DNA of 54,705 nt from Verrucomicrobiota bacterium (GTDB taxonomy: Bacteria; Verrucomicrobiota; Verrucomicrobiia; Verrucomicrobiales; DEV007). The translations under genes were made by a program, and so were the position numbers. Below, piece after piece: positions 1 through 54,705 of this stretch. How positions within the stretch are numbered: the stretch's first letter is position 1; every line of letters starts with the position of its first letter. The notes beneath the pieces were generated by a model. The model saw only the letters and a program-made list of their open reading frames with translations. It was not told the DNA's origin and did not search any database. The stretch is from NCBI GenBank assembly GCA_030625775.1, contig DAOUQC010000025.1:1-54705 (forward strand), read 5' to 3'.

Positions 1-186
1 CAGGTTGGGCGTGGGGATTCTGCTGTCGCGGTTGAGGGTGGTGACATCGCCATAACCCATGTCATCGGTGAGGATGATCAGGATGTTAGGCCGGAGCGAA
101 TCTCCTGCCGCCGCAGGAACGTCTTTCTGTGAGATGAGCAGCGCCAGCACCAACCAGCAGACCGGGGAGAATAATGTCTTTCTCAT
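1..186 (-). CDS. Sulfatase, N-terminal part (cut by window edge)
   Basis: The first 62 residues of a secreted type I sulfatase are visible; the rest lies beyond the left edge. Residues 1-27 form a signal peptide (basic MRK start, hydrophobic LVLALL core, Ala-rich end). The sulfatase opening follows: [16 protein letters not shown] at residues 32-47. In this family the paired aspartates bind the active-site calcium. The formylglycine-forming C-x-P-S-R motif would be further left and cannot be checked. The start is the only ATG in frame ahead of the signal peptide. It lies downstream of the transporter and the large sialidase-like gene on the same strand, with about 270 bp between. A role in desulfating polysaccharides before hydrolysis is inferred from family and context. 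Confidence 0.93.
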
Positions 187-457
187 GGTGTAGTGTAGAA
201 AAAATTTGCTGGCAAGGCACAGAGATAGTAAGAGATGAAAATTTATCATTCGATCATGCCAGAGCAGCAATGTTAGCGGTAGAAGATGATGAGAGATTAT
301 TACTTGAGTTGTTTTATACAAATACAGAGGTGCTTATAGATGTGTCTTGGACCAATATTGAATTAGCAAAGTGAGTCAGCTCGGAGGTTTTTAGACGGCG
401 CCATTGAGTGAGATCGTCGTATCAATTTCTTTTATCAATTGGGAGGTATAGACGTGG
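187..457. other. Intergenic gap between transporter and sulfatase
   Basis: This 271-bp gap is clearly A+T-richer than its flanks. A plus-strand reading frame runs through it to position 374, but it begins inside the sulfatase gene on the other strand, has no ribosome-binding site and resembles nothing I recognise. I see no strong terminator or promoter. The sulfatase may have its own promoter here. Confidence 0.5.
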
Positions 458-1672
458 CTATTGATTGTCACAGGTTCCGTCATCGGTTTCAGCAGGATGT
501 TTTTTCCACCAGCTGGCGAGGATCGAACCGGAAATATTCATCCACGGACCGAAGATAGCGGGAGCGAGGGCGGCGGCCGAACTTTTCAAGGCATCCATTG
601 CGAGACCAGCGGCCATGCCTCCGTTTTGCATGCCTACTTCGAAGGCGATGGTGCGGCAGGTCTTTTCGTCTAGTCGAGCGGCACGACCGGACCAATAACC
701 TAACATATAGCCAATGGCGTTGTGGATAATGGCGACTATGATAAGTACGCCGCCCACGGCAATAAGGGTGTCACGTGAACGAGCGGTGATAATGGTAATG
801 ACGATCCAGATTCCCACCATGGATACAAAAGGAAGAATCCTACCGATCCAATCGCGGTCATCGAGTGCGCGACGGGTGACTATCAATTTGACGAGAGCGA
901 TCAAAGCGATGAGCACGAGCCCAACAATGAGGCCTGGACGAATGACAGCGATTTTGCCCAGGCTGCTCAAGTCGGTCAGTGCGATGACAACGCTGAGAAG
1001 GCTTGTGGTGAACGCGATGGCAATCAAAGTAAGGGGTTTACGATTCCATGAGCGGTTACCATATAATATTTCGTGAGCAATCAGCCCGGCAAGAATGGGG
1101 GCGATGATCATGTTCAGGATGGACAGCATCATGCCGATAAAGGAAATTGGAACGATGGCTCCGGCGAGTAGCTTCATCAACAGCGGCGTCATGAGAGGGG
1201 ATATCAACGTGGAGCAGGCGGTCATGGTCACAGAGAGGGCAACGTTTCCACCGGCTAGAAACACCATGAGATTCGATGCGACTCCACCGGAGACTGAGCC
1301 AATGAGTATAACGCCAACCATGACTTCAGGTTCGAGTTTCATGGCGCTTGCCAGTAGCCAACCAACAATTGGCATGATGAGAAATTGGGCTCCGATTCCA
1401 ATAAGCACGGGCTTCGGATTGCGAAATGCTCGGGCAAAATCCTCGACAGTGAGCGTGGTCCCCATTCCAAACATGATGATTTGAATCAGGGGCACAATGA
1501 GGACGGCGAGATTGAATGTTCCCCATGTTCCAAATGCTGAGGGATATTGCATGGCCGCGGCAAATGCGAAGACGATCCAGGCACTGAAGGCGAATCCTCG
1601 AAGACGCGGCAATGCAGTGCAGAGGGTCGCGGCGAGAACCGAAAGAAAAACGCTGATGGCGAGTGGGGTCAT
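458..1672 (-). CDS. Bile acid:sodium symporter family (SBF/BASS) transporter
   Basis: An inner-membrane protein of 404 residues with about ten hydrophobic segments. It shows the SBF-family pattern: the early run IIMFGMGTTLTVEDF (the G-M-x-L-x(3)-DF signature) and the Gly/Ser-rich GSVSGGVASNLMVFLAGGN stretch that in this family forms the crossover region binding sodium and substrate. The true substrate of bacterial members is usually an organic anion and cannot be read from sequence. The start lies 27 bp after the stop of the 1474-residue sialidase-like gene, so the two are probably co-transcribed. In that setting a sugar acid or other product of the secreted enzyme is a reasonable inferred substrate. 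The C-terminus (after about 380) is hydrophilic. Confidence 0.88.
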   Translation of the reverse strand: MTPLAISVFLSVLAATLCTALPRLRGFAFSAWIVFAFAAAMQYPSAFGTWGTFNLAVLIVPLIQIIMFGMGTTLTVEDFARAFRNPKPVLIGIGAQFLIMPIVGWLLASAMKLEPEVMVGVILIGSVSGGVASNLMVFLAGGNVALSVTMTACSTLISPLMTPLLMKLLAGAIVPISFIGMMLSILNMIIAPILAGLIAHEILYGNRSWNRKPLTLIAIAFTTSLLSVVIALTDLSSLGKIAVIRPGLIVGLVLIALIALVKLIVTRRALDDRDWIGRILPFVSMVGIWIVITIITARSRDTLIAVGGVLIIVAIIHNAIGYMLGYWSGRAARLDEKTCRTIAFEVGMQNGGMAAGLAMDALKSSAAALAPAIFGPWMNISGSILASWWKKHPAETDDGTCDNQ

Positions 1673-1699
1673 GGCTTTGTTCAGGGCATTAATTTTTCC

Positions 1700-4600
1700 T
1701 TACTCGTCGCGCAAGGTCTGATGGCCGGGAGCACCTCCGGCAAGATATCCGCCGCTTTTTCCGGTCGCGTCCTTACTGAGCCAAAACGAGTAGAGTGATC
1801 CATTGCGCAAAGTGAAGCGCAACCTGACCGGTTTCCCGGCGAGCGCGGCAAGGTTTTTTGCACCGCGCCAGGTAATGTCTGCGCGAGTCTTATCCGCCGC
1901 TACCGGAACACAGTTTTCCGCCGTAAAGGGCGCAATCGGCTTTCCGTCCAGATCCAGAACCTCCGTGCGCAGCTCCCCTTTCGAGGTGTCGGCGTTGACA
2001 AAGAGGTGCGTTCCGGAAAAGAGTATCGGTCGCGTGACCAATTCCCCGTCGACGGCGTCGGCGTCCATGGAGGCGAAGCCATCACGCCTCAGTCGGGCGA
2101 TGCCCATCGCGGCGTTTGCATACATGCCGTTTTTCGTGATCTCGAATTCCTTGCCCTTGCGCTCAGGATCGCCAGCGAATCCGGTGTAGTAGAACCATAG
2201 TTCATCGTCCACCACCAGACAGAGTGCGGAATTGGAATGCAGGTAGGCGCGATCCCACGCGCCCGCATCGCGTTCACCGGGAATGAAAGGTGTGCGGTCA
2301 TTCGGACGTGACCAGTGAAAGCCGTCCCGACTGAAGCCTAGGTGGATCTCAGTCATCTTCGGCACGCCTTCCGCCGCACAGAAATTGTTCTCCGGTCCGG
2401 TCATGATGGTGAACGCACCAAGCATCAGCGACTCATAGGCCACAGCGTCGAAGTTGTAGAGCGCCGGGGTTTTGATCGGCCCCTCCCGCTCGGGAAAGGC
2501 GTAAAAATGGTTCTCTGCCGGTAGGTCCAGGTCATCCGCACGCAGCCATTTGACACGATTTTTCAATCCGGCACCCCCGAGAAAATCGGTTGATTCCGCG
2601 TATTCCCGGCTCCGATGATGCCACCCTGAACGGATGCTGTAGACCCATTTTTTGCGAAAGGAATTATAGAAAATCGTCGAGCGATCTCCACTGCTGCCCC
2701 AGTGGGTGCCGGAGTCCCAATGAACTCCATCCTTGGAGACATGCAGCATCCCTCCCTTGGGTCGCCCCCAAATGAGCATCTTGAAGCGATCTCCGCCGGT
2801 CGGCGCATCGGGATCCAGAATCACGGCGGCGGAATCGCGGGTGCCTTCAGCGGGAATGACACGGTTGGAGCCGGGTTCGATGTCGAGATTGGGCCGGGTC
2901 CAGTCGATGCCGTTTGTGCTGGTGGCATAAGCGGTGCCATCAAACCAGCCCGCACCATACCAAACTTTAAACAGCTGGTCCGCTCCGTCATACCACACAC
3001 CGCCACTGAAAGGAGCGGCCATGGGAACATGACCATTGGCTTCCCCGAGTTCAAGCGGAGTCTTGGGTTTCATTACCGGGTTGTGCTGATCCTTGCGCGC
3101 TTTGTGCCAAGTGCGAGCCAATGTGGTCCTTTCAATGAGAAAATCATCCACAAAAAGTTGTCGCCCTAAATCGACAGGAATGACGGTAGGCGGGATGACC
3201 AGATAGGGAACGGGTAGTGGATCGTCGCCAAATGCAGCCATGTCTGACCGGTCTCGCAGATCGGTCTCCAGTTGAATACCGTTGTAGAGCGTTTCAGTGG
3301 CACCCTCGTTGTCTCTGGGCCGGCGGTGGGATTCCTGGCTTAAGCCAAGAAGCACGCACCATTTGCCATAGGAGAGACTGGTTCCAGCCGTGACCTGTTT
3401 TTGGTAGATGTGCACCTGGTCTATCGCGTTTTTGCCGAAGAGTTGGAAGGATTGCGGAGCGATGACCCTGCGGAAGCCGTCACGTTCCAATGCCTGAGCT
3501 GCCGAGGCCGCACCTTTGACCGTCGGATTCGGCGTCAAAACTGTCAGCAGTCCGGGCGACAGGACAGTCGTCTCCGTGCCCTCGATCGGTCCGCGCAAAA
3601 AGCACGTGCCCTTGAGCGCCGGCGGGCACTCTGCCACCCGGTATTGACGATCGGTAAAGAGTCGAGCGTCGGGCCCGAATACATCAACCTTCGCTTTCGA
3701 CGAGGCAAACTCGATCGTCGCTGCTTTTCCCGTTAACAAGGACGCCTGCTTCCCGGCCAACACATCCGTTTCCTCGAGGGTGAAGCGGGTGTTCATCACG
3801 GAATGCTTCTCGGGACCGTTGGCATACTTCAAGTAGGTCGTCGCGATGATTGTGCCATCGGGGAGAAGTTCGAGGTCGGAGTAGCCGCAATCGGTGTTGC
3901 CCTGTCCCGGCCTGTCCGATTCTTTGCGCAGGGCGTTGTGAAAGAGCTTGAGTCGGTAGTCGCCGGGAGTGCCTTCGAGGATGTTTTTAAAACTTCCAAC
4001 CCAAGCAACATAGTGGCCGTAGGTTGAACTGCTTTTTGCCATGTCGCGAAAGGCGACGAGCAATCGTCCGTCGGGGGCGAGTTTGGCCACGTGGCGGTCA
4101 CCGGTGAGCGCGGCGGGCAGTTCATTCGGAACGCTCCAAGTCTTCGCATTGTCGTGGCTGACGGAATATAGGGATTGATATTTTCGACTGTTTTCGCGTA
4201 GCAGCATGAGGAGGGTGCGGCCGTCGGCGGAACGGATCACGCAGGGCTGCCCCCACCGGCTGGGGATGCGAAGAATGCGTTGGCTGGCGCTCCAAGTCAG
4301 CCCGCCGTCGAGCGACTCGCTCTGGATGACATAGTCGGGCAGGTCGCTCCACATTACGAGACGCTTGCCTTCGTCAAAGCTCAGGATAGTCTTTGGCGGA
4401 ACTTCGCCTTGGACTCCGTTTGGAACCATCGGCGTCCAGCTCTTGCCCTTGTCTTCGGAATACGATTGATGCATCGGATAGGGAGGTTTGCCTTTGCGAT
4501 TCCAATCGAGGCCGTCTGCGAAGCAGAACAGACGCGCAGTGCCATCGGGAGCGACGAGCCGATGCAGGGCGGGCGTGTTAGAGGTTTCCTTCCAGTTGTC

Positions 4601-6124
4601 GGGCACCTCCAATGGCTCACTCCAGCTGCGGCCGGCATCAGTGCTTTTGCTTATCGGACCAATCCAGCGTGCGTGTCCGAGACACCATGCAGTAAACATA
4701 GTTTTTCCATCGGGCAGCAGGACGGTGTCGCAGTGGCCCTGATAAACCGACTTCGTGCCGGCAGCGACAATGGAGTGGCAATGCTTGTCTTGGGAAAGAT
4801 CGATCAGCGGAATGCCGATCTCGCGATTCACTCCGGGGGTCGGCCCCTTGAACGACGGGACGGGAATCGGTTTTCTGGTAATGCCTTTCTGCGAAGCGAA
4901 TTCGCCGAGCTTCTCCAGTTTTCCAAACATAATCCGCTCCTTGCGGCTCGGGGAATGGTCGCCCTGGGTGACCGTCAGCCAGACCTCGCCGTCGTGCTCG
5001 CGGAAGGTGGGATACTGGAAGGACTTCGTCGTCTCGAAGCGATACTTGCGCTCCCAACGCACGCCGTCTCGAGAAACGTCGATATTGAACACACTGCGCC
5101 TCACCCCATGAATCCGGGTTGCTTCCTGCCAGCCGAGATAATAGAGGTCGCCAAACTTGTCGAAAGTCGGTTTCGAACTCGCGCCGTTGGGCACATGGGG
5201 CAATTCACGTCCGGCGCTCCAGGTGATTCCGTCTTTGCTGGTAGTAAAATGATAGTTGCCTCTGTCGTTACGGCAGATCGCCATCCAGGTTCCGTCGGGC
5301 AGCCGATTCACCGCTGACTCACTCAAGTTTGCGGATGGCGGGTCATTGTAGTGACCGAGAATCTCGAAGGTGGCGAAATCGTTGTGAACAAGGGCCAGCG
5401 CAATCTGTTTGCCCGGAAAATTGTTGAGTGCGATGTAGGTCTTTCCGTCGAAGATCTTGAAGGAATCGAAAAGATAGAGCCCAAAATCCTTCGCCGATTT
5501 ACTGAACCCCCGGGACGCGGCATCGGCGTGAAAATGCTGTGGCTGCATGTCGAAGACACCCTCTGCCGTTTTCAGCTTCACCTTGTGGATCGTCGGAGCA
5601 AAGGTCCGCGTTGCTATGTCAAAATCCCGATACCACATCTGCGACTGTCTTTTCCCAGGACGCTCACTCGCGAAGTAACTACGCAAGGTGTCCTCGTTGA
5701 TCCGATGGATACGCGGAACAAAGACCGCCCCCTCGGGCAGGGTTGTATTGTCGAAAGCCTGTTCGCCGCACGCAATGACCTGAATGTCCTCAACCTCAAG
5801 CGATTCAAGACTCACGATGGACAGCGTGCTGTAGATATTCGGACGCCCTGCGCTTTCCCCTGTCATTTCGTCATCCACTTCCGCAACGATGTAGGCGTGG
5901 CGATTGACGATGGTGAGCTCGGCGTCATGGGCACCTTTCACCCAAGACGCAGTAACTTTGGCGAGTCGGGCCATGACCTGATCGCCGGCTAACGCGGCGT
6001 CCCATTCAGCTGGGATTCCCTGCCATGTGCGATTGGCAATTGACTTATCCTCGGCCATAGCCGGGGTCGCGATTAAAAAAAGTAACAGCAAAAGTATTGA
6101 GTGAGAAGGAGAACAAGTTTTCAT
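1700..6124 (-). CDS. Secreted three-module sialidase-like / GH32-43-like protein
   Basis: A very long (1474 residue) exported protein with signal peptide 1-24 (hydrophobic LLLLLFLIA, A-M-A cleavage). Module 1 (about 60-430) is a divergent sialidase-like propeller with Asp-box-like turns at 296-302 and 351-357. Module 2 (about 440-790) is a clearer BNR/sialidase propeller: Asp boxes STDAGRSW (494-501), SEDKGKSW (556-563), SLDGGLTW (604-611) and a degenerate SHDNAKTW (656-663). A linker and small domain follow (about 800-970). Module 3 (about 980-1390) opens VDLGRQLFVDDFLIER and looks like the five-bladed GH32/43-type domain frequent in Planctomycetes and Verrucomicrobia, ending in a beta-sandwich. 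Family members are usually single-module, so this is a natural fusion or an assembly through gene joining; I see no frameshift. Substrate unknown. Transcribed divergently from the LacI-type regulator and followed by a transporter. Confidence 0.82.
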   Translation of the reverse strand: MKTCSPSHSILLLLLFLIATPAMAEDKSIANRTWQGIPAEWDAALAGDQVMARLAKVTASWVKGAHDAELTIVNRHAYIVAEVDDEMTGESAGRPNIYSTLSIVSLESLEVEDIQVIACGEQAFDNTTLPEGAVFVPRIHRINEDTLRSYFASERPGKRQSQMWYRDFDIATRTFAPTIHKVKLKTAEGVFDMQPQHFHADAASRGFSKSAKDFGLYLFDSFKIFDGKTYIALNNFPGKQIALALVHNDFATFEILGHYNDPPSANLSESAVNRLPDGTWMAICRNDRGNYHFTTSKDGITWSAGRELPHVPNGASSKPTFDKFGDLYYLGWQEATRIHGVRRSVFNIDVSRDGVRWERKYRFETTKSFQYPTFREHDGEVWLTVTQGDHSPSRKERIMFGKLEKLGEFASQKGITRKPIPVPSFKGPTPGVNREIGIPLIDLSQDKHCHSIVAAGTKSVYQGHCDTVLLPDGKTMFTAWCLGHARWIGPISKSTDAGRSWSEPLEVPDNWKETSNTPALHRLVAPDGTARLFCFADGLDWNRKGKPPYPMHQSYSEDKGKSWTPMVPNGVQGEVPPKTILSFDEGKRLVMWSDLPDYVIQSESLDGGLTWSASQRILRIPSRWGQPCVIRSADGRTLLMLLRENSRKYQSLYSVSHDNAKTWSVPNELPAALTGDRHVAKLAPDGRLLVAFRDMAKSSSTYGHYVAWVGSFKNILEGTPGDYRLKLFHNALRKESDRPGQGNTDCGYSDLELLPDGTIIATTYLKYANGPEKHSVMNTRFTLEETDVLAGKQASLLTGKAATIEFASSKAKVDVFGPDARLFTDRQYRVAECPPALKGTCFLRGPIEGTETTVLSPGLLTVLTPNPTVKGAASAAQALERDGFRRVIAPQSFQLFGKNAIDQVHIYQKQVTAGTSLSYGKWCVLLGLSQESHRRPRDNEGATETLYNGIQLETDLRDRSDMAAFGDDPLPVPYLVIPPTVIPVDLGRQLFVDDFLIERTTLARTWHKARKDQHNPVMKPKTPLELGEANGHVPMAAPFSGGVWYDGADQLFKVWYGAGWFDGTAYATSTNGIDWTRPNLDIEPGSNRVIPAEGTRDSAAVILDPDAPTGGDRFKMLIWGRPKGGMLHVSKDGVHWDSGTHWGSSGDRSTIFYNSFRKKWVYSIRSGWHHRSREYAESTDFLGGAGLKNRVKWLRADDLDLPAENHFYAFPEREGPIKTPALYNFDAVAYESLMLGAFTIMTGPENNFCAAEGVPKMTEIHLGFSRDGFHWSRPNDRTPFIPGERDAGAWDRAYLHSNSALCLVVDDELWFYYTGFAGDPERKGKEFEITKNGMYANAAMGIARLRRDGFASMDADAVDGELVTRPILFSGTHLFVNADTSKGELRTEVLDLDGKPIAPFTAENCVPVAADKTRADITWRGAKNLAALAGKPVRLRFTLRNGSLYSFWLSKDATGKSGGYLAGGAPGHQTLRDE

Positions 6125-6197
6125 ATTCAGAACACTGGCGCCGAATCAAATGTCTTTCGAGGGCAAAAATCATGAGATGTGGTGTTATTGTAACATC
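6125..6197. promoter_or_regulatory. Divergent control region with palindrome TGTTA-TTG-TAACA
   Basis: The 73-bp gap between the divergent enzyme gene and the regulator contains a perfect 5-3-5 inverted repeat at 6183-6195. The 9-mer ATCATGAGA occurs twice around it (from 6169 and from 6195). LacI-family regulators usually bind short inverted repeats beside their own gene, so this is a plausible operator for both genes. It lacks the central CG common in LacI sites, and it sits directly before the regulator start chosen here. Confidence 0.4.
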
Positions 6198-7244
6198 ATG
6201 AGAAGGAATCAGGCGACAATTCGCGATGTGGCGAAGGTAGCGGGCGTGTCTGTGATGACAGTTTCGCGATCGCTTCGGGACGAACCTAAAGTAGCAGCGG
6301 AAACGCGTGCTCGAGTTCTTAAGGCTGCGCAGGATCTTTGTTACCGACCCGACCCCCACCTTGCCCGCATGATGAAATTGGTTCGCTCGAAGAAACACAT
6401 TTCAATTCGGGCGGTGATCGCGGTTATTCGAGAGGAGGTTTCCGACGACCAGTTTCGTAGTCAGCCATATCAATTTGTGCCACTGGAAGCGATTCGCTCG
6501 CGAGCACTTGGTCACGGTTATGAAGTTGAAGAGTTCTGGTTGGGGCGGGATGGGTTGACACCGAAACGATTGCAGAAAATTCTCTACGCTCGTGGAATTG
6601 AAGCCGTGATTGTTTCGCCCCAAAGCGCGAAATTGCCGTGCAGTCAGCTCGATTATTCCAGCTTTGCAACGGCCGCTTTTGGCTACGCCTTGAATGATTC
6701 CACTATGGATTTGTCAGCAACAAATATGAATCTAGGCATTCAAATCGCAGCAAGTGAGCTGAGACGCCGTGGTTATCGGCGGATCGGAGTGGCAATCACG
6801 CGATGGATCGATGAACGTGTGCAGCGAGGTTATAGCAGTGGTTTTTTTCAATTTCAAAACGATATCCCCCATGCTGATCATGTCCCTATGTTATTCCTTC
6901 CAGACAAACACCTCGCTCGTGGATTCAATGTTTTTTCTGAATGGTACCAGCAGCACAAACCGGATGCGATCATCTCATTCGATACTTTTGTCCCGAAGTG
7001 GTTACTACGGCTTAAGCTGAAAACTCCGGATGATATAGGATTTGTCGTTCATGATCTGACTTCAGAGATGACAGGGTTCGCGGGAATGAATCACCGTCGC
7101 GATCAGTTGGCTGCATCTGCTATCGATCTCGTTGTGATGCAGCTCTCACAACATCAAGACATGCCGATTTCAGTGCCGCGACAGATCTTGATTTCTCCCG
7201 AATGGATCGATGGCCCGAGCGTCAGGAGCGTGGAGGGTGAGTAG
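6198..7244 (+). CDS. LacI-family transcriptional regulator
   Basis: A cytoplasmic regulator of 348 residues. The LacI helix-turn-helix is at residues 7-26 (TIRDVAKVAGVSVMTVSRSL), with the hinge region about 45-60. A periplasmic-binding-protein-like effector domain follows to the C-terminus, which in this family senses a sugar or sugar derivative. The YRPDPHLARMM hinge is the form often found in Verrucomicrobia. Start chosen at 6198 because it puts the HTH at the usual distance from the N-terminus; ATGs at 6150 and 6177 are also in frame, and no clear Shine-Dalgarno sequence decides. It is divergent from the sialidase-like and symporter genes, which are its likely targets. Confidence 0.9.
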   Translation: MRRNQATIRDVAKVAGVSVMTVSRSLRDEPKVAAETRARVLKAAQDLCYRPDPHLARMMKLVRSKKHISIRAVIAVIREEVSDDQFRSQPYQFVPLEAIRSRALGHGYEVEEFWLGRDGLTPKRLQKILYARGIEAVIVSPQSAKLPCSQLDYSSFATAAFGYALNDSTMDLSATNMNLGIQIAASELRRRGYRRIGVAITRWIDERVQRGYSSGFFQFQNDIPHADHVPMLFLPDKHLARGFNVFSEWYQQHKPDAIISFDTFVPKWLLRLKLKTPDDIGFVVHDLTSEMTGFAGMNHRRDQLAASAIDLVVMQLSQHQDMPISVPRQILISPEWIDGPSVRSVEGE

Positions 7245-7253
7245 TTGCCGTAT

Positions 7254-7432
7254 TTGAGGAGCGATGTGGTATCCAGTCCATCTGGTATGTTTATTTGGTA
7301 ACAAAGCTCCGCGCTTCGTATTTGCGGTTACTTCTCATTCCTTTTCTGACGGTATCTGTAGCTTCTTGTAGTTTTGTATAATAACCATTGCCGTCCATGT
7401 CCGGATGGGCTGGATACCACAACGCTCCTCAA
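7254..7432. repeat. MITE-like element with 32-bp terminal inverted repeats
   Basis: Positions 7254-7285 and 7401-7432 are inverted copies of each other with 29 of 32 bases matching (core TGTGGTATCCAG). They enclose 115 bp with no reading frame of note. The element begins 9 bp after the LacI-type stop codon. Long terminal repeats on a ~180-bp non-coding body suggest a miniature inverted-repeat element or a very long hairpin terminator; no target-site duplication is obvious. Confidence 0.6.
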
Positions 7433-7473
7433 CGGCACAGTGTTATGTATTAGTGTCCAAGATGGGCATGATT

Positions 7474-7670
7474 CCATGCTCGCCTCTCCCTTCAAACGCC
7501 TGCCTTCGTACGGTAAAATTACCTCAAAAACAGTCTTTTTAGGGATCCGAGCATGGAGCTAAAAACTCTCCGTTCCTTTTCTAACGCGGGAAAGAGCCGT
7601 CATGCTCGATGTAATCCTAAGGTCGCGTCCATACCCATACGGACGTAAGCTTAGGATTACATCGAGCATG
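7474..7670. repeat. Dispersed structured repeat, copy A
   Basis: First of two copies of the same sequence (other copy 10804-10974, same orientation). Shared blocks include CCATGCTCG at the left end, GAGCATGGA about 75 bp further, CTCCGTTCCTT, and CGTCCATACCCATACGGAC at the right. The 9-mer CCATGCTCG (7474-7482) is the exact inverse of 7548-7556. An inner A/T hairpin lies near 7522-7543. In this copy 7601-7621 and 7650-7670 form a perfect 21-bp inverted repeat around a 28-bp loop that itself holds CGTCC/GGACG. Looks like a REP/MITE-type non-coding mobile repeat. Confidence 0.75.
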
Positions 7671-8199
7671 GAATTATAGGGGAAGGGATTTTGGTAATTG
7701 AATCATCCTTGTACAAGAAAAACACCGAGGGTCGGAGGCGTTTTGGACAGGAGTGTTAAGCGACGTGCCCCGGAGGGGAGAGAAGGCATTGCGGGGCCTT
7801 CGACTACTTCGATCCGAAGGATTCGTACATTGCAATGTGATCACGAAGTGAGACCATTGGATACTGTAGGGACCCTGACTAAAGGGAAGGGATCAATCAA
7901 TTGTTTTTGTAATTAGAGTGGCATGACCACTGCTAATGGTTGCCACTTATTATTTGTCGCCGGACTGTCACACGGCTCCGGACCTACCGTCGCGTAGGAC
8001 ACCGGAAACGCTGCTGGCGGAACTACCGCCATCCTGTCGTTTGGCGCCCTCTTCAGAGATTTCAGCGTCTACTGCTTCAATCAGCTTAACCACTGCATGG
8101 CGTGCGGTGGCCGTCTGGGTGATCTGGCCTGACCTTCCCGGGCTCAAGAAGAGTTTCTTTCCGGCCGGAAGAGGAACTCTGAGAGGCTTTTTTGTTTTG
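7671..8199. other. Gene-free stretch with small hairpins
   Basis: About 530 bp between repeat copy A and the IS remnant. I find no convincing gene. A hairpin GTGGCA...TGCCAC lies at 7918-7946. Short open frames in several phases (for example the one ending FDYFDPKDSYIAM near 7843) suggest debris of older genes. A minus-strand frame in the right part is listed separately. Confidence 0.5.
7968..8199 (-). pseudogene. Possible gene fragment truncated by the IS remnant
   Basis: A minus-strand open frame reads KTKKPLRVPLPAGKKLFL... then ...VVKLIEAVDAEISEEG and stops at 7968. It is G+C-rich and has the look of a small beta-rich protein, but I do not recognise it. Its frame continues to 8228 only through sequence belonging to the IS left end, so the native N-terminus, if this was a gene, was removed by the insertion. 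The plus strand is also open here, so chance cannot be excluded. Confidence 0.2.
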
Positions 8200-8779
8200 T
8201 GAGCGGACCCCCGAAAACACGGCCACATTTTGTGCTAGGTTCCTAGGCCAAAACCCAGGAACCACACATGAAAGGAAAGAGCCATAAAACCGAGGAAATC
8301 ATCCGTATTCTACGGATGGCTGATAGAGGAAAAATCGCGGATGATGTTTGCCGTGAAGTGAACATTTGCAGTGACAACGGGTCAGAGTTCATAGCCAAGG
8401 AAGTTCAGCATTGGCTGAGGGAAATGGGAATTAGGACCATCTACATTGATCCAGGCAATCCATGGTCCCGCGGCCGCAGGATGGAGAACTTCCATAATCG
8501 CTTACGAGACGAACGCCTGAACCAAGCGTTGTTCCCAAGCGTTACCGAAACGCGTTGTCATTGAGGAATGGAGACACTTATACAACCGAGTTCATCCACA
8601 TAGTAAATGGGGCTTTTAAAGCCCGGATAAATTTGCTACAAAACAAATCGAACTGGGACTGATCTCCGCTCCGGCTGCGCCTGCGCTACGATCAACCCCA
8701 ACTTAAACCAGAACAAGAACTGGCTCTGAAAACCTAGCACCTAAAGTAGCCTATAAAGGGTGAAAGGGTGTTCAGCTCA
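8200..8779 (+). mobile_element. IS3-family element, internally deleted remnant
   Basis: Imperfect terminal inverted repeats can be aligned. The left end starts TGAGCGGAC at 8200 and the right end, read inverted, starts TGAGCTGAAC at 8779. Further in, a 21-base block with TGCTAGGTT (left 8221-8241) matches its inverted partner near 8726-8750 at 17 of 21 bases. A hairpin GGTTCCT/AGGAACC (8238-8263) precedes the transposase start. Only about 580 bp remains, against roughly 1.2-1.5 kb for a complete IS3 element, because the middle of the transposase is missing. No target duplication is evident. Confidence 0.72.
8268..8706 (+). pseudogene. IS3 transposase remnant (OrfA start joined to OrfB end)
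   Basis: The frame opens as an IS3 OrfA helix-turn-helix protein (KTEEIIRILRMADRGK..DDVCREVNI). At about 8370 it switches abruptly to the C-terminal half of the OrfB integrase: SDNGSEFIAKEVQHWL, then IDPGNPWSRG and ENFHNRLRDE, which carry the second Asp and the Glu of the DDE triad. OrfA's end and OrfB's first catalytic Asp are deleted. After a stop at 8564 the reading continues in another frame (EEWRHLYNRVHPHSKWGF), meets an in-frame TAA at 8617-8619 and goes on to 8706. Deletion, frameshift and nonsense change mean it cannot encode an active transposase. Confidence 0.85.
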
Positions 8780-8820
8780 AAAGAATTAGCCAAATGAAGG
8801 AAACCTTAACGGAGAGTCTC

Positions 8821-10398
8821 ATGAATTTAACCACTTGTCTCTACACCAGCACCATCGTCCTCACCCTGTTTCTTCTCCTCAACGCCGTCCACGCACAGCA
8901 GCCAAAGCGTCCCGATCTCACCCCCGGGAATATCGCCAGGGCCTTGGCCGAAACCCGTGCGACGGCGCGGGAAGACCCGCTTCGGCCCGGGTATCACCTC
9001 GTTCCACCCGCCGGCTTCCTCGGCGATCCCGATGCGGGCATCTTCCACGATGGCTGGCACCATTTGTTTTACATGCACCGGCCGTTCAGCGGGGAAGGGG
9101 GACCATGGTACTGGGGCCACGAGCGCAGTCGGGACTTGGTGCACTGGGAATTCCTGCCGCCCAACCTCGTGCCACCACGCGAACTCGGCGTTCAAAGCAT
9201 GATGTCTGGCGGCAGCATCGTAGCACCCGATGGCCGGCCTATGGTGTTCTACTCGGCTGGCCACGAGGGCCAGGTCAAGCAGTGGCGCGCGATCGGCAAC
9301 AAGGATCTCACCGAATGGTCGCACGACGCGCCGAACCCGGTCCTGACCCTCGACCACGAAGGAGTCCCGGAGTTTCACACCAGTTGGCGTGATCCCTTCC
9401 TGTTCCGCCACGAAGGACGCACCTTCATGATTCTTTTCGCGGAACGCATCGAGGAGGACGTCGTGCACCTGCCGCTGTTCGAGGCCAAGGACAAGGCGCT
9501 CGGTGAATGGGAATACCGCGGCATTCTCTACAGCGAGAAAAAACGGAAGGTGCGCAACCTGGAAGTGCCCAATTTCCACCGGATCGGCAACAAATGGGTT
9601 CTCTTGATCTCCTGCGGCGCGCATATCGACGGGACCCGCTGGTATGTGGGGGACCTCGATGGAGAAAAGCTCACCTTCACCCCCACGAGCGAGGGTGTGC
9701 TCGACCATAGCAGCCACTTCTACGCGCAGCAGACGATTCCCGGGAAAGACGACGGCGAGCTATACGTGATCGGGTGGTTTCCGGGTTGGGACCGCGAGTG
9801 GATGCCCGACTTTCGCGAGGATCTCCGCAAGAATACCGGAACCTGGTGGAACGGCTGCTTTGCCCTGCCGCGACGGGTCACCATTGGTGAGGACGGCCAA
9901 CTGCTGCAGACGCCGGTGTCTGGATTAAAAGCGCTTCGCAAAAACGAAGTGCGCTGGGACGCTCCGCGGGAATTGCCGGTGAAGAACATCATGGTCAACT
10001 ACGACGTGCTCGAAGAGGTGCGCGGCGACCAGCTGGAAATCCAGATCGAACTCGAACTCGGCAACAGCGCCTTCTGCGGGCTCAATGTGCTCGCCGGGGA
10101 GGATGGCAACGGCGGCTGTCCCATCATGTGGAGCGGCGATCTGATCCAGGTGGATGGCATCCAGGTGCCGCTCCTCGAGTGGAACGAGGGCGACCCGGTT
10201 AAGCTGCAGATTTTCGTTGACCGCGCTTACGTCGAGGTTTTCGTCAATGACGGCCTGCACACCGTTTCCCGCAAGATCAAGGCGGAGAACATCGCCGGCG
10301 ATCGAGTTGCGTTCACCCGCATCGGCGGCGCCATGACGGTTCGGAATTTTCAAGCATGGCAGTTGAAAACCCTCAATGCACCTAAGAGGCCTAAATAA
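8821..10398 (+). CDS. Secreted glycoside hydrolase family 32 enzyme
   Basis: A 525-residue exported enzyme of the fructan/sucrose hydrolase family (levanase, inulinase, invertase type). Signal peptide about 1-25 (TIVLTLFLLLNAVHA). The three GH32 catalytic blocks are intact: nucleophile block GFLGDPDAG (Asp69; usually WMNDPNG), SWRDPFLF (RDP at 190-192) and LEVPNF (acid/base Glu248; usually ECPD). A C-terminal beta-sandwich (about 385-515) contains the ...VDRAYVEVFVNDG... strand typical of GH32. Start at 8821, preceded by GGAG at a good distance; the frame is open to an ATG at 8794. Its DNA is distinctly G+C-rich with C/G-ending codons (40 of 60 bases in 9121-9180 are G or C), unlike the flanks, and it sits between two copies of a repeat just after an IS remnant: signs of horizontal transfer. 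Exact substrate not readable. Confidence 0.9.
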   Translation: MNLTTCLYTSTIVLTLFLLLNAVHAQQPKRPDLTPGNIARALAETRATAREDPLRPGYHLVPPAGFLGDPDAGIFHDGWHHLFYMHRPFSGEGGPWYWGHERSRDLVHWEFLPPNLVPPRELGVQSMMSGGSIVAPDGRPMVFYSAGHEGQVKQWRAIGNKDLTEWSHDAPNPVLTLDHEGVPEFHTSWRDPFLFRHEGRTFMILFAERIEEDVVHLPLFEAKDKALGEWEYRGILYSEKKRKVRNLEVPNFHRIGNKWVLLISCGAHIDGTRWYVGDLDGEKLTFTPTSEGVLDHSSHFYAQQTIPGKDDGELYVIGWFPGWDREWMPDFREDLRKNTGTWWNGCFALPRRVTIGEDGQLLQTPVSGLKALRKNEVRWDAPRELPVKNIMVNYDVLEEVRGDQLEIQIELELGNSAFCGLNVLAGEDGNGGCPIMWSGDLIQVDGIQVPLLEWNEGDPVKLQIFVDRAYVEVFVNDGLHTVSRKIKAENIAGDRVAFTRIGGAMTVRNFQAWQLKTLNAPKRPK

Positions 10399-10790
10399 AT
10401 GAAAAACACGATGATCCGCGCAACCTTTCTGATGAAGGGCACGATTACTATCGGTTGCTTTTTACGTCGCAGCCTTAAGGTCTGTGCTGGCCGCCGGAGT
10501 GGCGCTGATCCTGACAGGCTCCGTCGTCTCTGCGAAGGAGAAGCCGAACATCAGCCTGTTTACAAAAGACTGCGACTTGGTTGTGAAGGAAGCGAAGACC
10601 TGGAAGGTGAAATCGGCCTATCAAACTGCTGAATGAGGAGGACTTGCGTAACTTGACCAGTGCGGGCACACAAATTACAGCAAACTGGGGCGTTGAGCTT
10701 CACTTCATGCGACAAGGAGAAAAGATTCCCGGCATTGCGTTTACCAGTGATGAAACCATTTTACGGTTACGTTTGTTTTACACCTTTAAC
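10399..10790 (+). pseudogene. Decayed gene after GH32 (signal-peptide start, several frame breaks)
   Basis: An ATG directly after the GH32 stop opens a frame that soon stops making sense. From about 10448 another frame reads a signal-peptide-like run (SVLAAGVALILTGSVVSA) and then KEKPNISLFTKDC, slightly reminiscent of a sulfatase start; it stops after KSAYQTAE. A third frame then reads KLLNEEDLRNLTSAG...ANWGVELHF and ...RLRLFYTFN before a stop at about 10790. The pieces look protein-like but need frame changes to join, so this is best read as a broken gene formerly downstream of, and perhaps co-expressed with, the GH32 gene. Family uncertain. Confidence 0.45.
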
Positions 10791-10803
10791 TAGAGGTTGG
10801 GCT

Positions 10804-10974
10804 CCATGCTCGGCAACACTTCCGAACATCTGCTTTCATATGGTAAAAATACCCCTAAAAGTTGGTTTTTAGGGGTCTGAGCATGGAACTCAAAAGCTCT
10901 CCGTTCCTTATCTGACGAGAAAAAGCATCATGCTCAGGTGTACTCCTAAGTTTTCGTCCATACCCATACGGACT
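10804..10974. repeat. Dispersed structured repeat, copy B
   Basis: Second copy of the repeat at 7474, same orientation, aligned over about 170 bp. The inner hairpin here is a perfect 10-bp stem around 10850-10875 (ACCCCTAAAA with TTTTAGGGGT). The equivalent stem in copy A has different bases on both sides, so pairing rather than sequence seems kept. The right-hand arm that makes a 21-bp hairpin in copy A is missing: similarity ends at 10974, 10 bp before the polymerase gene end. Confidence 0.72.
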
Positions 10975-10984
10975 TGATAGCAAA

Positions 10985-12220
10985 CTAATCCTCCACTTCA
11001 ATATTCGGAATGTGAGTGAAGGCGATCTTGGCCTGCACACTTCCGATCGCGTCATGCGCTCCTCCCAGATACAAAGCCTGCTTTCCATATCGGGTGGAAA
11101 CGGTGTCGATCACTTCGTTGAGCCTGGTCAACTGCGCATTCTGAACCGGTTCAAAGAGGGATGGGGTATACTGCCCTTCGCTGACCAGTTTCCCCAGAAC
11201 AATATTCACTTTTCGAATCGCTCCACCTTGGTGGGGGCGTTGTTTCCAGAGGATTTTAACTGTTTTAGTAAGAAAAAGGGAATCCATCGTTTCTGGAAAG
11301 GTTGCTTTACTTGACCACCCTTCTTTGCCCAGGTAACTCAGGTGCAGTTCCAGAGTAGTGGTCAACAAACCGTGATGCCGCATGCGTGTTCCCGCTTTCT
11401 GGGTCAGACGATGAACCACCGCAATCGCGCGACTTGGATGACGTAGATCGGGTGGTAGAACATGCCCGTGACTGATCGATCGCCTGACGGGTTCATCAGC
11501 GTAATCATCGACGCTGTCTCCCCGCAGTTTATGCCACAGTTGATTGCCACCCACACTGTTCCAGATCGCATGCAGGGTGTGTTTTGGAGTGGCGCAAAGT
11601 TCGCGCACGCTATGAATGCCATGCGAATGCAATCGCAATTCCATGTTCGAACCGATGCCGTGCAGATCGCCCAGTTCCAGTGAGTATAATTTTTCCGGTA
11701 AGTCCTCCGATTCAATAATCACAAAACCATCAGGCTTCTCCATTTTGGAGGCGGTTTTTGCCAGCCAGCCATTGGGAGCGATGCCAATGGAACAACGAAC
11801 GGACTCGCTGAAGGTGCTGGTCATTTTTTCCTTAATTTGTTCCGCCACGTCATTGACGATTTCCCGGGTACGCCAGTTGTAAGGCAACCAGCAGACCATT
11901 TCATCGATCGACAAAACGTGGTCGACATGAATGCAGGATTCCACCAGGTCGACGATCTGATGATGCATCTCGACATAGAGGGGTGGGCGGGCTTCGACGA
12001 TCTTGATCCCCGGGCACATCTGCCGCGCATCGGAAACCCGAGTGCCGGTTTTGACTCCGTGCGCTTTCGCTTCATAGCTCGCAGCAATGCAGCAGGTGGT
12101 TTCCACCAGCATCGGAGCAACGCCTACGGGTTTGCCTCGCAAATGCGGCTGGGCGTGCTGCTCCGCGGACGCAAAATAACTGTCCATATCGATGAAAAGA
12201 GCACGCAGTGGGTGAGGCAT
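10985..12220 (-). CDS. Y-family (DinB/UmuC-type) DNA polymerase
   Basis: A translesion DNA polymerase of 411 residues. The catalytic palm motifs are present: ALFIDMDSYFASAEQ at 7-21 (metal-binding Asp11) and LSIDEM at 103-108 (Asp106, Glu107). YEAKAHGVKTG (49-59) forms part of the nucleotide pocket, and SIGIAPNGWLAKTASKMEKPDG is the conserved finger/palm stretch. The little-finger domain occupies the last ~170 residues. In this family such enzymes copy past damaged bases with low fidelity, often under SOS control; I see no clear LexA box. A clamp-binding QxxLxLF motif is not evident. Start taken at the first ATG (12220); the frame continues to a TTG at 12247. Its 3' end abuts repeat copy B. 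Confidence 0.9.
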   Translation of the reverse strand: MPHPLRALFIDMDSYFASAEQHAQPHLRGKPVGVAPMLVETTCCIAASYEAKAHGVKTGTRVSDARQMCPGIKIVEARPPLYVEMHHQIVDLVESCIHVDHVLSIDEMVCWLPYNWRTREIVNDVAEQIKEKMTSTFSESVRCSIGIAPNGWLAKTASKMEKPDGFVIIESEDLPEKLYSLELGDLHGIGSNMELRLHSHGIHSVRELCATPKHTLHAIWNSVGGNQLWHKLRGDSVDDYADEPVRRSISHGHVLPPDLRHPSRAIAVVHRLTQKAGTRMRHHGLLTTTLELHLSYLGKEGWSSKATFPETMDSLFLTKTVKILWKQRPHQGGAIRKVNIVLGKLVSEGQYTPSLFEPVQNAQLTRLNEVIDTVSTRYGKQALYLGGAHDAIGSVQAKIAFTHIPNIEVED

Positions 12221-12454
12221 GGGGCGGCTATCATGGAGCAGAACCAAAAATAAATCCAGATAAATAACTGTTCATTTGAACATTATTTGAAATGTGGGGC
12301 GGATTTGCAATCTGCCTGATTCTGAATGGCAGGTTTAAAACCTGCCTCACATTAATCCCTGCTTCAGTGCTTTTAGTGTCTTTCGTGGACAACTTATCTT
12401 TCCTCGGAAAAATCTTTCCGTCGCCAAGCCGGGTGATCTCGTTAAATTGGGACA

Positions 12455-13264
12455 ATGAAACTCCCAATATCCTTTAGTTTTCTGCTTTTCGTATTTTTCA
12501 TTTTCTCACCTCCGGCCCGGGGTGAGCACGAGGGAAAAGTTCAGATTCTACTTCTGGGTGACAGTACCACCGAGGGCTCGGTTCCGCGGGCTCTCAAACC
12601 GGAGGGACCGCATCTCGAACAGGTCTTGGAAAAGTTGCTCACTGTGGAAGAGGGCCTACAGCCTTGTCACGTTATCAACTCAAGTCAAAGCGGTGAATAC
12701 ATTCGGCGTTTGCTCGACAAGGGGCGGTATCAGAAAAACGGAGCCAAGTTGCCGGGTATCGATTATATTTTTATTCGTTATGGCATCAATGACCGGGCGA
12801 GGATTGAAAACTTCGGCGAAAATTTCCCCAGGGATTTTCATGAGCTGATCAAGGTATTACGCAAGGATCATCCCAGGGCATTGATCATTCCAACAACGGT
12901 TATTCCGTTTTCGAGTGAGGAAGCCAGTAAGGAAATCAATGATCTGGTTCGACAGGTGGCAAAAGTGGAAAAGCTGGAGGTCTTCGACATTTATCCAGGT
13001 TATGCCAAAGCTATGGAACAAGGCCCGAATATGCTCAATTATCGCCGCTATTCTCTGGATAAAATACCTGCGCAGTATCACGAATGGTTAAAACCACGGG
13101 TTCGCGGTGGAAGAGTGGAGATCATGGACAACGAACTCGATGCTCTCTTTGGCCACTTGCCTGGATGGACGGGCGACCGTCACCCAAACCTGGCTGGTTA
13201 TAATGTCATCGCTGCCGAGACAGCCAAATACATGATCCCTTTGCTGAAAGCCCGGAAGAAATAA
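12455..13264 (+). CDS. Secreted SGNH/GDSL-type hydrolase
   Basis: A 269-residue exported esterase-like protein. Signal peptide 1-23 (FSFLLFVFFIFSPPARG). The SGNH blocks are visible: block I LLLGDSTTEG with nucleophile Ser37, block III YGIND with Asn112, and block V DRHPN with Asp241 and His243. In this superfamily the Ser-His-Asp triad removes acyl groups from sugars or lipids; together with the CE1-type esterase that follows 22 bp later, deacetylation of a polysaccharide is a fair inference. A long insertion between blocks III and V (about 190-235) is noticeable. Start at 12455 is the first ATG before the signal peptide. Confidence 0.88.
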   Translation: MKLPISFSFLLFVFFIFSPPARGEHEGKVQILLLGDSTTEGSVPRALKPEGPHLEQVLEKLLTVEEGLQPCHVINSSQSGEYIRRLLDKGRYQKNGAKLPGIDYIFIRYGINDRARIENFGENFPRDFHELIKVLRKDHPRALIIPTTVIPFSSEEASKEINDLVRQVAKVEKLEVFDIYPGYAKAMEQGPNMLNYRRYSLDKIPAQYHEWLKPRVRGGRVEIMDNELDALFGHLPGWTGDRHPNLAGYNVIAAETAKYMIPLLKARKK

Positions 13265-13286
13265 TAACCCGCAAACCAGTCATTTT

Positions 13287-14387
13287 ATGATGAATAAAAT
13301 AATCAAATCTTCTTCTCTTGTTGTTGCAATTCTGGCTTTGTCTTTCGTCTCGTTAGAAGCCCGGAAAAAGAAATCCGGCCCCGTCACATCACCGACAATT
13401 CATGACGATGGCAAGGTTACTTTCCGCATCAAAGCGCCGAATGCGAAAAATGTTTCGCTTACCGGTGAAGCAGGCAAACACGGTCTGACGCGTGGTGATG
13501 ACGGTATCTGGAGTATTACCGTGGATTCGGTTGCGCCGGGACTTTACGGCTACAGTTTCAATGTCGATGGCGTGAGCATGGTCGATCCCGGCAACATGAA
13601 TCTCAAACCGGGGCGTTCTCCAAAAACAAGCATCCTTTATATTCCTGGCGATGCGTCCTACGATTTTAAGGATGTCCCCCACGGCACGGTTCATTATCAC
13701 GGCTACCATTCCAAGCTGATTAATAAGGTTCGGGAAATGCATATCTACACACCTCCGGGTTACGAAACGAGCAAGCAGGATTATCCGCTGCTTGTTCTTC
13801 AACATGGTCACAGCGACAGTTTCGCTTCCTGGATAGCTTATGGGAAAGCGCATTGGATTCTCGATAATCTAATCGCTTCCGGCAAAGCAAAACCGATGAT
13901 CGTATTGATGGCGGACGGGCATCCGATCCCGGAATCCTACGGCAACGGGCGGGATCCAGCGAACACTGAAGAGCTGCGCCGCGATCTGATGGAAGCTGCG
14001 CTGCCGATGGTGGAAAAACTTTACCGGGTAAAACCGGGTCGTGAGAACCGCGCCATCGTTGGTTTGTCGATGGGCGGGTTGCACTCCCTGACGATTGGAT
14101 TGAATGAATTGGATGATTTCGCCTGGGTGGGGGCTTTCAGTGCTGCGGTGCCGGAGCAGGATGCAGTTAAAACAGCTTTAGCTAATTCTGCTAAAACGAA
14201 CGAGCAGTTAAACTTGCTCTGGATCGCCTGTGGTAAGGAGGATTTTCTGTTGGGTGAGAACAAGGAGTTCATCGCTGCCTTGAAGGATAGCGGAATTGAG
14301 CACGAATTTATGGTGACAGAGGGAAAACACAGTTGGCCGGTCTGGCGCGGATACCTCGCAGACTTTCTGCCGAAAATCTTCCGCTAG
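13287..14387 (+). CDS. Secreted CE1-type esterase with N-terminal CBM48-like domain
   Basis: A 366-residue exported esterase of the enterochelin esterase / feruloyl esterase / acetylxylan esterase group. Signal peptide 1-25. Residues about 36-118 form an early-set beta domain of CBM48 type (VTFRIKAPNAKNVSLTGE... GLYGYSFNVDGV...DPGN). The alpha/beta-hydrolase domain carries the nucleophile in GLSMGG (Ser261), with Asp319 (CGKEDF) and His348 (GKHSW) completing the triad. The oxyanion region is LVLQHGHSDS. Two-domain proteins of this kind release feruloyl or acetyl groups from xylan-type polymers. It follows the SGNH hydrolase by 22 bp and is probably co-transcribed. Confidence 0.9.
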   Translation: MMNKIIKSSSLVVAILALSFVSLEARKKKSGPVTSPTIHDDGKVTFRIKAPNAKNVSLTGEAGKHGLTRGDDGIWSITVDSVAPGLYGYSFNVDGVSMVDPGNMNLKPGRSPKTSILYIPGDASYDFKDVPHGTVHYHGYHSKLINKVREMHIYTPPGYETSKQDYPLLVLQHGHSDSFASWIAYGKAHWILDNLIASGKAKPMIVLMADGHPIPESYGNGRDPANTEELRRDLMEAALPMVEKLYRVKPGRENRAIVGLSMGGLHSLTIGLNELDDFAWVGAFSAAVPEQDAVKTALANSAKTNEQLNLLWIACGKEDFLLGENKEFIAALKDSGIEHEFMVTEGKHSWPVWRGYLADFLPKIFR

Positions 14388-14543
14388 GCCAGAGGGGCGG
14401 CGGGACTGGGGCCTGTTCATAATCAATATCTTATAGTGATGTTACAGGTAAAAAAATATTTACATGGGGCCGGGGTCTTGGTAATTTGAGTGCTCGCTCA
14501 TAGGATTACTTCTCCGGTTTTCGTAAAAAAACATTCCATAGTT

Positions 14544-15467
14544 ATGACTAAGCCATATCTTCCAAGCATGAATTTTAAGATGATATTGGCAATTGCCATT
14601 CCGGCCTGGTTTGCTGTGACTTCGGTTTTTGCACAGGAAGTGGACTTTAAGGGAGATTGGGAGGGTTTTATCAAGGTTGCAGACAGGGCCGATTCGGAGG
14701 TCAAACTTTCCATTCAAGACGGGATCTTTGCGCAGTATTACAAAAGAGAAGGCAAGTGGGTTCAGATGCGGTCCAGTAATCAGTACTACAAAAAAATCGG
14801 GGATATTTTGCTAGTGGGATGGATTGACCAAAGTAAGGTCTGGACTGAAAACCAGATGTTTTCCTTGAGTTATTTAGGCAGGGGCAAAGTGAAAGTGGTG
14901 TGGACTCGCCATGTCACCAATCGCAAGGGAGATGAGATAGATACATGGAGTCATCGAGGAGAAGGTGAGTTGCTACGGGGGGGCAGTGTCGTCGCAACGG
15001 GCCAGCCCATTCTGGGCAATTCGATTCTAGGCAAGACTTTCGAAATCCAAAGGCTTGGAACGGACAAACAAGACGCTTTTGTCGAGGGAGGGTGGCGTAA
15101 TGGTACCGAGTGCATCGAAGTGAAATTTTCGGTAGCACCCGATATGAAAAGCCGTGACATCATCCTGAAAGCCTATTTTTTCAATTCTGCAGGCGAACAG
15201 GTTCATATGCTTGATTACCCATCGCAGATCAGTGATTCTAATCAGGAGACCAGCACCATCCCTCTGAATATCGATGCAGGGGAAAGATACACGGTGTTTT
15301 TCGCCATACCTGAGCGTTTTAATAGGGGCTCCAAACGGTGGCGCCGGGCCATTGTGGTGTTGGGTGACAAGCAGCAGGTTGTTGCCGAAGTGTATCCGAA
15401 GGACGATATCTCGAAATTTTCCTTTCCCGAGAAGGGAAGGTTGAAATCGGATAAAAGGAGAAGGTAA
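14544..15467 (+). CDS. Secreted protein of unknown function
   Basis: I do not recognise a named family. The product (about 307 residues) starts with a signal peptide (MILAIAIPAWFAVTSVFAQ). A beta-rich domain follows, with the phrase GDWEGFIKVADR near the mature N-terminus that recalls small extracellular lipocalin-like or 'avidin-like' sheets. The C-terminal part (about 190-290: MKSRDIILKAYFF..., IDAGERYTVFFAIPERF) looks like an immunoglobulin-like sheet seen in Verrucomicrobia hypothetical proteins. Start is uncertain: ATG 14544 is used here and ATG 14568 is equally possible; neither has a good ribosome-binding site. About 155 bp separates it from the esterase, so co-transcription is doubtful. 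Confidence 0.7.
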   Translation: MTKPYLPSMNFKMILAIAIPAWFAVTSVFAQEVDFKGDWEGFIKVADRADSEVKLSIQDGIFAQYYKREGKWVQMRSSNQYYKKIGDILLVGWIDQSKVWTENQMFSLSYLGRGKVKVVWTRHVTNRKGDEIDTWSHRGEGELLRGGSVVATGQPILGNSILGKTFEIQRLGTDKQDAFVEGGWRNGTECIEVKFSVAPDMKSRDIILKAYFFNSAGEQVHMLDYPSQISDSNQETSTIPLNIDAGERYTVFFAIPERFNRGSKRWRRAIVVLGDKQQVVAEVYPKDDISKFSFPEKGRLKSDKRRR

Positions 15468-15482
15468 GCAGATTTTCCGGAG

Positions 15483-16574
15483 TTAGTCACCGGAGGCTAT
15501 TCGCTGTTTGAAAATTTTTAACAGAGCCTCCTGTCGAATAGGATTGCCAATCAACATGACCATGAGTTTCCCATACAGGATGCCGCCCCAGTTGATTAAA
15601 ATGATCCCTTCCCCTTTGTCGGGGTCATACTCGATCCCCGACAGGTCTATTTTTTCAAGGTCACGATGGGGAGTGGGCAAGGTGATCGTAATCCATTCAG
15701 TGACCCCGATTTTTTGAGCGAGCAAGCTTGGATAAGTTGCTGAGTTGAAACGTGGGTTGCACTCGATCAAATAGAACACTTCTGCAGTATCGTTTTTTAC
15801 TACAGCGAGATCAAAGGCAAATACCCCCTGCATTCCCTGTCGTTGGATCACCCCGGCTAAATTATCGCATATATCCCAGGGAGCGTATGGGCTTGGGACT
15901 CGGTTGCCTACGTGCGAATTACCCTCGATCAGTTGTTCCGAGGCCAGCAATCGCTGCAAGCGGCCATTATGGATTGAATATTGAAGGCTGAGAAAATGTG
16001 TGGCACGGATTTCCTTTTGTATCTGCACCGGAATAGTCGGATAACGTTTGCTGAAAGCCAGTGCCGTGGCCAATTCTTTTTGATTCTCGCACCTGGATAT
16101 GCCCATGCCTGATAGCGATATGGCAGGCTTGAGGTAACAGGGGAAATTCACCGTTTCAAGGTGGGCGGCAGCATCGACCGCCCGATCAAAACATTGCGTT
16201 TCCGGGACAAGCACGCCTAATTTTTCGGCCAATTCAATTGTAGTATTTTTGGAATTAAGGAGCCGGGTAATCTGATATCTTGCCTTGTCGGGAAAGAGCT
16301 TGTTTTCTTTGTCACCAAAGAAAAATAGACTCGGATGGTGCTGGGGATATTCCAGCATGCGTTCTATTTGCAGATCCCAGATCACATGTTGGGTGCAATC
16401 CAAGCCAATCCGTTTGTAGTGAGAAAGAATTGCGGGCCATTGCCGGGACAATACAGGCGGTAACTGAATGATGTCATCCTGACCCGTGAGGCAAAGTGCC
16501 CGCGATGAATACAAGCGATTCAGGCGCAACCATTCAGATCCACAACTCTCAATATTGTGGTTGAATATCTTCAT
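15483..16574 (-). CDS. ATP-grasp domain protein
   Basis: A 363-residue cytoplasmic protein with the ATP-grasp fold of carboxylate-amine/thiol ligases. Visible landmarks are the nucleotide-binding lysine and Gly-rich loop (CYLKPAISLSGMGIS, about 145-160) and the metal-binding end of the fold, YLIECNPRFNSATYP (E-x-N-P-R-F). The N-terminal ~100 residues would be the pre-ATP-grasp domain. Members of this type join a carboxylate to an amine using ATP, often making small peptides or modifying cofactors. The substrate is not evident and there is no neighbouring biosynthetic gene cluster. Convergent with the preceding plus-strand gene, with only 15 bp between the stops. Confidence 0.8.
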   Translation of the reverse strand: MKIFNHNIESCGSEWLRLNRLYSSRALCLTGQDDIIQLPPVLSRQWPAILSHYKRIGLDCTQHVIWDLQIERMLEYPQHHPSLFFFGDKENKLFPDKARYQITRLLNSKNTTIELAEKLGVLVPETQCFDRAVDAAAHLETVNFPCYLKPAISLSGMGISRCENQKELATALAFSKRYPTIPVQIQKEIRATHFLSLQYSIHNGRLQRLLASEQLIEGNSHVGNRVPSPYAPWDICDNLAGVIQRQGMQGVFAFDLAVVKNDTAEVFYLIECNPRFNSATYPSLLAQKIGVTEWITITLPTPHRDLEKIDLSGIEYDPDKGEGIILINWGGILYGKLMVMLIGNPIRQEALLKIFKQRIASGD

Positions 16575-16765
16575 TAATTGATGGCTTTGAGTCGCATTAA
16601 TTATTATTCAAATTCCACAAATCGCTGCTCGAATCGTTGGAGCAGTCTTGGCAGGCAAGTAAGAGGCTTCTTCTAGGGATTCGGCGGCAGGATCTACCGG
16701 GCGCTTGTAAGCATCTCACTTGATCCACTTTCCGGCGGTGCGTTCATTTAGCAACTCTTAGTGAC

Positions 16766-18232
16766 TCACGTTCCGCAAAAGGTCGCTTGGACCTCTTGCC
16801 CGGGTGTTGGAGGGGCCTCATAGTCCACGAATTCTGTCTGCTCGGCAAAAGGGTGTTGCAGAACTTGATGGAGTTGGTGGAAAGGTTCAAAATTATGTTT
16901 GAGGGCAGCCTGGATGAGCTCTTCGATGCGATGGTTGCGTGGGATGAAAACAGGATTGATTTTTCGCATGAGGTGGGTGGCTTTTTCAGGTCCGTCCTTT
17001 TCCTTTTTTAAGCGAGTGAGCCAGGCTTTAAGCCATCCGGAGATTGCTTCAGGTGTTTTGAAAAGAGCGAGCAGTTGGCTTTGCTCGCAATTTTCAGCGG
17101 CATTGCGCAGATGGCGGAAAGTGAGCGTAAAGTCGGCTCCGTCACTTGTCATAATAGTCAGAAGTGATTGCACCAGCTTCCAGTCGTTTTCATCTGCATT
17201 TTCAATGCCGATTTTGGAGGTGAATCCATTGACTAGCTCTCTTTGATAAATCTCTGAAAAACGATCCAATGCTGTTTTAGCGTTGGCGAAGGCGTTGTCG
17301 TCGCAGTCGGCAAGCAGTGGAAGTAGGGTTTCGGCCAAGCGGGTCAGGTTCCAGTGTGCCATCGCGGGCTGATTATGATAAGCGTAACGACCTTGCTGGT
17401 CTATGTAGCTGAATTTTTTTGTTGGATCGTAGTGATCCATAAAAGCACAGGGGCCGTAGTCGATCGTCTCAGCCGAGACGGCCATGTTGTCCGTATTCAT
17501 GACCCCGTGAATAAAGCCCAGTTGCATCCATTGGGCAACGAGTTCAGCCTGGCCTTGAATCACACATTCGAGCAAGGCAAGGTGGGGATTGTCGGTTTTG
17601 CGCGCAGCTGGGTAAAGTCTGTCGATAACATAATCGGCGAGGATACGGACACTCTCTTGATCCTGCCGTGCGGCAAAATATTGGAAAGTACCGACGCGGA
17701 TGTGGGATCGGGCAACCCGGGTGAAAATGCCTCCGGGCTCATAACCTTCACGCAGAACCTGGTCGCCGCTCCACACTGCAGCAAGTGCCCGGGTCGTTGG
17801 AACCCCAAGAGCAGCCATAGCTTCAGAGACGATGTATTCACGCAGGACAGGACCCAAAGCAGAGCGTCCATCGCCTCGACGGGAAAACGGAGTCTGGCCA
17901 GAGCCTTTCAATTGGATATCGTAGCGACTGCCATTTTTGCCAATCACTTCTCCAAGCAGGAGTGCTCTGCCATCACCGAGTTGTGGGGAAAATCCACCGA
18001 ACTGGTGTCCGGCATAAGCCATGGCAAGGGGCTTGCTGCCCTCGGGCAGCTGGTTGCCGGCCACAATGGAGAGTCCTTCTGCGGAGTCAAGCTGGGTGAG
18101 CTGTATGCCGAGATCTGCTGCGAGATGACGGTTCAAGGCGATTAATTCCGGAGCATTGACAGGGGTGGGATTAGTTAGAGCAAAAAATGCGTCAGGAAGT
18201 CGAGCGTAGGAATTATCGAAAGTGAAAGGCAT
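16766..18232 (-). CDS. selO: Protein adenylyltransferase SelO (YdiU/UPF0061)
   Basis: A 488-residue pseudokinase-fold enzyme that in characterised homologues AMPylates proteins on Ser/Thr/Tyr, with a role in redox stress. Conserved stretches are plain: AYAGHQFGGFSPQLGDGRA (72-90), the nucleotide-binding IQLKGSGQTPFSRRGDGR with Lys109, REYIVSEAMAALG with Glu136, and HGVMNTDNM with the Asn/Asp catalytic pair followed by DYGPCAFMD. It ends TFCGT, a shorter tail than the Cys-containing end of the E. coli enzyme. Start set at the ATG at 18232; an upstream TTG (18274) is in frame. Likely monocistronic; the next gene on this strand starts 190 bp on. Confidence 0.95.
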   Translation of the reverse strand: MPFTFDNSYARLPDAFFALTNPTPVNAPELIALNRHLAADLGIQLTQLDSAEGLSIVAGNQLPEGSKPLAMAYAGHQFGGFSPQLGDGRALLLGEVIGKNGSRYDIQLKGSGQTPFSRRGDGRSALGPVLREYIVSEAMAALGVPTTRALAAVWSGDQVLREGYEPGGIFTRVARSHIRVGTFQYFAARQDQESVRILADYVIDRLYPAARKTDNPHLALLECVIQGQAELVAQWMQLGFIHGVMNTDNMAVSAETIDYGPCAFMDHYDPTKKFSYIDQQGRYAYHNQPAMAHWNLTRLAETLLPLLADCDDNAFANAKTALDRFSEIYQRELVNGFTSKIGIENADENDWKLVQSLLTIMTSDGADFTLTFRHLRNAAENCEQSQLLALFKTPEAISGWLKAWLTRLKKEKDGPEKATHLMRKINPVFIPRNHRIEELIQAALKHNFEPFHQLHQVLQHPFAEQTEFVDYEAPPTPGQEVQATFCGT

Positions 18233-18401
18233 GGCTTTCAACAATATCTCCACAATTTGTCCCGAATCATTCAAAATCGAGACAAACCAGGAGTTTCTGA
18301 GATCAATAAAATGGGCTCTTGTGAACTGTTAGTGAGGTGATTGTGAGAGGGAATACTTTCCCGCTCGTGTTGGCTTTTTTTCGTGAAGTAAGGCTTTTTT
18401 C

Positions 18402-19187
18402 CTATTTGAAGTAGTCGGTAGCCAGGATCAAAGCAGCAAAGAGTGTTGCGCCGGCAAAGAACTGCCAATACTGACGAGGTGATTGAATTTCCGGCAGTTC
18501 GTATATTGTGGCTACTACAATGATGCCTCCAGCGAGGAAGGCATAACATGCAATTAACCAGGCAGGAGAAATTGTGAAAACAATTCCCGAAGCCCACCCG
18601 GCCATTAATCCGGCGGCAAACAGATAACGTCCGGCCCGATCAGCCAGTTTTGGGAAGTGCTCACGGAACAGGCCGTCGATGCCCGCAAAATGGATCGCCA
18701 TGGCGACGCCAAAGAGCAGGATTGGCTCGGGACGGATGGAGGCCTGCTCAGCCAGTATGTAACCAATCAAGAAGTTGTATGCCGTCAGGCTGGCACATTC
18801 GAGTTTGACCCGTAAGGGAGCAGTTGAAAGTGTCAGATCGGTAGTGCATTGCTCTCGATTGAATCGTTTCACCCACAATGCGACCCCCAGAAAAGCAGTA
18901 AATCCTGCTAATGAAATCACATAAAGATTATTTGACAGCAGCCCGGGGACTCCAGTCAGCTTGGCTTCTGAGAGTTTGTAATGGGTTTTTGCCAGATGCG
19001 GGAACAGGTCGACGAACACATAAGCAATGGCTACTCCGACTGAAATCGGCAACCAGGCGCCTTTGGGGTTCCGGATGAATCGAAGCCGTGGGGTAACAAG
19101 ATGAATAGTGACAATGACGGTACAGGCTACTAACGATGCCCAGAAACCCGGACCGGTGTATGCGGTAATGTCGTTTTGTATTTCCAT
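18402..19187 (-). CDS. Multi-pass membrane protein, unknown function
   Basis: 261 residues with about seven or eight hydrophobic helices and short loops. Polar residues inside helices, such as FVDLFPHLAKTHYK (about 57-70) and the HFAGIDGLFREHFPKL loop (about 165-180), recall metal-transporting ZIP proteins, but the classic ZIP signature is not present, so I do not assign it. Starts with ATG; the C-terminus ends in the membrane (ILATDYFK). It lies 169 bp upstream of selO on the same strand. No other clue to function. Confidence 0.75.
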   Translation of the reverse strand: MEIQNDITAYTGPGFWASLVACTVIVTIHLVTPRLRFIRNPKGAWLPISVGVAIAYVFVDLFPHLAKTHYKLSEAKLTGVPGLLSNNLYVISLAGFTAFLGVALWVKRFNREQCTTDLTLSTAPLRVKLECASLTAYNFLIGYILAEQASIRPEPILLFGVAMAIHFAGIDGLFREHFPKLADRAGRYLFAAGLMAGWASGIVFTISPAWLIACYAFLAGGIIVVATIYELPEIQSPRQYWQFFAGATLFAALILATDYFK

Positions 19188-19615
19188 GTCAGTAATAGCT
19201 GCTGAGCTAGCGTAGCAGGTTTTTGTGAATTGCTTGTCAGGATTTGTGAAAATTGTGAATACGTGGCATCATCAGTTTCTACGATCATGCACTGATAATG
19301 AATGCAGAATCATGCCAGCAGGATAAGGTGAAACGGTGCATGAAAGCGCATAATGGGAAGAGGCAATTTCCGTATTCATGGATGATATTGAAAGAGAGGA
19401 AGAATAGTAGTTATTGAAACCGGCCGGCTTCACCTTCCTCCATCATTGTTTTCCGTTGGATGCTGCAGTGCTTTCCACGGGGATAGAGCAAGGGTCAAAA
19501 ATGGGCCTGGAAGCCTTATAAAACGGACTTTGTGAAATTTTTCACAAATTCATCTTGCCGATGTTTTTGTCTGCGTCGATAATCCCGCGACTTGGAACAG
19601 AAATCGTTTCCCGGT
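19188..19615. other. Long upstream region of the nuo operon
   Basis: A 428-bp gene-free stretch between the divergent membrane-protein gene and nuoD. It holds three TTGTGAA words within 19222-19257, a possible -10 box TATAAA near 19518, and the CRP-type palindrome listed separately. No remnant of nuoA, nuoB or nuoC can be read in any frame. Confidence 0.7.
19529..19548. promoter_or_regulatory. CRP/FNR-family-type operator ahead of nuoD
   Basis: A perfect 20-bp palindrome containing TGTGA (19531-19535), six bases and TCACA (19542-19546), identical to the classic CRP consensus. It lies 68 bp before the nuoD start and just after a possible TATAAA -10 box, a position that would suit repression; if the promoter is further downstream it could activate. 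Which regulator binds is not shown by the sequence. Confidence 0.6.
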
Positions 19616-20875
19616 ATGGCAAAAACAGTTCAAGAAATTGAGGCACCAGATGCGGCGGCGCAAGCAGCGGCACATGTGGAAGCCTATCAGCAAACGACGG
19701 AGGATATCGTCGGTGAAAAGCTGGTGCTGAATATGGGGCCTTCACACCCGGCGACCCATGGGGTGCTGCGCTTGATCCTTGAGCTGGATGGGGAAGTGGT
19801 GAGCAAAGCAACGCCTGATATTGGCTTTTTGCATCGCGGGGATGAAAAGATCGCCGAGAACATGCAGTACAATCAGTTCGTGCCCTACACGGATCGTTTG
19901 GATTACCTGGCTCCCCTGGCAAATAATGTGGCCTACGCTCTGGCGGTGGAAAAACTGATGGATTGGGAATTGCCGGCGAGAGGCAAGGCGATCCGCGTGC
20001 TATGCTGTGAACTGGCTCGAATTTCGGCTCATATGCTGGGCCTGGGTGCATATGCGATGGATGTCGGTGCGATGACGGTTTTTCTGTATACCTTCCAGGA
20101 GCGTGAATACATCTATGATTTGTGCGAGCAGTTGACGGGGGCGCGGTTTACGACCTCCTATACCCGGGTTGGGGGGCAGACCCGGGATTTGCCCGAGGAT
20201 TTCCCTGCTCGAGTGAGAAAATTTTGTGAAGGTTTGCTGAAAACGGTGGATGAAACAGATCGGTTGCTGTCACGGAATAAGATTTTCATCGATCGAACCC
20301 AGGATGTCGGGGTGATCTCGAAAGAAGATGCGATCGCCTACGGTTTGAGTGGGCCGAATTTGCGTGGTTCGGGGGTTGAGCACGATGTGCGGAAATCAAA
20401 TCCTTATTTGGATTACGAGAACTATGATTTTGATATCCCGGTGGGTGAACACGGCGACTCCTATGATCGTTACCAGATCCGGATGGAAGAGATGCGTCAG
20501 AGCGTGCGCATTATCCGTCAGGTACTCGACAATTTGCCGGATGGACCGATCAATGTGATCGATCCGAAAAACATGCTGCCGGAAAAAGAGCGGGTGTTGA
20601 TGAGCATGGAGGAGCTGATCCGCCATTTCATGCTGGTGACCGAGGGCATCGATGCCCCGGAGGGAGAAATTTATTTTGGAGCTGAGAATCCTAAAGGCGA
20701 GCTCGGCTTTTATATTCACAGTAAAGGTGGCGGGGTGCCTTACCGCATGAAAATTCGCAGCCCGTCTTTTTGTAATTTGAGTATTTTGCCGAAAGTCATA
20801 CCAGGTCACATGATGAGTGATGCGGTGGTGATACTGGGCAGTTTGGATTTTGTGATGGGGGAGTGTGATAGGTAA
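19616..20875 (+). CDS. nuoD: NADH-quinone oxidoreductase subunit D
   Basis: The 49-kDa-type subunit of complex I (419 residues), in the peripheral arm beside NuoB, lining the quinone pocket. Family landmarks: NMGPSHPATHGVLRL near residue 40, GFLHRGDEKIAENM, the DRLDYLAPLANNVAY run, and the C-terminal PSFCNLSILPKVIPGHMMSDAVVILGSLDFVMGECDR, which is the conserved end of NuoD. An Ala/Gln-rich N-terminal extension of about 30 residues precedes the core. Start taken at ATG 19616; the frame is open to TTG 19592. This is the first gene of the operon; nuoA, nuoB and nuoC, normally ahead of it, are missing. Confidence 0.96.
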   Translation: MAKTVQEIEAPDAAAQAAAHVEAYQQTTEDIVGEKLVLNMGPSHPATHGVLRLILELDGEVVSKATPDIGFLHRGDEKIAENMQYNQFVPYTDRLDYLAPLANNVAYALAVEKLMDWELPARGKAIRVLCCELARISAHMLGLGAYAMDVGAMTVFLYTFQEREYIYDLCEQLTGARFTTSYTRVGGQTRDLPEDFPARVRKFCEGLLKTVDETDRLLSRNKIFIDRTQDVGVISKEDAIAYGLSGPNLRGSGVEHDVRKSNPYLDYENYDFDIPVGEHGDSYDRYQIRMEEMRQSVRIIRQVLDNLPDGPINVIDPKNMLPEKERVLMSMEELIRHFMLVTEGIDAPEGEIYFGAENPKGELGFYIHSKGGGVPYRMKIRSPSFCNLSILPKVIPGHMMSDAVVILGSLDFVMGECDR

Positions 20876-20891
20876 GGAAATAGAAGTAAGA

Positions 20892-21392
20892 ATGGCATTA
20901 AAAGTTCCAGCAGATCTTGAGAAAGAGATTGATAAGCGGATCACGCATTATCCGGAGTCGAAGCGCAGTGCGGTGCTTCCGGTTTTGCATGAGGTGCAGT
21001 CTCACTTCGGCTATATCAGTGAGGATGCGGTGGTTTGGGTGGCTAAGAAGCTGGAGCTGGAACCGATCCGGGTGCTGGAGGTGGTAACTTTTTATCCAGG
21101 CTTTCGCCAGAAGCCGGTGGGCAAACATCATATCCGGGTGTGCCGGACTTTGTCCTGTGCGATGGCTGGCTCTGCTGAGCTGATGGAGGAATTTTGTAAA
21201 AAAGCAAAAATTGATCGCTCGAAGGTGTCTCATCACGATCCGATTGCGGTGAGTGAGGATGGCCAGTACAGCATCGAATTCGCCGAGTGTCTGGCGGGTT
21301 GTGGCACGGGGCCGGTTTGCATGATCAATGACGATTTTCATGAAGAGGTTGGAACTGACAAGCTCGAGGAAATACTCAAAAACTGCGATTGA
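20892..21392 (+). CDS. nuoE: NADH-quinone oxidoreductase subunit E
   Basis: The 24-kDa-type subunit (166 residues), with a thioredoxin-like fold holding the [2Fe-2S] cluster N1a. The four cysteine ligands are visible as C-x4-C in VCRTLSCAMAG and C-x3-C in ECLAGCGTGP. The helical N-terminal half has the usual KRSAVLPVLHEVQSHFGYIS pattern. Start at ATG 20892, 16 bp after the nuoD stop; an upstream GTG at 20865 overlaps nuoD and is less likely. The stop codon TGA shares its last base with the nuoF ATG, indicating translational coupling. Works with NuoF and NuoG in the NADH-oxidising module. Confidence 0.96.
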   Translation: MALKVPADLEKEIDKRITHYPESKRSAVLPVLHEVQSHFGYISEDAVVWVAKKLELEPIRVLEVVTFYPGFRQKPVGKHHIRVCRTLSCAMAGSAELMEEFCKKAKIDRSKVSHHDPIAVSEDGQYSIEFAECLAGCGTGPVCMINDDFHEEVGTDKLEEILKNCD

Positions 21393-22801
21393 TGGCCAAG
21401 GTGAAATACATCGCGGGTAAAGAACCGCACGCCAAGGAGCACCGGATGATCTTCCGCAATGTGGATCGTGAGGGTTGGGATACGTCGCTGGCGACTTACC
21501 AGAAAGAAGGCGGTTACAAGCAGTTGGCGAAGGCTTTGAAAATGGAGCCAAAGGCGGTTCAGGAGGAGGTGAAAGCAGCGGGTTTGCGCGGGCGCGGGGG
21601 AGCGGGTTTTCCGACCGGGGTGAAGTGGGGATTTGTCCCGCCGAACAATACCAAACCGGTTTATTTGATCTGCAACGCAGATGAGTCGGAACCGGGAACT
21701 TTCAAGGATCGTTACATTATTCATCAGGATCCGCATCAGTTGATCGAAGGCTTGATCATCTCGGCTTATGCGGTGGGTGCGCATCTGGCTTATATTTACA
21801 TTCGCGAGGAATTCCCCGAGGGGGCACAGATTCTGGAGACGGCGATTGAGGAGGCTCGCAAGCAGAAGTTTCTCGGCAAAAATGTGTGCGGCACCGGTTT
21901 TGAGTTGGAAATCTATGTGCATCGTGGAGCCGGGGCCTATATTTGCGGGGAGGAAACAGGATTGATTGAGTCGCTGGAGGGCAAACGTCCTTATCCGCGG
22001 ATCAAACCTCCTTATTTTCCGGCGGCGATGGGCCTGTATCTCTGTCCGACGATTGTGAACAATGTGGAGTCACTCTGTCATGTGAAACACATCATCGACA
22101 TGGGGGCGGATGCTTATGGCAAACTCGGCACCCCGCGCAATACTGGCACCCGTATTCTCTGTGTCAGCGGTGATGTGAAAAAACCGGGGTATTACGAAAT
22201 CCAGGTGGGCAAGGTCACGATGGGTGAACTGATCAATGACATGTGTGGAGGGATGAAAGAGGGCCGCAAGTTGAAGGCGGTGATTCCTGGAGGCTCTTCA
22301 TCGAAAATTCTGCGAGCGGATGAAAAATTCACCTTGAAGCAGGGGGACAAGGATGTCGAGATCGGTATCGAGGATATCCCGATGGATTTTGATTCACTGA
22401 TGGCCTGTGGTTCGATGGCTGGTTCGGGTGGAGTGATTGTCATTGATGACAGCCGGGCGATTTCCTGGGTATTGAATAATTTGAATACTTTTTACGCACA
22501 CGAATCCTGTGGGCAATGTACGCCTTGCCGCGAGGGGTCGGCATGGATGAAAAAAATCACTGACCGTATTGTCAGTGGCAATGCATCTCCTGAAGATGTG
22601 GATACTTTGGAGTCGGTGGCCTACAACATCGACGGCAAAACCATTTGTGCTTTTGGGGAAGCCTGCTCGTGGCCGACCGAGGCGATGGTAGCAAAATTCC
22701 GCGATGAGCTGATCGGTGATACCGATGGCAAAAATGCCAAGCGACCCGTGAGCAAGGAAACGCAGGAAGCAGCAAAAAATTTGAAATCTTTGACGACCTG
22801 A
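21392..22801 (+). CDS. nuoF: NADH-quinone oxidoreductase subunit F
   Basis: The 51-kDa-type subunit (469 residues), which binds NADH and FMN and carries [4Fe-4S] cluster N3. Key stretches: the Gly-rich nucleotide loop GLRGRGGAGFPTGVKW, the FMN region NADESEPGTFKDR, GAGAYICGEETGLIESLEG, and the cluster ligands ESCGQCTPCREG (C-x2-C-x2-C) plus the distal Cys in KTICAFGEAC. The ATG overlaps the nuoE stop by one base (TGATG). A charged ~25-residue C-terminal tail is present. Confidence 0.97.
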   Translation: MAKVKYIAGKEPHAKEHRMIFRNVDREGWDTSLATYQKEGGYKQLAKALKMEPKAVQEEVKAAGLRGRGGAGFPTGVKWGFVPPNNTKPVYLICNADESEPGTFKDRYIIHQDPHQLIEGLIISAYAVGAHLAYIYIREEFPEGAQILETAIEEARKQKFLGKNVCGTGFELEIYVHRGAGAYICGEETGLIESLEGKRPYPRIKPPYFPAAMGLYLCPTIVNNVESLCHVKHIIDMGADAYGKLGTPRNTGTRILCVSGDVKKPGYYEIQVGKVTMGELINDMCGGMKEGRKLKAVIPGGSSSKILRADEKFTLKQGDKDVEIGIEDIPMDFDSLMACGSMAGSGGVIVIDDSRAISWVLNNLNTFYAHESCGQCTPCREGSAWMKKITDRIVSGNASPEDVDTLESVAYNIDGKTICAFGEACSWPTEAMVAKFRDELIGDTDGKNAKRPVSKETQEAAKNLKSLTT

Positions 22802-22808
22802 TTATTTG

Positions 22809-24533
22809 ATGAGCGACGATAAACAGCAGGGCGTTCCAATGGTAAACGTCCAGATTGACGGGGAATGGCATCAATTCCCCAAAGGCACCCGTATGATCGA
22901 GGCCTGTCGCCAGGTCCAGGTCGAGGTGCCGCATTATTGTTATCATCCCAAACTTTCATCGCCGGGCAATTGTCGCATGTGCCTGGTTGAGATGGGCATG
23001 CCTCCACGTTTGGCGCCGGGCGAGGAGCCGGTAAAAGACAAGGACGGTCATCAGAAAATCGGCTGGATGCCGCGCCCGGTGATCGCCTGTGCCAATGCGG
23101 TGGCGGAGAATATGGGCATTCGCACTGACAGCGAGCTGACCAAAGCCTGTCGTGAAGGAGTGATGGAATTTTTGCTGGTCAATCATCCTTTGGATTGTCC
23201 GATATGTGACCAGGCTGGCGAGTGTTCTTTGCAGGAATACAGTGCCGAGCATGGCAAAGGGGATTCACGGTTCCGGGATGAGAAGAATAAAAAACCGAAG
23301 AACGTGGAGATTGGTCCACGTATTCGTCTGGATGACGAGCGCTGCATCATGTGCAGTCGCTGCATTCGTTTCTGCGCAGAGACAGTGGACGATCCAGTGC
23401 TGGGTTTTACAGATCGCGGCAGCCATACGGTTTTAGCGGTTCATCCAAATCAGCAACTGGCGAATGACTATTCGATGAATACTGTCGATATTTGTCCGGT
23501 GGGGGCACTGACGTCGAACGATTTCCGTTTCCAGATGCGCACCTGGTTCATGAAGGAAACCTCATCGATCTGTACCTCTTGTGGTCGCGGTTGTAATACC
23601 ACGATCGGAAGTCGTGAGGGAACGGTTTTTCGCCAGACGCCACGCGATAACAATGAGGTGAACTCGGCCTGGATGTGTGATCACGGCAGGATGAACTATC
23701 ACTACCTCAATAGTGAAGCGCGCTTGACTGACCCGATGATCCGCAAAAACGGGGAAGAGGCGCATCAAGTGGTGCCGTGGAGCAAGGCGATTCGTTTTGC
23801 GGCAGATGAGTTGTTGAAATTTAATGCATCGGAAGTGGCGGTGATTGCTTCGGGACGGATGACAAATGAAGAGTTGTTCATGACCCGTCGTTTGATTGCC
23901 GAATTGAGTGTCGAGCATGTCGACATCGTGCTGCGTCGGGGCAAAGCTGATGATTACCTGGTCGCTGCCGACAAGAATCCCAATACGGCGGGAGCCAAGC
24001 TGGTGCTGGGATTGAAAAAACCAGGCGGTGAGTTGGCGGCGATCCAAAAAGGAATCGAGTCCGGTGAGATCAAAGCTCTGGTGGTGCTGCAGGAGAACCT
24101 GATCGATGATACGGATTTCACCACGGAGCTGTTGGGCAAGCTGGACTTTCTTCTGACGACTTATCCTCTGGCCAATCCAACGGCAGACGACTCCCATGTG
24201 GTCTTACCGGGAGCCGCATTTGCTGAGAAAGACGGCACGATGATCAATGTGACCGGTCGCCTGCAGCGATTGAACAAAGCACATCAGGGGCCCGGGCAGA
24301 CGATGGAGGTTTGGGAGATTTGCCGTGATTTGATCCTGGCGATAGATGGAGGCAATGGCATTTACGGCGTTGATGATGTGTTCAAGGAAATGGCGGGGCA
24401 AATCAAAGCGTTTGCTGGATTGACCTTGAGCAAGGTGGGAGATCAGGGCCTGCCTTTGTTGAAAACAAAACTGACGGTTCCGATGCTCGAGCGCGAGAAG
24501 GAACGCATTGCCAAAGGTGAGATTGTGGGCTGA
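22809..24533 (+). CDS. nuoG: NADH-quinone oxidoreductase subunit G, short form
   Basis: The iron-sulfur subunit of the NADH module (574 residues, clearly shorter than the ~900 of E. coli). N-terminal ferredoxin domain with [2Fe-2S] ligands in YCYHPKLSSPGNCRMC; His-ligated N5 cluster in HPLDCPICDQAGEC; N4 cluster in CIMCSRCIRFC with the later CPVGAL. A CTSCGRGC...MC set supplies ligands for the extra N7 cluster and opens a molybdopterin-oxidoreductase-like domain that is strongly shortened (about 240-574). Start at ATG 22809, 7 bp after nuoF; an internal ATG at 22839 is possible. Electrons pass from NuoF through this subunit towards NuoI/NuoB. Confidence 0.95.
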   Translation: MSDDKQQGVPMVNVQIDGEWHQFPKGTRMIEACRQVQVEVPHYCYHPKLSSPGNCRMCLVEMGMPPRLAPGEEPVKDKDGHQKIGWMPRPVIACANAVAENMGIRTDSELTKACREGVMEFLLVNHPLDCPICDQAGECSLQEYSAEHGKGDSRFRDEKNKKPKNVEIGPRIRLDDERCIMCSRCIRFCAETVDDPVLGFTDRGSHTVLAVHPNQQLANDYSMNTVDICPVGALTSNDFRFQMRTWFMKETSSICTSCGRGCNTTIGSREGTVFRQTPRDNNEVNSAWMCDHGRMNYHYLNSEARLTDPMIRKNGEEAHQVVPWSKAIRFAADELLKFNASEVAVIASGRMTNEELFMTRRLIAELSVEHVDIVLRRGKADDYLVAADKNPNTAGAKLVLGLKKPGGELAAIQKGIESGEIKALVVLQENLIDDTDFTTELLGKLDFLLTTYPLANPTADDSHVVLPGAAFAEKDGTMINVTGRLQRLNKAHQGPGQTMEVWEICRDLILAIDGGNGIYGVDDVFKEMAGQIKAFAGLTLSKVGDQGLPLLKTKLTVPMLEREKERIAKGEIVG

Positions 24534-24558
24534 ATTTTTTTGCACGAAATACGGATAC

Positions 24559-25662
24559 ATGGATTGGATTAACATAGCAGTGACCTTGATCAAGATCGTC
24601 GTTCTGACGTTCATGGTGCTGTTGCCGATGATTGCCTATTCGGTGTGGGCGGAGCGGCGGGTGGCGGCAAAGATCCAGAACCGGGTTGGTCCGAACCGAA
24701 CCGGGATCCCTTTCACCAAATTTGGATTGTTCGGTCTCGGACAACCGATTGCCGATGGCCTGAAGTTTATTTTCAAAGAAGATCTCACTCCCGCCCATGT
24801 TCGGACTGGTTATTTCTGGTTGGCTCCGGCCTTGACCATGGTGCCGGCTCTGATGACCTGTGCGGTGATTCCCTTTGGCAGCGAGTTGAATATCGCAGGG
24901 TATAAAATTCCCCTGGTGATTGCCGATTTGAATGTTGGGCCCTTGTTTATTTTCGCCATCGCTTCACTGAGTGTTTACGGCATCGTATTGGCGGGTTGGG
25001 CTTCAAATTCCAAATACCCTTTCCTGGGTGGAGTGCGTTCAACTAGTCAGATGATCTCTTATGAAATTTCGCTGGGGCTGTCGATCGTGCCTATTATAAT
25101 GATTTTTGGTGAGCTGAATCTGACCGAAATTGTGAAGTGGCAGGATGCCAATGGTTGGTTGTTGTTTCCGTTCTGGGGTGGAGGGGAGTTTTGGCAGGAA
25201 GCGCTTTTGCTGATTCCTGTTGTCATCTCATTCGTCATTTTCACCGTCTCGATGTTCGCTGAAACCAACCGACTTCCCTTTGATTTGCCCGAGTGCGAAA
25301 CGGAGTTGGTGGCGGGTTATCACACCGAATACAGCTCGATGAAATTTGCGCTGTTCTTTCTTGGAGAGTATGCGGCAATGATCATTGGCTCGGGCCTGGC
25401 GGTGACCCTGTTTCTAGGAGGTTGGTCTTTGCCTTTTGGCATAGGGAGTGAACTGGTCGACAAACCTCTCTGGCTCGGTATCGCCCACTTTTTCTCCTTC
25501 CTCATCAAAATGATTGGCTTCATTTTGTTCTTCATCTGGGTGCGCTGGTCACTGCCGCGTTTCCGCTACGATCAGCTGATGCGTCTGGGTTGGGTGTTCT
25601 TTTTCGAGATCGCTTTAGCAAATGTATTTTTAACCGCTTTCATTTTGCTTTATTTTAACTAA
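24559..25662 (+). CDS. nuoH: NADH-quinone oxidoreductase subunit H
   Basis: Membrane subunit (367 residues, about eight helices) that forms the quinone entry channel at the junction with the peripheral arm. Diagnostic runs are AERRVAAKIQNRVGPNRTG near the N-terminus, DGLKFIFKED, GGVRSTSQMISYEISLGL, and the acidic loop AETNRLPFDLPECETELVAGYH. Start at ATG 24559 gives the standard hydrophobic N-terminus; the frame is open further upstream into nuoG but without merit. It lies 25 bp after nuoG and 17 bp before nuoI. Confidence 0.97.
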   Translation: MDWINIAVTLIKIVVLTFMVLLPMIAYSVWAERRVAAKIQNRVGPNRTGIPFTKFGLFGLGQPIADGLKFIFKEDLTPAHVRTGYFWLAPALTMVPALMTCAVIPFGSELNIAGYKIPLVIADLNVGPLFIFAIASLSVYGIVLAGWASNSKYPFLGGVRSTSQMISYEISLGLSIVPIIMIFGELNLTEIVKWQDANGWLLFPFWGGGEFWQEALLLIPVVISFVIFTVSMFAETNRLPFDLPECETELVAGYHTEYSSMKFALFFLGEYAAMIIGSGLAVTLFLGGWSLPFGIGSELVDKPLWLGIAHFFSFLIKMIGFILFFIWVRWSLPRFRYDQLMRLGWVFFFEIALANVFLTAFILLYFN

Positions 25663-25679
25663 GCACTGCTTTTTGAATC

Positions 25680-26210
25680 ATGGCCATTGTCGTCAAACGT
25701 CCAAAACTGACTTTCGGTGAGAAAATTTATCTCTCATCGATCGCCAAAGGTATGATGATTACCATTGGCCATTTCTGGCGTGCACTGTTCGGTAAGGGCA
25801 CGGTGACGATGCAGTATCCCGAAGAAAAATGGGATGAAAATCTACCGGAATACTATCGCGGGGCTCCCGCTTTGGTGACCGATGAGCAGGATCGCGAACG
25901 CTGTGTGGCTTGCCAGTTGTGTGAGTTTATTTGCCCGCCGAGAGCAATCACGATCACGCCGGAGGAGATTCCCTCGGATGATCAATGGGCGAAGGTGGAG
26001 AAACGCCCGCAGAAATTTGAAATCGACATGGCTCGCTGTATCTATTGCGGCTTTTGCCAGGAAGTGTGTCCGGAGCAGGCAATCTTTTTAAGGAAGGATT
26101 ACGCGATCACCGGGGTTTCTCGTGATGAGATGGTGCACGACAAAAAGAAGTTGTATGAAATCGGTGGAGTCCGCGAGGGACTGGTCAACAAATGGAACAA
26201 GCTGAAGTGA
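25680..26210 (+). CDS. nuoI: NADH-quinone oxidoreductase subunit I
   Basis: The 8-Fe ferredoxin subunit (176 residues) that carries clusters N6a and N6b between the NADH module and NuoB. Two 4Fe-4S motifs are complete: CVACQLCEFICPP and CIYCGFCQEVCPE, each C-x2-C-x2-C-x3-CP. An amphipathic N-terminal part (about 15-45) anchors the subunit to the membrane arm. Its TGA stop shares a base with the ATG of nuoJ, the same coupling as between nuoE and nuoF. Confidence 0.97.
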   Translation: MAIVVKRPKLTFGEKIYLSSIAKGMMITIGHFWRALFGKGTVTMQYPEEKWDENLPEYYRGAPALVTDEQDRERCVACQLCEFICPPRAITITPEEIPSDDQWAKVEKRPQKFEIDMARCIYCGFCQEVCPEQAIFLRKDYAITGVSRDEMVHDKKKLYEIGGVREGLVNKWNKLK

Positions 26211-26713
26211 TGCTGGATCTGTTGTTTTACATATTTTCCGCTATAGCGGTTGCTGGAGCACTCGGAGTGATTGTGAATAAAAATCCCGTGACCTCGGCTT
26301 TTTGTTTGATCGCGGCTTTCATTGGCTTGGCAGCTTTGTTCATCCAGTTGGATGCTTACTTGGTAGGCATCATCCAGATCCTGGTCTATGGCGGTGCGGT
26401 GATGGTTTTGTTTTTGTTCATTATCATGCTGATGGACATGGCGAGTGAAGAGCGGCGCAGGTTTGGTTTGGGGGCAGTAGCTGCCGGACTATTGGTGTCT
26501 GTTGTTTTTGTGGTGCAGTTGCTCCGGGTGCTGGGGGATTACAGTCCGGGTTCGAAAGTTCTGGGTGTTTTGCCCGCAGATGCTGCGACCGATGTTGAAC
26601 AGATCGGCAAATTGATGTTCACCCAGTATTATTTTCCGGTTCAAGTGGTCGGAGTGTTGCTGTTGATCGCGACGATCGGAGTGATTGTATTGAGCAAACG
26701 GGAGCTGAAATAA
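26210..26713 (+). CDS. nuoJ: NADH-quinone oxidoreductase subunit J
   Basis: Membrane subunit (167 residues, five helices) with the flexible third helix important for coupling electron transfer to proton pumping. The family phrase [50 protein letters not shown] is recognisable, including the conserved Y-GGA-MVLF stretch. Start at ATG 26210 overlaps the nuoI stop (TGATG) with GGA-rich sequence upstream; an in-frame ATG at 26192 would add six residues. nuoK follows after 16 bp. Confidence 0.95.
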
Positions 26714-26729
26714 GAGAATTGAAAGAACA

Positions 26730-27053
26730 ATGGAGGTAACACTGAATCATTTCCTGTTTGTCAGCGGTCTGCTTTTTGCGATCGGGCTGGCGGGTGTGCT
26801 GGTGCGCCGGAATGTCATCGTGATCTTCATGTGCCTGGAGTTGATGCTGAGCGCAGCCAATCTTTCCCTGGTGGCTTTTTCCCGATTCAACCTGACGGAG
26901 TCGGGTGGGCCGGACTACAATGCGCAGGTGTTTCTCTTTTTTATCATTACGGTGGCAGCGGCCGAGGTGGCTGTGGGTCTGGCGATCATCGTGGCTTTGT
27001 ATCGTGCCAAGCAGACGACGGATGTCACCCAGATTAACTCGATGAAGAACTGA
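26730..27053 (+). CDS. nuoK: NADH-quinone oxidoreductase subunit K
   Basis: A 107-residue, three-helix membrane subunit related to MrpC antiporter subunits. The two buried glutamates of the family are present: Glu in [17 protein letters not shown] (helix 2) and Glu in [17 protein letters not shown] (helix 3). Length is typical. The gene starts with ATG and sits between nuoJ and nuoL with 16 and 13 bp gaps. Confidence 0.96.
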
Positions 27054-27066
27054 TCGGATTATTTTT

Positions 27067-28908
27067 ATGGAAGAACAGAATTTACCCTGGATCATTTTAT
27101 TGCTGCCGCTGTTGTCGGCGGTATCGATCCTGCTGTTCACGCGACGCAGTGGCAACATCAGTGCGCTTATTTCCACGGGTTCCGCTTTGATCACTCTGCT
27201 GTTGGGAGTGGTTTTGCTGAGAATGCCTGACGATGCGGTAGTGGCGGCTTTCCCGTGGTTGAACCTGAGCTCAAACTTCGTAGTCGAGATTGGATTCCAG
27301 ATCGATCAACTGAGTCGTGGCATGATGTTTGTGGTGACGGCCATCGGGGCAGCGGTACACGTATTTTCGCTGGCCTACATGAAGGATGACGAGGGCAAGG
27401 CGCGTTATTTTGCCGGGCTGTCCTTTTTCATGTTCTCGATGACGGGCATTGTTTTTGCCAACAACTTCGTGATGATGTTTGTTTTCTGGGAGCTGGTGGG
27501 ATTCAGTTCTTATGTGCTGATCGGGCATTGGTTCGAAAAGAACTCGGCGGCGGATGCGGCCAAAAAAGCATTTTTGACCAATCGCATTGGTGATTTTGGA
27601 TTCATGATCGGCATCCTGTTGGTCTGGGGGCTGACCAAGTCGATTTATTTTACACAAATTGCATCGGAGGTGGTTGATGAGCAGGTATTGGAAGGGGTGT
27701 CGAACGGCCTGCTGATGGCGATGGTTTTGTGTGTTTTTTGCGGAGCAATCGGGAAATCGGCACAGGTGCCGCTGCATGTGTGGCTGCCCGATGCGATGGA
27801 AGGCCCAACTCCGGTATCGGCTTTGATTCACGCAGCGACAATGGTGGCGGCCGGGGTTTACATGCTGGCGCGCATTTCATTTTTGATTCCGATGTCAGCC
27901 GGGGCAGGCGAAGTGATCGCCTGGATTGGAGCAATCACGGCTTTAATCGCGGCGCTGATGGCTTTGCAGCAGGATGACATCAAACGCATTCTGGCTTACT
28001 CGACTTTGTCACAACTGGGTTACATGGTGATGGCGGTGGGGATTCACGCGGCGGATGCGGCGATGTTCCATCTGTTCACGCATGCTTTTTTCAAAGCCTT
28101 GTTGTTCCTTGGATCGGGTGCGGTGATTTACGCCTGTCATCACGAACAGAATATCTGGAAGATGGGTGGTCTGGCTAAAAAAATGCCGATCACTTTTGTG
28201 ACCTTTGTCATCGGCACGGCGGCTTTGATGGGTTTGCCTTTTGTGACCTCCGGTTTCTTCAGTAAAGAGGCCATTCTCGGTGCCGCCCTGCATGGTCACA
28301 AAGCTTTGTTTGTGATTGCCGCATTCATTGTGTTGCTGACAGCCTTTTATATGACCCGTCTGATTGTGGTGGCTTTTCTTGGCAAGGATCGCAGTGACAA
28401 TGCGGCAAAAGCAAAAGAGGTGCCGGCGCTGATGTGGGTGCCGCTGGTGCTTTTGGCAGTGCCGTCAGTGGTGGCAGGTTATGAGTTTTTCTATAAAGGT
28501 ATGAAATTGAGTCCGATGTCTCCCGCGCACGAGGGGCCTGTCAATGTGTGGTTGATTGTGATTTCAGCGGCAATGCTGGTTTTTGGGATCGGCATGGCTT
28601 TCTGGGGATACCGGGGTGAGAGTACAGAGCCGATGCGCTTGAATCGTATTGCGCAGGTTTTTGCCCACAAGTTCTACATTGATGAAGCTTACGCGTGGTT
28701 GATCAAGGTTTTCCAGGATGGTCTGGCTGCTTTCACCAACTTTTTCGACCGGGCGGTTCTCGACGGGGTGATTGCCCGGCTTCCTGCGGCGGGGGCTTTT
28801 CGTCTGGGCTCGGTGATGCGGCGTTTGCAGAGCGGTAATCTGCAATCTTATGGTTTTCTTTTTGGTCTGGGTGCGGTGCTGATAATTTATCTGGTAGTTT
28901 TCAAATAA
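27067..28908 (+). CDS. nuoL: NADH-quinone oxidoreductase subunit L
   Basis: The largest antiporter-like proton-pumping subunit (613 residues, about 16 helices with the long lateral helix near the C-terminus). Typical sequences: FVFWELVGFSSYVLIGHW (essential Glu), KSAQVPLHVWLPDAMEGPTPVSALIHAATMV (conserved Lys, Trp-Leu-Pro-Asp and His) and DDIKRILAYSTLSQLGYM. Length matches the family. It is followed by nuoM after 46 bp, the largest gap inside the operon. Confidence 0.97.
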   Translation: MEEQNLPWIILLLPLLSAVSILLFTRRSGNISALISTGSALITLLLGVVLLRMPDDAVVAAFPWLNLSSNFVVEIGFQIDQLSRGMMFVVTAIGAAVHVFSLAYMKDDEGKARYFAGLSFFMFSMTGIVFANNFVMMFVFWELVGFSSYVLIGHWFEKNSAADAAKKAFLTNRIGDFGFMIGILLVWGLTKSIYFTQIASEVVDEQVLEGVSNGLLMAMVLCVFCGAIGKSAQVPLHVWLPDAMEGPTPVSALIHAATMVAAGVYMLARISFLIPMSAGAGEVIAWIGAITALIAALMALQQDDIKRILAYSTLSQLGYMVMAVGIHAADAAMFHLFTHAFFKALLFLGSGAVIYACHHEQNIWKMGGLAKKMPITFVTFVIGTAALMGLPFVTSGFFSKEAILGAALHGHKALFVIAAFIVLLTAFYMTRLIVVAFLGKDRSDNAAKAKEVPALMWVPLVLLAVPSVVAGYEFFYKGMKLSPMSPAHEGPVNVWLIVISAAMLVFGIGMAFWGYRGESTEPMRLNRIAQVFAHKFYIDEAYAWLIKVFQDGLAAFTNFFDRAVLDGVIARLPAAGAFRLGSVMRRLQSGNLQSYGFLFGLGAVLIIYLVVFK

Positions 28909-28954
28909 CAGACTGAGCTGAATTTTTTCGAGTGATATTTATTCCTTTAATACT

Positions 28955-30502
28955 GTGACATTGTTAGAAGCCATCATTGCTATTCCTATCGTAGCCGCAC
29001 TAGCGATTGCGTTTGGATCGCCGACGCGTCCGACTGCGATGGCAGCCGCAGCGATTAATTTGCTATTGATCCTAATGGCCTTTGCTCAGTATGACTTGAG
29101 CGTGGAGGGTGTCTATCAGTTGGCGGGTTCGCATCCGATAATTACGGTGCCTTCTGTGGAGCAGCCGGGGGCTCAATCTATCTTGCTCGGATTATCAACG
29201 GGTGTGGACGGTATCAGTCTGGTCTTATTATTGCTTACGGGTTTGGTGACGCTGGCGGCGGTATGGGTGAGCCCGGCGGAGGATCAGATCAAGGGGAGTA
29301 AACGTTTGTATTACTTGTCATCCCTGTTGATATCGGCCGGAGCCCTCGGGGCATTCTGCTCAACCGATTTGTTTTTCTTTTTCGCCTTTCACGAACTGGC
29401 GCTGATCCCGACTTTCCTGATGATCGGTATTTTTGGCAGCGGGCCGAACCGGGTGCGGGTGGCTTGGAAAATGACGATTTATCTGGGAGTGGGTAGCATG
29501 ATCCTGCTGGCGGGGCTGGTGGCTTTGTTTGTGGCTTTAGGCGGTCAGAGTTTGCAGTTTGGGGACCTTCAGGGCTGGGCAAATGCCCCTGCGGCGATTG
29601 CGAGTGCTTCTTTGGAAAACGGGATCTTCCTGACCTTGTTGATTGGTTTTGGAATTCTGGTTTCGCTGTTTCCTTTCCACACCTGGGCCCCCGAGGCTTA
29701 CGCCACGGCTCCGACGCCAACGGCGATGCTGCATGCCGGGGTATTGAAAAAATTCGGTCTTTACGGTTTGATTCGCATTGCGCTGCCGATGCTGCCCAAT
29801 GGAGCGGCTCACTGGCAGACTTTGTTGCTGGTGTTGTTGGTAGGCAATATTCTTTATGTGGGTTACGTGACGATGGCCCAGAAGCGTTTTGACCTGATGC
29901 TGGGCAACTCTTCTGTGATGCACATGGGTTATGCTTTTCTCGGCATTGCATCCTTGAATGTGATTGGGGTGCAAGGGGCGGTGTTGCTGATGTTTGCCCA
30001 CGGAATCTCGATCGCCTTGCTGTTTGCCTTGAACGGGCATTTGCGCAAACGTTTTGGTACGCTGGAATTTGACCGCATCGGAGGGGGGCTGGGTAAGCTG
30101 CTGCCCACGCTGGGTTTGTTGTTTGGATTTGCGATTATGGCATCGATCGGCTTGCCAGGTTTTGCCAATTTTGCCGCGGAGGTGATGATCTTTTTTGGTG
30201 GTTTTGCCGGGCTGTATTCACAGCAGGAGGGGATCGTGATCGGGCCGGTTCAGATCGCCACCATGTGCGCTATCTGGGGAGTAGTCATTTCGGCGGTTTA
30301 CGGTTTACGGGCTTACCGGAATTTGTTCATGGGACCGCTTCCGGATTCGAGCAAAGAGCGGAAACTGGTGGACTTGACGCTTGCCGAACGCTTGCCCCTG
30401 ATTCTGTTGATTGTGGCTTTGTTGGTGATCGGTTGTGCTCCCGGTCTGTTAATTAAATATCTCATTCCGAGCATTGAAAACATTTCCCACTTAGCTGGAT
30501 AA
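28955..30502 (+). CDS. nuoM: NADH-quinone oxidoreductase subunit M
   Basis: Antiporter-like proton-pumping subunit (515 residues, about 14 helices). Landmarks are FFFFAFHELALIPTFLMIGIFG (key Glu in helix 5), SLFPFHTWAPEAYATAPTPTAMLHAGVLKKFGLYGLIRI (Lys of the broken helix) and the H-rich core FAHGISIALLF. The start is a GTG at 28955; no ATG fits before the conserved N-terminus, and a TTG at 28961 is an alternative. nuoN follows after 5 bp. Confidence 0.96.
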   Translation: MTLLEAIIAIPIVAALAIAFGSPTRPTAMAAAAINLLLILMAFAQYDLSVEGVYQLAGSHPIITVPSVEQPGAQSILLGLSTGVDGISLVLLLLTGLVTLAAVWVSPAEDQIKGSKRLYYLSSLLISAGALGAFCSTDLFFFFAFHELALIPTFLMIGIFGSGPNRVRVAWKMTIYLGVGSMILLAGLVALFVALGGQSLQFGDLQGWANAPAAIASASLENGIFLTLLIGFGILVSLFPFHTWAPEAYATAPTPTAMLHAGVLKKFGLYGLIRIALPMLPNGAAHWQTLLLVLLVGNILYVGYVTMAQKRFDLMLGNSSVMHMGYAFLGIASLNVIGVQGAVLLMFAHGISIALLFALNGHLRKRFGTLEFDRIGGGLGKLLPTLGLLFGFAIMASIGLPGFANFAAEVMIFFGGFAGLYSQQEGIVIGPVQIATMCAIWGVVISAVYGLRAYRNLFMGPLPDSSKERKLVDLTLAERLPLILLIVALLVIGCAPGLLIKYLIPSIENISHLAG

Positions 30503-30507
30503 ACGAC

Positions 30508-32010
30508 ATGCCTGCTTATTATTTGGAAATCATCGTTGTTGTTCTGGGTTTGACTGTCCTGATGGTCGAGACCTTTGTTTCGTTGCGCGACAAGCGTTCG
30601 CTGGGTTGGCTTGCGATCCTTGGATTGCTGGTGGTGCTGGTTTTGAATTTCACGGTGGTTGAGACCGGAGGAGAAGGGGGCAACACGCCATTTTGGTCTT
30701 TCTATGTGATGGATATACCGGCACAGTGGTTCAAGGGGCTTGCTTTGCTGGCAACGATTTTTGTCATCCTGATGTCGGTGGATTTCAGCCGGGTATTGAG
30801 CAAAGGGATCTGTCCGGAGGTAGAAGACGATGGAGTTGATGATTGTGCTGAAAACCAGGTAGCACTCAGTGAGTTTTTCGCCCTGCCGATATTTATTTGT
30901 GCGGGAATGATGTGGATGGCTTCGGCGCATCACCTGGTGAGTATTTTTGTGGCATTGGAAACCGTGACGATTGGCTTTTATGTCATCGTCGCATTTATGC
31001 GGCGCAACGTAGGCTCACTGGAAGCAGGGGTGAAATACCTTATTCTCGGTGCGCTTTCCACCGGCTTTCTGGTTTACGGTTTTGCCTGGTTGTTCGGGGT
31101 GACCGGAGAAATGGAACTGGGAGCGATTGCCGACGCTTTGAATGCGCCGGACGTCCATCGCACGGGGGCTTTGTTTGCCTTTGCCTTGATCCTGATAGCC
31201 TTGTGTTTTAAAATCGGTGCCGTGCCGTTCCAGATCTGGATACCGGATGTTTATCAAGGTGCACCAATGCCGGTAACGGCTTTTCTGTCAGTGGGCTCGA
31301 AGGCTGCGGGCTTTGTCATTCTGTTACGCTTGCTGGAGCCTTTCATGGCTAGTGAGATGCTTAACGCCAACGTCACTTCGGTTCTGGTCATCATCGCTGC
31401 TGCCACGATTTTATTTGGAAATCTCGCGGCTCTACCACAGACAAACTTCAAGCGTTTGCTCGCTTATTCGAGTGTTTCCCATGCAGGTTTTTTATTGATG
31501 GCGGTGGCTAGTGCTCCGGCACATCCTGGGGTGGTCAGTCCGGTGGCTGCAGTATCGTATTATCTCGCTGCCTATCTGATGATGACGATGCTCGCATTTT
31601 TGATCATGAACCTGATCAGGGTGCAACGTGGTGATGAGAATCTGGAAGCCTATAAGGGGCTGGCTAAATCATCGCCATTTTTAGCTTTTGCAATGCTGGT
31701 GGCGATGGCGTCTTTGGCAGGGGTGCCGCTGACGGCGGGTTTTGTTGGCAAATTTTGGGTGTTTGTGCTCGCCTTGCAGGAAAAGCATTATTATCTGGTG
31801 GCTTTTGGCGTGATCGGCGCAGCTGCCGGGTTTTACTATTATCTGAAAATTGTGAAATCAATGTATTGGGACTCACCGGCAGATGCGGGCAGCTCTGCAG
31901 CCGTTCCTGTTGTGGTAGCCTGGCCGACCCGGATCGCCATTGTGCTACTGGTGGTGGGAGTCTTCTATTTCGGGGTGAATCCCGGAGCTTTGCTCAGTTT
32001 GTTCCTTTGA
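30508..32010 (+). CDS. nuoN: NADH-quinone oxidoreductase subunit N
   Basis: Third antiporter-like subunit (500 residues, about 14 helices). Typical runs: LVSIFVALETVTIGFYVIVAFMRR (key Glu), EAGVKYLILGALSTGFLVYGFAWLFG, KIGAVPFQIWIPDVYQGAPMPVTAFLSVGSKAAGF and the NFKRLLAYSSVSHAGFLLMAV helix. An acidic, Cys-containing insertion (about 100-120, CPEVEDDGVDDCAEN) between helices is unusual and could be a local disulfide loop. Last gene of the nuo operon; the next start is 123 bp on. Confidence 0.95.
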   Translation: MPAYYLEIIVVVLGLTVLMVETFVSLRDKRSLGWLAILGLLVVLVLNFTVVETGGEGGNTPFWSFYVMDIPAQWFKGLALLATIFVILMSVDFSRVLSKGICPEVEDDGVDDCAENQVALSEFFALPIFICAGMMWMASAHHLVSIFVALETVTIGFYVIVAFMRRNVGSLEAGVKYLILGALSTGFLVYGFAWLFGVTGEMELGAIADALNAPDVHRTGALFAFALILIALCFKIGAVPFQIWIPDVYQGAPMPVTAFLSVGSKAAGFVILLRLLEPFMASEMLNANVTSVLVIIAAATILFGNLAALPQTNFKRLLAYSSVSHAGFLLMAVASAPAHPGVVSPVAAVSYYLAAYLMMTMLAFLIMNLIRVQRGDENLEAYKGLAKSSPFLAFAMLVAMASLAGVPLTAGFVGKFWVFVLALQEKHYYLVAFGVIGAAAGFYYYLKIVKSMYWDSPADAGSSAAVPVVVAWPTRIAIVLLVVGVFYFGVNPGALLSLFL

Positions 32011-32133
32011 GGCAAAAACCTTCAGCCTCCTTTCTCATCCTTGCGAAAAAAACGGGAATCCTGTAATCTGGCATTGCCTGATGAAGTTTCATTTGGTACG
32101 CTTTCGTCTCTAAGCACTAAACAAAGAATTTGC

Positions 32134-32799
32134 ATGGCAGAAAAGAAAAAAAATGGCTGCATGAGTTGTCTGGTAACCCTGGTTTTACTTGGGGTGATTG
32201 CGGTGATGTTATTAGGAGCTGCGGGGGCAATGTTATATACAAATCGGGAAAAGCTGGGTATCCCTTCTTTGGAAGAGATGAAAAAACAGCTTAATGAAGC
32301 TGTCGAGAATGCCGAATCGGGCAAAGGCTTTTCGGGGAGTGCGGGAAAGTTGCAGCAAGTTGACGCTCAGAAATTAAATGAAGAATTAAAACGTGATGAT
32401 GTGCTGGTAATGGTGAGCTACTCTGCCGATTGGTTTGAGCCATGTCGGCAGATGAGACCTGATCTGGAGCGCTTGGCATGGAAATATGGAGATAAGGTGG
32501 TGATATTGGATATCCATGTTGATGAAGAGCCAGCCCTGGCAAAAAAAAATAAGGTCGAAATTATACCGAATTTCCGTTTGATGTATCAGGGTAAAGAGCT
32601 TGCCAAGGCTGAAGGCCATGTGCCATTTTCAGTTCTTGAAACCATGGTGATGCAGTATGAAAAAGTTTTGGAAGGCAGTGCCAGTAGGGCTCTTGTGATG
32701 CCCGATGGAGGGGTGATTGAACCAGGATCAGGAAAGTGGGTGCCGGAGGGGTTTTCTAAAACCATGCCAACCGGTAAGCCTAAACAGGAGTCTAAATAA
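32134..32799 (+). CDS. Membrane-anchored thioredoxin-fold protein with degenerate active site
   Basis: 221 residues: one membrane helix at about 12-36 after a short basic N-terminus with C9-M-S-C12, then an amphipathic helix (about 44-62) and a thioredoxin-like domain (about 75-180). The fold is shown by VMVSYSADWFEPCRQMRPDLERLAWKY (91-118), by VVILDIHVDEEPALAKKNKVEIIPNFRLMYQGKEL and by the cis-proline (P145). The usual WCGPC is W100-F-E-P-C104, so only the second active-site cysteine remains and ordinary dithiol oxidoreductase chemistry is not possible. The tail (180-221) is polar. Start at ATG 32134. The stop TAA shares a base with the next gene's ATG, so the two proteins are probably made together. 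Confidence 0.8.
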   Translation: MAEKKKNGCMSCLVTLVLLGVIAVMLLGAAGAMLYTNREKLGIPSLEEMKKQLNEAVENAESGKGFSGSAGKLQQVDAQKLNEELKRDDVLVMVSYSADWFEPCRQMRPDLERLAWKYGDKVVILDIHVDEEPALAKKNKVEIIPNFRLMYQGKELAKAEGHVPFSVLETMVMQYEKVLEGSASRALVMPDGGVIEPGSGKWVPEGFSKTMPTGKPKQESK

Positions 32800-34844
32800 T
32801 GAGTGACAAGGTGAAAGTCAGTGCGCCTTGGCGGCAAGGGAATGATCAAGACTCCTCGGTAGAGGGTGCCGGGGATAAAGCAAATTTGCTGCAGGTACCC
32901 TGTCCGGTTTGTGGACAGGCTTTGGCGCTTGGGCGCGAATATCTGGGAGGCCATTGTTTGTGTTCAGTTTGTGATGGGCTCATGCTGGTGAGTTTGAAGA
33001 AGGGGGTGGGGGGCGCCATGGGGGTAGTTGCCGAAAAAGTGGATAAGATGACGGGTGAAAAAATGACGGGCTCTGCTCCGGTTTCTTCTCCGGAAGCAGG
33101 GGGGGGATCGATGGATGAAGATTGGGAGAATACCAGGCCAGTAAAAATGTGGTCAGGTTCACCGGGGGAAAAACAAGCGGATGATGACTACGAGGACCTG
33201 GGGGCTACTATGCCGGTTCCGACTGTAGGGCAAGATCATGATGACGATGATGACTACGAGGATCTGGGGGTTACCATGCCGGTTCCTACTGTCGTGAAAG
33301 ACCATGGCGTAGGGTTGGGGGCTACTATGCCAGTGCCAACTGTAGCAAAGGATTCAGTGAAGGGGGGCACTGATGAGGACTGGGAACTGACCGCTCCTTC
33401 ACATTCCCAGCCAACGGCACCAAAAGCTGTATCAAATGAAGGGGGGGCTCCATGGAGTAAAATGGCCACTGGCAAACAAGGAATAAAACTTGCTCCTCCG
33501 AGTGGGCAGTCAGGTAAAATTTCAGCAAAAGCTCCATCACCTACATCGGGAGCGGTGCCAACTGCAACCACCCCCCCGACCAAAGCTCCTGCGCCGACTA
33601 CGGGTTCCGTACCTACTTTGGATTCAGGGCAGGTGGAGGCAAGGCTAGCGCATGAACAGGGAGGGCCGCCTACGTGGCAGCCTCCAGGAGTAAGTGCGCC
33701 GATAGAGAAAGAGGGGCAATTACAGAAGGGGAAGGCAAAGGCAGATAAAGCGGTGAAAGAGAAAAAGAGTAACCCTTTTGGAAACAAGCCTTCGGCAGCA
33801 GAGGTGAAAAAGAAGAAGGTCAAGCGCAAGGCGAAAAGCCATAAAGGCCTGGTATTTGTGATGTTGATTTTCTTGCTGTTGTGTACGGCGACCGCTGTGT
33901 TTATTGTGGCCCCAGGCCTCATCCCTTACGGACTGGAGGCAAGAGAGGTTGTTGATGGGAAGATAGATGAAGCCAAGGGCCAAATCGAGGGATTGCTGGC
34001 TGAGCGAGCGATGAATGCGGATGCATCAACTGACTCTCGGGATGGAACTGTGGTCGATTTGATGCCGAGTGCAGGTGGCGGAGGTGCAGGTGGCGGAGGT
34101 GCAGGCGAGGCTGGAGCCGCGGGTGAAGTTGTGGACAAGGCGCCTGTGCTTACTCCGGAGAGAGATAAAGCTTTGCGAAAATTGCTGGAACAGGAGGGGG
34201 AGAAGGTGATCCGGAGTTTTTACGGAGCTTCTACGGTGGATGAAAAATTGGCCTTTGTAGTCAATTCTGATGAGGCTCGCATCGATATGGAGAAATATTT
34301 TTCAAATAAGGATGCACTTGCCACGGTTCGCTCGGTCATGTTCAGGGGAGGGACTCGGGATTCTGGGACCGGGTATTATTACGGTGTATTTGATGTAATT
34401 GAGAATGAAAATGGAGACATCCATCGCTGGTGCGTGGTAGATCCCGGGACGGGGCTTTATCAGGTGGACTGGATTATATACCGTCAAATTGCTGCTTCAG
34501 AACTAGGAGCGTTTTTGGAAGTGCCTGCAGCAGAGGGGGTGACACAAAGTTTTCATATGTTGTTAAAGGTGGAGGGGAATGTTTCGGCAGACGACAGTCC
34601 GTGGTTTGATGATGTGGTAAAGGTGGGATTACAAGTGCCGATGATCAGTTCGAGGTGGTATTCGGTTTTGATGAAAAAACCTCTCGCGGAAAGTTCAGGG
34701 CTTACCACGGAGCTGGCAAATAACCGCATGACAATGGCAGTGGTCGAGATTGCATGGATTCCTGGAGATAAGAATCCTGACAAACGATTGCCGGCAATTG
34801 TCGGAATTAAGCGATGGGGGGCTTGGGCTCGCGATAATTTTTAA
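32799..34844 (+). CDS. Zinc-ribbon / low-complexity / single-TM protein with repeated T-x-P motifs
   Basis: I do not recognise this 681-residue protein as a known family. It has a zinc-ribbon-like N-terminus (CPVC at 35-38, HCLCSVC at 52-58) and a long acidic, Pro/Thr-rich linker (85-300). The linker contains related short motifs: DEDWENTRP (106-114), DDDYEDLGATMPVPTV (128-143), DDDYEDLGVTMPVPTV (150-165), GLGATMPVPTV (172-182) and DEDWELTAP (192-200). A Lys-rich stretch (305-348) leads to one membrane helix (350-371). After it come a Gly-rich spacer (425-440) and a C-terminal domain (450-681) with a pattern like a compact beta-rich fold. The Lys-rich side suggests the N-terminal 350 residues are cytoplasmic. 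Coupled by a 1-base overlap to the thioredoxin-like gene before it. Confidence 0.72.
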   Translation: MSDKVKVSAPWRQGNDQDSSVEGAGDKANLLQVPCPVCGQALALGREYLGGHCLCSVCDGLMLVSLKKGVGGAMGVVAEKVDKMTGEKMTGSAPVSSPEAGGGSMDEDWENTRPVKMWSGSPGEKQADDDYEDLGATMPVPTVGQDHDDDDDYEDLGVTMPVPTVVKDHGVGLGATMPVPTVAKDSVKGGTDEDWELTAPSHSQPTAPKAVSNEGGAPWSKMATGKQGIKLAPPSGQSGKISAKAPSPTSGAVPTATTPPTKAPAPTTGSVPTLDSGQVEARLAHEQGGPPTWQPPGVSAPIEKEGQLQKGKAKADKAVKEKKSNPFGNKPSAAEVKKKKVKRKAKSHKGLVFVMLIFLLLCTATAVFIVAPGLIPYGLEAREVVDGKIDEAKGQIEGLLAERAMNADASTDSRDGTVVDLMPSAGGGGAGGGGAGEAGAAGEVVDKAPVLTPERDKALRKLLEQEGEKVIRSFYGASTVDEKLAFVVNSDEARIDMEKYFSNKDALATVRSVMFRGGTRDSGTGYYYGVFDVIENENGDIHRWCVVDPGTGLYQVDWIIYRQIAASELGAFLEVPAAEGVTQSFHMLLKVEGNVSADDSPWFDDVVKVGLQVPMISSRWYSVLMKKPLAESSGLTTELANNRMTMAVVEIAWIPGDKNPDKRLPAIVGIKRWGAWARDNF

Positions 34845-34871
34845 CCGAGCAGCTATCCCGGTCTTCTTCTT

Positions 34872-35504
34872 TTGGCTTTGAAGCGTCTTTTCGATCTTTT
34901 ATTTTCTATTTTTGGATTGGTCGTCATCAGTCCTTTGCTGGCTGTTGTAGCCGTGCTTATTAAATTGATCGATGGAGGGCCGGTTATTTTTCTGCAAGTC
35001 AGGGTGGGTTTTGAGGGCAAGTATTTTCAAGTTCTTAAATTTAGAACCATGGACAGAGGGAAGGGGCCGGGGGAGCCCCAGTTCACTGTCGAGGGAGATC
35101 CCCGTATAACGTCGCTCGGCCGAATTTTGAGAAGAACGAAGATCGATGAGCTCCCACAGTTATGGAACGTGGTCAGAGGGGACATGACCTTTGTTGGTCC
35201 TCGTCCGGAGGTTCCCAGGTATGTTGAGTTATACAATGAGGAGCAAAAAGCCGTGCTGCAGCATGTTCCCGGGATCACCGGGTTGGCTACTCTGGAGTTT
35301 CGCAATGAGGAGAGATGGTTGGCTGAAGTGGAGAATCCGGAAGAAGTGTATATCAATGAAGTGATCCCGCGGAAGATCGAGTTGAATTTAAAATATGCCA
35401 AGAGCGCTAACTTGTGGCAGGATTTCAAATTAATTGTGCGCACGGTGATCGCTTTGTTTGACGTAAGCTCTGACCCGATAAAAAGTAGTGATCATTCGGG
35501 ATAG
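34872..35504 (+). CDS. Undecaprenyl-phosphate sugar-1-phosphate transferase
   Basis: A 210-residue monotopic phosphoglycosyl transferase (bacterial sugar transferase, WcaJ/PglC type), which starts glycan assembly by moving a sugar phosphate from a nucleotide sugar to undecaprenyl phosphate. Visible are the N-terminal re-entrant hydrophobic segment (LFSIFGLVVISPLLAVVAVLIK), the FLQVRVGFEGKYFQVLKFRTM block, DELPQLWNVVRGDMTFVGPRPEVPRYVELY (the catalytic Asp-Glu and the VGPRPE signature) and HVPGITGLA. No ATG fits: the frame opens at TTG 34872 (or TTG 34878), after an in-frame stop belonging to the preceding gene 28 bp upstream. The short form lacks the extra membrane helices of WbaP. There is no glycan cluster nearby. 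Confidence 0.88.
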   Translation: MALKRLFDLLFSIFGLVVISPLLAVVAVLIKLIDGGPVIFLQVRVGFEGKYFQVLKFRTMDRGKGPGEPQFTVEGDPRITSLGRILRRTKIDELPQLWNVVRGDMTFVGPRPEVPRYVELYNEEQKAVLQHVPGITGLATLEFRNEERWLAEVENPEEVYINEVIPRKIELNLKYAKSANLWQDFKLIVRTVIALFDVSSDPIKSSDHSG

Positions 35505-35926
35505 CCTAAGGCTTGAGCAGACGCTGTTGCCCGTCATTATGTTGACTTGGACTCGGGCATCGATGGTTGCAGGGGGGGCGGGAAGCTGGACAAAGAAACC
35601 GAGCCTTGAAAAGCCAAGGGAAAAGTTGGTGAAGATACTGAAAGCAGGTCATGTTTCATTGCTTGGCAGCGGTTCAAAGCATTCGGTTGTTTTTTCTGCT
35701 CCGCAGCCGTTTTCAAAAAAAATGAGCTAAATGAAGATTTCCGGGAATAGTTTTTGACAGAAAATTCGAATCGGCTAAATTGCGCGGCGTTTTTGACCTT
35801 CAGAGAGACTGGTATGCCTTGCGAATTCCGCTTCACAGCAGGGTTCAGGGTGTTTTAGCCTCTTTTAAGGTCAGGGCGGGATTTTTAGAAAGTGGTCGTT
35901 TTGGCGATTATTAGGCAGAAATCCAG
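35505..35926. other. Leader region before tRNA-Thr and tuf
   Basis: 422 bp without a supported gene. An 80-codon frame (35488-35730) overlaps the end of the sugar transferase and has no recognisable content. The right half holds the promoter listed separately, then about 140 bp of untranslated leader. Confidence 0.6.
35754..35789 (+). promoter_or_regulatory. Sigma-70-type promoter of the tRNA-tuf-rpo cluster
   Basis: A perfect -35 box TTGACA (35754-35759), a 16-bp spacer and -10 box TAAATT (35776-35781), followed at once by the G+C-rich discriminator GCGCGGCG (35782-35789). A GC-rich discriminator is typical of stringently controlled tRNA and rRNA promoters. Transcription would start about 140 bp before tRNA-Thr and run into tuf. 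Confidence 0.6.
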
Positions 35927-36001
<75 letters not shown>

Positions 36002-36104
36002 GAGTGAAAATGACCAGAAAAGAAGCAATTAGAATACCAGCAATAAGTATAAAAGACTGTTGAAAGCAGTCGAAACAAATTTCACAACCTGAAACTGAGA
36101 AACC

Positions 36105-37289
<1,185 letters not shown>

Positions 37290-37530
37290 TATATAGAAAA
37301 GCATTCCTCGATGAATTGAGGGCCCTGTTATTGAATTGAGTTCATGAGCAGGGTCTTTGAGGCGGGGAAAGCCGGGAGTAGCCTGGAGGCTTTGCTCGTA
37401 ATATGAGTAGAGCACAAGCTGCAACTGGAAATACAAACGAAAAAAAACTGGAAATTTCACTTGGTAAGGATTAGCTAGCCAGCGAATAGACGAACTGAAA
37501 CTGTGAAGTGGTGAGTTCGGCAATAAAAAA

Positions 37531-37606
37531 AGGGTAGTAGCTCAATTGGTAGAGTAGCGGTCTCCAAAACCGTTGGTTGTGGGTTCGAGTCCCTCCTGCC
37601 CTGCCA
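37531..37606 (+). tRNA. tRNA-Trp (anticodon CCA)
   Basis: Cloverleaf with acceptor AGGGTAG/CTGCCCT (one G-U), D-arm TAGCTCAATTGGTAGAGTA, anticodon stem GCGGT/ACCGT with loop CTCCAAA (anticodon CCA at 37564-37566), and T-arm GTGGGTTCGAGTCCCTC. The 3' CCA is encoded. tRNA-Trp directly ahead of secE is a widely conserved arrangement. Confidence 0.96.
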
Positions 37607-37764
37607 CTTGTCATAAAAGGTGATTTTTCAGTAATTTTTGAAAGTGGGTGCGATTGGTAATTTGGAATTGAAGCAACGGACTAATCTAAAACAGCAGCTA
37701 TAATCGTGTAAACGAGGACTTGGCTGTTCGAAAGGTTATCAGGTAAACAGGAGAGACTTTCACA

Positions 37765-37986
37765 ATGTTGGGAAAATCACGCAAATTTTTTGGAGAGGTT
37801 AAAAGCGAGTTGCTGAAGGCAACCTGGCCATGGGATCCCAAAGAACGAGGTTTCAAGAAATACAAACAGTTGATCGATTCAACTATTGTGGTTCTGATTG
37901 CAACTTTGTTATTAGGGGGCTATATCGCCGTTGCGGATTTTCTGATGGTGAATGTGATGCGGGCTCTGACTTCGTTCTCTTTCTAA
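37765..37986 (+). CDS. secE: Preprotein translocase subunit SecE
   Basis: A 73-residue inner-membrane protein that clamps SecY in the protein-export channel. The amphipathic cytoplasmic helix with FFGEVKSELLKATWPW (the conserved E-x(2)-K-x(2)-WP) is at about 8-24, and one membrane helix (STIVVLIATLLLGGYIAVADFLM) follows. It is the short, single-helix form. Preceded by a good AGGAG ribosome-binding site; nusG follows 62 bp on. Confidence 0.96.
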   Translation: MLGKSRKFFGEVKSELLKATWPWDPKERGFKKYKQLIDSTIVVLIATLLLGGYIAVADFLMVNVMRALTSFSF

Positions 37987-38048
37987 GGGGATATTTTCAG
38001 AACATACTCAGGGTAGAATTTTAAAGAATTGATAAAAGGAATTTAGTT

Positions 38049-38618
38049 ATGGCGCAAGTGCCGGAACCCAAAGATCAATGGTATGTCGTTCAGGTCCTTT
38101 CAGGGCAGGAAATGAAGGTGCAAAGAAGTATCGCTCGCCGCATGGAGAGTGAGGAGATGAGTGATTTCATTTTTGAGGCTCTGGTTCCGACAGAAACCGT
38201 CTCTGAAGTGCGCCGCGGCAAAAAAATCGAAACCAAGCGTAAATTCTATCCTGGTTACATTTTGATTAACATGCATCTGCTTGATGATGAAAGTCGTCTG
38301 ATAGAAAAATCCTGGTATTTTATTCAGGATACTCCTGGGGTGATCAACTTTGCAGGAGCGAAGAATCGGCCCGTGCCGATGCGAAAACGCGAGGTGGAGA
38401 GCATGTTGTCGCAGATCCAGGAACGCGAAGAAGGGGTAACGCCCAAAATTCAATTTGAAGTGGGTGATACGGTGAAGGTGGCAGATGGGCCTTTCGAAGG
38501 GCAGACGGGCGTGGTAGAGGAAATCGATCAGGACAAGGGAGAGTTGCTGGTATCGGTGGATATTTTTGGACGATCAACACCGGTTCCACTGGAATACTGG
38601 CAGGTTGAAAGAGATTAA
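38049..38618 (+). CDS. nusG: Transcription termination/antitermination factor NusG
   Basis: 189 residues. The N-terminal NGN domain (WYVVQVLSGQEMKVQRSI..., then KKIETKRKFYPGYILINMHL) binds RNA polymerase, and the C-terminal KOW domain (FEVGDTVKVADGPFEGQTGVVEEID) contacts Rho or ribosomal S10. Ends with the usual short tail after PVPLEYWQVERD. AAGGA precedes the ATG. Standard place between secE and rplK. Confidence 0.97.
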   Translation: MAQVPEPKDQWYVVQVLSGQEMKVQRSIARRMESEEMSDFIFEALVPTETVSEVRRGKKIETKRKFYPGYILINMHLLDDESRLIEKSWYFIQDTPGVINFAGAKNRPVPMRKREVESMLSQIQEREEGVTPKIQFEVGDTVKVADGPFEGQTGVVEEIDQDKGELLVSVDIFGRSTPVPLEYWQVERD

Positions 38619-38713
38619 TTTGGAGATGGGTGAATCAATCAGTTGCGTGTGACTCAAAGAGGAAACAATAAGGCTGGTGACAGAATAAATAAAAATTTAA
38701 AGGACGAACGAAG

Positions 38714-39139
38714 ATGGCTAAAGAAATAACAAGCACATTAAAACTCCAGATTCCAGCGGGTCAGGCAAACCCTGCACCTCCAGTTGGCCCGGCTTTGGGC
38801 CAGGCCGGGGTCAATATCATGGATTTCTGTAAGGAATTCAACGCCAAGACTCAAAGCCAGGGCGGCGACATCCTGCCCGTGGTGATTTCTGTATATTCAG
38901 ACAAGAGTTTCACTTTTGTCACCAAGAGACCACCGGCTGCAATTTTGCTGAAAAAGGCGGCGAATATTGCCTCGGGTTCAGGAGAGCCGAATAAAGAAAA
39001 GGTGGCGACATTGACACGTGCCCAACTTTTAGAGGTCGTTAAGATTAAGATTGAGGATTTGAATACCAACGACGAGGAGATGGCTTGCCGTATTCTTGAG
39101 GGAACCGCTCGCCAAATGGGTATTGAAATTGTCGGCTAA
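38714..39139 (+). CDS. rplK: 50S ribosomal protein L11
   Basis: 141 residues, full length, beginning [30 protein letters not shown] with the proline-rich N-terminal domain, and ending with the RNA-binding helices ([20 protein letters not shown]). It sits at the GTPase-associated centre of the large subunit. Preceded by AAAGGA. The 95-bp leader from nusG could hold an L1-type control site but I cannot define one. Confidence 0.98.
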
Positions 39140-39264
39140 GGATTAGGTAAACTTCCTGGCTTGAAGTAATTCGGCTAGGATGAAGATAGATTTTTAAAGC
39201 AAACCTGAGAAGCAGGAGGGAAGAACCGGTAACGGAAGAGCTCGTTTGAACTGCAAACAGAACC

Positions 39265-39963
39265 ATGGGAAACAAAAGAAGTAAACGATACGAAGAAGGC
39301 GCCAAATTGGTGGACGAAAATAAGCTATACCCTTTGGCAGAGGCGGTTGCTTTGGTGAAGAGCTTACCTGCTCCAAAATTTGATGAAACGGTGACGATTT
39401 CCTTGAAAATGGGAGTGAATGCCAAGCAGTCGGATCAGATGGTCCGGGGAACTTGCCCGTTGCCTCATGGTAGTGGTAAGGATGTCAAGGTGCTGGTCTT
39501 TGCTGCTGGAGAAGCAGCTACTGCAGCAAAAAATGCAGGAGCTGATCATGTGGGCCTGGAAAATATGATCAAAGAAGTCCAGGGGGGATTTATGGATTTT
39601 GATGTGGTGGTGGCCACGCCGGATGCGATGGCGGAAGTTCGTAAGTTGGGGAGGCAACTTGGACCGAGAGGCTTGATGCCAAATCCCAAAACGGGAACAG
39701 TCACGGATGACACAGCTGAAGCCGTGAAAGCGGTGAAAGCCGGTCGAGTGGATTTTAAGCTGGATAAAAACGGCAACATTGCGGTGCCTGTCGGCAAGGT
39801 ATCTTTTGGTGAGCAGCAGTTGTTGGAAAATACGGAAGCTGCGATTGAGGCGGTTAACGGTGCCAAGCCGGTGACAGCTAAAGGAATCTACCTGGTGTCA
39901 GGAGGGATCTCGGCAACAATGGGTGCCGGGGTAAAAGTATTATTAACCCCATACCAACAGTAG
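39265..39963 (+). CDS. rplA: 50S ribosomal protein L1
   Basis: 232 residues. The conserved L1 phrases are present: GVNAKQSDQMVRGTCPLPHGSGK, FDVVVATPDAMAEVRKLGRQLGPRGLMPNPKTGTVTDD and the C-terminal SGGISATMGAGVKV. It forms the L1 stalk at the tRNA exit side and in many bacteria also represses its own mRNA. A 125-bp leader separates it from rplK, and rplJ follows after 19 bp. Confidence 0.98.
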   Translation: MGNKRSKRYEEGAKLVDENKLYPLAEAVALVKSLPAPKFDETVTISLKMGVNAKQSDQMVRGTCPLPHGSGKDVKVLVFAAGEAATAAKNAGADHVGLENMIKEVQGGFMDFDVVVATPDAMAEVRKLGRQLGPRGLMPNPKTGTVTDDTAEAVKAVKAGRVDFKLDKNGNIAVPVGKVSFGEQQLLENTEAAIEAVNGAKPVTAKGIYLVSGGISATMGAGVKVLLTPYQQ

Positions 39964-39982
39964 GTCATAAAAAAATATTGCG

Positions 39983-40495
39983 ATGAAAGCAGATAAACAA
40001 ATCATCATCGACGAGATCCTGGAACGGATCAATAGCTCGCCGTTCACATTGGTGGCGGAGTACACGGGTATGACTGTGCCGCAGTTTGCGGATCTCAGGA
40101 ATCGTCTTGCGGAAACGGGTGCAGAGATGCACGTCAGTAAAAATGCACTGGTCAAACGAGCAGCGGAAACTGCTGGATTGCCGGAGGCCGTTGGAGCTGA
40201 GTTGACTGGTCAAAATGCGCTGGTTACAGGTGAGCAGGATGTGTGTGCTGCCGCCAAGGTTCTGAAAGATTTTCATAAGGAATGTGGAAAACCGGCGGTC
40301 AAAGTCGGGGCATTGGACGGAGATGCTCTGGACGCCGCACAGATTGAAGCACTGGCATCACTACCACCAATGGAAGTTCTTCAAGCGCAGTTGCTGGGAG
40401 TGCTATTGCAGCCTGCTACGAAACTGGTAAGGGTCTTGAACGAGCCGGGATCAGCGTTGGCTAGAGTGTTCGCCGCAAAAGCGGAACAAGGCTGA
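39983..40495 (+). CDS. rplJ: 50S ribosomal protein L10
   Basis: 170 residues. Base of the L7/L12 stalk. N-terminal rRNA-binding domain with FTLVAEYTGMTVPQFADLRNRLAETGAEMHVSKNALVKRAA; the C-terminal helix that binds L12 dimers ends LNEPGSALARVFAAKAEQ. Only 19 bp separates it from rplA, too short for a classic L10 leader, while a 199-bp gap lies after it. Confidence 0.97.
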   Translation: MKADKQIIIDEILERINSSPFTLVAEYTGMTVPQFADLRNRLAETGAEMHVSKNALVKRAAETAGLPEAVGAELTGQNALVTGEQDVCAAAKVLKDFHKECGKPAVKVGALDGDALDAAQIEALASLPPMEVLQAQLLGVLLQPATKLVRVLNEPGSALARVFAAKAEQG

Positions 40496-40694
40496 GGGTT
40501 ACAGACAATTAGAATTAAGGAAATTTTACCCGGCAGCGGGGTGGGCGTGAATGCGCAGGCCAAGCTGGAGGATCCAAACAGGAGACATTGGGTAAGCTAG
40601 AAACAATAACAACAAACCGGGTTCCTTGTCGGGAGCATGGCGATGCACCTTAAATATTGGAGCGCTTTTCAAATCGACGATACCCACTAAAAAA

Positions 40695-41075
40695 ATGGCA
40701 GATACAGATAAATTGGTTGAAGAATTGAGCGGTCTCACCGTTCTCGAAGTTGCAGATCTTGTGAAAGCTCTGGAAGACAAATGGGGTGTGAGCGCAGCAG
40801 CTCCCGCAGCCGTGGCAGTAGCTGGACCCGCTGGTGACGGTGGTGGTGCAGCTGAAGAACAGACAGAGTTCGACGTGGTGTTGACATCTTTCGGTGAGAA
40901 CAAAATTGCAGTCATTAAAGAAGTCCGCGGTTCAATCGACGGCTTGGGACTGGCAGACGCGAAGAAGCTCGTTGAAGAAGCTCCATCTACTTTGAAAGAG
41001 GGAGTCTCGAAGGAAGAGGCTGAAGAGCTCAAAACAAAGCTTGAAGGCGCAGGAGCGTCCATCGAGCTCAAGTAA
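40695..41075 (+). CDS. rplL: 50S ribosomal protein L7/L12
   Basis: 126 residues. N-terminal dimerisation domain ([28 protein letters not shown]), Ala/Gly-rich hinge, and C-terminal factor-binding domain ([47 protein letters not shown]). Start at ATG 40695; upstream codons in the same frame are untranslated spacer. The 199-bp gap before it is long for this operon and holds a short ACCC/GGGT hairpin near 40528, which might tune L12 output; that part is inference. Confidence 0.97.
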
Positions 41076-41133
41076 TTCATTTAAACTCGATTATTGCACA
41101 AATTATTTTGATTTTGCAAGAACCTAAACATTT

Positions 41134-41180
41134 GCTGACAGCATTACCTTTCTTCACTGAGAAGGAAGGTGGCTGTCGGC
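41134..41180 (+). promoter_or_regulatory. Long hairpin between rplL and rpoB (attenuator or RNase III-type site)
   Basis: Two stacked 9-bp stems: GCTGACAGC (41134-41142) with GCTGTCGGC (41172-41180), and ACCTTTCTT (41146-41154) with AAGGAAGGT (41162-41170), 7-nt loop, each with one G-U pair. There is no T-run after it, so it is not a simple terminator. In E. coli the same gap holds an attenuator and an RNase III cleavage site; an equivalent role is inferred. A second hairpin AAAACCA/TGGTTTT lies at 41283-41305. Confidence 0.6.
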
Positions 41181-41347
41181 CAGGTGTGGGTGTGTAGAGG
41201 ACGCCAAATCCTGATTACTCGATGAGTGGTCAGGCTTTGTTGTCTTTTCGACTATAGAAAAAACAATAACATAATCCGGCTTAAAACCACATAATATCTG
41301 GTTTTGAGAGCGGTTAACTAACAGTCACCGACCCAACCTAGTTCGAC

Positions 41348-44300
41348 ATGTCAAAGAGACTCTATTTCGGAAAAATTAAAGAAGTGATCAAGCCACCGAA
41401 TCTGATTGAGATTCAGCTGAAATCTTATGACGAATTTTTGCAACAGGATGTTGCGGAGGGCGAGCGTAAGAGTAGTGGTTTGCAAGCGGTGTTTGAGGAA
41501 GTGTTCCCAATCGTTAGTTACGATGAGAACTTCACTCTTAATTTCTCAAAGTATGAAGTGGGACCGCCTAAACTGACTTCCCTGGAAGCTCTTCGCGACG
41601 GGGAAACTTTCAGCGCACCTCTTTATGTGACCTTCATCCTGAAGGACAAGGAGGGGCCTACCAAAGAAGAAAAAGTTTATATGGGGGAGATCCCCCTGAT
41701 GACCCGGCGAGGGACTTTTGTGATCAACGGAGCGGAACGTGTGGTGGTCAGCCAGCTTCACCGTTCCCCTGGTGTGTGTTTCGAAACCAGCCTTCATTTG
41801 AATGGCAAGGTTCTGTTTGGCTTCCGGATTATTCCTGACCGGGGTTCTTGGTTGGAAGTGCAGTTTGACACCAATGATCTGCTGCACGTCTATCTCGACC
41901 GTCGCCGTCGTCGCCGCAAGTTTCTTGCTACGACTTTCCTGCGCGCGATCGGTTATCCGACTGACAAAGATATCATCAATGAGTTTTACGACATTGAGAA
42001 GCTGAAGCTGTCGAAAAAGATGGATGAAGCGCTGTTGAACTCGAAAGTGCTTTTCGAAGATGTTCTCGATGATGAAATCATCGTAGCCAAAGCTTACGAG
42101 CCACTTACCCAGGGGGTAGTGAATCAGTTGCTCGAGCTGGGATCCAAGCAGGTGGAAGTGATCACAGCATCTCACGAAGATGTGTTGATCAAGTCTCTGA
42201 AGAAAGATCCCGCTCATGACGAGGAGGAGGCACTTAAAGATATTTACCGTCGCCTGCGCCCTGGCGATCCACCAACAGTAGCAAATGCCAGGGCTCTGCT
42301 GAAGCGTTTGTTCTTTGATCCCAAAAAATATGACCTGACGCGTGTGGGTCGTTATAAAATCAATCAGAAGCTTGTCCTGGGGGATAAACACACTGACAGG
42401 GTCATGCGTCCGGAAGACTTTCTGGCTTCACTCAAGTATCTCCTGAATTTGAAGAGGGGCGAAGGGGTGCTTGATGACATTGATCACCTGGGGAGCCGTC
42501 GTGTTCGTGCGGTGGGCGAATTGCTGGGCAACCAGTGTCGTGTCGGGCTTGCCCGGACCGAGCGTTTGGTGAAAGAGCGCATGACTATGTTTGACATCAA
42601 TATCGACGGCATGACTCCGTCCAAGTTGGTGAACCCGAAAGCTTTGAGTGCAGTGGTGCGTGACTTCTTTGGAAGATCGCAGCTCTCGCAGTTCATGGAC
42701 CAGATTAACCCGCTGGCTGAATTGACTCACAAACGTCGTCTTTCGGCTCTGGGGCCCGGCGGTTTGAATCGTGACCGTGCCGGCTTTGAGGTGCGTGATG
42801 TGCATGCTTCTCACTATGGTCGTATCTGTCCGATTGAAACTCCTGAGGGACCGAATATCGGTTTGATCAACTCAATGAGCAGTTTTGCCCGGATCAATGA
42901 TTTCGGATTTATCGAAACGCCATACCGCAAAATCGTCAAAGGAGTGGCAACCAAGAAGATCGAGTATCTGACTGCAGACCAGGAAGAAAACTATCAGATT
43001 GCCCAGGCCAATAATATCATTGATGAAAAAGGGGTATTTGCCGATAAACTAATCACGGTTCGATACCGTGGTGATTTTATTGAAGTGGATCCAAAGGAAT
43101 CACAATACATGGACGTTTCGCCCAAACAGTTGGTTTCGGTGGGAGCGAGTCTGATTCCTTTTCTGGAACATGATGATGCAAACCGTGCTTTGATGGGATC
43201 GAATATGCAGCGCCAAGGCGTTCCATTGTTGATCTCTGAAGCCCCATTGGTGGGAACCGGTGTTGAGGGGAGCGTGGCTGAGGATTCACGGGCAGTAGTT
43301 GTGTCAGAGGGGCCGGGAGTGGTCGCTGCGGCATCTGCAGAAGTGATTGTCGTCACCAAGGATGGCAAGCTTCCGTTTACAGAAGCTGAATTTCTTACCA
43401 ACCCGAACAAGCTGAAGGGAGATCCTGAGAAAGGTTGTTATGTTTACCCTCTGCGCAAATTTATGCGCTCTAACTCGGGCACTTGTATCAACCAGAAACC
43501 GATCGTGGATCGTGGGCAGAAGGTGAAGTTGGGCACAGTGTTGGCTGATGGACCGAATACGGAAGACGGTGAATTGGCGCTGGGACGTAACGTGCTGGTG
43601 GCTTTCATGCCGTGGAATGGTTACAACTACGAGGATGCGATTGTTATATCCGAACGTGTGGTGAAGGAGGATGTTTACACTTCCATCCACATTTCAGTGT
43701 TCGACATCAATGCACGTGATACCAAGCTGGGACCGGAGGAAATCACTCGTGATATTCCGAATGTCGGTGAAGAGGCTTTGAGTAATCTTGGGCCTGACGG
43801 GGTAATCCGTATTGGAGCGGAAGTTGCGCCGGGAGACATTCTGGTTGGTAAAATCACTCCGAAGAGCGAAACCGAACTGGCTCCAGAAGAGCGCTTGTTG
43901 CGAGCTATTTTTGGTGAAAAAGCAGCGGACGTGAAGGATACCTCGTTGAGAGTGCCTTCAGGTTGTATTGGAATTGTAATGGATGTGCGCATCTCTTCTA
44001 GAAGCATACCGGAAGACGAGCAGCTGGATCCAAAAGAGATCCAGAAGCAGCAGAAGCAGATCGTTGAGACTCACCGCAAAGGGCGGGAGGAATTGACGGA
44101 TCAGTTGACGGAAAAATTGTCTGATATCCTGCTGGGTGAGAAGATTCCCCTGGATGTCGTCAATGGCAGAACCGGCGAAATCATCATTCCGGCAAATCGC
44201 AAGATCACCAAAACCCTGTTGCGCAAGTTGGCAGCGGTTTATGATAATATCGAAATTGACCCGAGTCCGATTCGTAACAAAATCTTCGAAATTGTAGCGA

Positions 44301-45181
44301 CTTTCGAAGCCAAGTTTTCTGAAATTGACTTGGATCGGGAGCGTCAGTTGGATCGTCTTGAAAGTGGTGACGAGGCCGAAGCGGGTGTGATCAAGCAGGT
44401 GAAGGTTTATGTTGCCAAAAAACGCAAGCTTAGTGTTGGTGATAAAATGGCTGGACGTCATGGAAACAAAGGGGTGGTGGCAACCATCGTTCCCGAAGAA
44501 GACATGCCTTTCCTTGATGACGGGACTCCAGTGGACATTTGTTTGAATCCGCTAGGGGTGCCCAGTCGAATGAATGTGGGCCAGGTGTTGGAAACTCACT
44601 TGGGTGTTGCTGCCAAAGCGCTGGGATTCAAAGTGGCAACTCCGGTATTCGACGGAATTTCTGAGAAGAGAATCATGGAATACATGAAGGAAGCCAAGCA
44701 GAAGGAGAATTACACCTGGATTGGCTTGAATGGCAAATCCACTCTTTATGATGGGCGCACAGGGGAAGCCTTTTACCAGGACATCGTGGTTGGCTATATC
44801 TACATGTTGAAGCTGGGTCATTTGGTTCAGGATAAAATCCATGCTCGTGCCGTCGGACCATACTCGTTGGTTACGCAGCAGCCTCTTGGCGGTAAAGCCC
44901 AGTATGGTGGCCAGCGTTTTGGGGAGATGGAGGTGTGGGCACTTGAAGCCTACGGGGCGGCTTACACCTTGCAGGAACTTCTGACGGTGAAATCCGATGA
45001 CGTCCAAGGTCGAACCCGAATCTACGAAGCAATCGTCAAGGGGGACAATACCCTGGAAGCGGGAACTCCCGAGTCGTTCAATGTTTTGATCAAGGAAATG
45101 CAAAGCCTGGGTCTGAACGTAGCAGTTGGAAAAGGAGGCTCAGATGCCAGCGATTTGTTGGATGAAAGTCTCTCTGCCTAA
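41348..45181 (+). CDS. rpoB: DNA-directed RNA polymerase subunit beta
   Basis: 1277 residues, complete. Forms one half of the polymerase claw and contributes to the active site and rifampicin pocket. The rifampicin region reads [33 protein letters not shown], with all classic positions unchanged, so no resistance change is visible. Later landmarks are [20 protein letters not shown], the [14 protein letters not shown] lysine-containing stretch and the C-terminal [33 protein letters not shown]. Shorter than the 1342-residue E. coli protein because lineage insertions are missing. rpoC follows after 59 bp. Confidence 0.98.
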
Positions 45182-45240
45182 TTTACCTGTTTTAATTTCA
45201 TAATCACTCACTCAACCATTCATCTCACACACCTATCGTT

Positions 45241-48200
45241 ATGAGCGCAGAAACGCACCTCGACGAAATCTTCGGCCTAGAAAAACAAGAAGAGAGTTTT
45301 GACTCTGTTCAAATCACTGTAGCGGCATCTGACACGGTCCGCTCGTGGAGCAGCGGCGAAGTCAAAAACCCGGAGACTATTAACTACCGGACATTCAAAC
45401 CTGAAAAAGGAGGTTTGTTTTGTGAACGCATTTTTGGTCCTACCAAAGACTGGGAATGTACTTGTGGAAAATACAAGCGGATCAAATACAAAGGTATGGT
45501 TTGTGATCGTTGCGGAGTGGAGGTGACTCTCTCCCGTGTGCGGCGTGAACGCATGGGCCACATCGAACTGGCAGTGCCGGTTTCACACATCTGGTTTTAC
45601 AAATGCATGCCATCACGCATCGGCTTGATGCTCGATATGAGTGCCCGTTCGTTGGAGCGTGTGATCTATTACGAGGATTACATTGTGACGGATCCCTGCA
45701 ACACACCTTTGGAAAAAGGCCAGTTGTTGACGGAATTGGAGCATCGTGAGGCTGAAGATGAATACGGCGAGGGAAGCTTTCGTGCTGGAATGGGGGCTGA
45801 AGCTGTGCAGGATTTGCTCTCACAGGTCAATCTGGCCGAGAATGTTGAGGAGTTGGAAGAGGCGATGACCAAGACCCGCTCCAAACAGGTGCGGAAAAAA
45901 CTGGCCAAGCGCTTGAAGCTTGCCCAGGGTTTTGCCCAGTCACACACTCGTCCCGAGTGGATGATTCTCGACGTGCTGCCGGTGATTCCTCCGGATTTGC
46001 GTCCCTTGGTTCCCTTGGAAGGTGGCCGATTTGCGACTTCTGATTTGAACGACCTTTATCGTCGTGTGATCAATCGTAACAATCGCTTAAAGAACCTGCT
46101 TCAGCTGAAAACTCCGGATGTGATTATCCGCAATGAAAAGCGTATGCTCCAAGAAGCTGTGGATGCATTGTTTGATAACGGGCGCCATGGACGTGCCGTG
46201 ACCGGTGCGGGAAACCGTGCTCTTAAATCCTTGAGTGATATGCTCAAGGGTAAGGGGGGGCGTTTCCGTCAGAACTTGCTTGGTAAGCGTGTTGACTACT
46301 CAGGCCGGTCAGTGATTGTGGTCGGACCGGATTTGAAGCTGAGCCAGTGTGGTTTACCAAAGAAAATGGCTCTCGTTTTATTCGAGCCATTTATCATTCG
46401 CCGTCTCAAGGAATTGGGTTATGTGCATACGGTTCGTAGTGCTAAAAAACTCATTGAGCGCAAAACGATCGAGGTTTGGGATATTCTGGAAGAAGTCACC
46501 ACCGGGCATCCGGTTCTGTTGAATCGTGCGCCGACTTTGCATAGACTGTCGATTCAGGCTTTTGATCCGGTATTGATTGAAGGCGAAGCCATTCGTGTGC
46601 ACCCATTGGTTTGCACGGCTTACAATGCAGACTTTGATGGTGACCAGATGGCGGTACACGTGCCGCTTTCCGTGGAGGCACAAATGGAAGCCCGTATGTT
46701 GATGCTGGCTCCGAACAACATCTTCACTCCTTCCAGTGGGCGTCCGGTGATGACTCCGTCACAGGACATTGCCCTGGGGTGTTATTTCCTGACTTATACT
46801 CGCCAAATTCCTGTTAGAGGGAAAGATGAAGCAGATACAGAAGCTAAGGTGAGAGCTTTGTCGCTGTTCGCAGATACCAGTGAGGTCGAGTTTGCGATTG
46901 CCAACCGGCGTATCGATATGCACGATGCGGTGCGCTTGCGTAACCCTGACTATGGCAAAAAGGACGGTCAGGCTTATTTTGGTGACCGTGAGTCGAAAGT
47001 GATCATTACGACTCCGGGCCGCGTTCGGTTTAATGAAATCTGGCCGGATGAAATTGGTTTTGTTAATACTTCAGTCGCCAAGAAACAATTGGGTGATATT
47101 ATCTGGAGGTCTTACAAAATGGCGGGTAAGGATCGTACGGCCCAGGCTCTGGATGACATGAAGGCACTTGGATTCAAGGAGGCAACTCGTTCGGGTTGTT
47201 CGATCGGGATCACGGATATGGTGATTCCTGAAAGCAAAAAAGCCGAGCTCAAAACGGCTTTTGCAGAAGTGGCCAAAGCCAACAAGCAGTATCAGTCGGG
47301 GATCATCACCAATAAGGAACGTTACAACAAGGTGATCGATATCTGGACTCATGCTGGTGACCAGATCACCAAGGATTTGTTCCGCACCATTGACTATAAC
47401 GAGGGCAAGGACATGCCGAGTCCTTTGTTTATCATGGTGGACTCAGGAGCCCGTGGTAACCGTCAGCAGATCAAGCAGCTTTCCGGTATGCGCGGATTGA
47501 TGGCAAAACCATCCGGTGAAATTATCGAACGTCCGATCACCTCGAATTTCCGCGAAGGTTTGTCTGTGCTTGAGTATTTCATCTCAACTCACGGAGCGCG
47601 TAAAGGTCTGGCTGATACCGCTCTGAAGACAGCTGACTCGGGTTACATGACCCGTAAGCTGGTGGATGTGTCCCAGGACGTTATCGTGACCGAGGAAGAT
47701 TGTGGCACCGTGAATGGTATTGTGGTGACCTCTATTTATGAAGGTGATGAGGAAACCGTGGATCTGAAGACTCGTGTTTACGGGCGTGTTTCGGCTGAAA
47801 AAGTGGTCAACGGCAAGGAAGTTGTCGTTAAAGCAAGTCAGTTGATTGATGAGGATGTTGCTCTTCGTTTGGAAGACATCGGCCACGAGCGCCTCAAAAT
47901 CCGGTCGGTTTTGACCTGTGAATCTCCCCGTGGGTGTTGTGCCAAATGTTATGGCATGAATCTGGCCACAAATACACCATCTAAAATCGGTGAGGCTGTT
48001 GGTATCATCGCTGCCCAGAGTATTGGTGAGCCGGGAACCCAGTTGACGATGCGTACTTTCCACGTGGGTGGGGTTGCGACGCAGTCATTCAAACAACCGA
48101 TTGTCAAAGCCAAGGAAAAAGGCCAGTTGCACTACAATAACCTCAAGGTAGTGGCTACGACGGAAGGAACTTTTGTGGCGCTCAACAAGTCCGGCAATAT

Positions 48201-49413
48201 TACCATTCACGACAAGGACGGTCGCGAGATCGAATCCCATGATGTTGTGGTGGGTGCGGTTTTGCACAAGGCAGACAATGCTGATATCAAGAAAAACGAA
48301 ACCGTCGTGACTTGGGATCCTTACAATGTGCCGATTATCACTGAGAAAGCCGGAGCCATCGAGTTCCGTGACATGATCCAGGGGATTACGATCGAGACTG
48401 AGTTGGATAAGGAAACCAACAAAAAAGGACATGTGGTGATTGAGCATAGAGAGGATTTGCATCCGCAGTTGGTGGTGGTCGATTCCAAGACCAAGGAAGT
48501 TCTTGCGAGTTACTCCATTCCTACAGGTGCCCACCTTTCAGTGAAAGAGGGCAAGAAAGTGAAGGCTGGTGAACAGCTGGCCAGAACGCCTCGTAAAGTT
48601 TCGGTGACCAAAGATATTACCGGTGGTTTGCCACGTGTGGCTGAACTGTTTGAAGCTCGTAAACCAAAGGACGCTGCACAGATTGCCAAGATCGCAGGTG
48701 TGGTTGAACTGGGTGGAACGGTTCGCAACAAGCGCAAACTGATCGTTACGGATCCAGAAACGGGTGAGCAGGAAGAGCATTTGATTGCCTTGGGCAAACA
48801 CTATCTGGTTCAGGAGGGTGATTTGGTGACCAAAGGGCAACAGCTCACTGAAGGTTCAGTGACCAGTCAGGAGATCCTTGAAGTTCTCGGGCCCCACGAG
48901 CTCATGGAGCATTTGGTGAACAATGTGCAGGACGTGTATCGTCTGCAGGGTGTGGAGATCAATGATAAACACATCGAAATTATTGTCCGTCAGATGTTGC
49001 GTAAAATTAAGATTACCGATCCAGGTGATACCACCTTCCTTTGGGGAGACCAGGTTGAAAAAACCACTTTCGAAGAGGTGAATAATGAGATGGTCGAACA
49101 GGGAGGTAAACCCGCTGAAGGGGAACCCGTTCTGTTGGGGATCACCAAGGCTTCGCTTGAAACGGACAGCTTTATTTCGGCGGCTTCATTCCAGGACACG
49201 ACGCGGGTGCTCACCGAGGCTGCGACACTGGGACGAATCGATCATCTTCGTGGATTTAAGGAAAATGTTATCATGGGACACCTGATTCCTGCTGGAACAG
49301 GATTCGAAGATGTGCGTGATATCCAGGTAGTCGAAACGGTTGATCCTTTGGACTACGAAGGAGACGAAGAACTTGAAATTGAAGAGGCTGCGGAAGTGGG
49401 AGAAGGAGCGTAA
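45241..49413 (+). CDS. rpoC: DNA-directed RNA polymerase subunit beta'
   Basis: 1390 residues, complete. The catalytic Mg-binding loop [13 protein letters not shown] has its three aspartates at 464, 466 and 468. N-terminal zinc ligands lie in [20 protein letters not shown]. The second zinc site includes [13 protein letters not shown] in the C-terminal half. The bridge helix/trigger loop region ([29 protein letters not shown] and [17 protein letters not shown]) is standard. The acidic C-terminal tail ([18 protein letters not shown]) is a typical end. The 220-bp gap after it precedes rpsB. Confidence 0.98.
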
Positions 49414-49596
49414 GTAATTGGAGGCATGGTTCTTCGGGATGGATTTTTTAGTCTGTCCTGAAGATTACGCCTTGATTTTGAAAGAGCTCTGACGAATACT
49501 TCCCGCGCCTTGCTATTGAGGTGGAAAATTTCTGTCGTCAGGCGGCAGGTAAACAAGACAAACAACAACGGGTAACTCCGAACAACAAGACAAAGC

Positions 49597-49618
49597 GCTC
49601 TCTTGATTTAAAGAGGGC
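49597..49618 (+). promoter_or_regulatory. Hairpin in the rpsB leader
   Basis: Positions 49597-49604 (GCTCTCTT) pair with 49611-49618 (AAGAGGGC), 8 bp with one G-U pair and loop GATTTA, ending 15 bp before the rpsB start. In many bacteria S2 represses its own mRNA through a leader structure at this place; whether this is one cannot be told from a single sequence. Confidence 0.4.
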
Positions 49619-49633
49619 ACAAACATTAAAGCG

Positions 49634-50320
49634 ATGTCACAAGAACTGATAATTGAACTGGTAGAAGCAGGTGTGCATTTTGGCCACCAGAGACAGAAGT
49701 GGGATCCTCGCATGAAGCCCTATCTTCTGGAGGAACGTAATAAAGTTCATTTGCTCGATTTGGGTAAAACGGTGGAGCAGCTCGAGGCAGCTTCTACTTT
49801 TCTGGCCAAATTGACCCGGGAAGGTAAAAAAATCCTGTTTGTCGGGTGCAAACGCCAAGCCCAGGATGCCGTGCAACAGGCAGCTGAAGAAACCAGCCAA
49901 TTTTTTGTCAATCACCGCTGGTTGGGGGGGACTCTGACTAATCTTGAAACCATTCGTAAGAGTGTAAACCGCATGGCTTTTCTCGAAGACATTGAGAAAT
50001 CCCCGGATTTCAAAAAAATGGGCAAAAAAGAACTCGCATCGCTTAACCGCGAACGCGCAAAGTTGTTTCGTAATCTCAACGGTATCCGCATGATGGAGAA
50101 AGCTCCCGATGCTTTGATGATTGTTGATTCTGCCCGGGAGTCCATCGCTGTGGCGGAGGCACGTAAGATGAATATTCCGATTGTTGCTTTGGTTGATTCA
50201 AATGCGAATCCGGATATCATCGATTATCCTATCGCTGCCAATGATGACGCTATTCGATCCATTCGCACCATTCTCCGTAAATTGGTCGAACCGATGATCG
50301 CTGCAGGTGGCGGCAAGTAG
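49634..50320 (+). CDS. rpsB: 30S ribosomal protein S2
   Basis: 228 residues. Family runs: [37 protein letters not shown] at the N-terminus, [34 protein letters not shown], and [54 protein letters not shown] near the C-terminus. It joins the platform/head of the small subunit. The rpsB-tsf pair placed directly downstream of rpoC is less common than rpsL following rpoC. Confidence 0.98.
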
Positions 50321-50391
50321 GCTGACAGCTTTTGGAAAAATATCCGAGTTTCTGCTGCTTCCGCAGCGGGCCTTGATCCGGTTGGCTGGGA

Positions 50392-50421
50392 AAATAAAAT
50401 AGCTTCGGCTGAGTTTTATTT
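50392..50421 (+). terminator. UUCG-capped hairpin between rpsB and tsf
   Basis: Stem AAATAAAA...TTTTATTT with an inner AGC-TTCG-GCT cap (50401-50410). It is followed by a mixed rather than pure T tract, so it may be a partial terminator or RNA-stability element that lowers tsf expression relative to rpsB. A second hairpin GCTGC-TTCC-GCAGC lies just before it (about 50354-50367). Confidence 0.45.
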
Positions 50422-50519
50422 GCTCTTGTTGTCTTAGTGGCCTTGATCAGATCTCACCGGGTTAATTTCAATTTATTAATAAACGATACTCTAACTCACA
50501 AATTAAACCTTACTGAACC

Positions 50520-51398
50520 ATGGCTGAAGTAACACTCGAATTGATCAAGCAACTGCGTGAAAAAACCAATGTAGGAATGATGACCTGCAAAGGAGCCCTT
50601 CAGGAAGCTGACGGCGACCTGGAAGCGGCTGAAGTTATTCTTCGGAAAAAGGGAATGGCAGCAGCTGATAAAAAAGCATCGAGGACAACTACAGAAGGTG
50701 TCGTGGCTACCCTGGTTAACGATGATTCCAAATCGGGCATCATGATTGATGTGAGTTGTGAAACCGATTTTTTGTCCAAAGGTGATAATTTCAGAGGTTT
50801 TGTCAGTGAACTTTTGGGTTTTGCTGCCAAGGCGGAAACGCTTGAATCCCTCGACTCGTTCCTCGCTTTTAGTGTGAATGGAGATGAGACTGTTGAAAAT
50901 TTTGTCAAAGCGAAGGTCGGAGAGCTCGGTGAAGGCATGGGGGTGAGTAATGTGATTCGTTACGACGTTGATGGAAATGGCATCGTTGGATCCTACATCC
51001 ACATGGATGGAAAAATCGGCGTGTTGATTGAAGTGGGCTGCAAGTCTGCGGATACCGAGGGAAATGATGATTTTTCGGCATTGGTGAAGGACATTTGTCT
51101 TCACATTGCCGCAGCACATCCGATTTGCCTGAGTCGTGACGAAGTGTCGGAAGCGATCGTGGAGAAGGAAAAAGACGTTTACCGCGAGCAAGTCAAAGGC
51201 AAGCCTGAGAATATCATCGACAAAATCGTCGAGGGCAAACTTGATAAGTTTTATGCGGGCTCCTGTCTGCTTGAGCAGGGATTTATCAAAGACCCTGATA
51301 AAACCATCGCCGGGTTATTGGCATCAAGTTCAGCTGATCTTGGTGATGAACTGGAAATTCGTCGCTTTGCTCGATTTGCAGTTGGCGAAGCAAGCTAA
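50520..51398 (+). CDS. tsf: Translation elongation factor Ts
   Basis: 292 residues. The nucleotide-exchange factor for EF-Tu. N-terminal UBA-like domain VTLELIKQLREKTNVGMMTCKGALQEADGDLEAAEVILRKKG is followed by the core with the conserved DVSCETDFLSK (family TDFVA-type motif) and HIAAAHPICLSRDEV. Full length for the family. An intrinsic terminator follows 24 bp after the stop, ending the cluster. Confidence 0.97.
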   Translation: MAEVTLELIKQLREKTNVGMMTCKGALQEADGDLEAAEVILRKKGMAAADKKASRTTTEGVVATLVNDDSKSGIMIDVSCETDFLSKGDNFRGFVSELLGFAAKAETLESLDSFLAFSVNGDETVENFVKAKVGELGEGMGVSNVIRYDVDGNGIVGSYIHMDGKIGVLIEVGCKSADTEGNDDFSALVKDICLHIAAAHPICLSRDEVSEAIVEKEKDVYREQVKGKPENIIDKIVEGKLDKFYAGSCLLEQGFIKDPDKTIAGLLASSSADLGDELEIRRFARFAVGEAS

Positions 51399-51421
51399 GG
51401 GAAATTTAATTCAAATTTGAA

Positions 51422-51448
51422 ACGGGCGCCCCGGGGTGCTCGTTTTTT
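51422..51448 (+). terminator. Rho-independent terminator after tsf
   Basis: 9-bp stem ACGGGCGCC / GGTGCTCGT (two G-U pairs) with loop CCGG, followed by a run of T (51443-51448). This is the clearest intrinsic terminator in the window and marks the end of the ribosomal/polymerase cluster. Confidence 0.85.
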
Positions 51449-51533
51449 GTTGTCGGGTTTGCGCTTTACGGAAGTCAGTATTTTCGTCATGCTAAAATCA
51501 CACAATAAATCCGCATACAATAACATAAATTCC

Positions 51534-52085
51534 ATGACTGAAGCTCCACCCCAACTGCCTGGCGGGCAAATTGTGAGACCACAAAGAACATCCAAGGCAG
51601 CTATATGGAGTTTGATCCTGGGGATCTCGAGTAATCTGTGCCTGTGGATTTTAGGTTCGATTCCAGCAATCATTCTGGGAATTATTGCGTTCAAAAACAT
51701 TAATCGTGAGCCATCGAAAATCGGGGGGAAAGGGCTGGCAATAGCTGGAATCATCACAGCTTGCATTGGATTGTTCGTGGGAGCAATGGTCGTCAGTATA
51801 TTTTCTATCGGCGGGACAGCTTACCAGCGGGGGGCAGGGCGGGCTAAGTGCATCTTGCAACAGACTGTCGTTCAAAAAGCGGTGCTTGCTCACGCAGAGC
51901 TAAATGAGCTTAAATCGGGTGATGAGCTGCCTATCGCCTTACTGGTAGATGAAGAAGGCTACTTAACCGTTGTGCCCACTTGCCCCGATGGAGGTAGCTA
52001 CAAGTTTCTTGGCCGGGTGCCGGACTCAACGGTAACTTATGTCAAGTGTGATCAAGAGGGACATGTGCTGGACCTCAACCGGTAG
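51534..52085 (+). CDS. DUF4190-type membrane protein with pseudopilin-like C-terminus
   Basis: 183 residues. A proline-rich cytoplasmic start (1-20), two membrane helices typical of DUF4190 (WSLILGISSNLCLWILGSIPAIILGIIAF at 25-53 and GLAIAGIITACIGLFVGAMVVSIFSIGG at 67-94), then a soluble tail. The tail ends with TCPDGGSYKF (149-158) and KCDQEGH (171-177), the disulfide-bounded C-P-x-GG-x-Y ... C-x(3)-GH pattern of Verrucomicrobia pseudopilins, yet no prepilin cleavage site is present. Start at ATG 51534, which follows an AT-rich promoter-like region; frame codons further upstream overlap the tsf terminator. Function unknown; a membrane-fixed pilin-head domain is inferred. Confidence 0.78.
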   Translation: MTEAPPQLPGGQIVRPQRTSKAAIWSLILGISSNLCLWILGSIPAIILGIIAFKNINREPSKIGGKGLAIAGIITACIGLFVGAMVVSIFSIGGTAYQRGAGRAKCILQQTVVQKAVLAHAELNELKSGDELPIALLVDEEGYLTVVPTCPDGGSYKFLGRVPDSTVTYVKCDQEGHVLDLNR

Positions 52086-52114
52086 CAGGTGCGGCGAGAG
52101 GTTCCTGTTTGTTT

Positions 52115-52420
52115 TTATATTGTGCCGAGGGCCTGGTTCCAAGCCAAGGCGGCAGCCATGCAAATGAGGCCGATAACAATATAGATGGCTCGTAAACTGG
52201 TGGGGTCAATGTTTCCCGCCCTATGCTCGACCAGGGTGGAAGAAATAGCACCTGTGACAAACAGTATCATGCAATACCCCCAGCTTTTGCCCAGGTGGCG
52301 GGCCCCGCTAAAATCGCCGTCGTTCAAGCTGGCAGGTGGGGTGAATCCACCAAGGAACCAGAAGGCAATTAACAGGCTGACAAAAATTCCAATCCGGATA
52401 GGTGTGAAGGTGAATTCCAT
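52115..52420 (-). CDS. Small three-helix membrane protein
   Basis: 101 residues, not recognised. Hydrophobic segments at about 10-27 (GIFVSLLIAFWFLGGF), 48-62 (YCMILFVTGAISSTLV) and 78-95 (AIYIVIGLICMAAALAWN). It begins 6 bp after the stop of the 190-residue membrane protein on the same strand, so the two are surely one unit. Convergent with the DUF4190 gene. Confidence 0.65.
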   Translation of the reverse strand: MEFTFTPIRIGIFVSLLIAFWFLGGFTPPASLNDGDFSGARHLGKSWGYCMILFVTGAISSTLVEHRAGNIDPTSLRAIYIVIGLICMAAALAWNQALGTI

Positions 52421-52426
52421 GGCTTG

Positions 52427-52999
52427 CTAGTTTCGGTGAATCACTGATTTTCGCGGGCTGAACTGAATGGCTTCCATCTGGATCAGGTGGGTAAGTTCTT
52501 CCGATCGATCCTGATATTTTTTTATGGGGATCCACTGGGCCTGACTGTTGATTTCATCTAGTAGAATCTGCAGGTTTTTATCCAGTGTGGGGTCTTCACG
52601 AATCAATGAAGCCAGTCGTTCACGTCCCCGCAGCCATTGCAGGGGAGCAGCAAGAAACAGTTGCGTTAGGATATGGCTGCACCCGGCAACTCCCATGGGG
52701 CCTCGTAGGCTTCGGGTGCCGGCATCCCGATAATCGAGTCCGGTAAAAAGATCAGATTCCTGATAGCTGTAGTGGCCAAATCCAGACTGATGACTGCGAA
52801 TACCGGTGATGATGACTATCAGTATGGCTCCGGCAGTCAAGGCGGCAACGAGGCCCTCCTGGTGAGCAAAGCCAAAAGCGGTTAAAATAAAGAAGAAGGC
52901 AGTGAAGAAAAAGGTGATGGAGAAGAGTAAAAGAAAAACAGCTGAAGCCCGGTTGAGGGTGGCGAGCCTTTTTTGCTTTCGATTGTAAGCGGCGATCAT
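52427..52999 (-). CDS. Membrane protein of unknown function
   Basis: 190 residues, not recognised. Basic N-terminus (NRKQKRLATLNR), two membrane helices (about 18-45 and 50-68), a glycine/aromatic segment (HQSGFGHYSYQESDLFTG), a possible third hydrophobic stretch (GVAGCSHILTQLFLAAPLQWL), and a helical charged C-terminal half (about 120-185) likely in the cytoplasm. First gene of a two-gene minus-strand unit; its start is 118 bp from the divergent acyltransferase gene. Confidence 0.65.
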   Translation of the reverse strand: MIAAYNRKQKRLATLNRASAVFLLLFSITFFFTAFFFILTAFGFAHQEGLVAALTAGAILIVIITGIRSHQSGFGHYSYQESDLFTGLDYRDAGTRSLRGPMGVAGCSHILTQLFLAAPLQWLRGRERLASLIREDPTLDKNLQILLDEINSQAQWIPIKKYQDRSEELTHLIQMEAIQFSPRKSVIHRN

Positions 53000-53117
53000 G
53001 ATAAGCCGGGGACGGGTCTTAATACTTGATCAAAATCTAGGTGTTTTGCGGTGTCAGAGCAAGGGAAATGGGACACACAATTTGTTTTTTGCTGGCGATG
53101 AGTGTTAAGTTTCCGCA

Positions 53118-54368
53118 ATGTTGGAATTCAGCGATGCTCCCTATCAGTTTTTCCCGGCTAAACCGAGTCGGAGAGTGCAGTGGCTCTGTGAACAGGCAAA
53201 TAAGAGTTTTTTTCTTTCAGGCCGGAATCACCAGATCAAGCAGTTGGAAATATCAGGAGGGGAACGTTTGCAGAAGCTGGTGGACAGGGGTGAGCGGGTA
53301 TTGATGGTTGCCAATCACCCTACCCATAGTGATCCACAGGTGATGACAGAGGTGCACCGTCGTCTGGGGCTGCGTTCTTGTTTCATGGCCGCTTATGATG
53401 TTTTTTTGCGGGGAAAGGCGTGCGCATGGATGATGCAGAGGCACGGGGCTTTTTCCATTGATCGCGAAGGATCAGACAAACAATCGATGAAGGAGGCGAT
53501 CCGGATTTTGAAGGAGGGGGAGTATGCGATGACGATTTTTCCGGAGGGCAATGTTTACCTGAACAACGACCGGGTGACGCCATTCATGGAAGGGGCGGCT
53601 TTTGTATCTCTGCGGGCACAGAAGGAATTGGGAGAGGGGAAACCAATCTATGCGGTACCGATATCATTCAAGATGAGCTATCTGGATGATATAAGAGAGT
53701 TGGTGAAGCAAAAAATGGATGAGGTCGCCGGGATGGCAGGGGTACAGGTAGAGGGCTGTGAAAGTGCGCTTGAAGAGCTGCAGCAAATAGGGCGGGCCTT
53801 GTTGGGTGAACGGATGAAGGAGTGTCAGCATTTGCCAGATGAGGAGGAAGATTGGCAGATGCAGTTTGAAGGCTGCTCACAGAGGGTGATCGCAGCACTG
53901 GAGGAAAAAATGGGACTGGAAGTGAAAAATGCCAGTGATTTGACGGGGCGAATTCGGCGGATTCGTGCGGCGATTCATCACATTCGAATTCGCGAAGTTG
54001 AGGAGGAAAGGAATGGGGCGGAGGGGACTGACCAGATGAGGCGGTGGGCCGATGAAGCCATCCTGGCCTTCAGGACTTTGACCTACGCCACACCTTATGT
54101 GGCGGAGTTGCCAAGCTTGGATCGATTTGCGGAGACTACACAAAAAATGACAGAGGATTACACCGGTAAATCGGCGCAGCCACTTGGGGGCCGCAGTGCA
54201 ATGGTTCATGTGGGTGAGCCTGTAAATCTGGCTGAGGTGCTCGATCACAATGGTGGAAAATTGCGTTCAGCAGTGTCAGAGTTGACTGCTGAATTGGAAG
54301 AGGCGGTGCAGGGGGGGATAGATCAATTACTGGCTTCCAACAAGCATGCGGGAGCGGCTTTGTTTTGA
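53118..54368 (+). CDS. PlsC-type 1-acylglycerol-3-phosphate acyltransferase family protein
   Basis: 416 residues. Acyltransferase block I NHPTHSD (His67 and Asp72, the catalytic HX4D) and block III FPEGNVY (141-147) are intact; block II lies in between (CAWMMQRHGAFSIDREGSD). Such enzymes place an acyl chain on lysophosphatidic acid or related lipids at the inner membrane. The family is normally ~240 residues; this protein has an extra ~200-residue C-terminal region, helical and rich in Glu/Arg, that I do not recognise. No membrane helix is evident, so peripheral attachment is likely. Confidence 0.85.
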   Translation: MLEFSDAPYQFFPAKPSRRVQWLCEQANKSFFLSGRNHQIKQLEISGGERLQKLVDRGERVLMVANHPTHSDPQVMTEVHRRLGLRSCFMAAYDVFLRGKACAWMMQRHGAFSIDREGSDKQSMKEAIRILKEGEYAMTIFPEGNVYLNNDRVTPFMEGAAFVSLRAQKELGEGKPIYAVPISFKMSYLDDIRELVKQKMDEVAGMAGVQVEGCESALEELQQIGRALLGERMKECQHLPDEEEDWQMQFEGCSQRVIAALEEKMGLEVKNASDLTGRIRRIRAAIHHIRIREVEEERNGAEGTDQMRRWADEAILAFRTLTYATPYVAELPSLDRFAETTQKMTEDYTGKSAQPLGGRSAMVHVGEPVNLAEVLDHNGGKLRSAVSELTAELEEAVQGGIDQLLASNKHAGAALF

Positions 54369-54502
54369 TTGAAAAATAAGATGATCAGTGGAACCGTAGC
54401 AAGGCGAAGCACAAAAATGGAAAGTGCCGGAACTATGCAAAAATTGGCAATGTTTGCAGCTTTGGCTTTTTGATTAAGGGGATTAAGCGATAGTGATGCG
54501 TG

Positions 54503-54705
54503 ATGATAAAAAATAATTTACAGAAAATACTGCCATTAGGGACACTGCTTTGGTGTGTGACTATAACTTTGCTCATGGCTGCAGGCGATGGTGGTGAAAC
54601 GGCCAAAAAAGCAGCGGAGGAAGGCTTGAATTGGTTTGCTTTCCTGGGCCCCTTTCACACGGTGACCTTGCATCTGCCTATCGGAATGTTGGCTTTCATC
54701 GTGGT
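54503..54705 (+). CDS. Membrane protein start, probable cytochrome-associated (DUF2231-like) family; cut by window edge
   Basis: The first 67 residues are visible. A signal peptide or first helix (LLWCVTITLLMAAG), a short polar segment, then FAFLGPFHTVTLHLPIGMLAFIVV, the phrase that opens the membrane part of DUF2231-like / Planctomycete-type c-cytochrome proteins. Those proteins usually carry a heme-binding domain further on, which is outside the window. Start at ATG 54503; a nearby ATG at 54496 is out of frame. Confidence 0.6.
   Translation, partial: MIKNNLQKILPLGTLLWCVTITLLMAAGDGGETAKKAAEEGLNWFAFLGPFHTVTLHLPIGMLAFIV

Follow-up and report, generated by a model that had tools for sequence, protein, structure and literature searches.

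Three consecutive genes in a 54,705-nucleotide stretch of a Verrucomicrobiota genome (hereafter, the window) encode a thioredoxin-like protein, a zinc-ribbon membrane protein, and a phosphoglycosyl transferase (PGT), and raise the question of whether they form one system, as an initial annotation had proposed, or a pair with a neighbour, or three genes brought together by chance.

Locus layout and conservation

Re-reading the window confirmed the three open reading frames (ORFs) of the initial annotation at nt. 32134–32799 (gene 1, 221 a.a), nt. 32799–34844 (gene 2, 681 a.a), and nt. 34872–35504 (gene 3), together with the single base common to the stop codon (TAA) of gene 1 and the start codon (ATG) of gene 2 (TAATG); these and all features below lie on the forward strand. 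For gene 3, the second TTG (nt. 34878), an in-frame start common to the G002 genome, is the more likely start codon. G002 belongs to the same genus as the window genome (G000) and displays the same gene order with small gaps, the overlap of genes 1 and 2 being four bases (ATGA). Compared with G002, all three genes are under purifying selection (pN 0.10 and pS 0.68 for gene 1, pN 0.19 and pS 0.68 for gene 2, pN 0.20 and pS 0.74 for gene 3) and are therefore real genes. Synonymous change between the two genomes is near-saturated; the stop/start overlap has nevertheless been kept.

Upstream, the intergenic region between nuoN and gene 1 (nt. 32011–32133) is partly conserved in the alignment with G002 (blocks TTTCTCATCC.TGCGAAAAAA and TGTAATC) and possibly holds a promoter of gene 1's own; a promoter scan reported no consensus promoter in this region. 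A promoter-like element (TTGACA-16-TAAATT, nt. 35754–35781) located 5′ of tRNA-Thr/tuf marks the right-hand limit of the three genes; G002 has it too, and G001, the third genome of the genus, has it with a single change. The locus is bounded by the tRNA-Thr(GGT) itself (nt. 35927–36001). The flanking synteny (nuoN, tuf) is likewise kept in G002, so linkage alone is little proof of a functional tie. A Pfam scan of 20 other window ORFs, a subset of those in the window, returned no glycan-synthesis family, in agreement with the initial annotation, and none of the three proteins had a PADLOC defence match (E ≤ 0.01).

All three genes occur together in two of the three genus genomes (G000 and G002, both uncultured Verrucomicrobia). 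In G001 (73% complete), the zinc-ribbon gene is retained next to tuf, but the stretch from gene 2 to the tRNA promoter contains no PGT, and none was found elsewhere in the assembly. A run of N in G001 lies beyond the tRNA promoter, flanked by two pieces almost contiguous in the window, and so does not hide a PGT at the window position; at this level of completeness, the absence is solid at the locus and not proven genome-wide. An obligate three-gene unit is thereby ruled out, and the three-gene system of the initial annotation does not stand in the form proposed. The G001 contig starts inside gene 2, leaving G000 and G002 as the loci in which the thioredoxin/zinc-ribbon pair could be tested, and both contain it.

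Around the orthologs, paralogs, and relatives of gene 2, 22 neighbourhoods were examined (window excluded), and such a thioredoxin or PGT was present in only one, that of the G002 ortholog. In relatives outside the genus, neither partner was found in any of 16 neighbourhoods, and besides the orthologous loci (L064, L065), none of 20 paralog or relative neighbourhoods contained a PGT like gene 3. The neighbourhoods, limited by contig ends, were taken from 14 of the 15 matching genomes outside the genus (all but G007, where the contig is 3 kb) and from two (L185, L186) of six further genomes matched in a second search, which scored at most 10 candidates per genome. The separation of the partners in relatives, which the initial annotation had named as evidence against its proposal, is thus what the wider gene 2 family displays, with the pair holding in direct orthologs and the transferase accompanying it in G000 and G002 only. 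The 28 nuoN and 27 tuf loci examined outside the genus had none of genes 1–3 within 1.5 kb, as far as the contigs reach (homology was tested on both flanks; minus-strand loci were not turned for ORF listing).

A degenerate membrane-tethered thioredoxin

The ORF, profile matches, and alignment identify gene 1 as a membrane-tethered thioredoxin-fold protein. Hydropathy places a hydrophobic segment at residues 6–37 (nt. 32149–32244), and the N-terminus is probably inside, although the flanking charge (+2 before, 0 after) is a weak guide. The thioredoxin domain (residues 75–171, nt. 32356–32646) matches Pfam PF00085 with an E-value of 3.2e-17 (62.9 bits; cut-off 23.5). The active site (residues 100–104, nt. 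32431–32445) reads WFEPC in the window and WFEPS in the G002 ortholog, compared to WCGPC in a G002 paralog, so CXXC is absent from gene 1; the first Cys has become Phe, the Gly has become Glu, and the second Cys is not conserved. The initial annotation had described a thioredoxin fold lacking its resolving chemistry, which was right about the degenerate site and wrong about the cysteine, since it is the nucleophilic first Cys that is missing, and the second is kept in the window and lost only in the G002 ortholog.

The Trp and Pro of the motif are retained, as is the cis-Pro (Pro145), which aligns with the Ile-Pro of 1t00 and is invariant in the thioredoxin alignment. The buried Asp before the motif and the cis-Pro loop count among the functional features of thioredoxins; gene 1 has Ser95 where 1t00 has the Asp, and the WCGPC paralog retains an Asp here. 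Gene 1 is thus like the membrane-tethered forms of the thioredoxin family in its sequence-level fold, motif Trp/Pro, and cis-Pro, and unlike them in the loss of the first Cys, the preceding Asp, and the motif Gly. Outside the motif, its only cysteines are close to the N-terminus (residues 9 and 12), and the G002 ortholog has none in the thioredoxin domain. Judged by its sequence, gene 1 is a thioredoxin without redox chemistry in which the fold has been kept. Its identity to G002 (82%) makes it about as slow to change as nuoN (84%) and dgt (84%), and the WCGPC paralog aligns over the transmembrane (TM) segment, domain, and tail at 36–38% identity, with the change presumably having run from an active to a dead thioredoxin. 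A thioredoxin has apparently been duplicated and has lost catalysis within one genus, yet seems to be maintained by clear selection next to a membrane protein of an undescribed kind.

The zinc-ribbon membrane protein and its family

By sequence and structure prediction, gene 2 comprises a zinc ribbon, a disordered linker, a TM segment, an NTF2-like domain, and an OB-like domain. The zinc ribbon lies at Cys 35, 38, 55, and 58 (nt. 32901–32972), all kept in G002, in a segment (residues 34–66) that is identical at 31 of 33 positions; a linker peptide (residues 245–283, nt. 33531–33647) is identical at 35 of 39 and is also present in G001, compared to 19 of 35 and 18 of 42 in the adjoining stretches. 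A search of 34 genomes recovered the linker peptide in the three genus genomes (E ≤ 4.6e-17; next best E 0.035). These conserved linker peptides suggest putative docking sites in the cytoplasm. An acidic T-x-P repeat region spans residues 106–205 (nt. 33114–33413), and T-x-P occurs eight times in residues 1–345 against a shuffled mean of 2.2 (at least eight in 3 of 5000 shuffles), with several of these being copies inside one repeat and hence not independent.

The TM segment predicted by hydropathy (residues 345–379, nt. 33831–33935) has a strong flanking charge (+9 before, −3 after), which by the charge rule would place the zinc ribbon in the cytoplasm and the folded domains outside. The zinc ribbon, acidic T-x-P repeats, and single membrane helix of the initial annotation were recovered, and its topology (zinc ribbon inside, C-terminal domain outside) fits both this charge and the structure prediction. 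In the AlphaFold2 model of the outer region (pLDDT 86.5), the first half most resembled PBP5 (rank 1, Z 10.3, rmsd 2.5, 100 residues), and the second half alone gave a borderline match to BrxL (Z 8.2, rmsd 3.9, 99 residues) followed by mostly OB-fold proteins; the predicted folds are accordingly NTF2-like (residues 460–566, nt. 34176–34496) and OB-like (residues 568–681, nt. 34500–34841). Foldseek searches of the PDB with the two gene 2 models gave low TM-scores and nothing at E ≤ 0.001, and the whole outer region likewise matched no viral model at this threshold; a sequence search of the PDB with the outer domain gave a best E of 0.22, and no Pfam model (E ≤ 1) or NCBIfam model (above its own cut-off) matched gene 2. 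A weak PASTA kinase match in NCBIfam (E 0.0067; 15.5 bits, cut-off 450) covered the TM segment and a charged stretch of low complexity, and was rejected. Gene 2 is like PBP5/PBP2a, whose N-terminal NTF2-like domain we take to be MecA_N, in having such a domain after a single membrane helix, and differs in having no transpeptidase family (no Pfam at E ≤ 1), an OB-like domain behind, and a zinc ribbon and linker in front. The topology and the two fold assignments make gene 2 testable.

Gene 2 is a paralog in an undescribed family of Verrucomicrobia membrane proteins (our own grouping), across which the zinc ribbon, TM segment, and conserved outer domain were seen, the zinc ribbons of distant members being read by eye (in part for L074–L078). 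The family alignment held 13 sequences, excluding L076 (frame errors) and the distant L078–L083. Genus genomes contain two or three members each, and the closest paralogs adjoin dgt, which occurs in 4 of the 22 loci. These dgt-linked paralogs, which belong to the same genus, share the zinc ribbon, a long acidic linker, and the outer domain (~36–41% identity) with gene 2, but have a dGTPase gene as neighbour, other linker repeats, and no adjoining thioredoxin. In the open literature, which covers few subscription journals, we found no report on Verrucomicrobia zinc-ribbon/NTF2-like or zinc-ribbon/thioredoxin membrane proteins, on a periplasmic combination of NTF2-like and OB-fold domains, or on Verrucomicrobia PGTs.

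The transferase and the nature of the association

Gene 3 (nt. 34878–35504 from its TTG start) encodes a small monotopic PGT, assigned by Pfam and a structure-sequence match, which we regard as a neighbour rather than a core part. The initial annotation had placed a PGT right behind the pair, and the gene indeed looks intact, matching PF02397 (Bac_transf; E 5.2e-59) and 8e37 (E 1.4e-30, ending at about residue 153). Its IDELPQL aligns with LDELPQL of 8e37, and we take this Asp-Glu to be the catalytic dyad. Also present are Lys-Arg (LKRLFD) and Ser-Pro (ISPLL), given as reentrant-helix motifs of small monotopic PGTs in PMC6133551; the G002 enzyme has Ala-Pro instead of Ser-Pro. Gene 3 therefore has the Bac_transf domain and the Lys-Arg, Ser-Pro, and Asp-Glu elements of PglC-type PGTs, but no glycan cluster was seen beside it. 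It is probably an active, separate orphan enzyme of the shared locus.

The explanation that we tentatively prefer, giving it a little short of an even chance, is that genes 1 and 2 form a translationally coupled inner-membrane pair specific to the genus, with the PGT as an orphan neighbour. The dead thioredoxin would most likely serve the outer domains of gene 2 as a subunit with a structural or client-binding role, the conserved cytoplasmic peptides and zinc ribbon of gene 2 may recruit a cytoplasmic partner, and the pair would act as an envelope adaptor or sensor. Proteins 1 and 2 are predicted from hydropathy and flanking charge to face the same compartment; their physical contact and adaptor role are inferred. 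The pair is based on two genomes only, and no such thioredoxin adjoins any of the gene 2 paralogs and relatives that were examined. Of the membrane pair controlling glycan initiation that was first proposed, the pair finds support in the gene overlap, flanking charges, and structure prediction, and the control of glycans does not, the PGT being absent from the syntenic place in G001 and not found in the rest of its 73% complete assembly.

Unlikely, yet the strongest of the rivals, is that a rearrangement in the ancestor of the genus brought three unrelated genes together by chance in the interval from the nuo operon to tRNA-Thr/tuf, which agrees with the absence of all three from nuoN and tuf loci elsewhere and with the other neighbours of the gene 2 paralogs, dgt included; the overlap kept in two species despite near-saturated synonymous change, and the shared compartment of proteins 1 and 2, speak against it. 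It is less probable that gene 1 is a periplasmic CnoX-like holdase that docks on gene 2 at the membrane and assists envelope proteins that are nascent or damaged. The SXXC form of E. coli CnoX similarly lacks the first motif Cys and has no oxidoreductase activity (PMC6282202), but according to the same text it keeps a second Cys for mixed disulfides and is a cytoplasmic protein with a TPR domain, whereas gene 1 has a membrane helix, no TPR family match in Pfam or NCBIfam at E ≤ 1, and the cysteine pattern described above.

Somewhat more doubtful still is a single machine of all three genes, in which the pair senses or gates envelope glycan initiation by regulating the PGT at the membrane. The order and small gaps common to G000 and G002 favour it, as does the locus PGT being the only PF02397 protein found in G002 (95% complete), for which reason its control would matter, and in Myxococcus a partner protein is reported to regulate a PGT directly (EpsW/EpsZ, PMC12802240). 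Against this, G001 keeps gene 2 and its 73% complete assembly yielded no PGT, either at the locus or anywhere else, the 20 non-orthologous neighbourhoods have none like gene 3, and no glycan-synthesis gene occurs among the 20 other scanned ORFs. If the pair did regulate the orphan PGT, it would add a new point at which surface glycans are controlled. Very improbable, finally, is an envelope signalling module confined to the genus, in which the dead thioredoxin would read the envelope state and act via the NTF2-like and OB-like domains on T-x-P/zinc-ribbon docking, gating the main glycan-initiating PGT of the cell; FHA proteins might then recognise phosphorylated T-x-P motifs, and in G001 the PGT arm would either have been lost or never have been acquired. 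The G000 genome contains three FHA domains, one of them in an ORF adjoining a putative kinase (read by eye).

Locus layout and distribution

Three open reading frames were confirmed at the positions proposed in the initial annotation, with the nuo operon, closing with nuoN at 32010, on one side and tRNA-Thr/tuf on the other. Gene 1 (32134–32799) carries a thioredoxin match (PF00085, E 3.2e-17), no Pfam family matches gene 2 (32799–34844) at E ≤ 1, and gene 3, with a likely TTG start at 34878 common to another genome of the genus, G002, matches the sugar transferase family PF02397 (E 5.2e-59). Blocks upstream of gene 1 are conserved and hint at a promoter of its own; a promoter scan reported none there. 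Elsewhere in the window, a DUF4190-domain ORF directly follows tsf (51417–52085), and the minus strand encodes a protein of 1474 residues that contains a BNR repeat-like domain (1700–6124).

The genus sample comprised three genomes, namely the window's own (G000), G001 (73% complete), and G002 (95% complete). All three genes occur in identical order in G000 and G002; gene 1 cannot be checked in G001, since its contig starts inside gene 2. In gene 2, dgt, and tuf, pairwise identity to G000 is lower for G001 than for G002; nusG and rplA do not show this order. In genomes of other genera, the 1.5 kb around nuoN (28 loci) and tuf (27 loci) contained none of genes 1–3, as far as the contigs reach, and the gene 2 neighbourhoods there also lack such a set; the arrangement is therefore known only from this genus.

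The thioredoxin-fold and zinc-ribbon proteins

The active-site motif of gene 1 is WFEPC, compared to WFEPS in the G002 ortholog and WCGPC in a G002 paralog, and Ser replaces the Asp preceding the motif, while the cis-Pro and similar fold-bearing positions are retained. Identity to the G002 ortholog is 82.4% (pN 0.100, pS 0.682), much like that of the comparison genes nuoN (83.7%, pN 0.101) and dgt (83.9%, pN 0.101), which makes mere decay unlikely. On this sequence comparison, we consider gene 1 a dead thioredoxin under purifying selection. A named bacterial protein, CnoX, has a thioredoxin fold lacking the first cysteine (PMC6282202); gene 1, however, has no TPR match, and its G002 ortholog has no cysteine in the domain at all.

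Of 74 genomes in the bacterial family, 3 matched residues 1–75 of gene 1, at four places; all 3 belong to this genus. One of the places lies where G001 contig C470 breaks off and is likely the start of a counterpart to the WCGPC membrane thioredoxin paralog of G002; the neighbours are, by eye, those of the G002 paralog locus (L069:7278–8018, near a recQ-like ORF). Searching G000 with gene 1 revealed no second long match.

The N-terminus of gene 2 is placed inside the cell because the charges flanking its transmembrane segment are +9 before and -3 after. In NCBIfam, the protein gave one weak match, far below its cut-off. The zinc-ribbon cysteines (35, 38, 55, and 58), plus Cys53, are retained in G002. 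The acidic region contains units such as DYEDLGATMPVPTV and a 61-nt DNA repeat in three copies (100, 87, and 64%), and T-x-P occurs eight times before the transmembrane segment and never after it (at least eight in 3 of 5000 shuffles). Residues 245–283 are identical to G002 at 35 of 39 positions (pS 0.65, pN 0.07), against 19/35 and 18/42 in the flanking stretches, and this peptide occurs in G001 too.

The outer region was modelled with AlphaFold2 from 11 sequences (pLDDT 86.5, pTM 0.78). Model residues 13–119 aligned with NTF2-like domains (VIA-align), best with Enterococcus faecium PBP5 (Z 10.3, rmsd 2.5, 100 aligned), so that a predicted NTF2-like domain is well supported. Modelled separately (pLDDT 86.1), the second half was closest to BrxL (Z 8.2, rmsd 3.9, 99 aligned), followed mostly by OB proteins (SSB, PriB, RPA), and is likely an OB-like domain. 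Foldseek results were the same in kind, the best E of 0.0067 falling short of the 0.001 threshold. The two modelled folds point to no particular ligand.

The sugar transferase and a possible role for the gene pair

Gene 3 encodes an apparently intact, probably active phosphoglycosyl transferase (PGT); its nearest solved structure is 8e37 (E 1.4e-30), which we take to be PglC. Enzymes of this type are ordinary: 55 of the 57 relatives carry some PGT homolog. The gene 3 ortholog is the only PF02397 found in G002, and G000 has a second, whose ORF runs off the end of a 5.5 kb contig. In G001, a short spacer alone separates the end of gene 2 from the tRNA-Thr promoter, and the locus thus lacks a PGT; PF02397 was not found elsewhere in this 73% complete genome.

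The gene overlap, the purifying selection acting on a thioredoxin fold that lacks its catalytic residues, and the conserved cytoplasmic motifs are the observed base of our model, which adds the two outer domains of gene 2, predicted to be of binding type. Protein 1 would bind these outer domains, and the pair may relay an envelope signal, or hold a partner, via the zinc ribbon and the peptides on the cytoplasmic side. The initial annotation had instead proposed that the pair may sense or control the initiation of envelope glycans. This is possible in principle, given that EpsW/EpsZ is a reported precedent for a PGT directly controlled by a partner (PMC12802240). We do not favour it, as the PGT is tied to the pair by location only and gene 2 is present without it in G001.

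Relatives of gene 2

At E ≤ 0.001, the full-length gene 2 protein has matches in 18 of the 57 genomes; those outside the genus involve mainly the outer domain. Of 286 genomes in the class, 7, including that of the window, match the outer-domain profile at E ≤ 1e-6. Other families of the order contain more distant members, whose zinc ribbons were recognized by eye. We inspected 22 neighbourhoods: two orthologous (G002 and G001), three of dgt-linked paralogs, one of a distant relative in G000, and 16 from other genera. A thioredoxin and PGT like these were present only at the G002 ortholog (L064).

The pairing of dgt (dGTPase) with a zinc-ribbon paralog is steady. Among the 22 neighbourhoods, dgt is present in four (L066, L067, L068, and L072), and an acidic zinc-ribbon paralog lies directly before it in each of the three genus genomes (L066:8592–11120, L067:6443–8998, and L068:2–1429). 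A gene 2 relative likewise directly precedes dgt in genome G017 (L072:6810–9857).

The window's own genome holds a third, more distant relative on contig C151 (L184:7686–9785), whose truncated N-terminal end carries a long Pro-Glu repeat. At L103:3–3187 in the same genome, kinase-like, FHA plus cyclase-like, and zinc-ribbon/bactofilin-like ORFs adjoin, all named by eye except FHA.
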